NCBI RefSeq assembly: GCF_030406325.1
Contig: NZ_JAUEQY010000053.1
Span: 1 to 44,530 of the forward strand
Reading direction: 5' to 3'
DNA length: 44,530 bases
Source: Actinomadura sp. DC4
Lineage (GTDB): Bacteria; Actinomycetota; Actinomycetes; Streptosporangiales; Streptosporangiaceae
Shown here: positions 1 through 44,530 of the stretch, piece after piece
Position numbering within the stretch: position 1 is the stretch's first letter
Layout of the letters: every line of letters begins with the position of its first letter
The notes under the pieces: model-generated
Seen by the model: the letters and a program-made list of their open reading frames with translations, nothing else
Told to the model about the DNA's origin: nothing
The model's database searches: none
Position numbers and translations under genes: made by a program

Positions 1-59
1 AGCACCATGCGGACCGCTTCGTCCTTGAACTCCTGAGAGAACGCCCTACCGCGAGCCAA
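1..59 (-). CDS. IS3-family transposase OrfA, N-terminal fragment (runs off the left edge)
   Basis: The minus strand from a TTG start (59-57) encodes MARGRAFSQEFKDEAVRMVL, the classic opening of IS3-family OrfA proteins (HTH_Tnp_1), which bind the element's ends and regulate transposition. A purine-rich ribosome site complementary to 64-75 precedes the TTG. Only about 19 residues lie in the window, so it cannot be told whether the element is intact. The start and the motif are seen; the family is from general knowledge of the F-x-x-E-F-K-x-E-A-V-R pattern. It lies outside the diverged repeats and shows that this tRNA-proximal zone has received mobile DNA. Confidence 0.75.
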   Translation of the reverse strand, partial: MARGRAFSQEFKDEAVRMV

Positions 60-79
60 TTACCCTTCCCTTCCGAACA

Positions 80-99
80 TCCCCAAGCCTACTTGGGGA
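80..99. repeat. 8-bp perfect inverted repeat upstream of the transposase
   Basis: TCCCCAAG and CTTGGGGA flank a 4-nt spacer. It lies 21 nt upstream of the IS3-type OrfA start, so it may belong to the terminal region or promoter operator of the insertion sequence. No matching distal end is in the window. Confidence 0.5.
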
Positions 100-157
100 C
101 GCTGTCCGGAAGATCCGAGGCACCTCACATCGACCAGCCCGGCACGGGGGGCGCACC

Positions 158-388
158 CGATCCATCCGCCAAGCCGCCAGCAAATTCGACTACAACGATG
201 GCGCAACGCGCCGCACCCTCGGCAGACACACCACGCTACGCAATCGCGGCGAGAATGCCGCGTTGGAACGTCGAGGGCGAGTCACCACTGACGTCACGTC
301 TGCGCTAGCGACGCGGCAGCGACGAATAGGACGGCACCGCAGCAGACCAAAGGCCGTCCCACCGACCTCAACCCGTGGGGGGCCGTGA
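158..388 (+). pseudogene. Degenerate copy of small HTH protein
   Basis: In the frame of 158, the translation contains RQAASKFDYNDGATRRTLGR followed by H-T-T-L-R-N-R-G. This aligns with RQVAEKFDCSHGAMSRVLGR of the right-hand copy at 1709-1885. Key hydrophobic and turn residues of the HTH are damaged (V to A, S-H-G to N-D-G), no start codon with a ribosome site is evident, and the helix-1 region has been lost. It is most simply a decayed paralogue carried on the left copy of the direct repeat. Confidence 0.5.
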
Positions 389-467
389 GGGAGAAGCCCC
401 CCATAGCGGGGGGGTTCCGCGGGGGCCGCCCCCTGGCAGATACCGAGCCTCCGACCGGGCTCGAATC
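163..467. repeat. Diverged direct repeat, left copy (HTH remnant + tRNA 3' fragment)
   Basis: This ~305-bp segment aligns along its whole length with 1757-2060 in the same orientation. Shared landmarks, in order, are CCGCCAAG, AAATTCGACT, CTCGGCAGACACA, ACGCTACGCAATCGCGGC, GCTAGCGA, GGACGGCACCGCAG, a run of GGGG/CCCC-rich hairpin sequence, and GAGCCTCCG-CCGGG-TCGAA. The last landmark matches the acceptor 3' strand and T-arm of the tRNA-Thr at 2037-2109. Similarity is clear but imperfect, so this is an old duplication. It looks like an att-proximal end left by a tRNA-targeting integrative element. Confidence 0.75.
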
Positions 468-468
468 C
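445..468 (-). pseudogene. tRNA-Thr 3'-end fragment (acceptor strand and T-arm)
   Basis: The plus-strand sequence reads GAGCCTCCG, A, CCGGG, C, TCGAA, TCC. It differs from the 3' end of the tRNA-Thr (plus strand 2036-2059) at a few positions only. The D-arm, anticodon arm and acceptor 5' strand are absent. This is the pattern expected of an attL- or attR-like relic of a tRNA-targeting integrase that has since mutated. Confidence 0.55.
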
Positions 469-482
469 TTCGCTGACCTTGA

Positions 483-806
483 TCAACGGGCGTAGCCGGC
501 GGTCGATCTGGCCTCGGGACTCAACCGATCACTCAGGACGTCGGCTGCTGACCGCCAAACCACATCCTCTTGCAACCCCTGGATCGGCAACAGTCGCTCC
601 CAGGTCGGGTTCTCCCACCGGGAGGAGGTGAACTCTGGTGTGGCGAGCTGAGCGAGCGTGCTGCGGACCGCCCCAGGATCGAACACTCGATGGCCACCGG
701 GCGATCGCTCCGACGGGATGACGCCCCTGTCCGCGAGATGCCGCAGCCGGGAGGCTGAGACCCCCAGCTCGCGTGCGACGTCGCCGACTCTGACCAGCTT
801 TCCCAC
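483..806 (-). CDS. MerR-like HTH protein, probably truncated at its C-terminus
   Basis: 107 residues from a GTG start. Residues 1-50 form a MerR-type winged HTH: V-x-V-G-D-V-A-R-E-L-G-V-S-x-S-R-L-R-x-L-A-D-R-G-V-I and then the wing with P-G-G-H-R-x-F. The remainder (R-W-E-N-P-T-W-E-R-L-L-P-I-x-G-L-x-E-D-x-V-W) resembles the linker that follows such domains in longer regulators, where a second, often ATPase-like, domain comes next. The reading frame stops about 15 bp from the inner end of the left direct repeat, so the natural C-terminus was probably lost at that junction. No strong ribosome site is visible. The DNA target is unknown. Confidence 0.6.
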   Translation of the reverse strand: MGKLVRVGDVARELGVSASRLRHLADRGVIPSERSPGGHRVFDPGAVRSTLAQLATPEFTSSRWENPTWERLLPIQGLQEDVVWRSAADVLSDRLSPEARSTAGYAR

Positions 807-809
807 ATC

Positions 810-1375
810 CAGAATCTATCGGATGCGTGAAGTTCTGACGCTGACGGCAGATGAAGGATCTACTGGCGCCATGAAGTTCTTGGTCGCGGCGGCCCCGAGA
901 ACTTGCAGGTTCGATGAGATTTTGAAGATCAATAACGGATAAACGGGACGTCGACGACAGGCAGCGACCTGTCGTCAAGCCGCTTGGTGACCGTCACGGC
1001 GGTCGCCGACTCCGTGTATGGGCCCGCAACTGCGGCCTGTCCGTCAGCAAGATGATCACCTCGGCCTTCCCCCGTCCCTCTCGCGGATCCTGGCCTTGCC
1101 AGGTAGTCGGCGCCTGGACCCTGTTGGTGGTTGACAGCTTGCTGCGCAAATAACACGAAAATCTGGTGCATCAGCTAACGGCGCAGTCGGTGCGGGACGC
1201 GACGGTACGACGTGATTCTCGGATTGCAAACGGTCTAATCTGATTCCGTGAGGCGAGGACGACCGTGATAGAGGACAAGCCGACCCGGACCGCAGGGCCG
1301 TTTACGGCCCGAGGACCAGAAGCGGCGCGTCAGCCCATCGCCCTCGCTCCCACGGCGCGCAACCATCCCGGCGAT
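810..1375. other. Gene-poor spacer
   Basis: No convincing coding sequence, RNA or repeat is visible in this 566-bp stretch. The open frames here have no recognisable domain or ribosome site. Base composition is more mixed than in the rest of the window (for example around 905-945), consistent with decayed mobile DNA. Confidence 0.5.
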
Positions 1376-1377
1376 CG

Positions 1378-1671
1378 TCACGGCCCAGGCCAAGACAGAC
1401 CTGGCAGCAGTCGCTCTTCCACCTCGTTCTCACCTTTCGGCGAGATGAGGAGCCGGCCGGTGGATTCCGTGTACTCGATCAGCTTGTCGTCGTGCAGGCG
1501 ATGGAGGACGCGGCGGTAGTTGCCCAAGCGCGCCTGTTCGTGGTCACGAGCCAGGCTTTGATCCGTCGAGTCACTAGATTGGTTGTACAAGAGGAGCAAG
1601 GTCGCGTCCGCTAGCCCCAGGGACGTGTCGAGGATGCGCCGGATCTCTCCCACCTTCCACACGACGGGCAA
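1378..1671 (-). CDS. Winged-helix-like hypothetical protein, probably 5'-truncated
   Basis: Not a family I can name. The protein (97 aa from the TTG at 1671) ends with a winged-helix-like segment: N-Y-R-R-V-L-H-R-L-H-D-D-K-L-I-E-Y followed by a wing S-T-G-R-L-L-I-S-P-K-G. The same frame stays open and protein-like upstream (D-V-D-T-A-A-K-I-I-D-A-L-V-E-R-T) as far as about 1725, where it runs into the opposite-strand HTH segment of the right direct repeat. The true N-terminus therefore seems to have been removed at that junction. If expressed, it may be a small DNA-binding protein. No ribosome site supports the TTG. Confidence 0.5.
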   Translation of the reverse strand: MPVVWKVGEIRRILDTSLGLADATLLLLYNQSSDSTDQSLARDHEQARLGNYRRVLHRLHDDKLIEYTESTGRLLISPKGENEVEERLLPGLSWPGP

Positions 1672-1708
1672 GGTTCGTTCGACCAGGGCGTCAATGATCT
1701 TGGCAGCC

Positions 1709-1885
1709 GTGTCGACATCGGTACAAGACGCCGTCCGCCTCTACGAGCAGGGCTGGACCGTCCGCCAAGTCGCCGAGAAATTCGACTGCAGCCACGGCGC
1801 CATGTCCCGGGTCCTCGGCAGACACATCACGCTACGCAATCGCGGCGGGAATGCCGCACTGGAGAGTTCGGCGAATGACCTCTGA
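1709..1885 (+). CDS. Small HTH-domain protein (resolvase/MerR-like HTH), next to the tRNA
   Basis: From a possible GTG at 1709, 58 residues contain a clear HTH: A-V-R-L-Y-E-Q-G-W-T-V-R-Q-V-A-E-K-F-D-C-S-H-G-A-M-S-R-V-L, the spacing typical of resolvase-tail or IS-type HTH domains. The segment sits 150 bp beyond the 3' end of tRNA-Thr, a position often occupied by int/xis-type genes of integrative elements; an excisionase-like or regulatory role is inference only. There is no good ribosome site, and the 5' side merges with an unrelated frame near 1725, so it may be a fragment. A degenerate copy lies at 158-388. Confidence 0.45.
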   Translation: MSTSVQDAVRLYEQGWTVRQVAEKFDCSHGAMSRVLGRHITLRNRGGNAALESSANDL

Positions 1886-2060
1886 CGCCACGTCTGTGCT
1901 AGCGATGCGACGGCGATGATGGGACGGCACCGCAGCCAACCGAAGGCTGCCCCACCGACGCCAGCCCGCAGGGGGCTGTGGGGGGCGGAGCCCCCCATCG
2001 GGGGGTTCCGGGGGGTCGCCCCCCCGGGCCAACACGAGCCTCCGGCCGGGTTCGAACCGG
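1757..2060. repeat. Diverged direct repeat, right copy (includes tRNA-Thr 3' end)
   Basis: Partner of 163-467. It spans the HTH coding segment, a GC-rich stretch containing GGGGGGCGGAGCCCCCC-type hairpins at about 1981-2030, and the last 24 nt of the tRNA-Thr gene. Because this copy contains the functional tRNA end, it is likely the chromosomal (parental) end, and the left copy the element-borne or older att-adjacent end. Confidence 0.75.
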
Positions 2061-2109
2061 CGACCTGCCGCTTACAAGGCGGACGCTCTGCCATCTGAGC
2101 TACGGAGGC
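2037..2109 (-). tRNA. tRNA-Thr (anticodon TGT)
   Basis: The minus strand folds as a standard 73-nt cloverleaf: acceptor GCCTCCG/CGGAGGC with discriminator T, D-arm GCTC...GAGC, anticodon loop CTTGTAA with anticodon TGT (reads ACA), and T-loop TTCGAAC with stem GCCGG/CCGGC. The 3' CCA is not encoded. The anticodon stem has one mismatch at its outer pair. The 3' end is duplicated in degenerate form at 445-468, so this gene has probably served as an integration site. Confidence 0.93.
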
Positions 2110-2180
2110 CTGCTCACTTCAACAGCCTCACCAACGATAGCGCGTGCCGGCGGGCGGTTGGGCGGGTTTCCGCCTATTAA

Positions 2181-2194
2181 TGAACTGTGGTTCA
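2181..2194. promoter_or_regulatory. Palindromic operator upstream of TetR gene
   Basis: TGAAC-TGTG-GTTCA, a perfect 5-bp inverted repeat in an AT-rich patch ending 9 bp before the TetR start codon. Its position suggests autoregulation of the TetR-SDR pair. The leader would be very short. Confidence 0.5.
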
Positions 2195-2203
2195 ATAATT
2201 GCC

Positions 2204-2788
2204 ATGGCACGGCCCAGGGAGATCACAGACGAGCGGTTGCTCGAGGCCGCGGCGTCGAGTATCAGTCGGCTCGGGCCCGGGTTCACGCTCGCCGACGTCG
2301 CCGCTCAGGCTCAGGTTTCCGTCGGGACGGTCGCGCAGCGGTTCGGGTCCAAGCACGGGTTGCTCGCCGCGATGACGAGGAGCGCCATCGACGGGATGCG
2401 CAGCGGTATCCGGGAGTCCGTCAAGGGCGTCGAACCGGCTCATGCCGCCGTTCACGCGCTTCTCGTCGCGTACGCGCCGCTCGATGACGCGGGTACGGCG
2501 GCCAACAACCTCGCTCAGCTCGCCGTCGACCTCGCCGACTCCGAGCTTCGCGGGCTCATGGCCGAGTTCTACGCGGTCATGGAGGCCGAGATCGCGTCGC
2601 TCATCGACGCCGCCGCGCTGCCCCTGGCGCCTCGGCCGGCCACGGCGGCCCGGATTCTCACCGCGATCGCGGACGGGACGGCGATCCACTGGTCGGCCCG
2701 GCCGCAGGGCTCGCTGCGCGAACGGCTTCAGGACGATCTCACCACGGTGGTCGACGGCTGGCGGCCACGAGAAAGGCAGGAAGCGTGA
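2204..2788 (+). CDS. TetR/AcrR-family transcriptional regulator
   Basis: 194 residues from ATG 2204. Residues 1-50 form the TetR HTH: R-E-I-T-D-E-R-L-L-E-A-A, then F-T-L-A-D-V-A-A-Q-A-Q-V-S-V-G-T-V-A-Q-R-F-G-S-K-H-G-L-L. The rest is a helical ligand-binding domain of normal length. This start was chosen over upstream ones because the protein then opens with the usual MARPREI sequence, directly after the palindrome at 2181-2194. The stop codon overlaps the GTG start of the SDR (GTGA), so the two genes are translationally coupled, and the SDR is the likely regulated target. The ligand is not predictable. Confidence 0.9.
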   Translation: MARPREITDERLLEAAASSISRLGPGFTLADVAAQAQVSVGTVAQRFGSKHGLLAAMTRSAIDGMRSGIRESVKGVEPAHAAVHALLVAYAPLDDAGTAANNLAQLAVDLADSELRGLMAEFYAVMEAEIASLIDAAALPLAPRPATAARILTAIADGTAIHWSARPQGSLRERLQDDLTTVVDGWRPRERQEA

Positions 2789-3699
2789 ACAGACCACTGG
2801 ACGGACAGGTCGCCCTCGTCACCGGCGGTACGCGCGGGGCGGGGCGTGGGATGGCGGTGGAGCTCGGGGCGGCCGGGGCCACGGTGTACGTCACCGGGCG
2901 TACGACCCGCGACGCGAAGAGCCCCATCGGGCGTACGGAGACGATCGAGGACACCGCGGAGCTCGTCACCGAGGCCGGCGGGCGCGGGATCGCGGTGCGC
3001 TGCGATCACATGCGGCCCGACGACGTACGGGCCCTCGCGCGCAGGATCGAGCAGGAACAGGACGGGCGCTTGGACGTACTGGTCGACGACACCTGGGGCG
3101 CGGACCAGCTGATCGAGTGGAAGCCGATCTGGGAGCACGATCTGGACAAGGGGCTGCAGGCCCTGCGCAACGGGCTCGAGACCCATCTCATCACCCTCCA
3201 CACCCTGCTTCCGCTGCTCGTACGGCGCAAGGCGGGGCTGGTCGTGGAGATCACCGACGGCGATGACATGTTCAACGACCGCTACCGGGGGACGATGTTC
3301 TTCGACGTCGTCAAGGTCGCCATCACGCGGATGGGCAAGATGCTCAAGGAGGAACTGGAGACGTACGGCATCACCTCGCTGGCGCTCACCCCCGGGTTCC
3401 TGCGCTCGGAGGAGATGCTCGACCACTTCGGTGTCACCGAGGAGACCTGGCGCGACGGGATCGCCGACGACAAGTATTTCGCCATCTCCGAGACGCCGCG
3501 CTACATCGGGCGCGCCGTCGCCGCGCTGGCCGCCGACCCCGACCGGGCCCGGTGGTCCGGGCAGTCTCTCTCATCCGGCGTACTCGCCAAGCACTACGGT
3601 CTCACCGACCTCGACGGTTCACAGCCGGAGGCGAGCAGGTTCTTCGCCGAGACCTACTTCGGCGACAAGAAGGACGCCGACGTCGCCGACTATCGCTGA
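2785..3699 (+). CDS. SDR-family protein with a non-canonical active site
   Basis: 304 residues. The N-terminal Rossmann motif T-G-G-T-R-G-A-G-R-G (residues 13-22) and T-G-R-T at 37-40 indicate NADP(H) binding by a short-chain dehydrogenase of the DHRS1-like extended type. It also has L-V-D-D-T-W-G in place of the NNAG-type motif and the L-T-P-G-F-L-R-S-E-E-M-L-D-H-F-G segment typical of this subgroup. The usual catalytic Tyr of YxxxK is Phe (F173-D-V-V-K177), and the Ser position appears to be Thr157. The GTG start overlaps the TetR stop. It is either an altered oxidoreductase or a cofactor-binding protein without dehydrogenase activity. Confidence 0.85.
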   Translation: MNRPLDGQVALVTGGTRGAGRGMAVELGAAGATVYVTGRTTRDAKSPIGRTETIEDTAELVTEAGGRGIAVRCDHMRPDDVRALARRIEQEQDGRLDVLVDDTWGADQLIEWKPIWEHDLDKGLQALRNGLETHLITLHTLLPLLVRRKAGLVVEITDGDDMFNDRYRGTMFFDVVKVAITRMGKMLKEELETYGITSLALTPGFLRSEEMLDHFGVTEETWRDGIADDKYFAISETPRYIGRAVAALAADPDRARWSGQSLSSGVLAKHYGLTDLDGSQPEASRFFAETYFGDKKDADVADYR

Positions 3700-3751
3700 C
3701 ACCCCCGTCCAATAGGGTTTTCCCCGCCGGATTCACCCAACGGGGAGCTTC

Positions 3752-4531
3752 ATGAACATGTCCACACCCCCGCCCCCGCCGGGCGGCCCGTACGGCCCCT
3801 GGAACGGCCCGCCCCAAGGGCCGCCTCAAGGACCGCCTCCGGGCCCACCCCAGGGCCCGTCGTACGGACCGCCTCCAGGCCCGCCCTACGGACCGCCGCA
3901 GGGACCACCGCCCTTCGGCGCGTACCCGCCCCCTCCCGCTCCGCCGCACAACCGCAGGCGAGCGCGGATCATCGTCGGTCTCGCGATCCCCGTCGTGATC
4001 GGCCTGTTCATCGTGCTCGTCGCCCTGTCGCCCGACACCTCGGCGCCGACCGGCGACTGGAAGGCGGGCCAGTGCGTGTCGCCGGCCGGTCTCGTCGGCG
4101 ACCAGGAGGGCAAGGAGTTCCATCGCACGGGCTGCGACGCCGACGAGGCCGCGGCGAAAATCATCAAGATGACCTCCCGCCCGCTGGCCGGGCTCAGCTC
4201 CCCGACCGACTGCCCCGACGAGACCGACGCCATGGTCGGCGTCGAGCAGACCAAGGGCCACCTCAACCTGTCCAACAACGTCGCGTGCATCCGCAACATC
4301 AAGGCGCCGCACCCCGGCGACGCCGGCCAGGGCGGCGGGGTGTTCCGCGGCGGCGACTGCGTCGTCGACCCGCAACAGTCGAGCAAGCTGGAGGAGACGC
4401 CCTGCACGTCACCCCACTGGGCGACCGTCGTGCGGTGGGCCGAGAACAGCGCCTCCTGCCCCCAGGGCGGGTCCTACGACTCGGTCTCCCTCATCGCCGG
4501 CGCGAAGGTCCTCTGCGTACGGCGCATCTGA
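3752..4531 (+). CDS. Proline-rich, single-pass membrane protein with Cys-rich extracytoplasmic domain
   Basis: 259 residues. Residues 1-65 are a low-complexity cytoplasmic tail built of G-P-P-x-G-P-P repeats, followed by R-R-R-A-R and one membrane helix (about 70-90, IIVGLAIPVVIGLFIVLVAL). The ~165-residue outer domain has eight cysteines, in G-Q-C, T-G-C, T-D-C, V-A-C, G-D-C, T-P-C, A-S-C and V-L-C contexts. That fits four disulfides and resembles LppU-like actinobacterial surface proteins. The ribosome site GGGGAG lies 5 nt before the ATG. The function is unknown; ligand binding or envelope roles would be guesses. Confidence 0.8.
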   Translation: MNMSTPPPPPGGPYGPWNGPPQGPPQGPPPGPPQGPSYGPPPGPPYGPPQGPPPFGAYPPPPAPPHNRRRARIIVGLAIPVVIGLFIVLVALSPDTSAPTGDWKAGQCVSPAGLVGDQEGKEFHRTGCDADEAAAKIIKMTSRPLAGLSSPTDCPDETDAMVGVEQTKGHLNLSNNVACIRNIKAPHPGDAGQGGGVFRGGDCVVDPQQSSKLEETPCTSPHWATVVRWAENSASCPQGGSYDSVSLIAGAKVLCVRRI

Positions 4532-4707
4532 CGAGGTAACGGCCTTCCGGCTGAGGGGCCGACCGGGCGACGGCCGAGGCCGGGCGAAGAGATGGGCGAG
4601 GGGACGGTCTGTCGGCCGGAGAAGCAGCCGACCCAACTGAGCAGGCCGCCCCGGCCAGAGGAACCGCCCGGGGCCGGCCGAACAGACGGCCTACCGGCCG
4701 AAAAGGC
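4532..4707. other. GC-rich intergenic region between convergent genes
   Basis: No gene is seen. Downstream of rlmB (minus strand) there are overlapping GGCCGG/CCGGCC inverted segments around 4635-4705 that could form a terminator-like structure, but no T-tract is evident. Confidence 0.35.
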
Positions 4708-5613
4708 TCAGCGGTGGCGGGCGATCTCGTACAGCGCGATGCTCGCCGCCACGCCCGCGTTCAGCGACTCGGCCTTGCCCGGCATCGGGATGTTGACCAG
4801 CAGGTCGCAGGTGTCGGCCACGAGACGCGACAGCCCCTTGCCCTCCGAGCCCACCACCAGCACGAGCGGCCCAGTCGAGGCGTCCAGCGAGTCCACCCCC
4901 GTGGTCCCGCGAGCGTCCAGCCCGGCCACGAACAGCCCAGCACTCTGGTACGCCTTCAGCGCGCGTACGAGGTTGGTCGCGCGGGCGACGGGCACCGAGG
5001 TCAGCGTGCCCGCCGACGCCTTCCACGCCCCCGCCGTGACCCCGGCCGCCCGGCGCTCGGGAACGAGGACCCCGTGCGCGCCGAAGGCCGCCGCCGAACG
5101 TACGACGGCGCCCAGGTTGCGCGGGTCGGTCACGCCGTCGAGTGCGACGATCAGCGACGGGGTGCCGCGTTGCAGCAGGTCGTCCGGGTGCGCGTAGTTG
5201 TACTCGGGGACCTGTAGCGCGATGCCCTGGTGGACGGCGTGGTCGGTGAGGCGGTCGAGTTCGGTCTTACCCGCCTCCAGCAGCGGGACGCCCGCGTCGG
5301 TGGCGAGTTTGATCGACTCGCGGATGCGGTCGTCCGAGGCGCCCGACATGACGTAGAGCGTGCTCGCCGGGATGCCCGCTCGCAGGGCCTCGACGACCGG
5401 GTTACGGCCGGTGACGATCTCCGGGGCGTCCGGTGCGGAGCGCCGCTGCGGGCGCTCGCCGCCGGAGGACGGCTGGCCACGCCGTGAGCCGGTCGTGTCG
5501 GTCCCGGTCCGGGTGGCCGACTTGGTGGCGCGCGCCTCCTGGCGCTTGCCGTACCAGTGCCGGTCCTCGGCCTTGAGGGTCCGACTCGGCCCCTTCTTAC
5601 GACGCTTGGCCAT
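4708..5613 (-). CDS. rlmB: 23S rRNA (guanosine-2'-O-)-methyltransferase RlmB (TrmH/SpoU family)
   Basis: 301 residues. An Arg/Lys-rich N-terminal tail (1-60) precedes the substrate-binding domain, which opens with the diagnostic [12 protein letters not shown]. The SPOUT catalytic domain has motif 1 ([12 protein letters not shown]), motif 2 ([13 protein letters not shown]) and motif 3 ([15 protein letters not shown]). It methylates the 2'-O of G2251 (E. coli numbering) in 23S rRNA. GGAGG lies 6 nt before the ATG. It sits downstream of cysS and the Clp_N gene on the same strand, a conserved actinobacterial arrangement. Confidence 0.95.
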
Positions 5614-5647
5614 TCATGTCCTCCGCGAGTATCAAGAAACCCCAAGA

Positions 5648-6208
5648 CTACGCGGAGTCGCGCCCTGGCCCGTCCCGAAGAAGCCGTTCGATGCGCTCCA
5701 GTCGGTCCTCGATCGCGGTCAGCCGGCTCTCCAGCGACGAGCCGCCCGAGGCGAAGACCGAACGCGGCTGCTGGCGCGAGCGGAGGACGGCGAGAATGCC
5801 GCCCCGGAGCTCGTCGAAGTCGACGTCGAGTCCGCGCAGCACCTGGGCGCCGCCGCCCGAGCCCTCCCGCAGGAGGCCGAGCAGGATGTGCTCGCTGCCG
5901 ATGTAGTTGTGGCCGAGCTGCAGCGCCTCGCGGAGCGAGAGCTCGAGGACCTTCTTGGCGCGTGGGGTGAAGGGGATGTCACCGGGGTCGCCCGGCTGCC
6001 CGCGGCCGACCATCTCCTCGACCTGTGTACGTGCCGGCGCGAGTCCGGCGCCGAGTGACGTGAGGACGTTCACGGCCGTCTCGGTGTCGTCGCGCAACAG
6101 GCCGAGCAGGATGTGCTCGGTGCCGATGTGGTCGTGGTCGAGCAGCAGGGCCTCTTCTTTGGCGTAGACCACGACGCGGCGGGCGGTGTCGGTGAACCGC
6201 TCGAACAA
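5648..6208 (-). CDS. Stand-alone double Clp_N (ClpC-type N-terminal) domain protein
   Basis: 186 residues with two Clp_N repeats. The first starts F-E-R-F-T-D-T-A-R-R-V-V-V-Y-A-K-E-E-A and ends with H-I-G-T-E-H-I-L-L-G-L-L. The second runs F-T-P-R-A-K-K-V-L-E-L-S to Y-I-G-S-E-H-I-L-L-G-L-L. A Ser-rich linker and a short coiled coil (L-E-S-R-L-T-A-I-E-D-R-L-E-R-I-E-R-L-L) follow. There is no AAA+ ATPase domain. In ClpC the N-domain binds adaptors and substrates, so this may act as an adaptor or decoy for Clp proteases (inference). The TTG at 6208 is chosen because GAGGTGG stands 5 nt upstream and the protein then begins MFERFTD exactly like ClpC. Confidence 0.85.
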   Translation of the reverse strand: MFERFTDTARRVVVYAKEEALLLDHDHIGTEHILLGLLRDDTETAVNVLTSLGAGLAPARTQVEEMVGRGQPGDPGDIPFTPRAKKVLELSLREALQLGHNYIGSEHILLGLLREGSGGGAQVLRGLDVDFDELRGGILAVLRSRQQPRSVFASGGSSLESRLTAIEDRLERIERLLRDGPGRDSA

Positions 6209-6284
6209 CTGGACCACCTCGAATGCGGTGGGGTGTGTAAGCCTCTCGAACGTTACGTCCCCGGACTCCCACCCACCAACCGCC

Positions 6285-7676
6285 TCAGGAACGCTTGAGT
6301 TCCCATCGGGGGCCGCGCGGAGTGTCCTCGATGAGGATTCCGGCGGCGGTGAGGCGGTCGCGGATCGCGTCGGCGGCGGCGTAGTCCTTGCGCGCCCGCG
6401 CGGCCTGCCGCTGTTCGATCGCCACGGCGACCAGCGCGTCGACCACCTCGGTGAGGTCGTCGCCGGCGCCCTCCCACTGCGGCGCCAGCGGGTCGATGCC
6501 GAGGACGTCGAGCATCGCGCGCAGCTCGCCGAGGACGCGGACGACCACGTCCTTGTCACCGGCGGTCAGCGCGGTGTTGCCCTCGCGTACGGACTCGTGG
6601 ATGACGGCGAGCGCCTGCGGCACGCCGAGGTCGTCGTTCATCGCGTCGGCGAACGCCTGCGGCGGCGTGCCGGGCTCGACCCGGCCGGCCATCTCGACCG
6701 CGCGTACGACGAACGCCTCGATGCGCTGGTACGCGGCCGCGGCGTCGTGCAGGGCCTCGTCGGAGTAGTCGATCTTCGAGCGGTAGTGCGCGGAGCCGAG
6801 GTAGTAGCGCACCTCGACCGGGCGGGCCCGCTCCAGCAGGTCGGTCAGGAGCACGACGTTGCCGATGGACTTGCTCATCTTCTCGCCGCCCACGCTGAGC
6901 AGCCCGTTGTGGATCCAGTAGCGGGCGAACTCGTCACCCGCCGCGGTCGACTGGGCGAGCTCGTTCTCGTGGTGCGGGAAGATCAGGTCGACGCCGCCGC
7001 CGTGGATGTCGAAGGCCGGCCCGAGGTACTTCGTGGCCATCGCCGAGCACTCCAGGTGCCAGCCCGGGCGGCCGGGGCCCCAGGGGGTCTCCCAGCTCGG
7101 CTCGCCGGGCTTGGCGCCCTTCCACAGCGCGAAGTCGCGCGGGTCGCGCTTGGCGTCGTCGCCCACAGAGTCGCCGGCGGCGCGCATGCTGTCGAGCCGC
7201 TGGTTGGACAGCGAGCCGTAGCGGCCGGACCAGGACATGACGTCGAAGTAGACGTCGTTGCCGACGTTGTAGGCGTGCCCGTCGTCGATGAGCCGCCGCA
7301 TCAGCATGATCATCTCCGGGACGTGCCCGGTCGCCCGCGGCTCGACGGTCGGCGGAAGGCAGCCGAGCTCGTCGTAGCCGCGGTTGAACACGCGCTGGTT
7401 CGCCTCGGCCACCGCGAACCACGGCCGGTCGCTCTCGGCGGCGACATTGATGATCTTGTCGTCGACGTCGGTGACGTTGCGGACGAAGGTGACCTCGTAG
7501 CCGGAGGCGACCAGCCAGCGGAACAACAGGTCGTACGTCACGCCGGAGCGCATGTGGCCGATGTGCGGGGCGGCCTGCGGCGTGGCACCACAGACGTAGA
7601 CGCCCGCCTTGCCCGCTGTCAGCGGGACGAACGGCCGGATGTCTCGGGTGCCGGTGTCATAGAGGCGCAGGCTCAC
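6285..7676 (-). CDS. cysS: Cysteinyl-tRNA synthetase
   Basis: 463 residues, normal length. Class I synthetase signature P-H-I-G-H near residue 38, zinc ligand C29 in Y-V-C-G-A-T, the CysRS pattern [10 protein letters not shown]-x-E-C-S-A-M, a [14 protein letters not shown] loop with zinc-binding His/Glu, and K-M-S-K-S in [10 protein letters not shown]. It charges tRNA-Cys. MshC is the main paralogue, but this copy has the CysRS C-terminal domain and stands by rlmB as in other actinobacteria. The GTG start at 7676 has almost no recognisable ribosome site, so the message may have a very short leader. Confidence 0.95.
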
Positions 7677-7763
7677 GCGTAAGAGGCTATTCGATACGGG
7701 TCGGCGCCCGACCCTGAAACGCGCTTTGTTGGGCGATCCTGGCCGCCGGTCCTCACTTCGGCC

Positions 7764-8528
7764 TCATTTTGAGCGCCCTTCTCGTGCATAACGCGCCAAT
7801 TCCCCGAAAGCGACCGCATTGGGCACCTCGCCGGCCGTGGCCGTCATGCCGGACGTACGGTCGCGGCGGTTGACGTACACCATGCCGTTGCTGATCTCGA
7901 CGCCGGTGACGTTCGGCCAGGCCACCTCCTCGCCGTCCTTGGCCACGTGGTCACGGGAGATCGAGAAGGGGCCGAAGCGTACGGTGCCGCCGGTGTCGAT
8001 CCGGGAGATGTACTTCGGCAGCAGACGCTCGGTGACCTTGGAGGACACCGTCTCGACCACCTCCTGCACGCCGGGGAACTCCGGGCCGATGACGGCCTCG
8101 GTGCCGTCCTCGCGTACGAGCCAGCAGCGCCAGCTCACCACGTCCGTCGACCCCATGCGCACGCCCGAGACGCGGATCTCCCGGACGGCGTCCCAGGGGA
8201 AGGTGGCGACGTTGCGCACCTCGACCAGGATCAGGCCGTTCTCGTACAGGTAGAGCATCCGGCCGTAACCGGGCAGGACGTCGCGCATCAGGATGCGCCC
8301 GGCCGCGCCGAGGTAGGCCGCGCACAGCAGCACGCTCAGGACCGTCGCCCAGCCGAAGCCCTGCAGCACGAAGCGCACGGCGAACGGGAGCAGCAGCAGT
8401 CCGGGCAGGCCGAGCACGACGAGCCAGGTACGGGACTTGGGGTTCACGGTGTGCGGATCGTGCACCGTGTACGGCTCGCCGAGCCGTTCTTCTTTTGCGA
8501 GCGCATCGATGGGGGAGGGGACTGTCAC
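7764..8528 (-). CDS. Two-helix membrane protein with PH-like cytoplasmic domain
   Basis: About 254 residues from a GTG at 8528. A TTG at 8537 and later GTGs are alternatives; none has a good ribosome site. After a polar N-terminus come two membrane helices (roughly residues 31-50 and 55-75). A C-terminal domain of alternating beta-strand segments follows (Y-L-Y-E-N-G-L-I-L-V-E, F-P-W-D-A-V-R-E-I-R-V-S-G), similar to bacterial PH-like or DUF6585-type proteins. No catalytic motif is seen. It lies between cysS and a divergent DUF2637 gene, where many actinobacteria have neither. The function is unknown. Confidence 0.7.
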   Translation of the reverse strand: MTVPSPIDALAKEERLGEPYTVHDPHTVNPKSRTWLVVLGLPGLLLLPFAVRFVLQGFGWATVLSVLLCAAYLGAAGRILMRDVLPGYGRMLYLYENGLILVEVRNVATFPWDAVREIRVSGVRMGSTDVVSWRCWLVREDGTEAVIGPEFPGVQEVVETVSSKVTERLLPKYISRIDTGGTVRFGPFSISRDHVAKDGEEVAWPNVTGVEISNGMVYVNRRDRTSGMTATAGEVPNAVAFGELARYAREGRSK

Positions 8529-8724
8529 ATCTGTCAAGGGGACACCATGATCGGAAGCCGTGGCCGACAAAACAACACGAATGGCCGCATACCCAGTTGG
8601 GCACCGCCCGAAGCGGGACAACATCCTTCCCGCTCCGCATCCCAGCCGCGCACGGGGGGTATGCCGAACGTCGAGCGCGACCGATCTCACGGCGACACGC
8701 GGTCCGCGCTCACCCCGAGACCCG

Positions 8725-10131
8725 ATGAATACGGCCAAGATGGTGCCACCCCGTCCGCCCCGATGGTTGGCTTCCCCCCAAATGACACTCACCCCCGCGC
8801 AGTACTCCACGACACAGAGACGGCTCCTCTCCACGCTCGGCGGCCTCGGCGTCGCCGCGCTGGCCGCGGGCACGTTCGTGCTGTCCTATGACGACCTGCG
8901 GCTGCTCGCGCTCCGCGGCGGCGCCGCCCGCCACTGGGCGTTCCTGTACCCCGGCATGCTCGACGGCCTGGTCGTCGTCGTCATCCTGGCGATCCTCACC
9001 GCCCGGCGCTCCGGCTGGTTCTCCCGCGCGCTGCGCTGGCTGCTGCTCATCGCGTTGATCGCCGGAGCCGGCGCGGCCGGCGTCCAGCGCGCCGTCAAGG
9101 GTTACGGCCCCCTGGCGAACACGCCGATGCACGTCGGCGTCGCCGTGGCGCCCTGGGCGATCCTGATCCTCGCCGTCTGGCTGTGGGTCGCGATGATCAA
9201 GCAGATGCTGAGTCTCCGGACGCGGAGCGGCCGGTCGCGCGCCGACGCTCCCGATCGCGGCATCGAGCCGGGCGACCCCGGTACGGAGCCCGTGCCCGCC
9301 ACCGTGGTCGACAAGTCCTCGTTCATCCCCGGGCTCGACACCGGCGAGATCCGTACGCTGCCCCGCCCCGCCTCGATCCGGGAGCTGGAGCCCGTACGGG
9401 AGACGGTGCCCGCCACGCCTCCCGACCTCGAGGAGAACCCCTGGGACGCCGCGCGCCTCGACCCGGCCGGGGACGCCCCGGGCGACCCCGTGCCGCCGTC
9501 CTGGGGCTCCGCCGCCCGGCGCGAGGACACCGAGCCGACCACGCCCAACCCCGTGATGGGCGAGCCGCTCCGCGGGTCCTGGCACGACCCGGAGACGCCC
9601 GGCGACGCCACGCCCCCCGACTGGACCGACACGAGGTCGGAGGAGGCCACCGCGCCCCACACGGTGCACGCCGAGCCGAGCGACCCCGTACCCGAGTCGT
9701 GGCAGGAGCAGGCCTCCTCGGACCTGCCCGGACGAGACGAGCCCCTGCTCCCTCCGGCCCCCCGCCGCGCGGACGAGCCGCCCGACACCGAACCCGAACA
9801 GAAGGTGGAGGCGCCCATGAACGACCGGCCGGACGAGCCGGACGAGGAACCCGCACCGCGCCTGGTGGCCCGGACCTCCCTCCCGACCGACGTGAGACTC
9901 GTGGGCGGGCCGAAGCCGGCCTCGTCTCTGACCGACACCCAGCCGGACGGCATCAAGCTGCCCAACACCCAGCCCGACGGCATTCCGATGGTCGGCGCGT
10001 CCCGCGAGGAGCACGAGGACGACGAGGAGGAGATCTACGCGGACGAGCGCGCCGAGGACCCTGACGCCGGGGAGGACCTGACGCCGCCCTCCAGCAAGTT
10101 CCGCAGTGGCCCCACCCCGCCCCGGGGCTGA
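8725..10131 (+). CDS. DUF2637 membrane protein with long acidic disordered tail
   Basis: 468 residues from ATG 8725; ATG 8740 and ATG 8782 are in-frame alternatives and no start has a strong ribosome site. Four membrane helices (about residues 35-160) match DUF2637: S-Y-D-D-L-R-L-L near the first helix, Y-P-G-M-L-D-G-L-V-V-V-V in the second and W-A-I-L-I-L-A-V-W-L-W-V-A in the last. The ~300-residue tail is acidic, Pro-rich and contains repeated P-x-x-W units and a doubled T-Q-P-D-G-I. DUF2637 proteins are frequent on actinomycete plasmids and integrative elements, where some assist spreading. Here the setting looks chromosomal. The function is not known. Confidence 0.8.
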   Translation: MNTAKMVPPRPPRWLASPQMTLTPAQYSTTQRRLLSTLGGLGVAALAAGTFVLSYDDLRLLALRGGAARHWAFLYPGMLDGLVVVVILAILTARRSGWFSRALRWLLLIALIAGAGAAGVQRAVKGYGPLANTPMHVGVAVAPWAILILAVWLWVAMIKQMLSLRTRSGRSRADAPDRGIEPGDPGTEPVPATVVDKSSFIPGLDTGEIRTLPRPASIRELEPVRETVPATPPDLEENPWDAARLDPAGDAPGDPVPPSWGSAARREDTEPTTPNPVMGEPLRGSWHDPETPGDATPPDWTDTRSEEATAPHTVHAEPSDPVPESWQEQASSDLPGRDEPLLPPAPRRADEPPDTEPEQKVEAPMNDRPDEPDEEPAPRLVARTSLPTDVRLVGGPKPASSLTDTQPDGIKLPNTQPDGIPMVGASREEHEDDEEEIYADERAEDPDAGEDLTPPSSKFRSGPTPPRG

Positions 10132-10142
10132 CTTGCGGCAAT

Positions 10143-10175
10143 ACCCCCTCGACTTGGTGAATTCGGCGCTGAGGG
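10143..10175. terminator. CCCCCTC...GAGGGGG stem-loop between DUF2637 gene and fahA
   Basis: A 7-bp perfect GC stem closes a 19-nt loop in the short gap between two co-directional genes. No T-tract follows. It may be an attenuating hairpin or a mild terminator. Confidence 0.35.
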
Positions 10176-10189
10176 GGAACGCTGAGTGA

Positions 10190-11395
10190 ATGAGTACCTG
10201 GGTGCCCGTGCCCGAGGGCAGCGGCTTCGGCGTGACCAACCTTCCGTACGGTGTCTTCTCCCAGCGTGGTGAGCTGCCGCGCGTCGGGGTGGCCATCGGC
10301 GACCATGTGCTCGACCTGGCCGAGCTCGCGGGAGCGGGGCTGCTCGCCGACCGGCGCTGGTTCGCCGCCGGGTCGCTGAACGCGTTCATGTCCGCCGGGC
10401 GCGCGGTCTGGCAGCCGACACGCGACCGGATCATCACCCTGCTGACGGACATGTCCTACCGGGACGAGGTCGAGCCGGCCCTGTCGCCGATGGCCGACGT
10501 CGAGCTGCACATGCCCTTCGCGGTGCCGGACTACGTGGACTTCTACTCCTCGCGCGAGCACGCCGCGAACCTCGGGCGGATCCTGCGCCCCGGCTCCGAG
10601 CCGCTGCTGCCGAACTGGACGCACCTGCCGGTCGGCTACCACGGTCGCTCCGCCACGGTGGTGCCGTCGGGGACGCCGATCGTACGGCCGAGCGGGCAGC
10701 GGCGCGGCGATCACGGCCCGGTGTTCGGCCCCACGCAGAAGCTCGACATCGAGGCGGAGATCGGCTGCGTGGTCGGCATGCCGTCCGCGCTGGGGCAGCG
10801 GGTGCCCACGACGGCCTTCCGCGACCACGTGTTCGGCTTCGTGCTGGTCAACGACTGGAGCGCGCGGGACGTCCAGGCGTGGGAGTACCAGCCGCTGGGG
10901 CCGTTCCTGTCCAAGTCGTTCGCGACGTCGATCGCGCCGTGGGTGGTGCCGGTCGAGGCCCTGGAGGCGGCGCGCGTACGGCCGCCGGAGCAGGACCCGC
11001 CGCCCCTGCCGTACCTCCGCTGCGACGAGCCGTGGGGCCTGGACATCCGGCTGGCGATCGAGCTGAACGGGCACGTGGTGAGCCGCCCGCCGTTCGCCGG
11101 GATGTACTGGACGGCGCCTCAGCAGCTCGCGCACACGACGGTGAACGGCGCCGTGGTGCGTACCGGCGACCTGCTCGCCTCGGGCACCGTCTCCGGCCCC
11201 ACACGCGACCAGCGCGGCAGCCTCATCGAGCTCACCTGGAACGGCAACGAGCCGCTGGAGCTTCCGGACGGCGCGCGGCGCGTCTTCCTGGAGGACGGCG
11301 ACACGGTGCGCATCACCGCCACGGCTCCGGGGACGGACGGGACCCCGATCGGTTTCGGCGGCGTCGTCGGCACCGTCTATCCGGCCACGGAATGA
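10190..11395 (+). CDS. fahA: Fumarylacetoacetase
   Basis: 401 residues. It hydrolyses 4-fumarylacetoacetate to fumarate and acetoacetate, the last step of tyrosine/homogentisate catabolism. The N-terminal SH3-like domain (1-110) is followed by the FAH fold. Seen active-site residues by family alignment: metal ligand D117 in Y-V-D-F-Y, general base H124 in S-R-E-H, metal ligands E188 and E190 in D-I-E-A-E, and D222 in V-N-D-W-S-A-R-D. The motif L-P-V-G-Y-H-G-R-S is diagnostic. No other homogentisate gene is nearby. It ends 4 bp before the convergent ispF stop. Confidence 0.95.
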   Translation: MSTWVPVPEGSGFGVTNLPYGVFSQRGELPRVGVAIGDHVLDLAELAGAGLLADRRWFAAGSLNAFMSAGRAVWQPTRDRIITLLTDMSYRDEVEPALSPMADVELHMPFAVPDYVDFYSSREHAANLGRILRPGSEPLLPNWTHLPVGYHGRSATVVPSGTPIVRPSGQRRGDHGPVFGPTQKLDIEAEIGCVVGMPSALGQRVPTTAFRDHVFGFVLVNDWSARDVQAWEYQPLGPFLSKSFATSIAPWVVPVEALEAARVRPPEQDPPPLPYLRCDEPWGLDIRLAIELNGHVVSRPPFAGMYWTAPQQLAHTTVNGAVVRTGDLLASGTVSGPTRDQRGSLIELTWNGNEPLELPDGARRVFLEDGDTVRITATAPGTDGTPIGFGGVVGTVYPATE

Positions 11396-11399
11396 CCGG

Positions 11400-11882
11400 T
11401 CAGCGAAGCACGAGCGCGTTGGCGACGGCCGCGATGCCCTCGCCCCGGCCGGTCAGGCCCAGGCCGTCCGTCGTCGTGGCCGAGATGCCGACCGGCGCGC
11501 CGCCCAGAGCCTCGCTGAGGGCCTTTTCGGCCTCCTGGCGACGTGGGCCCACCCTGGGGCGGTTTCCGATGATCTGGACGGCGACGTTGCCGATCGTGAA
11601 GCCCGCCTCGTCGAGGCGGCGCAGCACCTCGCCCAGGAGGACGACGCCAGAGGCTCCGGCCCAGCGCCGGTCGGCCGTGCCGAAGACGGCGCCCAGGTCG
11701 CCCAGGCCGGCCGCCGTCAGCAGGGCGTCGCAGGCCGCGTGGGCCGCGACGTCTCCGTCGGAGTGGCCTTCGAGTCCGTCACCCTCGCCGGGCCATTCGA
11801 GGCCGGCGAGCCAGAGGGGACGGCCCACAGCGAACGGGTGGACGTCGACCCCGACGCCCACCCGTGGAAAAAGCGTTGCCAA
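11400..11882 (-). CDS. ispF: 2-C-methyl-D-erythritol 2,4-cyclodiphosphate synthase
   Basis: 160 residues from TTG 11882; an in-frame GTG at 11861 is the alternative, and neither has a convincing ribosome site. Metal ligands D13 and H15 (V-D-V-H-P-F) and H48 (D-V-A-A-H-A) are present, with G-H-S-D-G-D before them. The C-terminal signature [17 protein letters not shown] is complete. It makes the cyclodiphosphate intermediate of the MEP isoprenoid pathway. The start lies 4 nt past the carD stop, so the two are co-transcribed. ispD, often between or fused, is not here. Confidence 0.93.
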
Positions 11883-11886
11883 CCGT

Positions 11887-12369
11887 CTAGCCGGCCAGGA
11901 CTTCGTCGAGGAGCGCCTCGGCCTTGTCCTCGTTGGTCTTCTCGGCGAGCGCCAGCTCACTGACCAGTATCTGACGTGCCTTCGCCAGCATGCGCTTCTC
12001 GCCTGCCGACAGGCCACGCTCCTTGTCGCGCCGCCAAAGATCCCGGACGACCTCGGCGACCTTGTTCACGTCGCCCGACGCGAGCTTCTCGAGGTTCGCC
12101 TTGTAGCGTCGCGACCAGTTGGTGGGCTCTTCGGTGTATGGTGCCCGCAGCACCTCGAACACCTTCTCCAGCCCTTCCTGGCCTACCACGTCACGAACGC
12201 CGACCAGCTCAGCGTTCTCCGCAGGGACACGAACTGTGAGATCGCCCTTGTCGACCTTCAACACCAGGTAGGTCTTGTCCTGACCCTTGATGGCACGAGT
12301 CTCGATGGCTTCGATCCGAGCAGCCCCATGATGGGGGTAGACGACAGTGTCGCCGACCTTGAAAGTCAT
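11887..12369 (-). CDS. carD: CarD-family RNA polymerase-binding transcription regulator
   Basis: 160 residues. The N-terminal RNAP-interaction domain (CarD_CdnL_TRCF) begins [17 protein letters not shown]. The C-terminal helical DNA-binding domain has N-W-S-R-R-Y-K-A-N and the conserved Trp in [10 protein letters not shown]. CarD stabilises open complexes at many promoters by binding the RNAP beta subunit and the upstream edge of the bubble. ATG 12369 is chosen over the longer reading because GGAAGGGG stands 9 nt upstream and the protein then starts like all CarD proteins. Followed by ispF. Confidence 0.96.
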
Positions 12370-12471
12370 GTGACAAGTACCCCTTCCGCTATGGATAAGG
12401 GTAGCACGCTGCACGGACCCGCTGTACCGGCGTTACAGGTATATGCGCAGGTCAGCACGGTAATTAGGGTA

Positions 12472-12499
12472 TTGACAAAGTTCGAATCGCGTGTAACAG
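12472..12499 (+). promoter_or_regulatory. Sigma70-type promoter for the leader of the 12711 gene
   Basis: TTGACA (12472-12477), 16-nt spacer, TAACAG (12494-12499) in a locally AT-rich stretch. It fires rightward and would give a leader of about 205 nt that contains the hairpin at 12632-12667. Confidence 0.5.
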
Positions 12500-12631
12500 A
12501 CGGCCTTGCCATCGTCTCGCCCCATCGTCTCGGCCGCCGTCTCAACATCCTCTCACCATCGGATTGCGGCCGCACCGCGCACACAGCGGCGGAAGCGGCT
12601 CATACTGGAGATGGACGGATCGGCACGGGTC

Positions 12632-12667
12632 TGACGCCCCCCTGAGCCCGGCTCGGCGGGGGGTTTC
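12632..12667 (+). terminator. GC-rich hairpin followed by TTT inside the leader
   Basis: CCCCCC-T-GAGC, small loop, GCTC-GG-C-GGGGGG, followed by TTTCGG. It stands between a rightward promoter and the coding start at 12711, so it could act as an attenuator. Alternatively it ends a short untranslated RNA. Confidence 0.5.
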
Positions 12668-12710
12668 GGCTCCCGCGCAGACCACAGTGGTCCGAGAAGG
12701 TAGGTGTGGC

Positions 12711-13433
12711 GTGGGGCTTCACGGCGACCATGACGACTACGGGCTTCCCAAGGTCGACGTCGTCGTCCCTGACGACGCGAGAGAGCTCGACCGTGACGTC
12801 ATCGCGTACCGGCGTGAGCAGCGGCAACGGCGCCGGCGGGCACGCTGGGGACGCCTCGGCCGGCCGTTCACACGCTATGGCATCGCCGCGCCGTTCATCG
12901 CGAGCGCCGTGCTCATCGCCCTGATCAGCGGCGTGCTGATGACCGTCATCTCACCCCGTCCCAACCCGCGCACGATGCAGGTGCCGCCCACCGGCCCGCA
13001 GCGGCTGCGCCCCGGCGACGTCGGCGGCGGCCTGCCCACCGGCAACGTGATCTACCGCAACAAGCGCGTCCCGGTCGCCGAGCTCGTCAACGTGGCCGGC
13101 GTGGCGCTCATCGTCCCGCGTGACTGCCGGTGCGACGCCGCCGCGCAGAACGCCATCCGGCAGGCGGGGGGCCAGCGGCTCCAGGTCTGGCTGTTCGCCG
13201 ACGCCCGTACGGACAGAAGCGACAAGGACGTCAGCGCACTGGTGGCCGGGACCGCGCCCGGGACCGCCCTTCTCGCCGACGACCCCGACCGGGTGCTCTC
13301 CGCGGCGTACAAGGCCACCGGGCTGACCGCGGTGCTGGTCCGCACCGACCGGATCGTCCGCAAGATCCTTCGCGGCCTCCAGCCCGGCCGCGACCTCACC
13401 GCCGACCTTCGCGCGCTGCAGACCCCGAGCTGA
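12711..13433 (+). CDS. Membrane-anchored protein with thioredoxin-like extracytoplasmic domain
   Basis: 240 residues from GTG 12711, preceded by AAGGTAGG. A charged cytoplasmic N-terminus (many Arg, residues 30-50) leads into one membrane helix (about 58-80). The outer domain has V-A-L-I-V-P-R-D-C-R-C-D followed by a helix and Q-V-W-L-F-A-D-A. A beta-strand followed by a C-x-C at a helix start resembles a thioredoxin-like fold, though the pair is CxC rather than CxxC. It is co-directional with the following lipoprotein gene and lies in the carD-phoP interval conserved in actinobacteria. The specific function is not known. Confidence 0.72.
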   Translation: MGLHGDHDDYGLPKVDVVVPDDARELDRDVIAYRREQRQRRRRARWGRLGRPFTRYGIAAPFIASAVLIALISGVLMTVISPRPNPRTMQVPPTGPQRLRPGDVGGGLPTGNVIYRNKRVPVAELVNVAGVALIVPRDCRCDAAAQNAIRQAGGQRLQVWLFADARTDRSDKDVSALVAGTAPGTALLADDPDRVLSAAYKATGLTAVLVRTDRIVRKILRGLQPGRDLTADLRALQTPS

Positions 13434-13544
13434 TCGGGCCCGGCACGGCCCCCCGCGTCCCCTCGATCGGGCTACCGCTACGCTTCCGTGTGGCGTTTCG
13501 CGCGCCCAGATCAAGGAAGCTTCCGCCAAGGAGAGTACGACGCC

Positions 13545-14339
13545 GTGAGCCGCAACAGCCGCCGGGCCGCCGCCATCGCCGTCGCCGGCGTCTTCGCCGT
13601 CGCCCCGCTGGTGTCCGCTTGCGCAGCCGGACAGCATCCGCAGAGCGCGCTGCCCACCCAGCTCGGCGAGGGCGTCAACGCCTCCGCGCGCCTGGTCGAC
13701 ATCCGCAACACCTTCATCCTGGGCCCGCAGCCCGGCCAGCGGCTGGCCGCGGGGAGCTCCGCGCCGCTCTACGCCTGGTTCGTCAACAACAGCGGCGCCG
13801 CCGACCGGCTCGTCGCCGTCGAGGCGCCCGGCGTGGCGCAGTCGGTCCAGATCGCCGGTGGAGCCCTCAACCTGCCGCCGAGCAGGCTCGTCAACACCGT
13901 CGAGTCGGCCCCGCCGCCGCAGCCGTCCCCCACCGCCACTCCCCCGGCTCCCCCGGCGCAGAGCCGCACGCCGAAGGCCGGCGTCACGCCGCGCACCCGC
14001 CGCACCCCGAACACCCCCGTGGCGCAGGCCGCTCCGGCCGCCCCGCCGTCGCCGTCCTCCAAGCTGATCCTCAAGGGGATCGCCCAGGCCTACTCCGGCG
14101 GCGAGACCGTACGGCTGACCCTGCACTTCCAGCAGGCCGGCACGGTCACGCTGAACGTCCCGGTCGTGCCGCGGAACGGCTCCTACGCGACCTTCTCCCC
14201 CGCGCCGGCCGCGCCGACGGCCCCGCCCACGCCGAGCACGACCCCGCTGCCGACGCAGAGCACGCAGCCGAAGAGCGGCGGAAAGAGCAAGGCCCGGGCC
14301 GGCAAGGCGAAGAAGGCCTCGGCCACCCCGGGCGTCTGA
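13545..14339 (+). CDS. Lipoprotein with split PCu(A)C-like domain
   Basis: 264 residues from GTG 13545, with AAGGAGAG 9 nt upstream. A signal peptide ends in the lipobox L-V-S-A-C (lipidated C26). Residues about 45-130 (F-I-L-G-P, then S-S-A-P-L-Y-A-W-F-V-N-N-S-G-A-A-D-R-L-V) match the first half of PCu(A)C copper-chaperone-like domains. The second half (L-I-L-K-G-I, then G-G-E-T-V-R-L-T-L-H-F, then G-T-V-T-L-N-V-P-V) resumes after a ~60-residue Pro/Ala/Thr insert. A second Pro/Thr/Lys-rich tail follows. The Met and His copper ligands of true PCu(A)C are not evident, so copper binding is doubtful. It lies convergent to regX3. Confidence 0.75.
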   Translation: MSRNSRRAAAIAVAGVFAVAPLVSACAAGQHPQSALPTQLGEGVNASARLVDIRNTFILGPQPGQRLAAGSSAPLYAWFVNNSGAADRLVAVEAPGVAQSVQIAGGALNLPPSRLVNTVESAPPPQPSPTATPPAPPAQSRTPKAGVTPRTRRTPNTPVAQAAPAAPPSPSSKLILKGIAQAYSGGETVRLTLHFQQAGTVTLNVPVVPRNGSYATFSPAPAAPTAPPTPSTTPLPTQSTQPKSGGKSKARAGKAKKASATPGV

Positions 14340-14388
14340 GCGCGAGCGCCCGTCTCGTGACCCCGGAACGGAGTCACGAGACGGAGCC

Positions 14389-15075
14389 TCACTCGTCCGG
14401 CTCGAACTTGTAGCCGAGCCCGCGCACGGTGATGATGAACCTCGGTGTCGACGGAGCGGGCTCGATCTTGGCCCGCAGCCGCTTGATGTGGACGTCGAGC
14501 GTCTTGGTGTCCCCGACGTAGTCGGCGCCCCACACCCGGTCGATGAGCTGCATCCGGGTCAGCACCCGGCCGGCGTTGCGCAGCAACACCTCCAGCAGCT
14601 CGAACTCCTTCAGCGGGAGCGGCACCTCGCGTCCGGAGACCGTGACGACATGGCGTTCGACGTCCATGCGGACCGGTCCGGCCTCGAGGGTGGGCGGTGC
14701 GAGCTCCTCGACGTCGCCGCGTCGACGCAGGACTGCGCGGATGCGGGCGACGAGCTCGCGGGAGGAGAACGGTTTGGTGACGTAGTCGTCCGCGCCCAGC
14801 TCGAGGCCGACGACCTTGTCCACCTCGCTGTCCTTGGCGGTCAGCATGATCACGGGGACGTTGGACTTGGTGCGGAGCTCTCTGCACACCTCTGTGCCGG
14901 GCAGCCCGGGCAGCATCAGGTCGAGCAGGACGAGATCGGCACCGGCGCGGTCGAAGGAATCGAGGGCGTCGGGACCGGTCGACGCGACGGCGACCTCGAA
15001 GCCCTCCTTCCGCAACATGTACGACAGCGCGTCGCTGAACGACTCCTCGTCTTCCACGACGAGCACTCGGGTCAC
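14389..15075 (-). CDS. regX3: Response regulator, OmpR/PhoB family (RegX3/PhoP)
   Basis: 228 residues. The receiver domain has acidic pocket E8-D9-E10, phosphoacceptor D52 (L-L-D-L-M-L-P), T79 and K101 (T-K-P-F-S). The C-terminal winged helix (about 125-226) ends in T-V-R-G-L-G-Y-K-F-E-P. The GTG start overlaps the stop of the kinase gene (GTGA), so the pair is translationally coupled. Together with divergent phoU and PHO-box-like repeats, this is the phosphate-limitation regulator, called PhoP in Streptomyces and RegX3 in mycobacteria. It probably binds 16316-16359. Confidence 0.94.
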   Translation of the reverse strand: MTRVLVVEDEESFSDALSYMLRKEGFEVAVASTGPDALDSFDRAGADLVLLDLMLPGLPGTEVCRELRTKSNVPVIMLTAKDSEVDKVVGLELGADDYVTKPFSSRELVARIRAVLRRRGDVEELAPPTLEAGPVRMDVERHVVTVSGREVPLPLKEFELLEVLLRNAGRVLTRMQLIDRVWGADYVGDTKTLDVHIKRLRAKIEPAPSTPRFIITVRGLGYKFEPDE

Positions 15076-16253
15076 TGGGGGGCCTCCCGTACGGTGGCAT
15101 GGCCTGCGGACGTCTCCGCGGACGCGGAGGCCGTCAACAGCGGCAGGCGGATGGTGAACGTCGATCCGGAGCCTTCCTTGCTCCAGACGTTGACCTCGCC
15201 CTGGTGGCGGGTCGCGGCGTGCTTGACGATGGCGAGACCGAGGCCGGTGCCGCCGGTCTGGCGGGACCGGGCCGGATCGACACGGTAGAAGCGCTCGAAG
15301 ATGCGTTGCAGGTCGGCCTCGGGGATCCCGATGCCCTGGTCGGTGACGCTGATCTCGGCGTGGCGTTCGTCGGCCAGCCGGGTGCAGACGACCACCCGGG
15401 TGCGTTCGGGACTGTAGGCGATGGCGTTGTCGATGAAGTTGCGCACCGCGGTGATGAGCAGCTCCTCGTCGCCGTGCACCTGGAGCCCCTCACGCCCTCC
15501 GATGGCGAGGGTGATGTCCTTGGGCTCGGCCTTGAGGCGGCAGCGGTCCACGGCGTCGTGGACCACGTCGTCAAGGGTGACGACCTTGGGTTCGGCGACC
15601 GGTTCCCCGCCCTGGAGCCGGGAAAGGGTGATCAGGTCCTGGACGACGTTGGTGAGGCGCAGGGACTCGTGCTGCATGCGCTTGGCGAAGCGTCGTACGG
15701 CCACGGGGTCGTCGGCGGCGTCCTCCACGGTCTCGGCCAGCAGCGAGAGGGCGCCGACCGGGGTCTTGAGCTCGTGGCTCACGTTGGCCACGAAGTCACG
15801 GCGGATGGCCTCGACGCGGCGGAGCTCGGTCAGGTCCTCGGCGAGGACGAGGACGAGGCCCTGGGTGCCCATCGGCGCCACCCGTACGGCGAACCAGCGC
15901 CCTTCGCGCCGGCCGTGGATGACCTCGATCTCCTTCTCGCGGATCTCGCCGTCGCGGCGTACGAGCCGGGCCATGGCCACGAGGGCGTCGATGACCAGCC
16001 GGTCACCGCTGACGAGGCCGAACGCCCGCGCGGCGGAGCTGGCCCGCAGCACACGGTCGTCGCTGTCGACCACCACCGCGGACGAGCGCAGGACACTGAG
16101 CACCGAGGCGACGCCGGAGGGCACCCCCGCGGTCTGGGCGGGAACGTCCACGGGGCGCTGGGCGCGCTCACTGGCGCGCACCGCCAATGCGGTCACCAGA
16201 CCGGTCACCAGCCCAGCGGCGCCTGCCAGAGTCGCGACAACCTCCACATCCAC
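15072..16253 (-). CDS. senX3: Sensor histidine kinase (SenX3/PhoR)
   Basis: 393 residues from GTG 16253; a GTG at 16247 is equally possible. One N-terminal membrane helix (about 4-26) with almost no extracytoplasmic loop, a PAS-like region (50-140), then HisKA with H160 in F-V-A-N-V-S-H-E-L-K-T-P. The HATPase_c domain has N-box N-F-I-D-N-A, G1 D-Q-G-I-G-I-P, F-box F-E-R-F-Y-R and G2 G-G-T-G-L-G-L-A-I-V. The lack of a sensor loop matches PhoR/SenX3 kinases, which sense phosphate through the Pst/PhoU system. Phosphorylates RegX3. Confidence 0.94.
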   Translation of the reverse strand: MDVEVVATLAGAAGLVTGLVTALAVRASERAQRPVDVPAQTAGVPSGVASVLSVLRSSAVVVDSDDRVLRASSAARAFGLVSGDRLVIDALVAMARLVRRDGEIREKEIEVIHGRREGRWFAVRVAPMGTQGLVLVLAEDLTELRRVEAIRRDFVANVSHELKTPVGALSLLAETVEDAADDPVAVRRFAKRMQHESLRLTNVVQDLITLSRLQGGEPVAEPKVVTLDDVVHDAVDRCRLKAEPKDITLAIGGREGLQVHGDEELLITAVRNFIDNAIAYSPERTRVVVCTRLADERHAEISVTDQGIGIPEADLQRIFERFYRVDPARSRQTGGTGLGLAIVKHAATRHQGEVNVWSKEGSGSTFTIRLPLLTASASAETSAGHATVREAPQ

Positions 16254-16315
16254 ATCTTGGATCGTAGGCGGGACTCTGGCCAGGTCCGTTCGCCCACCTG
16301 CCCACCTGCGGGTAG

Positions 16316-16359
16316 GTTCGTCCAAAGTTAACCTGCAACTACACAACCGTTCATGGCAG
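16316..16359. promoter_or_regulatory. PHO-box-like direct repeats between senX3 and phoU
   Basis: Four units on an exact 11-nt period: GTTCGTC-CAAA, GTTAACC-TGCA, ACTACAC-AACC, GTTCATG-GCAG. The Streptomyces PHO box is built of 11-nt direct repeat units with a 7-nt conserved part close to GTTCACC, and the phoU/phoRP intergenic region is a known target of PhoP. Units 1, 2 and 4 fit well and unit 3 poorly. This supports autoregulation of senX3-regX3 and co-control of phoU. Confidence 0.7.
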
Positions 16360-16406
16360 GCGACCATCCTGTCTAATCGGATAAACGTGCCGAATGAAGG
16401 ATGCGA

Positions 16407-17072
16407 ATGCGAGACGCCTACCACGATGAGCTCGACGGACTCTCCGACAGACTCGTGGAGATGACGCGGCTGGTGCGGTCGGCGATGGCCCGGGCCAGCA
16501 CCGCTCTACTGGATGCCGACCTGCGCCTCGCCGAAGAGGTGATCAGCGCTGATGAGCAGGTCAACAAGCTGGAGACGGAGATCGAGGAGACCGTCTTCGA
16601 ACTGATGGCCCGCCAGCAGCCGGTGGCGAGCGACCTGCGGACCCTCATCACCGCCCTGCGCATGAGCGGTGACCTGGAGCGCATGGGCGACCTCGCCGTA
16701 CACCTGGCCAAGACGGCGCGGCGGCGCCACCCCGAGTCGGCCATCCCGCCCGAGCTCCACGCGACCGTGCTGGAGATGGGCCAGATCGCCGAGCGCATGA
16801 TCGCCAAAGCGGGCAGCGTCATCGCCTCACAGGACGTCGCGATGGGCCTGGAGCTCGACGCCGACGACGACCAGATGGACCGCCTGCACCGCCGGCTGTT
16901 CGACGCGCTCCTGTCCCCGAAGTGGGGCCACGGCGTCGAGCCGGCCGTCGACATCTCGCTGGCGGGCCGCTACTTCGAACGCTTCGCCGACCACGCGGTG
17001 CACGTGGCCGAGAACGTCGTCTACCTCGTCACCGGCCAGCACCCGGAAGACCTCGGCGGCATCCTCACCTGA
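16407..17072 (+). CDS. phoU: Phosphate signalling regulator PhoU
   Basis: 221 residues, with two PhoU repeats forming paired three-helix bundles. Metal-binding E/DxxxD motifs occur in each: R-M-G-D-L-A-V-H-L near residue 91 and R-F-A-D-H-A-V-H-V-A-E-N near residue 190. PhoU links the Pst transporter to the PhoR-type kinase and represses signalling when phosphate is plentiful. ATG 16407 is preferred over 16401 because GAAGG ends 6 nt before it and the protein then starts M-R-D-A-Y-H-D-E-L as in homologues. It is divergent from senX3, with PHO-box-like repeats between. Confidence 0.95.
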   Translation: MRDAYHDELDGLSDRLVEMTRLVRSAMARASTALLDADLRLAEEVISADEQVNKLETEIEETVFELMARQQPVASDLRTLITALRMSGDLERMGDLAVHLAKTARRRHPESAIPPELHATVLEMGQIAERMIAKAGSVIASQDVAMGLELDADDDQMDRLHRRLFDALLSPKWGHGVEPAVDISLAGRYFERFADHAVHVAENVVYLVTGQHPEDLGGILT

Positions 17073-17089
17073 GTCCCGACAAGCACGCG

Positions 17090-17116
17090 AGCCCCGGCGG
17101 AACGCCGGGGCTTTCG
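17090..17116 (+). terminator. Intrinsic terminator of phoU
   Basis: Perfect 10-bp stem AGCCCCGGCG / CGCCGGGGCT with a GAA loop, followed by TTTCGT, 18 nt after the phoU stop. Confidence 0.85.
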
Positions 17117-17325
17117 TCGTTTCCGGCCACATACGGGGGCGTGGCAGACCACGAAGGGCCTCCTCACCTGCGGCAGAAGCACGGGCCGGAGGCGGCTGGG
17201 AGCGGCGACGCCGGCGGCCGGGGCTTCGCATCCGGGTTCGCCCAGGCACCCGCCCGCCCGCATGCGCCCAGGACGATCACGAGGGTGGTTGAAGCGCCGA
17301 CTTCGTGCGGCTGTAAGAGCGGGGC
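17117..17325. other. Intergenic region downstream of phoU and the Tox-PL gene
   Basis: 209 bp between convergent genes. No open frame with domain support, RNA or clear hairpin is visible beyond the phoU terminator. In particular I see no small immunity-type gene here. Confidence 0.45.
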
Positions 17326-20109
17326 TCATTCCCCTCGCACAGGCGGCGATGTGATGACGGTGATGCTCACACAGGCTCGGTCCTCGAGAGGAATGAGCGT
17401 GCCGTCGGAGCGGCGGCCGCTGCGTTGGGGGGTGACCCATTCGATGCCCTCGGCGATGTCGATCTGTGCTGGAGCCGCTGCCGGCGTCGCCCCAGCTCCG
17501 CCTTCGGCTCCGGTGACGGCGGCTGGAGAACCAGGAGCGACGGCCTGGCGCGCGATCCAGGCGGTCAGTGCGCGCCGCAGCAACCGGACGATTCCGTCGC
17601 CGGCCTGGAGGTCGTCCGCCTCGTTCGTCCGGGCGGCGTCACGTTCGCCCGTACGCCGCGCCAGGGCACGTTCGAGCCCGCTGACCATGGCACCCGCCGT
17701 CCGAGAGTCGTGGTCCACAGGGTCATCGCCTGGCATGAGTGAGGGAGAGTCGCGCCTTGCCTCCGGATCTCGCGGCTCGATGCGCCACTGAGCGGCCGTC
17801 TGCGTGACCATCCCCAGCAGCTCGATGATCTCGGGCTGGGCATCCGGCGATTCGCTCGCGCGAGCCTTCAGCTCCGCCAGCGTCCGGAGGAGACCGTGGC
17901 GCGTGGAGGCGTCAGTGAAAACCGACCGCGCATCGGATACCGGCCAGCCGATCGACGGCCCATACGAACCCGGCCCCTGCCCATGACCCGCCTCCCGCGG
18001 GAACGCGTACACCTGCTCAGAACCGCTGGAAGACGCCATGGCATGGTGCGGGGAAGATAGATGGCCGCCCTGTTCGTGTTGCCCATGGACCGATGAATGC
18101 CGATCCGGCCAGATCACGTTTTCGATTTCGTCGAGCCGTTGCTCCAGCATACGGATCTCGTGAAGTCCGAACTTTTCATCCGGGTCGAAACGAAACTCAA
18201 CCGTTACTTTATCGCCCGATGGACCCAGTTTATATCCATCCTGCATTCCAACCGAGTCATATTGGCCGATTTTTTTAGACGGACTGTCGTATAGTGCGGA
18301 TTCTAGGTATTCACGACTGGTCGCATCGTCCGCCAACCTCCTGTAATCAATATTAATGTCTGCGCCCCGCTTACGCTTGTCCGCACCATAACAGATTGCC
18401 GGCAGACTGGACCGCAAGTGATCAACGAAGAGATCGATAACTTTATCCGCGTTGGAGTCAAGGTAATTACGTACGCCGGATGGCAGCAAATTCCGGCGGT
18501 ACAAGTGAAGTGGAGATCGAACCGCCAAGGCCAATAGGTTCTTCATCAAAGGTGGACTTTCAAGAACAAGCGTGACCTGCATTGCCGCCGCGTGAGTGTA
18601 GACCACAAGTACATAGTTCCGGAGAGCTGGAGCCCCCGAATCCAGTGCCGCCACAGCTTCCGGATGTGCACGTTCAACGTAAGCCACAAAAGCCTGCTTC
18701 ACCTGCACGGCAAAGTCCATGCCAGCTTTTACGATATCACACGAGATAGGTATCGTATTTCTGTCCTCCACCGCCCAGAGATGAAGATCCCACAGTCTGT
18801 CCGGCGGAATATCGTAGGTATACTGGAAATTGATCTGCGAGCCCTTGATCGCATCCAATGGCTGCAGAAAACGAGCGTCGCTCGCCGCTGGCCTTATTTT
18901 CCACCCACTCTGCGGAGTAAATGCATCTGCGATGGACAGTCCATCCGCATGGAGTCTTTCGTGAAAATCTTTGACTCCGAGCGGAGGCTTCGATGAACGC
19001 GGCGCGGAATACAGGCGACGCACAATGTCATGGAATTCATCGAGTACTTGAGATCGCGGCGGCAGACCCTCGTCACCTGGTCCGATACGCCATATAGGGG
19101 AGACCACTTCGGCGATCGGCACCTTTACGAGAAAAACCCTGGTGTTTCCCTTTTCGCGCGCCTTACCGGGATCCCCATACAATAGGCCATCTTTATTGCC
19201 GCGATAGTACCCCGTGTAGTCCAGTACAAGCTTCGCGTGCTTCCTCGGCTGCCTATTATATTCGACTATCGTTTCACCCCCGTGCAGCGCCTCACGCTTG
19301 GAGGGGAAGAGCACGATAATGGGGGTCTCACCTTCCGTTCCACCTGCGCCGTAGTGGAGGAACTGCGATGGACCGACCAATGCGTTGTGTGTACTTGACG
19401 CAGTTCTCGCATACTTTCCGGTCAACGGAACAGCTTTGCCCACAGCATTGACGACGATCGCCCGCGCACCCGGAGATGACGGCCACCCCTCCCCAACGTG
19501 GAGAACCTCCGGCCCATCTTTTCGCTGGGTCTCGACCCGAAATATGGCGCCACCCTCGTTGACGACCACGAACCCGTGGCGACCACCCGCAGAAGGCCGA
19601 GATTCAAGAATGAACGCCGCCGACCGATCACCAAGCTCGGTCAGGTGGTCGACTACTACGTCCAGTGAGTGTTCGACCGGCTGCCAATCTCCGTCGACCG
19701 CCGCCGCGAACGCGTCCTGCCGCCGTGTCGTCAACCAACTCGTGCCGGGCGCGAACTCTTCTGGAGCCGTGCCGGTCACCCGCGAATCATCACGTACCGT
19801 CCGCTGGCCGTAAAAGCCGCGTCGCACTTCATCCAGCCGAATCATGCAGTCGTTGGAATCAAACGCAGGCAACTTGATCGACGCAAGCCGAGAACGCAGC
19901 CGCTCACGCATGTCGCCTATTGATGCCTCTGGCGTTTCAGACGACTCTGATCGGGCGTCTGACCGTAGACGATGGAACTCACCCGTGTGGTCCACGACCC
20001 CGGCCGTCGCTTCAACGCAAGCCCCGGCCGTGTGAGTCGACTTACGCCACAAAGAGGCACCCGCGGCCCGACTCGCTCCTGACGTCACAGGGATCCCTGT
20101 GGTCGACAT
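17326..20109 (-). CDS. Large protein with papain-fold toxin domain (Tox-PL, glutamine-deamidase-like)
   Basis: 927 residues from ATG 20109, chosen because GGAGG stands 10 nt upstream; a GTG at 20151 lacks one. Residues 85-200 fit Tox-PL/Gln_amidase: C88 in N-D-C-M-I-R-L-D-E-V-R-R-G-F-Y-G, H178 in G-G-R-H-G-F-V-V-V-N, and E193 with Q195 where the family has D-x-Q. Such enzymes deamidate glutamine in target proteins. Residues 16-40 (W-R-K-S-T, then C-V-E-A) recall DUF397. The middle and C-terminal regions (to about 720) are unfamiliar; K-V-T-V-E-F-R-F near 680 faintly recalls amidoligase-like folds. The end is Pro/Ala-rich and low in structure. No signal peptide, WXG motif or adjacent immunity gene is visible. 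Codons at 18100-19950 are visibly richer in A/T than in neighbouring genes, suggesting transfer. Confidence 0.75.
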   Translation of the reverse strand: MSTTGIPVTSGASRAAGASLWRKSTHTAGACVEATAGVVDHTGEFHRLRSDARSESSETPEASIGDMRERLRSRLASIKLPAFDSNDCMIRLDEVRRGFYGQRTVRDDSRVTGTAPEEFAPGTSWLTTRRQDAFAAAVDGDWQPVEHSLDVVVDHLTELGDRSAAFILESRPSAGGRHGFVVVNEGGAIFRVETQRKDGPEVLHVGEGWPSSPGARAIVVNAVGKAVPLTGKYARTASSTHNALVGPSQFLHYGAGGTEGETPIIVLFPSKREALHGGETIVEYNRQPRKHAKLVLDYTGYYRGNKDGLLYGDPGKAREKGNTRVFLVKVPIAEVVSPIWRIGPGDEGLPPRSQVLDEFHDIVRRLYSAPRSSKPPLGVKDFHERLHADGLSIADAFTPQSGWKIRPAASDARFLQPLDAIKGSQINFQYTYDIPPDRLWDLHLWAVEDRNTIPISCDIVKAGMDFAVQVKQAFVAYVERAHPEAVAALDSGAPALRNYVLVVYTHAAAMQVTLVLESPPLMKNLLALAVRSPLHLYRRNLLPSGVRNYLDSNADKVIDLFVDHLRSSLPAICYGADKRKRGADINIDYRRLADDATSREYLESALYDSPSKKIGQYDSVGMQDGYKLGPSGDKVTVEFRFDPDEKFGLHEIRMLEQRLDEIENVIWPDRHSSVHGQHEQGGHLSSPHHAMASSSGSEQVYAFPREAGHGQGPGSYGPSIGWPVSDARSVFTDASTRHGLLRTLAELKARASESPDAQPEIIELLGMVTQTAAQWRIEPRDPEARRDSPSLMPGDDPVDHDSRTAGAMVSGLERALARRTGERDAARTNEADDLQAGDGIVRLLRRALTAWIARQAVAPGSPAAVTGAEGGAGATPAAAPAQIDIAEGIEWVTPQRSGRRSDGTLIPLEDRACVSITVITSPPVRGE

Positions 20110-20151
20110 GATGCCTGCGCCTCCAGCGGCCCTGAAAGTGTCCTCGACCAC

Positions 20152-20163
20152 ATACGGCCGTAT
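20152..20163. promoter_or_regulatory. 12-bp palindrome upstream of the Tox-PL gene
   Basis: ATACGGCCGTAT, perfect, 43-54 nt upstream of the start codon at 20109. Position fits an operator, but no adjacent regulator gene is present. Confidence 0.35.
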
Positions 20164-20198
20164 CGCCGAGCTGCCGTTGATGATGGCCAGATCGCGAA

Positions 20199-20237
20199 CG
20201 GCCCCCTGACCTGCGACGGACGCAGGTGAGGGGGCCG
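20199..20237 (-). terminator. Long stem-loop downstream of gpmA
   Basis: 17-nt arms CGGCCCCCTGACCTGCG and CGCAGGTGAGGGGGCCG with one mismatch and a 5-nt loop, beginning 15 nt past the gpmA stop. Only a short T-run follows on the minus strand, so it is a likely but not classical intrinsic terminator. Confidence 0.65.
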
Positions 20238-20251
20238 CTCCATGATCGGGA

Positions 20252-20998
20252 CTACTTCTTGCCCTGGTTCTTGACCGCCTCGATGGAGGCCTGGGCGGCG
20301 TCGGGGTCGAGGTACTCGCCGCCCTTCTTCAGCGGCTCGAAGTCGTCGTCCAGTTCGTACAGGAGCGGGATGCCGGTCGGGATGTTCAGACCGGCGATGT
20401 CGTCGTCGGAGATGCCGTCCAGGTGCTTGACCAGCGCGCGCAGGGAGTTGCCGTGGGCGGCGACCAGCACCGTGTTACCCGCCGCGAGGTCCGGGACGAT
20501 CGCGTCGTACCAGTACGGCAGCAGCCGGTCCACCACGTCCGCCAGGCACTCGGTGCGGGGTACGAGCTCCGACGGCAGCAGGGAGTAGCGCGGGTCGTCG
20601 ACCTGCGACAGCGGGTCGTCGTCGGCGATCGGCGGCGGCGGCGTGTCGTAGGAGCGGCGCCAGGTCATGAACTGCTCCTCGCCGTACTCCTCACGCGTCT
20701 GCGCCTTGTTCTTGCCCTGGAGCGCGCCGTAGTGCCGTTCGTTGAGCCGCCAGGAGCGCCGTACGGGGATCCACAGCTGCTCGGCCGCGTCGAGCGCGAT
20801 GTTGGCCGTGCGGATCGCGCGCTTCAGCACCGACGTGTGCAGCACGTCGAGCCGCAGGTCGGCGTCGAGCAGGAGGTCACCACCGGTGACCGCTTCCTCC
20901 TCGCCCTTCTCCGAGAGGTCGACGTCGACCCAGCCGGTGAACAGCCCCTCGGCGTTCCAGACGCTTTCTCCGTGCCGGAGAAGTACCAATGTCGCCAT
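20252..20998 (-). CDS. gpmA: 2,3-bisphosphoglycerate-dependent phosphoglycerate mutase
   Basis: 248 residues, normal for dPGM. Phosphohistidine motif L-L-R-H-G-E-S (H9), then [32 protein letters not shown], and the second active-site His in V-A-A-H-G-N-S-L-R. Interconverts 3- and 2-phosphoglycerate in glycolysis. ATG 20998 gives the family's usual [10 protein letters not shown] start; the upstream ribosome site is weak. Divergent from the methyltransferase at 21114. Confidence 0.96.
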
Positions 20999-21113
20999 AA
21001 CCAGCGAGCCTACTGGGTCCACCTGCGGCGCCGGAAAACGCGGGTCGTACGTCCGTCGACGACCGCGTTCCGCGCTGTCACCATGGGGCGAAAATCGAGC
21101 GAAAGGACGCGAA

Positions 21114-21962
21114 ATGCGGACCGGACGGCCCAGTATCACGGCGTTAGGCGTGGCGATCGTGCGAGCGGCGCACCAGAAGATCGACGGCGGGTGCGTGTTC
21201 GACGACCCGCTGGCGGCCCGCCTCGTCACCGTCGCCGACGCGGATCACGTCTTCGACGCGGTCTTCGACCCCGAGCAGGAGCCGGTACGGCTGGCCGTCG
21301 CCGCCCGCGCCCGGTTCGCCGAGGAGGCCCTCGTGGCCGCGCTGGACGACGGGGTGTCGCAGGCGGTCGTGCTGGGCGCGGGCCTGGACACCTTCGCCTA
21401 CCGCCACTCCTACGACGCGCGAGTGTTCGAGGTGGACTTTCCCGCCACGCAGGCGTGGAAGCGGGAGCTGCTGGCCGCCGCCGAGATCGCGGAACCGCCC
21501 TCGCTGACCTTCGCGCCGATCGACTTCGAGGCCATGAGCCTGGCGGACGGGCTGGCCGAGGCAGGCTTCGAGGCGGACCGGCCGGCGTTCTTCGTCTGGA
21601 TGGGCGTCGTGCCGTACCTGACGCCCGAGGCGGTGTACGGGACGCTCGGTTTCGTCGGGAGCCGGCCGGGCGGGTCCGGGGTGGCGTTCGACTACGGTGA
21701 GCCGCCGGCCGCGATGTCGCCCGAGCAACGCGAGGGGTTCGAGCGCCGCGCCGCCTGGGCCGGGCAGAGAGGTGAGCCCTTCCTCAGCCACTTCGTCCCC
21801 GGAGACCTGTCCGCACGCCTGTCCGTGCTCGGCCTGTCCCTGGTCGAGGACGTGACGTACGAGGATCTCGCCGTACGGTACGAGAGCGGTCTGACCGGGC
21901 CGTCCAGGGGCTCGGGCGGCCATGTCGTCCACGCGTCAGTTCTTGCGCGCCACGCCCGCTAA
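21114..21962 (+). CDS. Class I SAM-dependent methyltransferase, leucine carboxyl methyltransferase (LCM/TIGR00027-like) family
   Basis: 282 residues; GAAAGGA lies 6 nt before the ATG. N-terminal R-x-x-S-x-T-A-x-G-V-A-x-V-R-A and D-D-P-L-A-A-R are typical of the actinobacterial family. The SAM motif is [13 protein letters not shown], followed by [10 protein letters not shown] and the [12 protein letters not shown] motif. The substrate is unknown; these enzymes are often annotated as O-methyltransferases of small acids. Its 3' end overlaps the convergent methyltransferase by 27 nt. Confidence 0.88.
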
Positions 21963-22745
21963 GAAGTACGGGCGGCGATATTTGTCCGCGATGCGCTTGG
22001 TCTCCGGCGTGTCCGGCCGCCACTGGGCGACGTTGACCACGCCCGGCTCGACGAGCTCCAGGTCGCCGAAGAAGTCCTTGATGCGCTCGGGGTCGCGGGC
22101 CACGATCGGCGTCGAGGAGTGCTTGTAGACCTCGGTGACGCCGGGGACCGACTCCGGGAGCGCCTCGCCGCAGACGTGGCTGAGCACGAGGTGGCCGCCG
22201 GCCGGCAGGGCCGCGCGGAAGCGCGCCACGATCGACTCGGGGTCGTCGGCGTCCTGGAGGAAGTGCACGATGGCCACCAGCAGGATGGCGAGCGGCCGGT
22301 CGAAGTCGAGGCGCTCGCGCACCTCATGACACTCGAGGATCTCCTCGGGGCGGCGCAGGTCCGCCTGGACGATGTGGACGTTCTCGGTGCCGCCGAGGAT
22401 GGCCCGGCCGTGGGCGAGCACGACGGGGTCGTTGTCGACGTAGACCACGCGGGCGTCGGGCGCGGCCTCACCCGCGACCTCGTGGACGTTGCTCTGGGTC
22501 GGCAGGCCCGTGCCGATGTCGAGGAACTGCCGGACGCCCGCCTCGGCGAGGTAGCGCACGGCGCGGCCCATGAAGGCCCGGTTGTGCTGGGCGGCGATGC
22601 GGATCTGCGGCGCGAACTCCAGCGCCTTCTCGGCGGCGTCGCGGTCGGCGGCGAAGTTGTCCTTGCCGCCGAGGTAGTAGTCGTACATGCGGGCGACGTT
22701 GGGGGTGCTCAGGTCGAGCGTCTCCGGTGCGGTTCGGTCGTCCAA
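21936..22745 (-). CDS. SAM-dependent methyltransferase, Methyltransf_19 (PF04672) type
   Basis: 269 residues, normal length for this actinobacterial family. Starts T-P-N-V-A-R-M-Y-D-Y-Y-L-G-G-K-D-N-F-A-A-D, the diagnostic opening, then the SAM motif F-L-D-I-G-T-G-L-P-T and V-Y-V-D-N-D-P-V-V. The TTG start at 22745 is supported by GGAGGGAGGG 5 nt upstream. Substrates of the family are not known; paralogues are numerous in Streptomyces and relatives. Confidence 0.9.
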   Translation of the reverse strand: MDDRTAPETLDLSTPNVARMYDYYLGGKDNFAADRDAAEKALEFAPQIRIAAQHNRAFMGRAVRYLAEAGVRQFLDIGTGLPTQSNVHEVAGEAAPDARVVYVDNDPVVLAHGRAILGGTENVHIVQADLRRPEEILECHEVRERLDFDRPLAILLVAIVHFLQDADDPESIVARFRAALPAGGHLVLSHVCGEALPESVPGVTEVYKHSSTPIVARDPERIKDFFGDLELVEPGVVNVAQWRPDTPETKRIADKYRRPYFLAGVARKN

Positions 22746-22847
22746 GCCGTCCCTCCCTCCATCGATAGGGACAGAGCTTAACTACTGCGAGCCACCATCA
22801 GTCACGGAAACAGACAAGAAACTAGAATCTGTTCTCATTAACCGACG

Positions 22848-23339
22848 TCAGTTGCCGGCATCCGGGAGAATCCGGGCGAAAGGCTGAAGATTCGCGAGGC
22901 TCTCCCCTCGCTTGACCCGCCAGTCCCACTCCCGCTGGATCGAGCCGGTGAAGCCGATCTCCAGCGCGCGGTCGAAGTTGTCGTCGGAGTAGGTCAGCAC
23001 GCAGCCGAGGATGCGGTCGATCTCCTCCGGCTCCACCGCCGACAGCGGCAGCCGCCCGACGAGGTAGACGTCGCCGGTCTGGTCGAGCGCGAACCCCACG
23101 CCGTACATCCCGCCGTTCTTGCGCAGCAGGTGGCGGTAGAACTCCTCGTGGTTCTCGTCGGGCTGGCGGCAGAAGAACGCCTCGACGTGCAGGCTGTGCT
23201 CTCCCGCGACGAGCCAGGTCATCGTCGCCAGCTTGTGCTGCCCGGGCAGTTTGACGAGGTACGCGCCCGGGCGCGGGCGTTCGTACTCCAGTCCCTGCTC
23301 GTCCAGGATCGCCTTGAGCGCCTCGTCCGTGGAACCCAT
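22848..23339 (-). CDS. YbjN-domain protein
   Basis: 163 residues from ATG 23339, supported by GAGGAG 5 nt upstream. YbjN-like fold: short helical start, then the strand K-L-A-T-M-T-W-L-V-A-G-E-H-S-L-H-V-E-A-F-F, and F-Y-R-H-L-L-R-K-N and G-V-G-F-A-L-D. These resemble type III secretion chaperone-like folds. The gene sits beside mshA in many actinobacteria. Biochemical role unknown. Spaced 49 nt upstream of the mshA stop codon in map order, with mshA transcribed first. Confidence 0.85.
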   Translation of the reverse strand: MGSTDEALKAILDEQGLEYERPRPGAYLVKLPGQHKLATMTWLVAGEHSLHVEAFFCRQPDENHEEFYRHLLRKNGGMYGVGFALDQTGDVYLVGRLPLSAVEPEEIDRILGCVLTYSDDNFDRALEIGFTGSIQREWDWRVKRGESLANLQPFARILPDAGN

Positions 23340-23388
23340 CACCGCTCCTCAGCTCGCCGACGAAACCACCATCATGTACGACACGGGC

Positions 23389-24654
23389 TCACGCCGAGGC
23401 GGCCATCGCCCGTTCGCCCACGGTCTTGGCGTAGATCTCCAGCAGCCGGTCGACGGTCGCCTGCCAGCCGAACGCCTCGCCGTGCCGCACGGCGGCGCGC
23501 GACATCCGGCGCAGCCGGCGCGGCGCGCCGAGCAGGTCGCGCAGGACGCGCGCGTAGTCGGCCGGGTCGTGCCCGGGTACGAGAAGGCCGGACTCCTTGT
23601 CGCGTACGGCCGTGCGCAGGCCGCCGACCTCGGCCGCGACCACGGGTGTACCGCACGCCTGCGACTCGACCGCGACCAGCCCGAAGGACTCGCTGTGCGA
23701 GGGCACGACGGTGATGTCGGCCGCGCGGTACCAGTCGGCCAGCACCGCCTGGGGGCACGGCGGGCAGAACCGTACGATGTCGGCGACGCCCAGCCGGGCG
23801 GCGAGCGCGTGCAGCTCGTCCGGCCGCGTACGGCCGGAGCCGCTGGGGCCGCCGACGACGGCGACGAGCAGGCGGTCGCGCAGCCCGGGATCGCGTTCGA
23901 GCATCCGCGCGGCCGCCTTGATCAGCACGTCCGGGGCCTTGAGCGGCTGGATGCGGCCGACGAACAGCAGGATCGCCCGGTCCCGCGGCAGCCCGAGACG
24001 GCGGCGCGCCCCGTCGGTGTCCCGCTCCGGCGTGAACGTCGTCAGGTCGACGCCCGGGAGCACGGTCTCCACCTGCTCGGGGTCGGCGCCGTACAGGGTC
24101 CGCAGCTGGCTCGCCTCGTCGGCGGTGTTGGCGATGAGCCGGTCGGCGCTGTCCACCACCCGCTGCTCGCCCAGCACGCGGCCGAGCGGCTCGGGGGTGT
24201 CGCCGTCGGCGAGCGCGGCGTTCTTGACCTTCGCGAGCGTGTGCATCGAGTGGACCAGCGGGACGCCCCAGCGCATGCGCGCGGCGTGGCCGGCCTGCCC
24301 CGAGAGCCAGTAGTGCGAGTGGATCAGGTCGTAGTGGCCCGGGTCGTGCGCGGCCTCGGTACGCAGCAGGCCCGAGGTGAACGCGCACATCTGCCGCGGC
24401 AGCTCGGTCTTGTCCAGCTCTTCCAGCGGCCCCGCTCCGACGTGACGGACCAGCACACCGGGGGCCAGCTCGGCGACCTGCGGCTGGGCGCGCGAGGTCG
24501 CACGGGTGAACAGGTCGACCTCGACACCGAGTTCGGCCATGCGCTTGGCGACCTCGACGATGTAGACGTTCATCCCCCCGGCGTCCCCGGTCCCCGGCTG
24601 GTCCAGGGGCGACGTGTGAACACTGATCGTCGCCACCCGGGCAAGACGCGACAC
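23389..24654 (-). CDS. mshA: D-inositol-3-phosphate glycosyltransferase (mycothiol synthesis)
   Basis: 421 residues. GT4 glycosyltransferase: N-terminal [22 protein letters not shown] is diagnostic for MshA. Also [21 protein letters not shown], and the donor-binding [22 protein letters not shown]. It transfers GlcNAc from UDP-GlcNAc to inositol-3-phosphate. GTG 24654 is preferred over GTG 24663 or 24660 because GGAGG then sits 8 nt upstream. Divergent from the SDR at 24812. Confidence 0.95.
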
Positions 24655-24811
24655 GGACACCACCTCCGATAAGAGAACCTACCGACCACAACCTGACATT
24701 CCCGTCGGCGAGGTATCCCCAGGAAGATCGGCCCCAACCACGCCCCGACGTTGATCAGTGCCCCGAATCGGGGCTCCCCCCGGGGGAAACGAGCCCCGGG
24801 CGGCTGAGAAG

Positions 24812-25585
24812 ATGGATCTCGTGCGGAAGACAGCTGTGGTGACCGGGGCAAGCAGTGGCATCGGCGCGGCGACCGCGCGCCGGCTGGCCGCCGAGGGGTT
24901 CGACGTCGTCCTGGCCGCGCGGCGCAAGGACCGCCTGGAAGAGCTCGCGGCCGAGATCGAGGCCGCCGATCCGGCGGGCCGGCGCGGCGGCGCGGCGGTC
25001 GTCGTTCTCGACGTGACCTCCCAGGAGTCCGTCGACGCCTTCGCCGAGGCGGTGCGGCAGTGCCACGTGCTGGTCAACAACGCGGGCGGAGCGTTCGGCC
25101 TGGACCCGGTCGTCTCCGCCGACGCCGATGACTGGCGGCGCATGTACGACACCAACGTGCTCGGCCTGATGCGCACCACCAAGGCGCTGCTGCCCAAGCT
25201 CATCGCCAGCGGCGCGGGGCACATCGTCAACATCACCTCGCTGGCCGGCCACGCCGTGTACGAGGGCGGCGCCGGCTACACGGCCGCCAAGCACGCCGCC
25301 GCGGCCGTCAACGACACCCTCCGCCTGGAGCTGTACGACCGGCCCGTACGCGTGACCGAGGTCGCGCCCGGCATGGTGGCCACCGAGGAGTTCGCGCTCG
25401 TACGGTTCAAGGGCGACGCGGACAAGGCGGCCAAGACCTACGAGGGCGTGGCCGAGCCGCTCGTCGCCGACGACGTCGCGGACTGCGTCGCCTGGGCGGT
25501 GACCCGGCCCGCGCACGTCAACATCGACCGCATCGACGTCAAGCCGCGCGCGCAGGCCGCCGCGCACAAGGTCCACCGCGTCTGA
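24812..25585 (+). CDS. Classical SDR-family oxidoreductase
   Basis: 257 residues from ATG 24812. Complete SDR motifs: T-G-A-S-S-G-I-G, N-N-A-G, catalytic Ser in N-I-T-S-L-A-G, Y-x-x-x-K as Y-T-A-A-K, and P-G-M-V-A-T-E. R-R at 35-36 suggests NADP(H) preference. Similar to YdfG-type 3-hydroxy acid/serine dehydrogenases. The ribosome site is weak (GAGAAG close to the ATG). Substrate not predictable. The downstream methyltransferase follows in the same direction after 32 bp. Confidence 0.92.
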   Translation: MDLVRKTAVVTGASSGIGAATARRLAAEGFDVVLAARRKDRLEELAAEIEAADPAGRRGGAAVVVLDVTSQESVDAFAEAVRQCHVLVNNAGGAFGLDPVVSADADDWRRMYDTNVLGLMRTTKALLPKLIASGAGHIVNITSLAGHAVYEGGAGYTAAKHAAAAVNDTLRLELYDRPVRVTEVAPGMVATEEFALVRFKGDADKAAKTYEGVAEPLVADDVADCVAWAVTRPAHVNIDRIDVKPRAQAAAHKVHRV

Positions 25586-25617
25586 GCCAGGGCCGCGGGC
25601 GTAGCACACTTGTGCGC

Positions 25618-26460
25618 ATGCCCCGCCCCGAAGGGACCCTCACACGTGGGACGACGGCGCCCAACCGGCTGCGCCGCGTCGACCGCTGGATCACCGGCGT
25701 CTACGGCCCGCTGCTGCGGCGGCACGACCGGCCGCTGGTCGTCGACCTGGGCTACGGCGCCTCGCCGGTCACCACCGCGGAGCTCTTCACGCGGCTGCGT
25801 ACGGTCCATCCCCGGGTGGACGTCGTCGGGATCGAGATCGACCCGGCCCGCGTCGCCGCGGCGCGGCCGCACCGGCGCGAGGGACTCGACTTCCGGCTCG
25901 GCGGCTTCGAGCTGCCGGTCGGGCGGCCTCCGGCGCTGATCCGGGCGTTCAACGTGCTGCGCCAGTACGAGGAGGCGGAGGCGTGGGCGGCCTGGGACCG
26001 CCTGTGCGCGCGGCTGGCCCCGGACGGCGTCCTCGTGGAGGGCACCTGCGGCGAGATCGGGCGGCGGGCCGTCTGGGTGGCGCTGCAACGGCAGGGCGCG
26101 GTGCGGCGGCCCGGCCGCGCCGTGGCCGTACCCCGGACCATCACCTTCGCGGCGCACGTGGCGTCGCTGCCGCGCCCCTCCACGCTGGCCGAGCGCCTGC
26201 CCAAGACCCTCATCCACCGCAACGTGCCGGGCGAGCGCGTCCACGACCTGCTCTCCTCGTTCGACCGCGCGTGGGCGACCGCCGCGCCGCGGTCGGTGTT
26301 CGGCCCCCGTCAGCGCTGGATCGGCGCGGTCGAGCTGCTCGCCCGCGACCATCCGGTCCACACCAGGGCGCCGCTCGGCGGGCGCGCCCGCTGGCGGCTC
26401 GGCGAGGTCACGCTCCCCTGGTCCGCCGTCGGCCCTGACCACGGCGCCGCCCGAGCCTGA
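25618..26460 (+). CDS. Class I SAM-dependent methyltransferase-like protein
   Basis: 280 residues from ATG 25618; the GTG at 25612 is also possible. The SAM motif I region is V-V-D-L-G-Y-G-A-S-P-V-T-T-A, followed by V-V-G-I-E-I-D-P-A-R-V-A-A-A for motif II, and D-G-V-L-V-E-G-T-C-G-E-I-G-R-R downstream. The family is conserved near mshA in actinobacteria. No target is known. No ribosome site is visible; TAGCAC 8-13 nt upstream could be a -10 for a leaderless message. Confidence 0.8.
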   Translation: MPRPEGTLTRGTTAPNRLRRVDRWITGVYGPLLRRHDRPLVVDLGYGASPVTTAELFTRLRTVHPRVDVVGIEIDPARVAAARPHRREGLDFRLGGFELPVGRPPALIRAFNVLRQYEEAEAWAAWDRLCARLAPDGVLVEGTCGEIGRRAVWVALQRQGAVRRPGRAVAVPRTITFAAHVASLPRPSTLAERLPKTLIHRNVPGERVHDLLSSFDRAWATAAPRSVFGPRQRWIGAVELLARDHPVHTRAPLGGRARWRLGEVTLPWSAVGPDHGAARA

Positions 26461-26681
26461 CCCGGCGTCAGAGCCCGCGCCGTGCCGTACGCCCGGTGGC
26501 CCCTGTACGCAGTCGGGCAACGTTGACCATTCCGTCAGGGCCGGCAGCGACCAGGGCTTGACCAGGCGTGACGCCGCCGCCATTCGGATGCCGGAAGTCA
26601 GGACTTTCGGCCATGGAAGCCGTCCCCGAAGCCGGTCAACGGTGGAACTACCGACTCGGCACTTCTGAGGAGATGGTTCTC

Positions 26682-27386
26682 ATGCGTGAAGGCCACGAGA
26701 TGCGGTGGGGTGGCCTGGCCGGCATCGGCGCCGTTGTCCTGGCGATCGTCGCGCGCATCGTCATGGGCGGCGCACCCCGGAGCACCGACACGATGGGTGT
26801 GATCGCCTCGTACCTGAACGACAACCGGGGCAGGATCCTGCTGGCGGTCATCCTCTACTCCATCGCGATCGCGCTGTTCCTGTGGTTCGGCGCGACGCTG
26901 GCCACCGCCTTCCGTCGCGCGGACGACACCAGTGACGCGCCCTCGGTCGTGCTCGCGGGCTTCACCCTCGTCTCCGCGCTCGCCTTCATCGCCATTTCGA
27001 TGTTCGGCGCCGCGACGTACGCGCTGACCGTGCATGCCGGCCTGCTGATCCTGGCCGCCGTGCCGTACAGCACCTCGACGGTCATGGCCACCATCGCCGG
27101 AATCGCGATGGCACTGCCGCTGGCGGCGGTCGCGCTGGCCATCATGCGCACCCACGTCTTCCCGATGTGGATGGCCTACTTCGCCGGCATCGTCGCGCTG
27201 GTCTCGCTCGTGTCCGCCTTCACGGTGTGGGCGACCAAGGGGGCGTGGGCGCCGGGCGGCTGGATCCCGACCTACATCCCGATGGTGCTGCTGGGGCTGT
27301 GGATCCTGGCGGCGAGCGGACTGCTCGTCCGTGAGCACCTGCCGATGATGCGCCGTTCCCGTACCCCGCACGTCATGGGGGCCTAA
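26682..27386 (+). CDS. Polytopic membrane protein (DUF4386-like)
   Basis: 234 residues, GAGGAG 9 nt before ATG 26682, which is why longer readings are rejected. About six hydrophobic helices: G-I-G-A-V-V-L-A-I-V-A-R-I-V-M, then I-L-L-A-V-I-L-Y-S-I-A-I-A-L-F, and further ones near 90, 120, 150, 175 and 205. No transporter or enzyme motif is seen. The architecture resembles DUF4386 or DUF998 membrane proteins. The 221-bp region upstream (26461-26681) shows no gene. Confidence 0.75.
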   Translation: MREGHEMRWGGLAGIGAVVLAIVARIVMGGAPRSTDTMGVIASYLNDNRGRILLAVILYSIAIALFLWFGATLATAFRRADDTSDAPSVVLAGFTLVSALAFIAISMFGAATYALTVHAGLLILAAVPYSTSTVMATIAGIAMALPLAAVALAIMRTHVFPMWMAYFAGIVALVSLVSAFTVWATKGAWAPGGWIPTYIPMVLLGLWILAASGLLVREHLPMMRRSRTPHVMGA

Positions 27387-27432
27387 GCCGGGGGCGGGGG
27401 CGCCGATGCCATGGGGCGTCCCCGCCAGAGGG

Positions 27433-27460
27433 CCCGGCGCGGAGCCGTCCGCGCCGGGTT
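27433..27460. terminator. Bidirectional stem-loop between convergent genes
   Basis: Perfect 10-bp stem CCCGGCGCGG / CCGCGCCGGG with a 6-nt loop and TT after it, 46 nt past the membrane-protein stop and just before the macrodomain stop. Confidence 0.7.
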
Positions 27461-27461
27461 C

Positions 27462-27971
27462 TCAGCCGTCCAGCGCCCGCTCGAACGCCTCGACGACGTC
27501 CGGGGTGAACAGGACGAACCGCGCCTCCTCCACGGGAACCTCCGTCTCCCGTACGGTGCGGACCGCGATGCGCGCGGCGTCGTCGAGCGGCCAGCCGTAG
27601 ACGCCCGCCGAGACGGCGGGGAAGGCGACGGTCGCCGCGCCGAGTTCGGCCGCGACCCGGAGCGACTCCCGGTAACAGGAGGCGAGCAGTTCCGAGCGGT
27701 CCTCGGACTTGGCGTAGACCGGGCCGACCGTGTGGATCACCCAGCGCGCCGGCAGCCGGCCCGCCGTCGTGGCCACGGCCTGACCGGTCGGCAGGCCCTT
27801 GCCGTACCGCGAGGCGCGCAGCCCGCGGCACTCCTGGAGGATCTCCGGCCCGCCCCGGCGGTGGATCGCCCCGTCCACACCGCCCCCGCCGAGAAGCGAG
27901 GAGTTGGCCGCGTTGACGATCGCGTCGGCCTCTTCGCGGGTGATGTCCCCCTGTACGAGCGTGATGCGCAT
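27462..27971 (-). CDS. Macrodomain protein (O-acetyl-ADP-ribose deacetylase / ADP-ribosyl hydrolase, YmdB-like)
   Basis: 169 residues, a single macrodomain. M-R-I-T-L-V-Q-G-D-I-T binds adenine through the Asp. V-N-A-A-N-S-S-L-L-G-G-G-G-V-D-G-A-I-H-R-R-G-G is the MacroD/YmdB catalytic loop. T-V-A-F-P-A-V-S-A-G-V-Y-G-W-P is the phosphate-binding loop. It likely removes ADP-ribose from acidic residues or deacetylates O-acetyl-ADP-ribose. GGAAGG lies 4 nt before ATG 27971. A GNAT acetyltransferase gene lies 46 bp upstream on the same strand and may be co-transcribed. Confidence 0.93.
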   Translation of the reverse strand: MRITLVQGDITREEADAIVNAANSSLLGGGGVDGAIHRRGGPEILQECRGLRASRYGKGLPTGQAVATTAGRLPARWVIHTVGPVYAKSEDRSELLASCYRESLRVAAELGAATVAFPAVSAGVYGWPLDDAARIAVRTVRETEVPVEEARFVLFTPDVVEAFERALDG

Positions 27972-28017
27972 GTGACCTTCCCCGAGCGAGCGGATATCAC
28001 CTCCGCATCCGATCACA

Positions 28018-28560
28018 TCAGGAGGCCGCCGCAAGGATCGGCTTACGCATCCGGACCAGTGGAACGGGTGTGCCGCCGGTGGGATCCTCGACATGCTCGA
28101 TCGGCACGAATCCGACAGCCTCATAGAGCGCCCGGCCCGACAGGGTGGCCATGAGCTCGAGCGAGGCGAACCCTTCGGCCGCGGCGGCGGCTTCGCACCG
28201 GGCGAGGATCAGCCGGCCGACGCCCCGGCGGGCGAAGCTCGGGTGGGTGTACATCGCCCGCACCTTGGCCGGGTCCTTACGGGGATCCAGAAGCGCCGGG
28301 TCTCGACCGCTGGAGTGATCGCCCCCGTACAGCGTCGCCCGGCGGCTCCAGCCTCCGCATCCGGCCACCTGCCCGTCCAGTTCGACGACGAAGTAGGTCC
28401 CGTCGTCGATGAGCTGGCCGTCGATGCCCATGATCGACCGGCTCGACTCGATCTGGGCGGCGTCGAGAAACCCCTTCTGCAACTCCTCGATGGCGGCGGC
28501 GATCAAGGGCAGGAGCGTGGGTACGTCCTCGCGGCGAGCGAGACGACTCGTCAGTGCCAT
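28018..28560 (-). CDS. GNAT-family N-acetyltransferase
   Basis: 180 residues from ATG 28560, preceded by AGGAGGGG. GNAT core: motif D/A strands with F-V-V-E-L-D-G-Q-V-A-G-C-G-G-W, Y-T-H-P-S-F-A-R-R-G-V-G-R-L-I-L (the acetyl-CoA pyrophosphate loop), and A-L-Y-E-A-V-G-F at the C-terminal motif. Substrate unknown. Probably in one transcript with the macrodomain gene. Confidence 0.92.
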   Translation of the reverse strand: MALTSRLARREDVPTLLPLIAAAIEELQKGFLDAAQIESSRSIMGIDGQLIDDGTYFVVELDGQVAGCGGWSRRATLYGGDHSSGRDPALLDPRKDPAKVRAMYTHPSFARRGVGRLILARCEAAAAAEGFASLELMATLSGRALYEAVGFVPIEHVEDPTGGTPVPLVRMRKPILAAAS

Positions 28561-28611
28561 GACCCCTCCTGCGTGCGGCCTCATCCGGCTGTCATTCAAA
28601 CATCACCGCCT

Positions 28612-29805
28612 TCACGGCCGGTGCTTCCCACCGCTGCTGCGCCGTCTCGGTACCGCGCGCGGCACATGTCGATCGCTCGCGGAGGTACGCCGCCCGACCC
28701 CGATCGACATGTCCTGAGCATTGCCCTGGACGGATGCCGCTCCCCCTGAGCCAGGGGCGGAACCGGACGCAGACCCGCCGCCATGGCCGATCCGGCAGTA
28801 GCCCGAGTACAGAAAGCCTCGCTCGAACGGCTCTCCGAGGTCCAGCTCGATGTTCACATGGCTCGGGAGGTCGTTGAACGCCATGTTCGGGAGGATGAAC
28901 TCTCTGCCGGTGTATCTCTGCCGGACCGTCTGCTCGGCGGCGGGCTTGCAGACGAACGGGTTCGCGTAGGTGTTGTACCCGAGCCCGACTCCGGTGTTGA
29001 GGAATCCGACGTCCTGACACTGGTACAACACTCCGCGCAGCGCGGCCGCGTTCCTGGGTCCCGGGTAGTTCGAGGCGAAGTTCTGGAAGCACGACTTCGA
29101 CTCGCCGGTGGTGTACGGGGAAGGGCCGGCGGCCGCGATCGCGCCGAGAAAGGACCTGTTACAGCCGATCTTCGGCGACAGGTCCTGCCCTCTGAGCAGC
29201 GCGGCCCGCCTGCAGCCGGTCACCGTCTGGAACGCGCCGACGACGTCTTCGTTCGGGCGGAGCCGGGAGTACGCGAGGACGAGGTCGATCTGGGCCGCGA
29301 GCGGATACGCCCCGGTGTCGCCGAACTCCTGGTCGAGGATGCGGAACCACGTCTCGAAGCTCGGCACCTGGACCTGGGTACCCGGAGGCAGGGTGTAGAC
29401 CGCGAGGTCCGTCGGGTCGTCGTAGTTTTCAAGGCCCGGAAACCCGACATAGGACAGGATCCCGATGCCGACCTTCGGTGGATCGTCACCGTAGATCCTG
29501 CGCAAGACCAGGTAGCGCTCGAGATTGGTGTTGGAGACCGCCCAGGCGTACCAGAAGCCGCTGGGATAGATCGTCGTGCTGCCGCGAGGGTGTGTCGTGG
29601 CGAAGAGAAAGGGCGAGACGCATCGAACCTGCCGGTTGTTCCATGCGGTCAGGTACTCACCTGGTGTGGAGATGCAGCCCACTTTGACCTGGGCCGCCGC
29701 TCTCGTCGAGTCTGAGGGCGCCGTCCAGGTCACGGTGAGCGCAAGGACACCGGCCGCGACGGCGCGAGACGATATCCGGGCGGCCGTCGGATGCTTGAGG
29801 TTCAT
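28612..29805 (-). CDS. Secreted Cys-rich protein of unknown function
   Basis: 397 residues; GGAG 5 nt before ATG 29805. A Sec signal peptide (positive R-I-S-S-R, hydrophobic core A-V-A-A-G-V-L-A-L-T-V, likely cleavage around residue 38, A-A-A|Q) leads to a mature protein with eight cysteines, each in a short x-C-x context, suggesting four disulfides. The core ends at about residue 340 (S-G-Y-C-R-I-G-H). After that comes a Gly/Ser-rich then Arg-rich tail whose coding DNA contains a 12-bp inverted repeat, so the natural end may once have been earlier. I do not recognise the family. Confidence 0.72.
   Translation of the reverse strand: MNLKHPTAARISSRAVAAGVLALTVTWTAPSDSTRAAAQVKVGCISTPGEYLTAWNNRQVRCVSPFLFATTHPRGSTTIYPSGFWYAWAVSNTNLERYLVLRRIYGDDPPKVGIGILSYVGFPGLENYDDPTDLAVYTLPPGTQVQVPSFETWFRILDQEFGDTGAYPLAAQIDLVLAYSRLRPNEDVVGAFQTVTGCRRAALLRGQDLSPKIGCNRSFLGAIAAAGPSPYTTGESKSCFQNFASNYPGPRNAAALRGVLYQCQDVGFLNTGVGLGYNTYANPFVCKPAAEQTVRQRYTGREFILPNMAFNDLPSHVNIELDLGEPFERGFLYSGYCRIGHGGGSASGSAPGSGGAASVQGNAQDMSIGVGRRTSASDRHVPRAVPRRRSSGGKHRP
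28664..28712. repeat. 12-bp perfect inverted repeat
   Basis: ACATGTCGATCG (28664-28675) and CGATCGACATGT (28701-28712), with 25 nt between. It lies inside the low-complexity C-terminal tail of the secreted protein. It could be a transcript hairpin near the 3' end or the trace of a small mobile repeat. Confidence 0.55.
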
Positions 29806-30119
29806 GAACGCTCCTTAGGCCGATCGGCCGATCGGCCGATTCCGGCCGGATCAAAACGGGTCGGGCTACCTCCACCAATGTCGAGGACAGGAGTGATGCC
29901 GAGCCGGTGACGTGACCGTTGATTGCTTGACACGGAACGAACCGAGGCGAAGACCGCACCCGGGCAAAGGTCTGCGGCTCGCTCCTGGGAGGGAACCGCG
30001 GCTCCGGTGAGCCTGTACCACTGCGTCGAACGGTGGGGCTCGGGAGCCCTATGATCTCACCGCGCAGATCTTGATCATCTGTCCGGCGGCACGGACAACA
30101 AGCGAGAAAAAGGTGCGGT
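29806..30119. other. Divergent intergenic region
   Basis: 314 bp between the secreted-protein gene and the small protein at 30120. It contains the GGCCGATC repeats. A TTGACA at about 29934 has no matching -10, and GC-rich imperfect hairpins lie around 29980-30045. No gene is seen. Confidence 0.4.
29818..29841. repeat. Three tandem GGCCGATC units upstream of the secreted protein
   Basis: GGCCGATC, GGCCGATC, GGCCGATT in a row, ending 13 nt upstream of the start codon at 29805. The units are partly palindromic (ATCGGCCGAT), so the block can form hairpins in the leader or serve as an operator. Confidence 0.6.
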
Positions 30120-30461
30120 ATGAGCTTCATAACCAAGGCATTCGAGATCAGCGAGAAGGGCCTTGATGCCGGCGTGGAGGCCGTCGAGGAGTGGAACGAG
30201 CATCGGCACGCGCAGAGGCTGCTGCTCAAGCTGGGCGTGGCCGTCTACGCCGAGCAGCGTCTGGGCCACGACCACGACACGGTGGAGCGCATCCTGAAGG
30301 CCCTCGATGGCCATGTCGCCGAACACGGCGAGGTCGAGCTGGATCATCTGCGGGTGGCCAAGGATGTGCTCGGCGAGGAGTTCGTCGCCGAGCACGCCGG
30401 CGACGAACCGGCCGGCGGCGAACTCGCTGCCGATGCCGCCGTGACCACCCCCACCGCCTGA
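30120..30461 (+). CDS. Small hypothetical protein
   Basis: 113 residues, ribosome site AAAAGGTG 4 nt before the ATG. It is highly charged and probably all-helical: F-E-I-S-E-K-G-L-D-A-G-V-E-A-V-E-E-W-N-E-H-R-H at the N-terminus, then L-L-L-K-L-G-V-A-V-Y-A-E-Q-R-L-G-H-D-H-D, ending in an Ala/Thr tail. No membrane segment or signal. I do not recognise a family. An imperfect hairpin at about 30492-30527 may be its terminator. Confidence 0.65.
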   Translation: MSFITKAFEISEKGLDAGVEAVEEWNEHRHAQRLLLKLGVAVYAEQRLGHDHDTVERILKALDGHVAEHGEVELDHLRVAKDVLGEEFVAEHAGDEPAGGELAADAAVTTPTA

Positions 30462-30607
30462 GCGCACACCCTCGTCCCGCGCCAGGTAGGCGAGTGTCGC
30501 CGACGGCAGGACGCCGTTGTCACTCAGGACCCGGTGGCGCCGCTGCCGGCGCGGGCGGCCGGGGAGGGGTACGCGCGTTCGTGCCTTGAACGCGGCGCAT
30601 GGGCGGT

Positions 30608-31180
30608 TCACGGTGTGGCGCGGAGGCCGTCCATCAGGATGTTCAGCAGGCGGTTCGCCCTGGCGTCGTGTTCGGGCGGGCGGGCCACGGTGAAGATGCC
30701 GATGAGGCCGGCGGCGAGGTCCTCGGCGGTGACGTCGGGGCGGAGTTCGCCCGTCGCACGGCCGGCGTTGAGGATTTCGTCGATGGCCGTGAGCAGCTCG
30801 GCCTGGGTCCGAGCATGGGCGATCTCACCCGATTCGATCATCGCGAGCAGCGTGTCGAGCATGCCGTTCTTGGTCGCGATCCAGTCCCCGAACAGCTCCA
30901 TCCAGCGTCGTAGCGCCGCGGGCGGGGGAAGCCGGGCGAGGAGCTCGCGGGAGCCGTCGGTGAGCCGCGCGACCTGATCGCGGTAGACCGCGTCGACGAG
31001 GGACTCGCGGGTGGGGAAGTGCCGGTAGAGCGTGGCGATGCCGACCCCTGCCTCGCGGGCGATCGCGCGCATCGACGGTTCGGTGTCGGCGGACACGAAC
31101 ACGCGGGTCGCGGCATCGAGGAGCTGGGCGCGGTTGCGAGCCGCGTCCGCTCGCGGTACGCGAGTCTCCGGCTCTGTCAA
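30608..31180 (-). CDS. TetR-family transcriptional regulator
   Basis: 190 residues from TTG 31180, the only early start. HTH: N-R-A-Q-L-L-D-A-A-T-R-V-F, then M-R-A-I-A-R-E-A-G-V-G-I-A-T-L-Y-R-H-F-P-T-R-E-S-L-V. The C-terminal domain (A-E-L-L-T-A-I-D-E-I-L, then G-E-L-R-P-D-V-T-A-E-D-L) matches the subgroup that controls oxidoreductases and short drug-response genes. It is divergent from a quinone-oxidoreductase-like gene, with a clean inverted repeat between (31219-31238). Confidence 0.93.
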   Translation of the reverse strand: MTEPETRVPRADAARNRAQLLDAATRVFVSADTEPSMRAIAREAGVGIATLYRHFPTRESLVDAVYRDQVARLTDGSRELLARLPPPAALRRWMELFGDWIATKNGMLDTLLAMIESGEIAHARTQAELLTAIDEILNAGRATGELRPDVTAEDLAAGLIGIFTVARPPEHDARANRLLNILMDGLRATP

Positions 31181-31218
31181 AACGGATCACGCTCCGGTTG
31201 GGGTACGGTGCTCCCTAT

Positions 31219-31238
31219 AAACGGAGCATAGTCCGTTT
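31219..31238. promoter_or_regulatory. TetR operator candidate
   Basis: AAACGGA-GCATAG-TCCGTTT, a perfect 7-bp inverted repeat in the TetR/oxidoreductase intergenic region. A looser copy (AAACGGATCACGCTCCGGTT) lies just beside it, at about 31182-31201, over the TetR start. Typical of TetR autoregulation with control of the divergent gene. Confidence 0.7.
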
Positions 31239-31272
31239 CTCGTTGCCTTCATCCGCCGCCCAAGGAGAGCAC

Positions 31273-32238
31273 GTGAGCATGGGACAACCGAGCGCCGACA
31301 CGTCGGCGACCACGAGCCGGGCGGTCCGGCTCGCGTCATTCGGCGGCCCCGAGGTCCTGGACCTCCGCGAGGTACCCGCACCGCAGGCCGGCCCGGGGCA
31401 GATCCGCGTGCGGGTCACCGCGGCCGGGCTGAACCCGATGGACTGGTTCATGACCTCCGACGCGGAGACCGCCGCCCGATTCGGTTTGAGCCTGCCGTCC
31501 GGGTTCGGAACCGACTATGCCGGGGTCGTGGACCAGGTCGGTGACGGCGTGACCGAGTTCGCGGCCGGCGACCGGGTGTTCGGCGGCGCCCTCTCCCGTG
31601 CGGTCGCCGACCACGTGGTGATAGACGTGGCAGGGACCATCGCGGCGGGCGGCGACGCGCACCACACCCCCGACGGCGTCGACGACCGCATCGCCGCGGT
31701 CCTCGCCATAGGCGGGTGCACGGCCGCCGCCGCGCTCGCCGTTGTCGAACCCCGCCTGGGCGACACGCTGCTCATCGGCGGCGCGGGAGGCGGGGTCGGC
31801 GTGTTCGCCGTGCAACTCGCCCGCATCGAGGGCGCGCGAGTGATCGGGACGGGATCGGCGACGTCGGCCGACGCCCTGCGTGCCCTCGGAGCCGAGCCGG
31901 TCGCCTACGGCGACGGCCTGGCCGGCCGGCTCCGTGCCCTGGCTCCCGCCGGCGTCACCGCCGCCATCGACCTGTACGGGACGGAGACGGCGCAGGCGGC
32001 ACGAGAACTCGGCGTTCCGGACGAGCGCATCACCACCATCGCCGCACAGGTCGACGGAATCACCCCGGCGAACGGCGCCAACGCCGCCCCCGGCGCCATC
32101 GAGGAGATCGCCCGCCTGGTCGCGGCGGGCCGGCTCCATGTGCCCATCGCGGCGAGCTTCCCGGTCGAGCAGATCCGCGCCGCGGTCGAGCTTCAAGCCG
32201 GCCGGCACGTGCACGGCAAGGTCGTCATCGACCTCTAG
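31273..32238 (+). CDS. Zinc-independent alcohol dehydrogenase / quinone oxidoreductase (MDR family)
   Basis: 321 residues from GTG 31273 (AAGGAG 5 nt upstream); ATG 31279 is also possible. GroES-like N-terminal domain with V-R-V-T-A-A-G-L-N-P-M-D-W-F, then a Rossmann domain with G-G-A-G-G-G-V-G-V-F-A-V-Q-L-A (NADPH binding). The zinc-binding Cys/His residues of classical ADH are missing, so it belongs to the quinone-reductase-like MDR branch. Reduces quinones or enones with NADPH. Regulation by the divergent TetR is likely. Confidence 0.9.
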   Translation: MSMGQPSADTSATTSRAVRLASFGGPEVLDLREVPAPQAGPGQIRVRVTAAGLNPMDWFMTSDAETAARFGLSLPSGFGTDYAGVVDQVGDGVTEFAAGDRVFGGALSRAVADHVVIDVAGTIAAGGDAHHTPDGVDDRIAAVLAIGGCTAAAALAVVEPRLGDTLLIGGAGGGVGVFAVQLARIEGARVIGTGSATSADALRALGAEPVAYGDGLAGRLRALAPAGVTAAIDLYGTETAQAARELGVPDERITTIAAQVDGITPANGANAAPGAIEEIARLVAAGRLHVPIAASFPVEQIRAAVELQAGRHVHGKVVIDL

Positions 32239-32429
32239 CTCTCGCCCGCTGAGTCGGCCTTGGGGGTTCTCGCGCGCACGGGGTGTCAAGCGGCCGGTGC
32301 TCGGTGGCGGCGCCGGTGTCGCGGCCGGTGGGCCGCGGTGGCCGGTCCCGGCAGGCCGCGCGCACGGCCGATCCTCGTTCCGCCGAGCGCGCATTCCCGG
32401 ATACGCCCGCCGCGGCCGCCCGGTCGATA

Positions 32430-32442
32430 CTGATCACATCAG
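32430..32442. promoter_or_regulatory. Short palindrome upstream of the M20 peptidase
   Basis: CTGAT-CAC-ATCAG, perfect 5-bp arms, 24 bp before the start codon at 32466. A possible operator. The remaining 32239-32429 is GC-rich and shows no gene. Confidence 0.3.
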
Positions 32443-32465
32443 CGTCTCCTCGTGGGGGTAGGGAC

Positions 32466-33578
32466 ATGCCGGGACCGGCGACAGAGCGGCGGCCGTCCGT
32501 CGCGGAGTTGACCGAACGGCTCGCCGAGCTCGTGTCATGCGAGTCACCGCCCGGTTCGCTGCCGGAGCTGGCCGCGTGCGCCGACCTGCTGGCGGAATGG
32601 GGCGAGCGCGTGCTCGGCCGGCCCGCGAGCCGCGTCATGCGCGAGGGCCTGCCGCACCTGCTGTGGTCGGCGCCGGAGCAGGACGTGCTGCTGCTCGGCC
32701 ACTTCGACACGGTCTGGCCGTCCGGCTCGATCGAGGACTGGCCCTTCACCGTCAGCGGCGGCACCGCGACCGGGCCCGGCGTCTGCGACATGAAGGGCGG
32801 CATCGTGCAGATGCTCGCCGCCCTCGCCATGATGAGGGACACCTCGCGGGTGGGCGTGCTGCTCACCTGCGACGAGGAGACCGGCTCGGGCACCTCCCGG
32901 CCCATCATCGAGCGCGAGGCCCGCCGCTCGGGCGCCGTCCTGGTCTGTGAGCCGAGCACGCCCGAGGGCGAGCTGAAGGTCGCGCGCAAGGGCGGGTCGA
33001 TGTACCGCCTCACCGCCCAGGGCCGCGCCGCCCACGCCGGTGTCGAGCCCCACCGCGGCGTCAACGCCACCGTCGAGGTGGCCCACCAGGTGCTGGCCGT
33101 ACGGGATCTGGCGGCGCCCGACGAGGGCACGAGCGTCACGCCGACCGTGGTGTCGGGCGGCACCACGACCAACACCGTGCCCGAGTCCGCGACGGTCTGC
33201 GTGGACGTACGGTCCTGGACCCGCGACGAGCTGGACCGGGTGGACCGGCGGATCCGCGCGCTGGCCCCGCGGCTCCCGGAGGCGACGCTGACCCTGGGCG
33301 GCGGCGTCAACCGCTATCCGCTGACGCCCGAGGTCGCGCTCCCCCTGCTCCGCGTGGCGCGCGCGGCGGCCGAGGACATCGGCATGCCCCCGCCGGACGG
33401 CGCGCACGCGCCCGGGGCCTCCGACGCCAACTTCACCGGCGCGCTCGGCGTGCCGACGCTCGACGGGCTCGGGTCGGTCGGCGGCGGTTCGCACGCCCGG
33501 AGCGAGTACATCGAGGTCACGTGCATGCCCGAGCGTTCCGCGCTGCTGGCGGCGCTCATGGAACGCCTGGTCGCGTGA
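32466..33578 (+). CDS. M20-family metallopeptidase (carboxypeptidase G2-like)
   Basis: 370 residues. Di-zinc site: H79 and D81 in L-G-H-F-D-T-V-W-P, D108 in G-V-C-D-M-K-G-G (bridging), general base E137 with E138 in C-D-E-E-T-G-S. Next is the next ligand region V-C-E-P-S, and the C-terminal His in G-G-G-S-H-A-R-S-E-Y. The dimerisation domain carries G-R-A-A-H-A-G-V-E-P. It hydrolyses C-terminal Glu or similar amides (glutamate carboxypeptidase type). No signal peptide, so cytoplasmic. Purine-rich GGGGGTAGGG precedes the ATG. Confidence 0.93.
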   Translation: MPGPATERRPSVAELTERLAELVSCESPPGSLPELAACADLLAEWGERVLGRPASRVMREGLPHLLWSAPEQDVLLLGHFDTVWPSGSIEDWPFTVSGGTATGPGVCDMKGGIVQMLAALAMMRDTSRVGVLLTCDEETGSGTSRPIIEREARRSGAVLVCEPSTPEGELKVARKGGSMYRLTAQGRAAHAGVEPHRGVNATVEVAHQVLAVRDLAAPDEGTSVTPTVVSGGTTTNTVPESATVCVDVRSWTRDELDRVDRRIRALAPRLPEATLTLGGGVNRYPLTPEVALPLLRVARAAAEDIGMPPPDGAHAPGASDANFTGALGVPTLDGLGSVGGGSHARSEYIEVTCMPERSALLAALMERLVA

Positions 33579-33670
33579 TCGAAGCCCTCTCGCGGTAGGC
33601 GTCCGCCCCGCTTAGGGTTGCCGGGAGCCGTGACCACGGCCTTCGCGCGCGACCCCGAGGTGCCCCCGAA

Positions 33671-34804
33671 ATGACGCCTGAGCACGCCCCGGACCGGCCC
33701 CGGTTCGGGGTGGAAGAGGAGTTCTGGGTCGTGGACGCCACGACCCGCCACACGGTGCCGCGGGCCGGCGCCGTGATCCGCCGGGCCGGGCCGTTACTCG
33801 GCGACCGCGTGGGCGGTGAGATCACCGAGATGCAGGTCGAGACCCGGACCCGGCCCTGTCACACGCTCGACGACCTGCACGACCAGCTCCGCGAGGCCCG
33901 TACGCTCCTCGCCGCCGCGGCCGCCGAGGAGGGGCTGCGGATCGCCGGCGGCGGCACGCCCGTGCTCGGCCCGATGATCCCCTCGCCGATCACGCAGGGC
34001 CCCCGGCAGGACCTCGGCAACGCGACCTTCCGCGGCCTGCACCACGAGCTGGGCATGAACGCCGTGCACGTCCACGTCGAGGTGCCCGAGCGCGAGCGCG
34101 CGCTGATGGTGAGCAACCATCTGCGCCCCTACCTGCCCACGCTGATCGCGCTCACGGCCACCTCGCCGTACTGGGACGAGCGCGACACCGGGTACGCGAG
34201 CTGGCGGACCCTGCTGTGGCAGCGCTGGCCGGTGGCGGGACCGCCGCCGTACTTCACCTCCGAGGCGCACTACGAGGAGCTCATCGCCTCCTTCGAGGCG
34301 GCCGGCGCCATCGTCGACGTCGGCACCGTCTTCTGGGACATCCGGCCGTCGTCGCGCCTGCCCACGCTGGAGGTGAGGGTGGCCGACATGCCGATCACCG
34401 CCGAGGAGTCGGCGCTCCTTGCGGCCCTCGTACGCGCGCTGGTGGTGACCGTGCTGCCACTGGTCGACGCGGGCGACCGCGGGCCGGTCGTGTCGCCGGA
34501 GACGATGCGGCTCGCCTACTGGCGCGCGGCGCGCGACGGGCTCGGCGGCGACGGCATCGACCCGCGGACCGGGCGGCCCGCGCCGTCGGCCACGCTCGCC
34601 CGGCGCCTGCTGGAGACCGTACGGCCCGCGCTCGGCGGCGACGCCGGACGGGTGGCCGCCTGGCTGGACGGCCTGGTCGAGGACGGGGACGGGGCGACGC
34701 GGCAGCGCCGGGCACGGGAGCGCCAGGGTGGCCTCGCCGGCGTGGTCGACCACGTCGTCGCGCACACGGCGCCCGCCGTACCCCAAGAGAGCACGTCACA
34801 GTAA
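33671..34804 (+). CDS. Carboxylate-amine ligase, YbdK/GCS2 family
   Basis: 377 residues. GCS2 signature: F-G-V-E-E-E-F-W-V-V-D (catalytic metal-binding Glu), then E-I-T-E-M-Q-V-E-T-R-T, G-G-G-T-P-V-L-G, G-M-N-A-V-H-V-H-V-E-V, and E-V-R-V-A-D-M-P near the C-terminus. The YbdK branch has weak glutamate-cysteine ligase activity in E. coli; its natural role in mycothiol-producing actinobacteria is unclear. EgtA is a related alternative. It follows the M20 peptidase in the same direction after 92 bp. Confidence 0.9.
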   Translation: MTPEHAPDRPRFGVEEEFWVVDATTRHTVPRAGAVIRRAGPLLGDRVGGEITEMQVETRTRPCHTLDDLHDQLREARTLLAAAAAEEGLRIAGGGTPVLGPMIPSPITQGPRQDLGNATFRGLHHELGMNAVHVHVEVPERERALMVSNHLRPYLPTLIALTATSPYWDERDTGYASWRTLLWQRWPVAGPPPYFTSEAHYEELIASFEAAGAIVDVGTVFWDIRPSSRLPTLEVRVADMPITAEESALLAALVRALVVTVLPLVDAGDRGPVVSPETMRLAYWRAARDGLGGDGIDPRTGRPAPSATLARRLLETVRPALGGDAGRVAAWLDGLVEDGDGATRQRRARERQGGLAGVVDHVVAHTAPAVPQESTSQ

Positions 34805-34863
34805 GGGCGGCGCGGGCGGCTGGGTGATCCTGGAAACGCTCACCCCGATCGGAGGCGTTCCCG

Positions 34864-35526
34864 TTGACCCAGGCCGCTTCGCCCCCCACCGTTCCGCTGA
34901 AGCACAGCCGGCTGCCGTCGGCCGACGCCGTACGGGCCGTGTGGACCTTCACCCACCTGATGGGCACCCGCAGGTCCGTACGGGACTTCTCGGCCGACCC
35001 CGTGCCGGACAGCGTCATCGAGGCGGCCGTCAGCGCCGCCGCGAGCGCGCCGAGCGGAGCGAACGTCCAGCCATGGCGGTTCGTGGTCGTGACGAGCCCG
35101 CAGCGCAAGCGGCGGCTGCGGCTGGCCGCCGAGGCCGAGGAGCGGGAGTTCTACGACCGCCGCGCGACAGAGGACTGGCTGGAGGCGCTCGCCCCGATCG
35201 GCACCGACTGGCAGAAGCCGTTCCTGGAGACCGCGCCCGCGGTGATCGTGGTCTTCGAGGTGCACCAGGGCCCGAACAGCCCCAAGCCGTATTACGTCAA
35301 GGAGTCGGTGGGCATCGCCGTCGGCCTGCTCATCGCCGCGCTCCACCACGCGGGGCTGGTGACGCTGCCGCACACGCCCAGCCCGATGCGCTTCCTCAAC
35401 GAGGTGTGCGACCGCCCGCGGGAGGAGCGGCCCTACCTCGTGATGCCGGTCGGCTATCCGGCCTCCGGCGCACGTGTCCCCGACCTGGACCGCAAGCCGC
35501 TGAACGACATCATGATCCGGTGCTGA
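34864..35526 (+). CDS. Nitroreductase-family protein, iodotyrosine deiodinase (IYD)-like
   Basis: 220 residues from TTG 34864, supported by GGAGG 8 nt upstream. FMN-binding motifs: T-R-R-S-V-R-D-F, A-S-A-P-S-G-A-N-V-Q-P-W-R-F, and the long lid E-A-E-E-R-E-F-Y-D-R-R with Y-Y-V-K-E-S-V-G-I-A. T-L-P-H-T-P-S-P-M-R-F-L and D-R-K-P-L at the end are characteristic of the IYD/BluB-like branch. Bacterial IYD homologues reductively dehalogenate halotyrosines. The 3' end overlaps the convergent monooxygenase by 17 nt. Confidence 0.9.
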   Translation: MTQAASPPTVPLKHSRLPSADAVRAVWTFTHLMGTRRSVRDFSADPVPDSVIEAAVSAAASAPSGANVQPWRFVVVTSPQRKRRLRLAAEAEEREFYDRRATEDWLEALAPIGTDWQKPFLETAPAVIVVFEVHQGPNSPKPYYVKESVGIAVGLLIAALHHAGLVTLPHTPSPMRFLNEVCDRPREERPYLVMPVGYPASGARVPDLDRKPLNDIMIRC

Positions 35527-37063
35527 GCGACTCGGCGAGGAACGCCCGCAGCGGCGCGACGTGCCGGTCGGGGCGACGCCACTCGGCGAGCAGGTCCTCC
35601 AGCAGGTGCCGCTCGGCGACGAGCCGCCCGCCGGAGTAGCGCCGGATGACCGGATGGATGAAGGCGCTCTCGGCGGCGCGGCCGGGCTCGGGATGCCGCT
35701 CGATGGCGAAGACGTCGGCGTACTCATCGCGTCCCCAGCGCAGGGCGACCGTGTAGCAGTCGCCGAACCGGGACACCGCGTACTCCTCGGGCAGGTCCTC
35801 GTAGTGGCGCATCCGCCCGGTCGCCTCGTCGGCGACCAGCACGTCGCACAGGAACTCGAACTGCGTCCAGAGGGCCGAGCTCCAGTTCACCCGGTCCAGG
35901 ATCAGCGAGGTCAGGGCATCGGGGTCGGCCGCCACCTCGGTGGAGGAGAGCGGGACGCCGTCGTAGCGCTCGCGCAGCAGCGTGGTGAGGGTGCGCAGGT
36001 TGTAGCGGAACCCGTCGATGAACGCCGACGACGCCCGCTTGAAGTCGCGGTCCTGGGCGATGGTGCCGGCGAAGTACAGCCCGTCGACGTCGGTGGACTG
36101 CCAGTCGGGGCCCAGCTCCGGCATCCGGTCGTCGCGGACGAGCCGCGGGCGGCAGTCCGGGGCGAAGACGGAGGTGTCGACGCGGAATCCGGTGCAGCGG
36201 AGCACCGACTCGTACTCCAGCGTGGCGCGCTCGTCCTCGGCGTGGGTGTAGGTGATGTCCACCTCGAAGCGGCCGTCGACCGGGCGGATCTCGTCGATGG
36301 TGCAGTCGAGGACCGAGTGCAGCGTCTTGAACTGGTAGCTGTCGAGCACCGCGCCGTGGTGGGCGCGCACGTCGCCGGGGTGCTTGGTGTTCCAGGCGAG
36401 CCGCAGCGGCCGGCGGCTGGCCAGGTGCACCATGGCCGCGTGGCCGAGCATCGAGGCCGCGGTCTCGAACGCGGAGTTGCCCTTGCCGACGATGAGCACC
36501 CGCTTGCCGGCGTACGCCTCGGGGTCCACGTCCATGTCCTCGTACCCGGTGGCGTACTCGATCCCCTTGATCGGCGGGGTGTAGGGCGCGCCCCAGCCGG
36601 TCGCCACCACGACGCACCGTCCGCGCAGGTCGCCCCTGCTGGTCCGAACGAGGAACCCGTCACCGTCCCGCTCGATCCGCTGCACCGTGCAGCCGTACCG
36701 TACCCCGAGACCGTGCCGTTTCTCGAAGTCGGTCAGGTAGCGCACGAGGTCGTCGGCATGGGGGAAGTAGTCGCGGCTGTACTCGGGGAACTTCGGCCCG
36801 CCGGCGTCGCTGAGCAGGGAGTTCCAGTCCCAGCGCAGCTTGATCTCCGGATCGTCGCTGGTGGTGTGGACCTTGTTGAGCGAGATCAGCCGGCGGTGCC
36901 GCGGATAACGCCGGAAGAAGCCTCCGGGGCCGTCATCGCGCTCCAGCGTCACGTGGTCGGCGCCCGCGCGCCGTAGGTAGTGGCTCAGCTGCAGCCCGGC
37001 CGGGCCGGCCCCGATGACGATGTACTGCCGCCGCTCGGCATCCAGATCCGCTGGCTCCGACAC
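35510..37063 (-). CDS. FAD-dependent monooxygenase/oxidoreductase (FOXRED2-like)
   Basis: 517 residues; GTG start with GGAGG 6 nt upstream. FAD motif Y-I-V-I-G-A-G-P-A-G-L-Q-L-S-H-Y-L near residue 14, and NADPH motif V-L-I-V-G-K-G-N-S-A-F-E-T-A near residue 188. V-V-A-T-G-W-G precedes the second site, and L-Y-F-A-G-T-I-A-Q-D-R-D closes the FAD domain. A ~140-residue C-terminal extension has W-G-R-D-E-Y. The architecture is that of flavin-containing NAD(P)-binding proteins such as FOXRED2; the substrate is unknown. Confidence 0.9.
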   Translation of the reverse strand: MSEPADLDAERRQYIVIGAGPAGLQLSHYLRRAGADHVTLERDDGPGGFFRRYPRHRRLISLNKVHTTSDDPEIKLRWDWNSLLSDAGGPKFPEYSRDYFPHADDLVRYLTDFEKRHGLGVRYGCTVQRIERDGDGFLVRTSRGDLRGRCVVVATGWGAPYTPPIKGIEYATGYEDMDVDPEAYAGKRVLIVGKGNSAFETAASMLGHAAMVHLASRRPLRLAWNTKHPGDVRAHHGAVLDSYQFKTLHSVLDCTIDEIRPVDGRFEVDITYTHAEDERATLEYESVLRCTGFRVDTSVFAPDCRPRLVRDDRMPELGPDWQSTDVDGLYFAGTIAQDRDFKRASSAFIDGFRYNLRTLTTLLRERYDGVPLSSTEVAADPDALTSLILDRVNWSSALWTQFEFLCDVLVADEATGRMRHYEDLPEEYAVSRFGDCYTVALRWGRDEYADVFAIERHPEPGRAAESAFIHPVIRRYSGGRLVAERHLLEDLLAEWRRPDRHVAPLRAFLAESLSTGS

Positions 37064-37139
37064 GTCCGCCTCCGCCTTGCTCCGGGGTCACCGCGACTCC
37101 GAAACTACCGGCGGATATCGGGTTTGTCCCGTACGCCGG

Positions 37140-37757
37140 TCACAGCACCCGGTCGGTCCAGCCGGCCGCCTCGGCGCGCAGGATCGCGGTCGTACGGCGG
37201 TGCAGCGCGGCGAGGTCGGCCCGCCCGTCGCCGTCGAGGCCGTCGCCGGACGGGTCCGCGCCGGACAGGTGCCGCCGCGCCTCCTCGACGTCCGCCGTGA
37301 TGACGGCTCCGCCGTCCTCGCCGGGGACCGCGTAGTGGTGCGGCCCGACCCGGCTCGCCGGCGGCAGCCGCGTGCCCCCGTGGACGACGCCGCCCGCGCC
37401 GAGCCGTGTGCCCTCCCCGGTCACCGCGCCCGGCAGGACCAGGACGCCGGCGCCCACGTGGCACGCGTCCCCGATCAGGCAGCCCTCGAGCACCGACAGC
37501 GGGCCGACCAGGGTCTCGGCGCCGACGCGCACGGGGAAGGCGGGCCGGTGGAGGCCGCCGGACGAGCGCACCACGGCGCCGGACATCACGACGACGCCCA
37601 CGTCGAGCCGCACCTCGGGACCGGAGCTCTCGATCACCGCGCCGTAGCCGATGACGCAGCCCTCGCCGATCAGCACATTGCCGATGATCTGCGCCGACTC
37701 GGCGACTCGTGCGTCACGGGCCACGATCGGGCCGACGCCGTTGCGTTCCACCAGCAC
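37140..37757 (-). CDS. Left-handed beta-helix protein, gamma-carbonic-anhydrase/acyltransferase-like
   Basis: 205 residues. Hexapeptide repeats run from about residue 10 to 150: I-V-A-R-D-A-R-V-A-E-S-A-Q-I-I-G-N-V-L-I-G-E-G-C, later V-G-A-G-V-L-V-L-P-G-A-V. The histidine triad of active gamma-carbonic anhydrases is not obvious, so activity is uncertain; acyl- or nucleotide-sugar-binding relatives are alternatives. A C-terminal helix (D-L-A-A-L-H-R-R-T-T-A-I-L-R-A-E) follows. GTG start without a strong ribosome site. Downstream of it on the minus strand is the FAD monooxygenase. Confidence 0.8.
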   Translation of the reverse strand: MLVERNGVGPIVARDARVAESAQIIGNVLIGEGCVIGYGAVIESSGPEVRLDVGVVVMSGAVVRSSGGLHRPAFPVRVGAETLVGPLSVLEGCLIGDACHVGAGVLVLPGAVTGEGTRLGAGGVVHGGTRLPPASRVGPHHYAVPGEDGGAVITADVEEARRHLSGADPSGDGLDGDGRADLAALHRRTTAILRAEAAGWTDRVL

Positions 37758-37918
37758 GTCCGCACCCTATCCGGCCGGTCCGGAGTAGCCTGGTCACGGC
37801 GCTCAGGGCGCCTCCGGTCCGCGGAAAGGGCGAAACCCACCTGCGCTGCGATACCCATGGGCCCACGCCTCCTTTCAGCCTGACGAAGCGGACGGCAGGC
37901 ACGAGAAGGGAGGTCGCC
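37758..37918 (+). promoter_or_regulatory. Leader of the ankyrin gene with several small hairpins
   Basis: Short stems can form: GGCGC/GCGCC around 37799-37813, and GGG-CGAAA-CCC around 37828-37838, before the ribosome site GGGAGG at 37908-37913. I do not recognise a riboswitch class; this may be an ordinary leader. Confidence 0.25.
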
Positions 37919-39394
37919 GTGCCGACCATCAGACTCCCCGCCGACGCCCGCCTGGACGGTCTCCGTGACCGGGCGCGCGCGCTTCAGCGCGCCGTGCGCG
38001 CGGGCGACGCCGCCGCCCTCGGACGCGTCGCCGCGCGGCACTCCGCCGAGGTCTCCCCCGGCGCGTTCCCGCTCTCCCTCGCCCGGCTCGTCATCGCCCG
38101 CGAGCACGGCTTCGCGAGCTGGCCCCGGCTGAAGCGGCACCTCGACGTCCTCGCCCGCCACCGGCGCGACCTCGACCCGGCGGCCCGCGCCGACCCGGCC
38201 GAGGAGTTCTGCCGCCTGGCCTGCCTCGCCTACGACGGCGACGACGCGCCGGAGCGCCGGGCGCGGGCCCGGCGGCTGCTCGCGACGCGGCCGGACCTGC
38301 CGCGCGGGGACATCGGGGCGGCGGCCGCCGCGTCCGACCCCGACGCGGTGCGCGACCTGCTCGCCGGCGACCGGTCCCTGGCCCGCCGCGAGGCCGGCCC
38401 GTACGCGCTGCCTCCGCTGCTCTACCTCACCTACTCCCGGCTCGACCCGGAGGTGCGCGAGGAGCCCGTGCTCGCCGTCGCCCGGCTGCTGCTGCGGGCA
38501 GGCGCGGACCCGAACGCCGGGTTCCTGTGGCAGGGCCTGGCGCCGCCGTTCACGGCGCTGACGGGAGCGTTCGGCGAGGGCGAGTCCGGGCCCGGCCGCC
38601 AGCCGCGGCACCCGCACTCAAGCGCCCTCGCCCGGCTGCTGCTGAGCGCCGGTGCCGACCCGAACGACGGGCAGGCTCTGTACAACCGCATGTTCCGCCC
38701 CGGCGACGACCATCTCGAACTGCTCTTCGCGTACGGCCTCGGCGAGGGCGACGGCGGGCCGTGGCGGGCCCGGCTCGGCGACGCGCTGGACACCCCGGCC
38801 GAGCTGGTCCGCGGCCAGCTGACCTGGGCGATCGACCACGGTTTCGCCGGCCGGGTGCGGCTGCTGGCCGCGCACGGCGCCGACGTACGGTCTCCGCTCC
38901 CCGACGGCCGCACGCCGGTCGAGGCGGCGGCGCGCGGCGGCCACACCGAGATCGTGACGCTGCTGGAGGCGGCCGGCGCGCGCGGACCGCGGATCACCGG
39001 CGTGGACGCGCTGGTCGCGGCGTGGCTGGCCGGCGACCGGGCGGCCGTGGCCGAGGCCGGCTCCGGTCTCCTCGCGCGGGCGAGGGCCGAGCGCCCCGCC
39101 CTCGTCGTGGAGGCGGCCGAGGCCGGGCGGACCGCCGCGGTCCCGCTGCTGGCCGAGCTGGGCTTCGACCTCGACGCCCGGCTCGACGCGGCCACGGCCG
39201 CCCGGCTGCGCCTCGGCGTGCCGGGCGGCACGGCCCTGCACTGGGCGGCCTGGCGCGGCGACCTCGGCCTGACCCGCCTCCTTCTGGAGCTGGGCGCGGA
39301 CCCGGGCGTACGGGACGCCAGGTTCGGGACCACGCCGCTGGAGTGGGCCCGTCGCGCCTCACAGGACGCGTCCGCCGAGCTCCTCGCCGACTAG
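37919..39394 (+). CDS. Ankyrin-repeat protein
   Basis: 491 residues from GTG 37919; GGGAGG 5 nt upstream. The N-terminal ~75 residues are an Arg-rich helical region including F-P-L-S-L-A-R-L-V-I-A-R-E-H-G-F-A-S-W-P-R-L-K-R-H-L, typical of actinobacterial ankyrin proteins. Ankyrin units appear as L-L-L-R-A-G-A-D-P-N-A, L-L-L-S-A-G-A-D-P-N-D, L-L-A-A-H-G-A-D-V, G-R-T-P-V-E-A-A-A-R-G-G-H-T-E-I-V-T-L-L-E, and a terminal T-A-L-H-W-A-A-W-R-G-D. A protein-binding scaffold; partners unknown. Its 3' end overlaps the convergent oxidase by 36 nt. Confidence 0.92.
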   Translation: MPTIRLPADARLDGLRDRARALQRAVRAGDAAALGRVAARHSAEVSPGAFPLSLARLVIAREHGFASWPRLKRHLDVLARHRRDLDPAARADPAEEFCRLACLAYDGDDAPERRARARRLLATRPDLPRGDIGAAAAASDPDAVRDLLAGDRSLARREAGPYALPPLLYLTYSRLDPEVREEPVLAVARLLLRAGADPNAGFLWQGLAPPFTALTGAFGEGESGPGRQPRHPHSSALARLLLSAGADPNDGQALYNRMFRPGDDHLELLFAYGLGEGDGGPWRARLGDALDTPAELVRGQLTWAIDHGFAGRVRLLAAHGADVRSPLPDGRTPVEAAARGGHTEIVTLLEAAGARGPRITGVDALVAAWLAGDRAAVAEAGSGLLARARAERPALVVEAAEAGRTAAVPLLAELGFDLDARLDAATAARLRLGVPGGTALHWAAWRGDLGLTRLLLELGADPGVRDARFGTTPLEWARRASQDASAELLAD

Positions 39395-40729
39395 AGCCGG
39401 CGCGATGTTGTGGTTCAGGCGGAACACGTTGGCCGGGTCGTAGGCCGCCTTGAGCCCGGCGAGCCGCCGGAGGTCCTCCGGCTCGTACGCCTCGCGCACC
39501 TGGGCGGGGTCGTCGTCATAGAGGAAGTTGAGGGAGCGCCCGCCGGTCGCCCACGGCCGCATCGCCGCGAAGACCCGCTCGTGCGCGGCGCGTGCCTCCG
39601 CCGAGGCGTCGGCGGACAGCACCCGCAGCAGGTAGGCCGCGTCCCGGTGCCCGACCGCGCTCGGGACCTCGGGTGTACGGGCGAGCGCGCCGCCCAGGTG
39701 GCGCAGGTCCACCACGCGCGGGACCGGCGCGTCCGGCCCGGCCTCCTCGAACACGGTGCGCGCCGCCGTGGCGTCGAGGCCGGACAGCGTGATGGCGCTT
39801 CCGGAGTAGGCGTGCGGCCGCGTCGGGTCGTTGTAGATCGAGCCGCTTTCGGCGTACGGCATCTCGGCGAGCGTGTCGAGCAGGCGCGGCCCGACGGCCC
39901 GCAGGGGCGCCACGAGACGCTCCCCCGACGCCGCGTCGCCGAGGTGGGCGACACGGACGTGGGTCACGTGGCGGCCCCGCAGCGGTTCGGGGACCCCCGG
40001 CACGTCCGGGTACGGGATCATCCCGACCGAGGCCGTCGTCTCCTCCGGCAGAGCACGGGTCCACTCGGCGAAGGCGACCAAGGCGCCGGCGGCGAGGTCT
40101 CGGGGGAAGAACAGCCCTCCGCCGTAGAGCCGGGTGACCGGTACGAGGCCGATCCGCAGCCCGGTCACCACGCCGAAGTTGTCCCGCCCGCCGCGCAGCG
40201 CCCAGAACAGGTCCGGCTCCGACTCGGCGGTGACGTGCCGGAGCCGGGCGTCGGCGGTGACGACGTCGATCTCCCGTACGTGGTCCGCGGCGTAGCCGTA
40301 ACGCCGGGACAGGAGTCCCAGGCCGCCGCCGAGCGTGTAGCCGATCGCGCCGGTGTGCGGGGCGCTGCCGTTCAGCGGCGCCAGCCCGTACGGCGTGACC
40401 GCGCGGACCACCTCGTCCCAGCGCGTACCGGCCTCGATCCACGCGGTGCGCGACGCGGCGTCCACCCGGACCCCGGTCATCCGGCGCGTGCTGATGAGCA
40501 CGCCGCCGTCGGCCGGGACGGACAGCCCGTGCCCGGTCGCCTGCACCGCCACCGGGAGCCCGCGCGCGGCGGCGTAGGCGACCGCGGCGCGTACGTCGTC
40601 CGCCCCGGTCGCACCGGCGATCACGGCGGGCCGATGCCGCCGCGCGGTCTGGAAGCCGCCGCGCTCCTCGTCGTATCCGTCGTCGCCGGGCCGCAGCACC
40701 GGGCCTCGTATCTCCGGTTCAGAGCTCAT
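39359..40729 (-). CDS. FAD-linked oxidase, berberine-bridge/PCMH type
   Basis: 456 residues from ATG 40729 (GTG 40738 possible). FAD-binding PCMH domain: R-P-A-V-I-A-G-A-T-G-A-D-D-V-R-A-A-V, V-A-V-Q-A-T-G-H-G-L (the His that attaches FAD covalently in the family), L-G-G-G-L-G-L-L-S-R-R-Y-G, and D-N-F-G-V-V-T. C-terminal BBE segment Y-D-P-A-N-V-F-R-L-N-H-N-I. The Cys that gives bicovalent attachment is not obvious. Substrate unknown. Divergent from the LysR gene, its likely regulator. Confidence 0.92.
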   Translation of the reverse strand: MSSEPEIRGPVLRPGDDGYDEERGGFQTARRHRPAVIAGATGADDVRAAVAYAAARGLPVAVQATGHGLSVPADGGVLISTRRMTGVRVDAASRTAWIEAGTRWDEVVRAVTPYGLAPLNGSAPHTGAIGYTLGGGLGLLSRRYGYAADHVREIDVVTADARLRHVTAESEPDLFWALRGGRDNFGVVTGLRIGLVPVTRLYGGGLFFPRDLAAGALVAFAEWTRALPEETTASVGMIPYPDVPGVPEPLRGRHVTHVRVAHLGDAASGERLVAPLRAVGPRLLDTLAEMPYAESGSIYNDPTRPHAYSGSAITLSGLDATAARTVFEEAGPDAPVPRVVDLRHLGGALARTPEVPSAVGHRDAAYLLRVLSADASAEARAAHERVFAAMRPWATGGRSLNFLYDDDPAQVREAYEPEDLRRLAGLKAAYDPANVFRLNHNIAPALVGEELGGRVL

Positions 40730-40757
40730 CCCGTCCACGGTGGTCGCGTGCGGGCCA

Positions 40758-40787
40758 TAAGTCCAAGAGCAGGTAAGTCTGGTGACT
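40758..40787. promoter_or_regulatory. Repeated TAAGTC and AGTC-TGGT-GACT palindrome in the LysR intergenic region
   Basis: TAAGTC occurs twice 16 nt apart (about 40758 and 40774), and the second copy is part of AGTC-TGGT-GACT (40776-40787). They lie between the divergent oxidase and lysR starts, fitting a LysR-type operator. Confidence 0.4.
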
Positions 40788-40800
40788 AGCATCGTTCGTT

Positions 40801-41686
40801 ATGGAGCTTCGGCAGCTTGAGTACTTCGTGACCGTGGCCGAGGAGGCGAACTTCACGCGGGCGGCGGCCCGCCTGCACGTCGCCCAGCCCGGTGTCAGCG
40901 CCCAGGTCCGCCGCCTCGAACGCGAGCTCGGCGAGGAGTTGCTCGACCGCTCAGGGCGTACGGTGCGGCTGACGGAGGTGGGCGCCGCGGTGCTGCCGTA
41001 CGCGCGTGCGGCGCTGGACGCGGTGTCGGGCGCCCGCGACGCCGTGGCCGAGTTCACCGGGCTCGTGCGCGGGCACGTCACGGTCGGGATGGTCTCCTCG
41101 ATGTCCACCCACGACCTCGACCTGCCCGGGCTGCTGGCCGACTTCCACGACCGTCATCCGGCGGTGGAGATCGCGCTGTCCGAGGCCGGCTCCAGGCTCC
41201 TTCTGGACGGGCTGCGGGCCGGGCGGCTCGACGTGGCCTTCGCCGGCCTGGCCGCCGATCCCCCGCCGGACGTCGCCGTCCACGTCTTCTCCGACGAGCC
41301 TCTCGTCGCGATCGTCGGCCGGGAGGACCCGCTGGCCTCCGTCGAGACGATCACGCTGGCCGAGCTCGCCGGGCACTCCCTCATCGGCCTTCCTCGCGGC
41401 ACCGCCATCCGTACGTGCGTGGACGACGCCTTCGCCGCGCTCGGCCTGCGGCCGCACTTCGCCTTCGAGGCCGGCGACCCTCGTCTGCTCGCGCGGCTCG
41501 CCGGCCGGGGTCTCGGTGTGGCCGTCCTGCCGGAGTCGGTGACGTCCGGCCGGGCCGAGCTGCACGCGATCGCGCTGCGGGCCGGGCGTACGGGGGCGGC
41601 TGGCGTTCGCCTGGCGGGCCGGAGGACCGGCCGGGCCGGCGGCGCGCCGGTTCGCCGAGCACGCGCGTACGGCCCTCAGGAAATGA
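40801..41686 (+). pseudogene. LysR-family regulator with an apparent 1-bp frameshift
   Basis: The N-terminal winged HTH (M-E-L-R-Q-L-E-Y-F-V-T-V-A-E-E-A-N-F-T-R-A-A-x-x-L) and most of the effector-binding domain are intact up to L-R-A-G-R-T. At the G5 run 41592-41596 the frame shifts. If one G is removed, translation continues as T-G-R-L-A-F-A-W-R-A-G-G-P-A-G-P-A-A-R, then F-A-E-H-A-R-T-A-L-R-K and TGA at 41684-41686, a normal LysR end (294 aa). Without correction the frame runs on uselessly across the ABC ATPase gene. It may be a real mutation or a homopolymer sequencing error. No ribosome site precedes the ATG. Confidence 0.8.
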
Positions 41687-41688
41687 GA

Positions 41689-41727
41689 CAGGGCCTGCCG
41701 AAGCGCGTCCGCATCCGGCAGGCCCTG
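41689..41727. terminator. Bidirectional stem-loop between lysR and msiK
   Basis: Perfect 12-bp stem CAGGGCCTGCCG / CGGCAGGCCCTG with a 15-nt loop, placed between two converging genes. No clear T-tract. Confidence 0.7.
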
Positions 41728-41741
41728 GAACGGGGGGCCTG

Positions 41742-42947
41742 TCAGTTGTCGCTGTGGCCGATGGCCAGGCCGCTCTCGGGGTCGAAGAAGTGCAGGCTGC
41801 GGTTGTCGACCGCGAGCTCGACCTGCTGGCCGGGCTGGATGCGGGAGCGCGCGTTGACGCGAGCGGTCCACAGCGCGCGGTTGGCGGACAGCGGCAGCGT
41901 CGCGGAGTCGTCGCCGTCGGTCGCGTCCTGGGCCAGGTCCGTCGCGTCCTTGTGCTGCACCGGCGGGGCGTCGATCGAGAAGATGACGTTGATCTCGCTG
42001 CCGAGCTCCTCGGTCAGGTCCGCCTTGGCGTGGATCCGCGCCCAGTCGGCGCTGGCCTGCGAGGCCTCCTCGAAGTCGGAGGGCCGTACGCCGAGGATGA
42101 CCTCGCGGTCGAAGTAGTCGTCCAGGCCGGGCTTGGCGGCCAGCGTCTCGGCCGGGATCGGCAGCTTGGAGCCGGCGAACACGGCGTGCGGGCCGTCCTC
42201 GCGTACGAGCTTGGCCGTGACGAAGTTCATCGCGGGCGAGCCGATGAAGCCGGCGACGAACAGGTTCACCGGGTTGTCGAAGAGGCTCTGCGGGGTGTCG
42301 ACCTGCTGGAGCTTGCCCTCCCGCAGCACGCAGACCCGGTCGCCGAGCGTCATGGCCTCGACCTGGTCGTGCGTCACGTACACGGTCGTGACGCCCAGCC
42401 GCTCGTGGAGCTGGCTCAGGGAGGCGCGCATGGACACGCGGAGCTTGGCGTCGAGGTTGGACAGCGGCTCGTCCATCAGGAACGCCTGCGGCTCGCGGAC
42501 GATCGCCCGGCCCATCGCGACACGCTGCCGCTGACCGCCGGACAGGTTGCGCGGCTTGCGCTCCAGGTAGTCGTTGAGCCCGAGGATCTCGGCCACCTCG
42601 TCCACGCGCTTGCGGATCTCCGCCTTGGGGACCTTGCGCAGCGTCAGTCCGAACCCGATGTTCTGGCGGACCGAAAGGTGCGGGTAGAGCGCGTAGCTCT
42701 GGAACACCATCGCCACGTCGCGGTCACGCGCCGGCGTCCGGTTCATCAGGCGGTCACCGATGCGGAGCTCGCCTCCGGTGATCTCCTCAAGGCCGGCCAT
42801 CATCCGCAACGCCGTCGACTTGCCGCATCCGGACGGTCCGACGAGCACCATGAACTCGCCGTCCTTGATGTCCAGGCTCAGCGAGTCAACGGCCTTGTTG
42901 CCGGCCGGGTAGGTCTTGTCAAGCCGATTCAGCGTGATCGCGGTCAT
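41742..42947 (-). CDS. msiK: Sugar ABC transporter ATP-binding protein, MsiK/UgpC type
   Basis: 401 residues. Walker A G-P-S-G-C-G-K-S-T, Q-loop Q-S-Y-A-L-Y-P-H-L, signature L-S-G-G-Q-R-Q-R-V-A-M-G-R-A, Walker B F-L-M-D-E-P, D-loop L-S-N-L-D-A-K-L-R, H-loop T-V-Y-V-T-H-D-Q. A C-terminal MalK-type TOBE regulatory domain contains an Asp-rich insertion (about 345-360). In actinomycetes MsiK energises several carbohydrate importers. AAGGAG lies 9 nt before the ATG. The permease fragment at the right edge may be a partner, though another gene pair stands between. Confidence 0.93.
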   Translation of the reverse strand: MTAITLNRLDKTYPAGNKAVDSLSLDIKDGEFMVLVGPSGCGKSTALRMMAGLEEITGGELRIGDRLMNRTPARDRDVAMVFQSYALYPHLSVRQNIGFGLTLRKVPKAEIRKRVDEVAEILGLNDYLERKPRNLSGGQRQRVAMGRAIVREPQAFLMDEPLSNLDAKLRVSMRASLSQLHERLGVTTVYVTHDQVEAMTLGDRVCVLREGKLQQVDTPQSLFDNPVNLFVAGFIGSPAMNFVTAKLVREDGPHAVFAGSKLPIPAETLAAKPGLDDYFDREVILGVRPSDFEEASQASADWARIHAKADLTEELGSEINVIFSIDAPPVQHKDATDLAQDATDGDDSATLPLSANRALWTARVNARSRIQPGQQVELAVDNRSLHFFDPESGLAIGHSDN

Positions 42948-43017
42948 ATCGGCGGTCTCCTTTCGGGCGGGTCACGGCCCGTGCGGCGCGACCCCTGAAC
43001 GATGAGTGTGAGGGCTA

Positions 43018-43545
43018 CTACGTAGGTCTGATGTCGCTGGACGACGGGCGTCCGGGGTCGGGCGGAACATGCCAGCGGATCTCGGCCCAGGAGACCTGGC
43101 CACCGGCCGCCGGCTCGTGACCGGCCTGGTCGGCGAGCACGTTGACGATGACGAGTCCGCGGCCGCACTCGTCCGCCTCGCCGGTCGTCCGCGACTCGGC
43201 CCAGGAGGTGCTGCCGAGGTCGCTGACCTCGATCCGGGCCCAGCCGGCCCCGCCGCGGATCCGAAGGGTCAGCAGGGAGCCGGCCTCGCCGCTCGGTGTG
43301 TGGCGGATGGCGTTGGTGACCAGCTCGCTGGTGACGAGCTCGAGGTCGTCCAGCCGCGGTGAGTCTTCGTGCGTGGCGCGGACGAGCTGGCGGGCGACCG
43401 CCACGATGGCGGGCACACCGGGGAAGGAGATCCGCCAGTCGAGTGGCGCGTCGTCGTCGAGAGAGTCGCGAGTCGGGTTGATGTTCACCGGAAGCGGCTC
43501 ATCGGCCGCGCGGCGCCGCCCGGCCGGTGCCTGGTGGTTCGTCAT
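43018..43545 (-). CDS. RsbW-like ATP-binding protein (anti-sigma / serine kinase family)
   Basis: 175 residues from ATG 43545 (GGAGG, 7-nt spacing). An in-frame ATG at 43647 has an identical GGAGG at 7 nt and would add 34 Arg-rich residues. HATPase_c_2 domain: N-box E-L-V-T-N-A-I-R-H-T, then R-I-E-V-S-D-L-G and G-R-G-L-V-I-V-N-V-L-A. The family includes anti-sigma factor kinases, and in Streptomyces many members sit beside DUF397/HTH pairs. No sigma factor or antagonist is adjacent. Divergent from padR across an AT-rich promoter. Confidence 0.88.
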   Translation of the reverse strand: MTNHQAPAGRRRAADEPLPVNINPTRDSLDDDAPLDWRISFPGVPAIVAVARQLVRATHEDSPRLDDLELVTSELVTNAIRHTPSGEAGSLLTLRIRGGAGWARIEVSDLGSTSWAESRTTGEADECGRGLVIVNVLADQAGHEPAAGGQVSWAEIRWHVPPDPGRPSSSDIRPT

Positions 43546-43672
43546 TCGGCCACCTCCGTGGCTCGATCGCAGGCGCCGGAGATCCCGGAGTCCGTCCCCC
43601 CGCCTCGGGCGACCCAACGTCACAGGGTCATCGATCATGGATCGCATCTCGACTCCTCCCATGTCGGCCGCA

Positions 43673-43684
43673 TATACTCGTATA
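43673..43684. promoter_or_regulatory. TATAC-TC-GTATA inverted repeat
   Basis: Perfect 5-bp arms with a 2-bp spacer just downstream of the minus-strand promoter, over its likely transcription start. Candidate PadR-type operator half. Confidence 0.5.
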
Positions 43685-43691
43685 CATGCTT

Positions 43692-43720
43692 GTTATATAT
43701 TGACGTTATCTACTAGTCAA
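43692..43720 (-). promoter_or_regulatory. Strong sigma70-type promoter of the RsbW-like gene
   Basis: On the minus strand TTGACT (43720-43715), exactly 17 nt, TATAAC (43697-43692). The region is strikingly AT-rich for this genome. The start point would be near 43685, about 38 nt before ATG 43647. Confidence 0.75.
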
Positions 43721-43722
43721 TA
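43698..43722. promoter_or_regulatory. TATTGAC-N11-GTCAATA inverted repeat over the promoter
   Basis: Perfect 7-bp arms, 11-nt spacer, covering the -35 of the minus-strand promoter and most of its spacer. Well placed for repression by the divergently encoded PadR protein. Confidence 0.6.
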
Positions 43723-43754
43723 GAGGATGCCGAGATTGTGGGCACCAGTGGCGC

Positions 43755-43783
43755 TTGACAGAGCGCCCTAACATGGCTGACAT
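43755..43783 (+). promoter_or_regulatory. Possible padR promoter
   Basis: TTGACA (43755-43760), 17 nt, TGACAT (43778-43783). The -10 is poor. The motif ACATG occurs twice (43771 and 43780), recalling half sites of PadR operators. Confidence 0.4.
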
Positions 43784-43811
43784 GTAGGTAGGAGAAAGGG
43801 GGTGGGCGTAG

Positions 43812-44318
43812 ATGCGACCGGTGTTGCTGGCGCTGCTGGCCAAAGAGCCGGCTCATGGTTATGAGCTGAAGCAAGCGCTCGAACAGACCTTCGGAGGCGC
43901 TTACCCCTCTCCGAACATCGGCCAGATCTACGTGACGCTCGGGCGGCTCGAGAAGGACGGCCTCGTCCGCAGCCAGGACGTCGCACAGGCCAGCCGGCCG
44001 AACAAGAAGGTCTACGAGCTCACCCCGGCCGGCCGTGACGCTCTCGCCTCGTGGGTCGATGAGCAGAGCGACGGCCCGCGGCTGCGCGACGACTTCTTCG
44101 TCAAGCTGGCCCTCGCCCCGATGACCGGGGCGGCCGACCGCATGACCCTGATCAACAGGCAGCGGCGTCATCTCTTGAACCTCATGCGCGGCCTGTCGGA
44201 CCTCAGCGCCACCACCGAGCGCGACAACACGGTCGCCCTCCTGCTCATCGAAGGCGCTCGCCTGCATCTCCAAGCCGACCTCGACTGGCTGGAGCGCTGC
44301 CAGGAAGAGCTCACCTGA
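43812..44318 (+). CDS. PadR-family transcriptional regulator
   Basis: 168 residues. PadR winged HTH: L-L-A-L-L-A-K-E-P-A-H-G-Y-E-L-K-Q-A-L-E, then N-I-G-Q-I-Y-V-T-L-G-R-L-E-K-D-G-L-V and a wing with K-K-V-Y-E-L-T-P-A-G. A C-terminal helical dimerisation region (90-168) makes it a Vir_act_alpha_C-type member. AAGGGGGTGG precedes the ATG. The inverted repeats at 43673-43722 suggest it controls itself and the RsbW-like gene. Confidence 0.93.
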   Translation: MRPVLLALLAKEPAHGYELKQALEQTFGGAYPSPNIGQIYVTLGRLEKDGLVRSQDVAQASRPNKKVYELTPAGRDALASWVDEQSDGPRLRDDFFVKLALAPMTGAADRMTLINRQRRHLLNLMRGLSDLSATTERDNTVALLLIEGARLHLQADLDWLERCQEELT

Positions 44319-44340
44319 GCGGTCGCCCCCAGGGCCTGCA

Positions 44341-44387
44341 CCGGAAATGTCACGCGAACCGGAGTGCGGTTCGCGTGACATTTCCGG
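44341..44387. terminator. Perfect 20-bp hairpin between padR and the permease gene
   Basis: CCGGAAATGTCACGCGAACC (44341-44360), 7-nt loop, exact reverse complement at 44368-44387. It sits between convergent genes, so it is a bidirectional terminator. Its length and perfection are unusual. Confidence 0.8.
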
Positions 44388-44393
44388 CTTCTG

Positions 44394-44530
44394 CTACTTG
44401 ACGGAGCCGGCGAGGACGCCCTGGACGAAGTAGCGCTGGAACGCGAAGAACACGGCCAGGGGTACGACCAGGGACAAGAACGCGCCGGGAGCCAGGATGT
44501 CGATGTTCCCGGTGAACTGCCGCATCTGGG
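44394..44530 (-). CDS. Sugar ABC transporter permease, C-terminus (runs off the right edge)
   Basis: The minus-strand frame ends ...F-F-A-F-Q-R-Y-F-V-Q-G-V-L-A-G-S-V-K-stop. This is the hallmark C-terminus of MalG-type (BPD_transp_1) carbohydrate permeases, preceded by a hydrophobic stretch with I-L-A-P-G-A-F-L-S-L-V-V-P-L-A-V. Only 44 complete codons are in the window. It would work with a second permease, a binding protein and a MsiK-type ATPase. Confidence 0.88.
   Translation of the reverse strand, partial: QMRQFTGNIDILAPGAFLSLVVPLAVFFAFQRYFVQGVLAGSVK

Follow-up and report, generated by a model that had tools for sequence, protein, structure and literature searches.

The gene at positions 17326..20109 on the minus strand of the window (by which we mean the whole 44,530-nucleotide stretch of DNA analysed) encodes a 927-amino-acid protein that carries, at each of its two ends, a motif resembling the first half of DUF397 (PF04149), a feature of the protein that is new here. 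As read from the sequence, the order of its parts is N-tag, papain-like domain (DC-H-ExQ), mid domain, tail, and C-tag. Its relatives suggest a type VII-linked family of the polymorphic-toxin-like kind. We are evenly divided between belief and doubt over a more specific proposal, that the gene encodes a type VII-linked, polymorphic-toxin-like cargo whose ends bear address tags made of a split domain.

The reading frame opens with an ATG at 20109 and closes with a stop at 17326, giving 927 codons, and a Shine-Dalgarno-like GGAGG (20120..20124, minus strand) lies 10 nt before the ATG. These are the limits given by the initial annotation, which also placed C88, H178, and E193-T-Q195 correctly. 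The prediction for the same protein in the database is 861 aa long; judging by length, it would begin only at residue 67 and so lack the N-tag. A gene caller based on codon scores skipped the 927-aa frame and took a 56-aa antisense ORF instead. The codon usage of the gene is atypical, and its GC content is 52-55% mid-gene vs about 70% outside.

The N-tag (residues 20-48; 19966..20052, minus strand) contains the DUF397 first-half motif WRKSTHTAGACVEA. It is matched at 10.8 bits by an HMM built solely from 16 half-DUF397 peptides of the same genome (the tiny-peptide HMM) and, below the cut-off, by positions 3-20 of PF04149 (E=0.043). The C-tag (residues 889-919; 17353..17445, minus strand) is divergent: its motif, W...S...CVSITVI, was recognized by eye, and it has no match to PF04149 nor, at 7 bits, to the tiny-peptide HMM. 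It resembles the C-tags of the L041 protein and of a 654-aa protein of contig C34. The initial annotation had missed both tags. Ten end pieces (from the window, L036, L037/L058, L029, L039, L038, and L040) were scanned against PF04149. Seven match it weakly, the best with E=0.00052 and 20.6 bits (cut-off 24), and then only within positions 1-30 of the 55; the window C-end and the pieces from L039 and L040 do not match. The whole 55-position DUF397 domain, with its RDS motif, is not what the tags contain. Among the 42 matches to PF04149 in the window's own genome, 33 cover positions up to 40 only.

In the long ORFs scanned, such tags lie at the ends. When 1289 ORFs of at least 200 aa were scanned with the tiny-peptide HMM, there were 8 matches of at least 7 bits, all at the ends of ORFs of at least 787 aa and the window N-tag among them (in stretches chosen for family members, as were those scanned for papain domains, so that the counts are not genome-wide rates). 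Forward sequences gave 6 matches vs 0 for reversed sequences at 8 bits and 10 vs 1 at 6 bits. A profile of 19 tags, run over the own genome, produced 77 matches up to E=10, those in ORFs shorter than 350 aa being left unclassed. ORFs of at least 350 aa account for 23 matches outside the seed set; the 21 with E up to 0.54 all lie at ends, beginning at most 79 aa from the N-end or at most 32 aa from the C-end, and the two internal ones (E 1.3 and 1.7) lack the Cys motif, appear to fall in non-coding frames, and look like chance. With seeds included, and again at E up to 0.54, there are 21 tagged long ORFs. By their sequences, 16 have two tags, one per end (the C-tag partly by eye), three (7,329, 7,078, and 3,661 aa) combine a WXG-type N-terminus with a C-tag, and two (390 and 963 aa) have an N-tag alone. 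Within a subset of 13, both ends were found by profile in five cases, and the C-tag was found by eye in six. An ORF of 9,638 aa in Actinoallomurus purpureus is also doubly tagged as judged by eye, and the profile finds the first of these tags as well. A separate comparison of tag profiles was not relied on: it is partly circular, the tags having been chosen by pattern, and two of its six sets contain an odd shuffle that scored about 133.

Proteins with tags of the window's type are encoded in an ESX (type VII) locus, and the window gene itself is not in one. Contig C27 of the own genome holds seven tagged genes within 71 kb, around genes for EccC, a relative of EccD, and WXG100 proteins. The EccC is matched by the NCBIfam models EccCa (773 bits, cut-off 509) and EccCb (751 bits), two of the WXG100 genes pass the Pfam cut-off and one falls below it, and the EccD model, run on the A. 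purpureus gene, gives 123 bits (cut-off 95). Of 19 tagged ORFs with E up to 0.05, seven fall within this stretch; the binomial figure of 4e-11 (7 of 19 in 75 kb) was calculated after the fact, ignores tandem duplication, and is given no weight here. Adjoining the EccC gene on C27 are two small genes, at 105190-105387 and 105441-105782 of that contig, that match PF04149 at positions 26-55 only (36.8 and 30.5 bits), that is, its second half. In A. purpureus, the same second-half pair stands at most about 60 nt from an EccC relative, and in A. soli, a single fused 136-aa gene with both halves lies equally close to EccC. Lone second-half DUF397 genes also occur elsewhere, on C25 and C22 of the own genome and in G003 and G006. 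Two relatives of the window protein, L036 (by its N-tag) and L058 (by its papain-mid part), are on the ESX contig of A. purpureus, about 44 and 56 kb from EccC. The contig that carries the window gene (44.5 kb) differs from that of the ESX cluster.

Some giants of the family have a WXG100_2 N-terminus. The 7,329-aa C-tagged ORF has a WXG100_2 domain at its N-end (41.2 bits, above the cut-off). The N-terminus of the 7,078-aa ORF is WXG-like by eye, and the WXG-type N-terminus of the 3,661-aa ORF matches no Pfam family. A 3,647-aa protein of C27 and a 4,292-aa protein of A. purpureus are also WXG-like by eye, with no Pfam family found in residues 1-500. Seven N-ends of giants were tested for WXG100_2, which is over the cut-off in six (L067 from Micromonospora; G000:C33, C10, and C47; G003:C14; G007:C6), marginally so in C10 (27.3 vs a cut-off of 27), and it is not matched in the seventh, from L038. 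The giant of M. antibiotica has as neighbors two WXG100 genes and one for EccB (282 bits).

How might half a domain at each end serve a protein bound for export? We suggest that the two second-half proteins would bind the two tags and so complete the DUF397 fold, and that the tags, once completed, would deliver the protein to EccC, the type VII ATPase. The papain-like domain would be a cysteine peptidase or amidase, which may act on a target or may cut the chain and so release the mid domain behind it, itself likely a second effector. The binding of tags by adaptors, export, catalysis, and self-cleavage of the window protein are what we infer from its sequence and those of its relatives. We offer only tentatively, and with rather more doubt than confidence, the idea that fold completion at both ends takes the place of a WXG N-terminus in licensing export, for proteins that range in length from about 650 to over 9,600 residues. 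Counted against the explanation are the two tagged proteins that have no C-tag, the divergence of the window C-tag, the lack of a WXG domain, the location of the gene on another contig, the lone second-half genes, the two proteins that are WXG-like by eye alone, and the 19 of 40 matches to the mid domain with no papain domain seen upstream. If the proposal is true, a split DUF397 would give a testable role both to the choice by type VII systems of large substrates that have no WXG or LXG domain and to DUF397 itself, which is widespread in actinobacteria and has been held by some to be a toxin and by others a regulator. It would also explain very large toxin-like proteins that were not among the matches listed in a protein database search. 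In the literature searched (subscription papers and preprints lie mostly outside it), no account was found of large proteins bearing a DUF397 half at each end, nor of such halves encoded next to EccC.

Perhaps the tags are instead regulatory handles, bound inside the cell by XRE-DUF5753 or BldB-type proteins that control activity or transcription, with no export involved. We consider this unlikely. In its favor, tiny first-half peptides lie directly downstream of HTH-DUF5753 genes in all nine cases scanned (picked by eye from 16 loci), and this pairing of first-half microproteins with regulators favors regulation. Moreover, according to two papers, BldB forms hetero-oligomers with a paralogue and its family works with WhiJ regulators (PMC10294661; PMC6262351). 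However, a search with one XRE query found a relative in only two of 20 sources (L210 and L039) and none in the stretches of the window or the ESX cluster, and giants with WXG-type N-termini bear the C-tag.

DUF397 has also been proposed to be part of a type II toxin-antitoxin system, in PMC2701414 and PMC7159879; that reading was set aside, as fourteen S. coelicolor pairs tested behaved otherwise (PMC10364602). PMC10294661 describes longer DUF397 proteins with extra domains as well as 129 WhiJ fusions, and PMC4239341 remarks on ESX-like genes and bldB in one divergent region. In the available part of PMC6262351, DUF397 and type VII secretion come together just in the title of a cited work.

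Returning to the proposed type VII cargo, its putative effector part begins with the papain-like domain (19426..19902, minus strand), which profile and alignment assign to a DC-H-ExQ clade beside Tox-PL1 (PF15644). The initial annotation had seen a Tox-PL-like papain domain on the N-terminal side of the protein, and the matches to PF15644 and the conserved residues bear it out. The predicted catalytic residues are C88 as nucleophile (19846..19848), H178 as general base (19576..19578), and, within E193-T194-Q195 (19525..19533), the Glu as third catalytic position, with a Gln alongside, all on the minus strand. All 11 aligned domains (the window's and those of 10 relatives, at 36-52% identity) have the same Cys, His, Glu, and Gln. 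In a wider set, His and E-x-Q are present in 18 of 19 DC-type domains, and the sole exception, L065 of A. soli, has Arg in place of His. Conservation of these residues in homologues had been named as a check on the earlier claim, and, that exception apart, it supports the claim.

All 11 domains match PF15644 at E up to 1, the best at 3.7e-7. The window protein scores 16.6 bits over its whole length and 19.8 bits over the domain, short of the gathering cut-off of 24.1, and no other Pfam family and no NCBIfam or PADLOC family was found in the whole protein. The signature of Tox-PL1 is NC-H-DxQ; since the clade has DC in place of NC and ExQ in place of DxQ, we file it as a sister of Tox-PL1. A relative on a Mycolicibacterium plasmid matches both positions 2-113 of PF15644 (41.4 bits) and, over its full length, the HMM of the window clade (1.5e-38), and it thereby bridges the two. 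The classical NC-H-DGQ form is found in the genus as well, in the second papain domain of L058 and in L039, L102, L103, and L106. According to PMC3482391, Tox-PL1 domains at the C-terminus are toxins, and internal ones are likely peptidases that process their own protein. For the window protein, glutamine deamidation is only a family name.

The mid domain follows (about 390 aa; 18190..19353, minus strand), with G257, E259, E261, E334, F466, R531, E638, and R640 conserved. In an alignment of 17 members, whose identity to the window is 19-25%, the G, E-x-E, E, F, and R are invariant and the E-x-R is nearly so. The C-terminal half had been described as unfamiliar; it is a recurring domain with 40 matches in the scanned loci, two of which repeat the same places. 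The middle is thus a shared modular domain, and the sensor role suggested for it is not shown. In 18 of the 40 matches, a papain domain ends 22-59 aa ahead of the mid domain; in three further cases, it lies 550, 736, and 4,284 residues upstream; and in the remaining 19, none was seen upstream within the stretch covered. From the sequences, the order papain-then-mid fits processing or a paired role without proving one.

The motifs of the mid domain called for comparison with the amidoligase and GCS families, to which there was no Pfam match in the 17 members and no PDB profile match. The hhalign score of the mid domain against amidoligase was at the level of 20 column shuffles, and against GCS2 (an alignment from the 9 of 30 GCS2 loci that passed a motif filter), it was no better. 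The positive control, amidoligase against GCS2, failed too, and since families expected to be related also failed, the profile-profile test of the mid domain was underpowered. Two giants of the genus, from 2 of 60 genomes, do have PF12224 domains above the cut-off.

The initial annotation called the protein an orphan, a description that no longer holds, as it has relatives in its own genome and in six of the seven other genomes of its genus. A six-frame search with the window protein found matches in seven of 100 genomes, these being its own and six other Actinoallomurus (all but G002), and in none of the 92 outside the genus. Several of the matches lie in very long open frames, of 6,919, 7,441, 9,638, 12,342, 15,442, 16,792, and 25,518 aa. 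A search of 5.8 billion predicted proteins returned, among the matches listed, only the window protein itself. The mid-domain profile (A1) reached eight of 100 genomes, seven of the genus, the own genome included, and one of another genus. A combined profile (A4) reached 24 of 394 genomes of the class, the own included, in nine of 138 genera. Leaving the own genome aside, the three strongest A4 matches fall within ORFs 19,630, 8,442, and 14,720 aa long, and many of the remaining ones are short, confined to the papain domain, and near the threshold. Relatives' loci include those of Micromonospora rubida and M. antibiotica. Six plasmid records also carry relatives, one from Mycolicibacterium (E=1e-29) and five from Streptomyces, three of the latter annotated as "toxin glutamine deamidase domain-containing protein." Searches of phages and viral contigs gave no relative.

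Different parts of the protein have different closest relatives. The N-end is closest to the L036 protein (53% identity, E=6e-12), the papain-mid part to L028 (31%), and the C-end to the C-end of the L041 protein (50% identity, E=7e-7), with which an iterated profile finds a further C-terminal stretch in common (17447..17751, minus strand). Judged by these similarities, the window protein is a mosaic of recombined modules, a trait of polymorphic toxins.

The gene lies, as had been stated, between phoU (16401-17072) and gpmA (20252-20998), on an insertion that spans 17073..20251 (no strand). In six of the seven other genomes of the genus (G001, G002, and G004-G007) and in one outgroup, the phoU-gpmA gap is 64-183 nt; in G003, 1.48 kb of other genes separates the two. 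The spacing in the window is 3.18 kb, and it holds the 927-aa gene. Given the adjacency of phoU and gpmA in six of seven relatives, we infer insertion at a permissive site, and the window gene would be a cargo gene acquired by horizontal transfer, from an Actinoallomurus family that is modular and polymorphic-toxin-like. By the ORF list and codon scoring, the insert contains no second trusted gene, hence no adjoining immunity gene. This agrees with the earlier account, as do the lack of any Pfam match to a WXG100/LXG-type N-terminus and, by eye only, the lack of a signal peptide.

An insert with neither an export domain nor an immunity gene might suggest that the protein stays in the cytoplasm as an enzyme or defense protein, the papain-like domain modifying a target in the cell (a GTPase was among the suggestions of the initial annotation) and the mid domain acting as a sensor. 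This seems to us improbable, however: papain or mid domains are found in giants with WXG100_2 N-termini (six of seven tested), among them the M. antibiotica giant with its neighboring EccB and WXG100 genes, and the absence of a PADLOC match speaks against defense. Slightly more improbable still is a decaying, functionless cassette left by the insertion, as atypical composition and codon usage, the isolation of the gene, and a relative's domain without its His might indicate, in the face of 927 open codons, a ribosome site, and key residues of the catalytic and mid domains that are kept relative to relatives of about 30% identity.

Several known systems come close to the protein. By eye, the mid domain is like Amidoligase_2 (PF12224) in its E-x-E, E-hh-S-P, and E-x-R motifs, but there is no profile support, and in one Streptomyces protein, the region with a weak PF12224 match is distinct from the mid domain. 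The window clade and Tox-PL1 (PF15644) agree in the order of their conserved residues (Cys, His, an acidic residue, then Gln) and in an internal or terminal place in modular actinobacterial proteins; the clade differs in its DC-H-ExQ signature, in scoring below the curated cut-off, and in its position on the N-terminal side, often with the mid domain next. The family resembles the WXG/LXG polymorphic toxins of type VII secretion in its modular recombination, in having relatives in ESX-type loci, and in the WXG100_2 N-termini of some giants, whereas the window protein itself has neither a WXG/LXG domain nor an adjoining immunity gene. Finally, the tags have the W..S....CVE(V/A) motif of the DUF397/BldB family (PF04149) but differ from that family in that the second half (positions 26-55, with the RDS motif) is encoded separately and in that most of the long proteins carry two tags.

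In Actinoallomurus iriomotensis, one open frame (contig 14, 71784-148337) spans 25,518 aa; it carries a Pfam WXG100_2 match at its N-terminus and holds several copies of the recurring domain of about 390 residues that forms the middle of the 927-aa protein. To our knowledge, this frame ranks among the longest in bacteria. A giant of Micromonospora antibiotica combines a WXG100_2 N-terminus with a papain-like domain of the same clade as that of the 927-aa protein, and its gene is adjoined by an EccB gene and two WXG100 genes. Two giants of Actinoallomurus (8,920 and 16,792 aa) contain amidoligase domains (PF12224). The window also contains a GCS2/YbdK-like ligase gene (33671-34801; PF04107 match), which is unrelated to the finding on the 927-aa protein.

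Another papain-like domain of this clade, in A. soli (L065:9965-10459), has arginine where the catalytic histidine would stand and is probably inactive.

The genome of strain DC4 has an ESX locus (contig 27, 60000-137500) with seven tagged genes, encoding products of 971-3,647 aa; an NCBIfam scan covering one of the seven, the gene of a 1,744-aa protein, gave no match. Motifs resembling the first half of DUF397 also occur, one or two apiece, in microproteins of 28-56 aa encoded directly downstream of HTH-DUF5753 genes (L120, L122, L126, L127, L135-L138 and L144).

Inspection by eye picked out XRE-like and AbaA-like (ATP-binding) genes close to two tagged proteins (L033:3275-5204 and L039:15853-17000). 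The XRE-like gene of L039 matched an XRE query; for that of L033, a Pfam scan found no family. These neighbors, as read by eye, call to mind the bldB-whiJ-abaA clusters.
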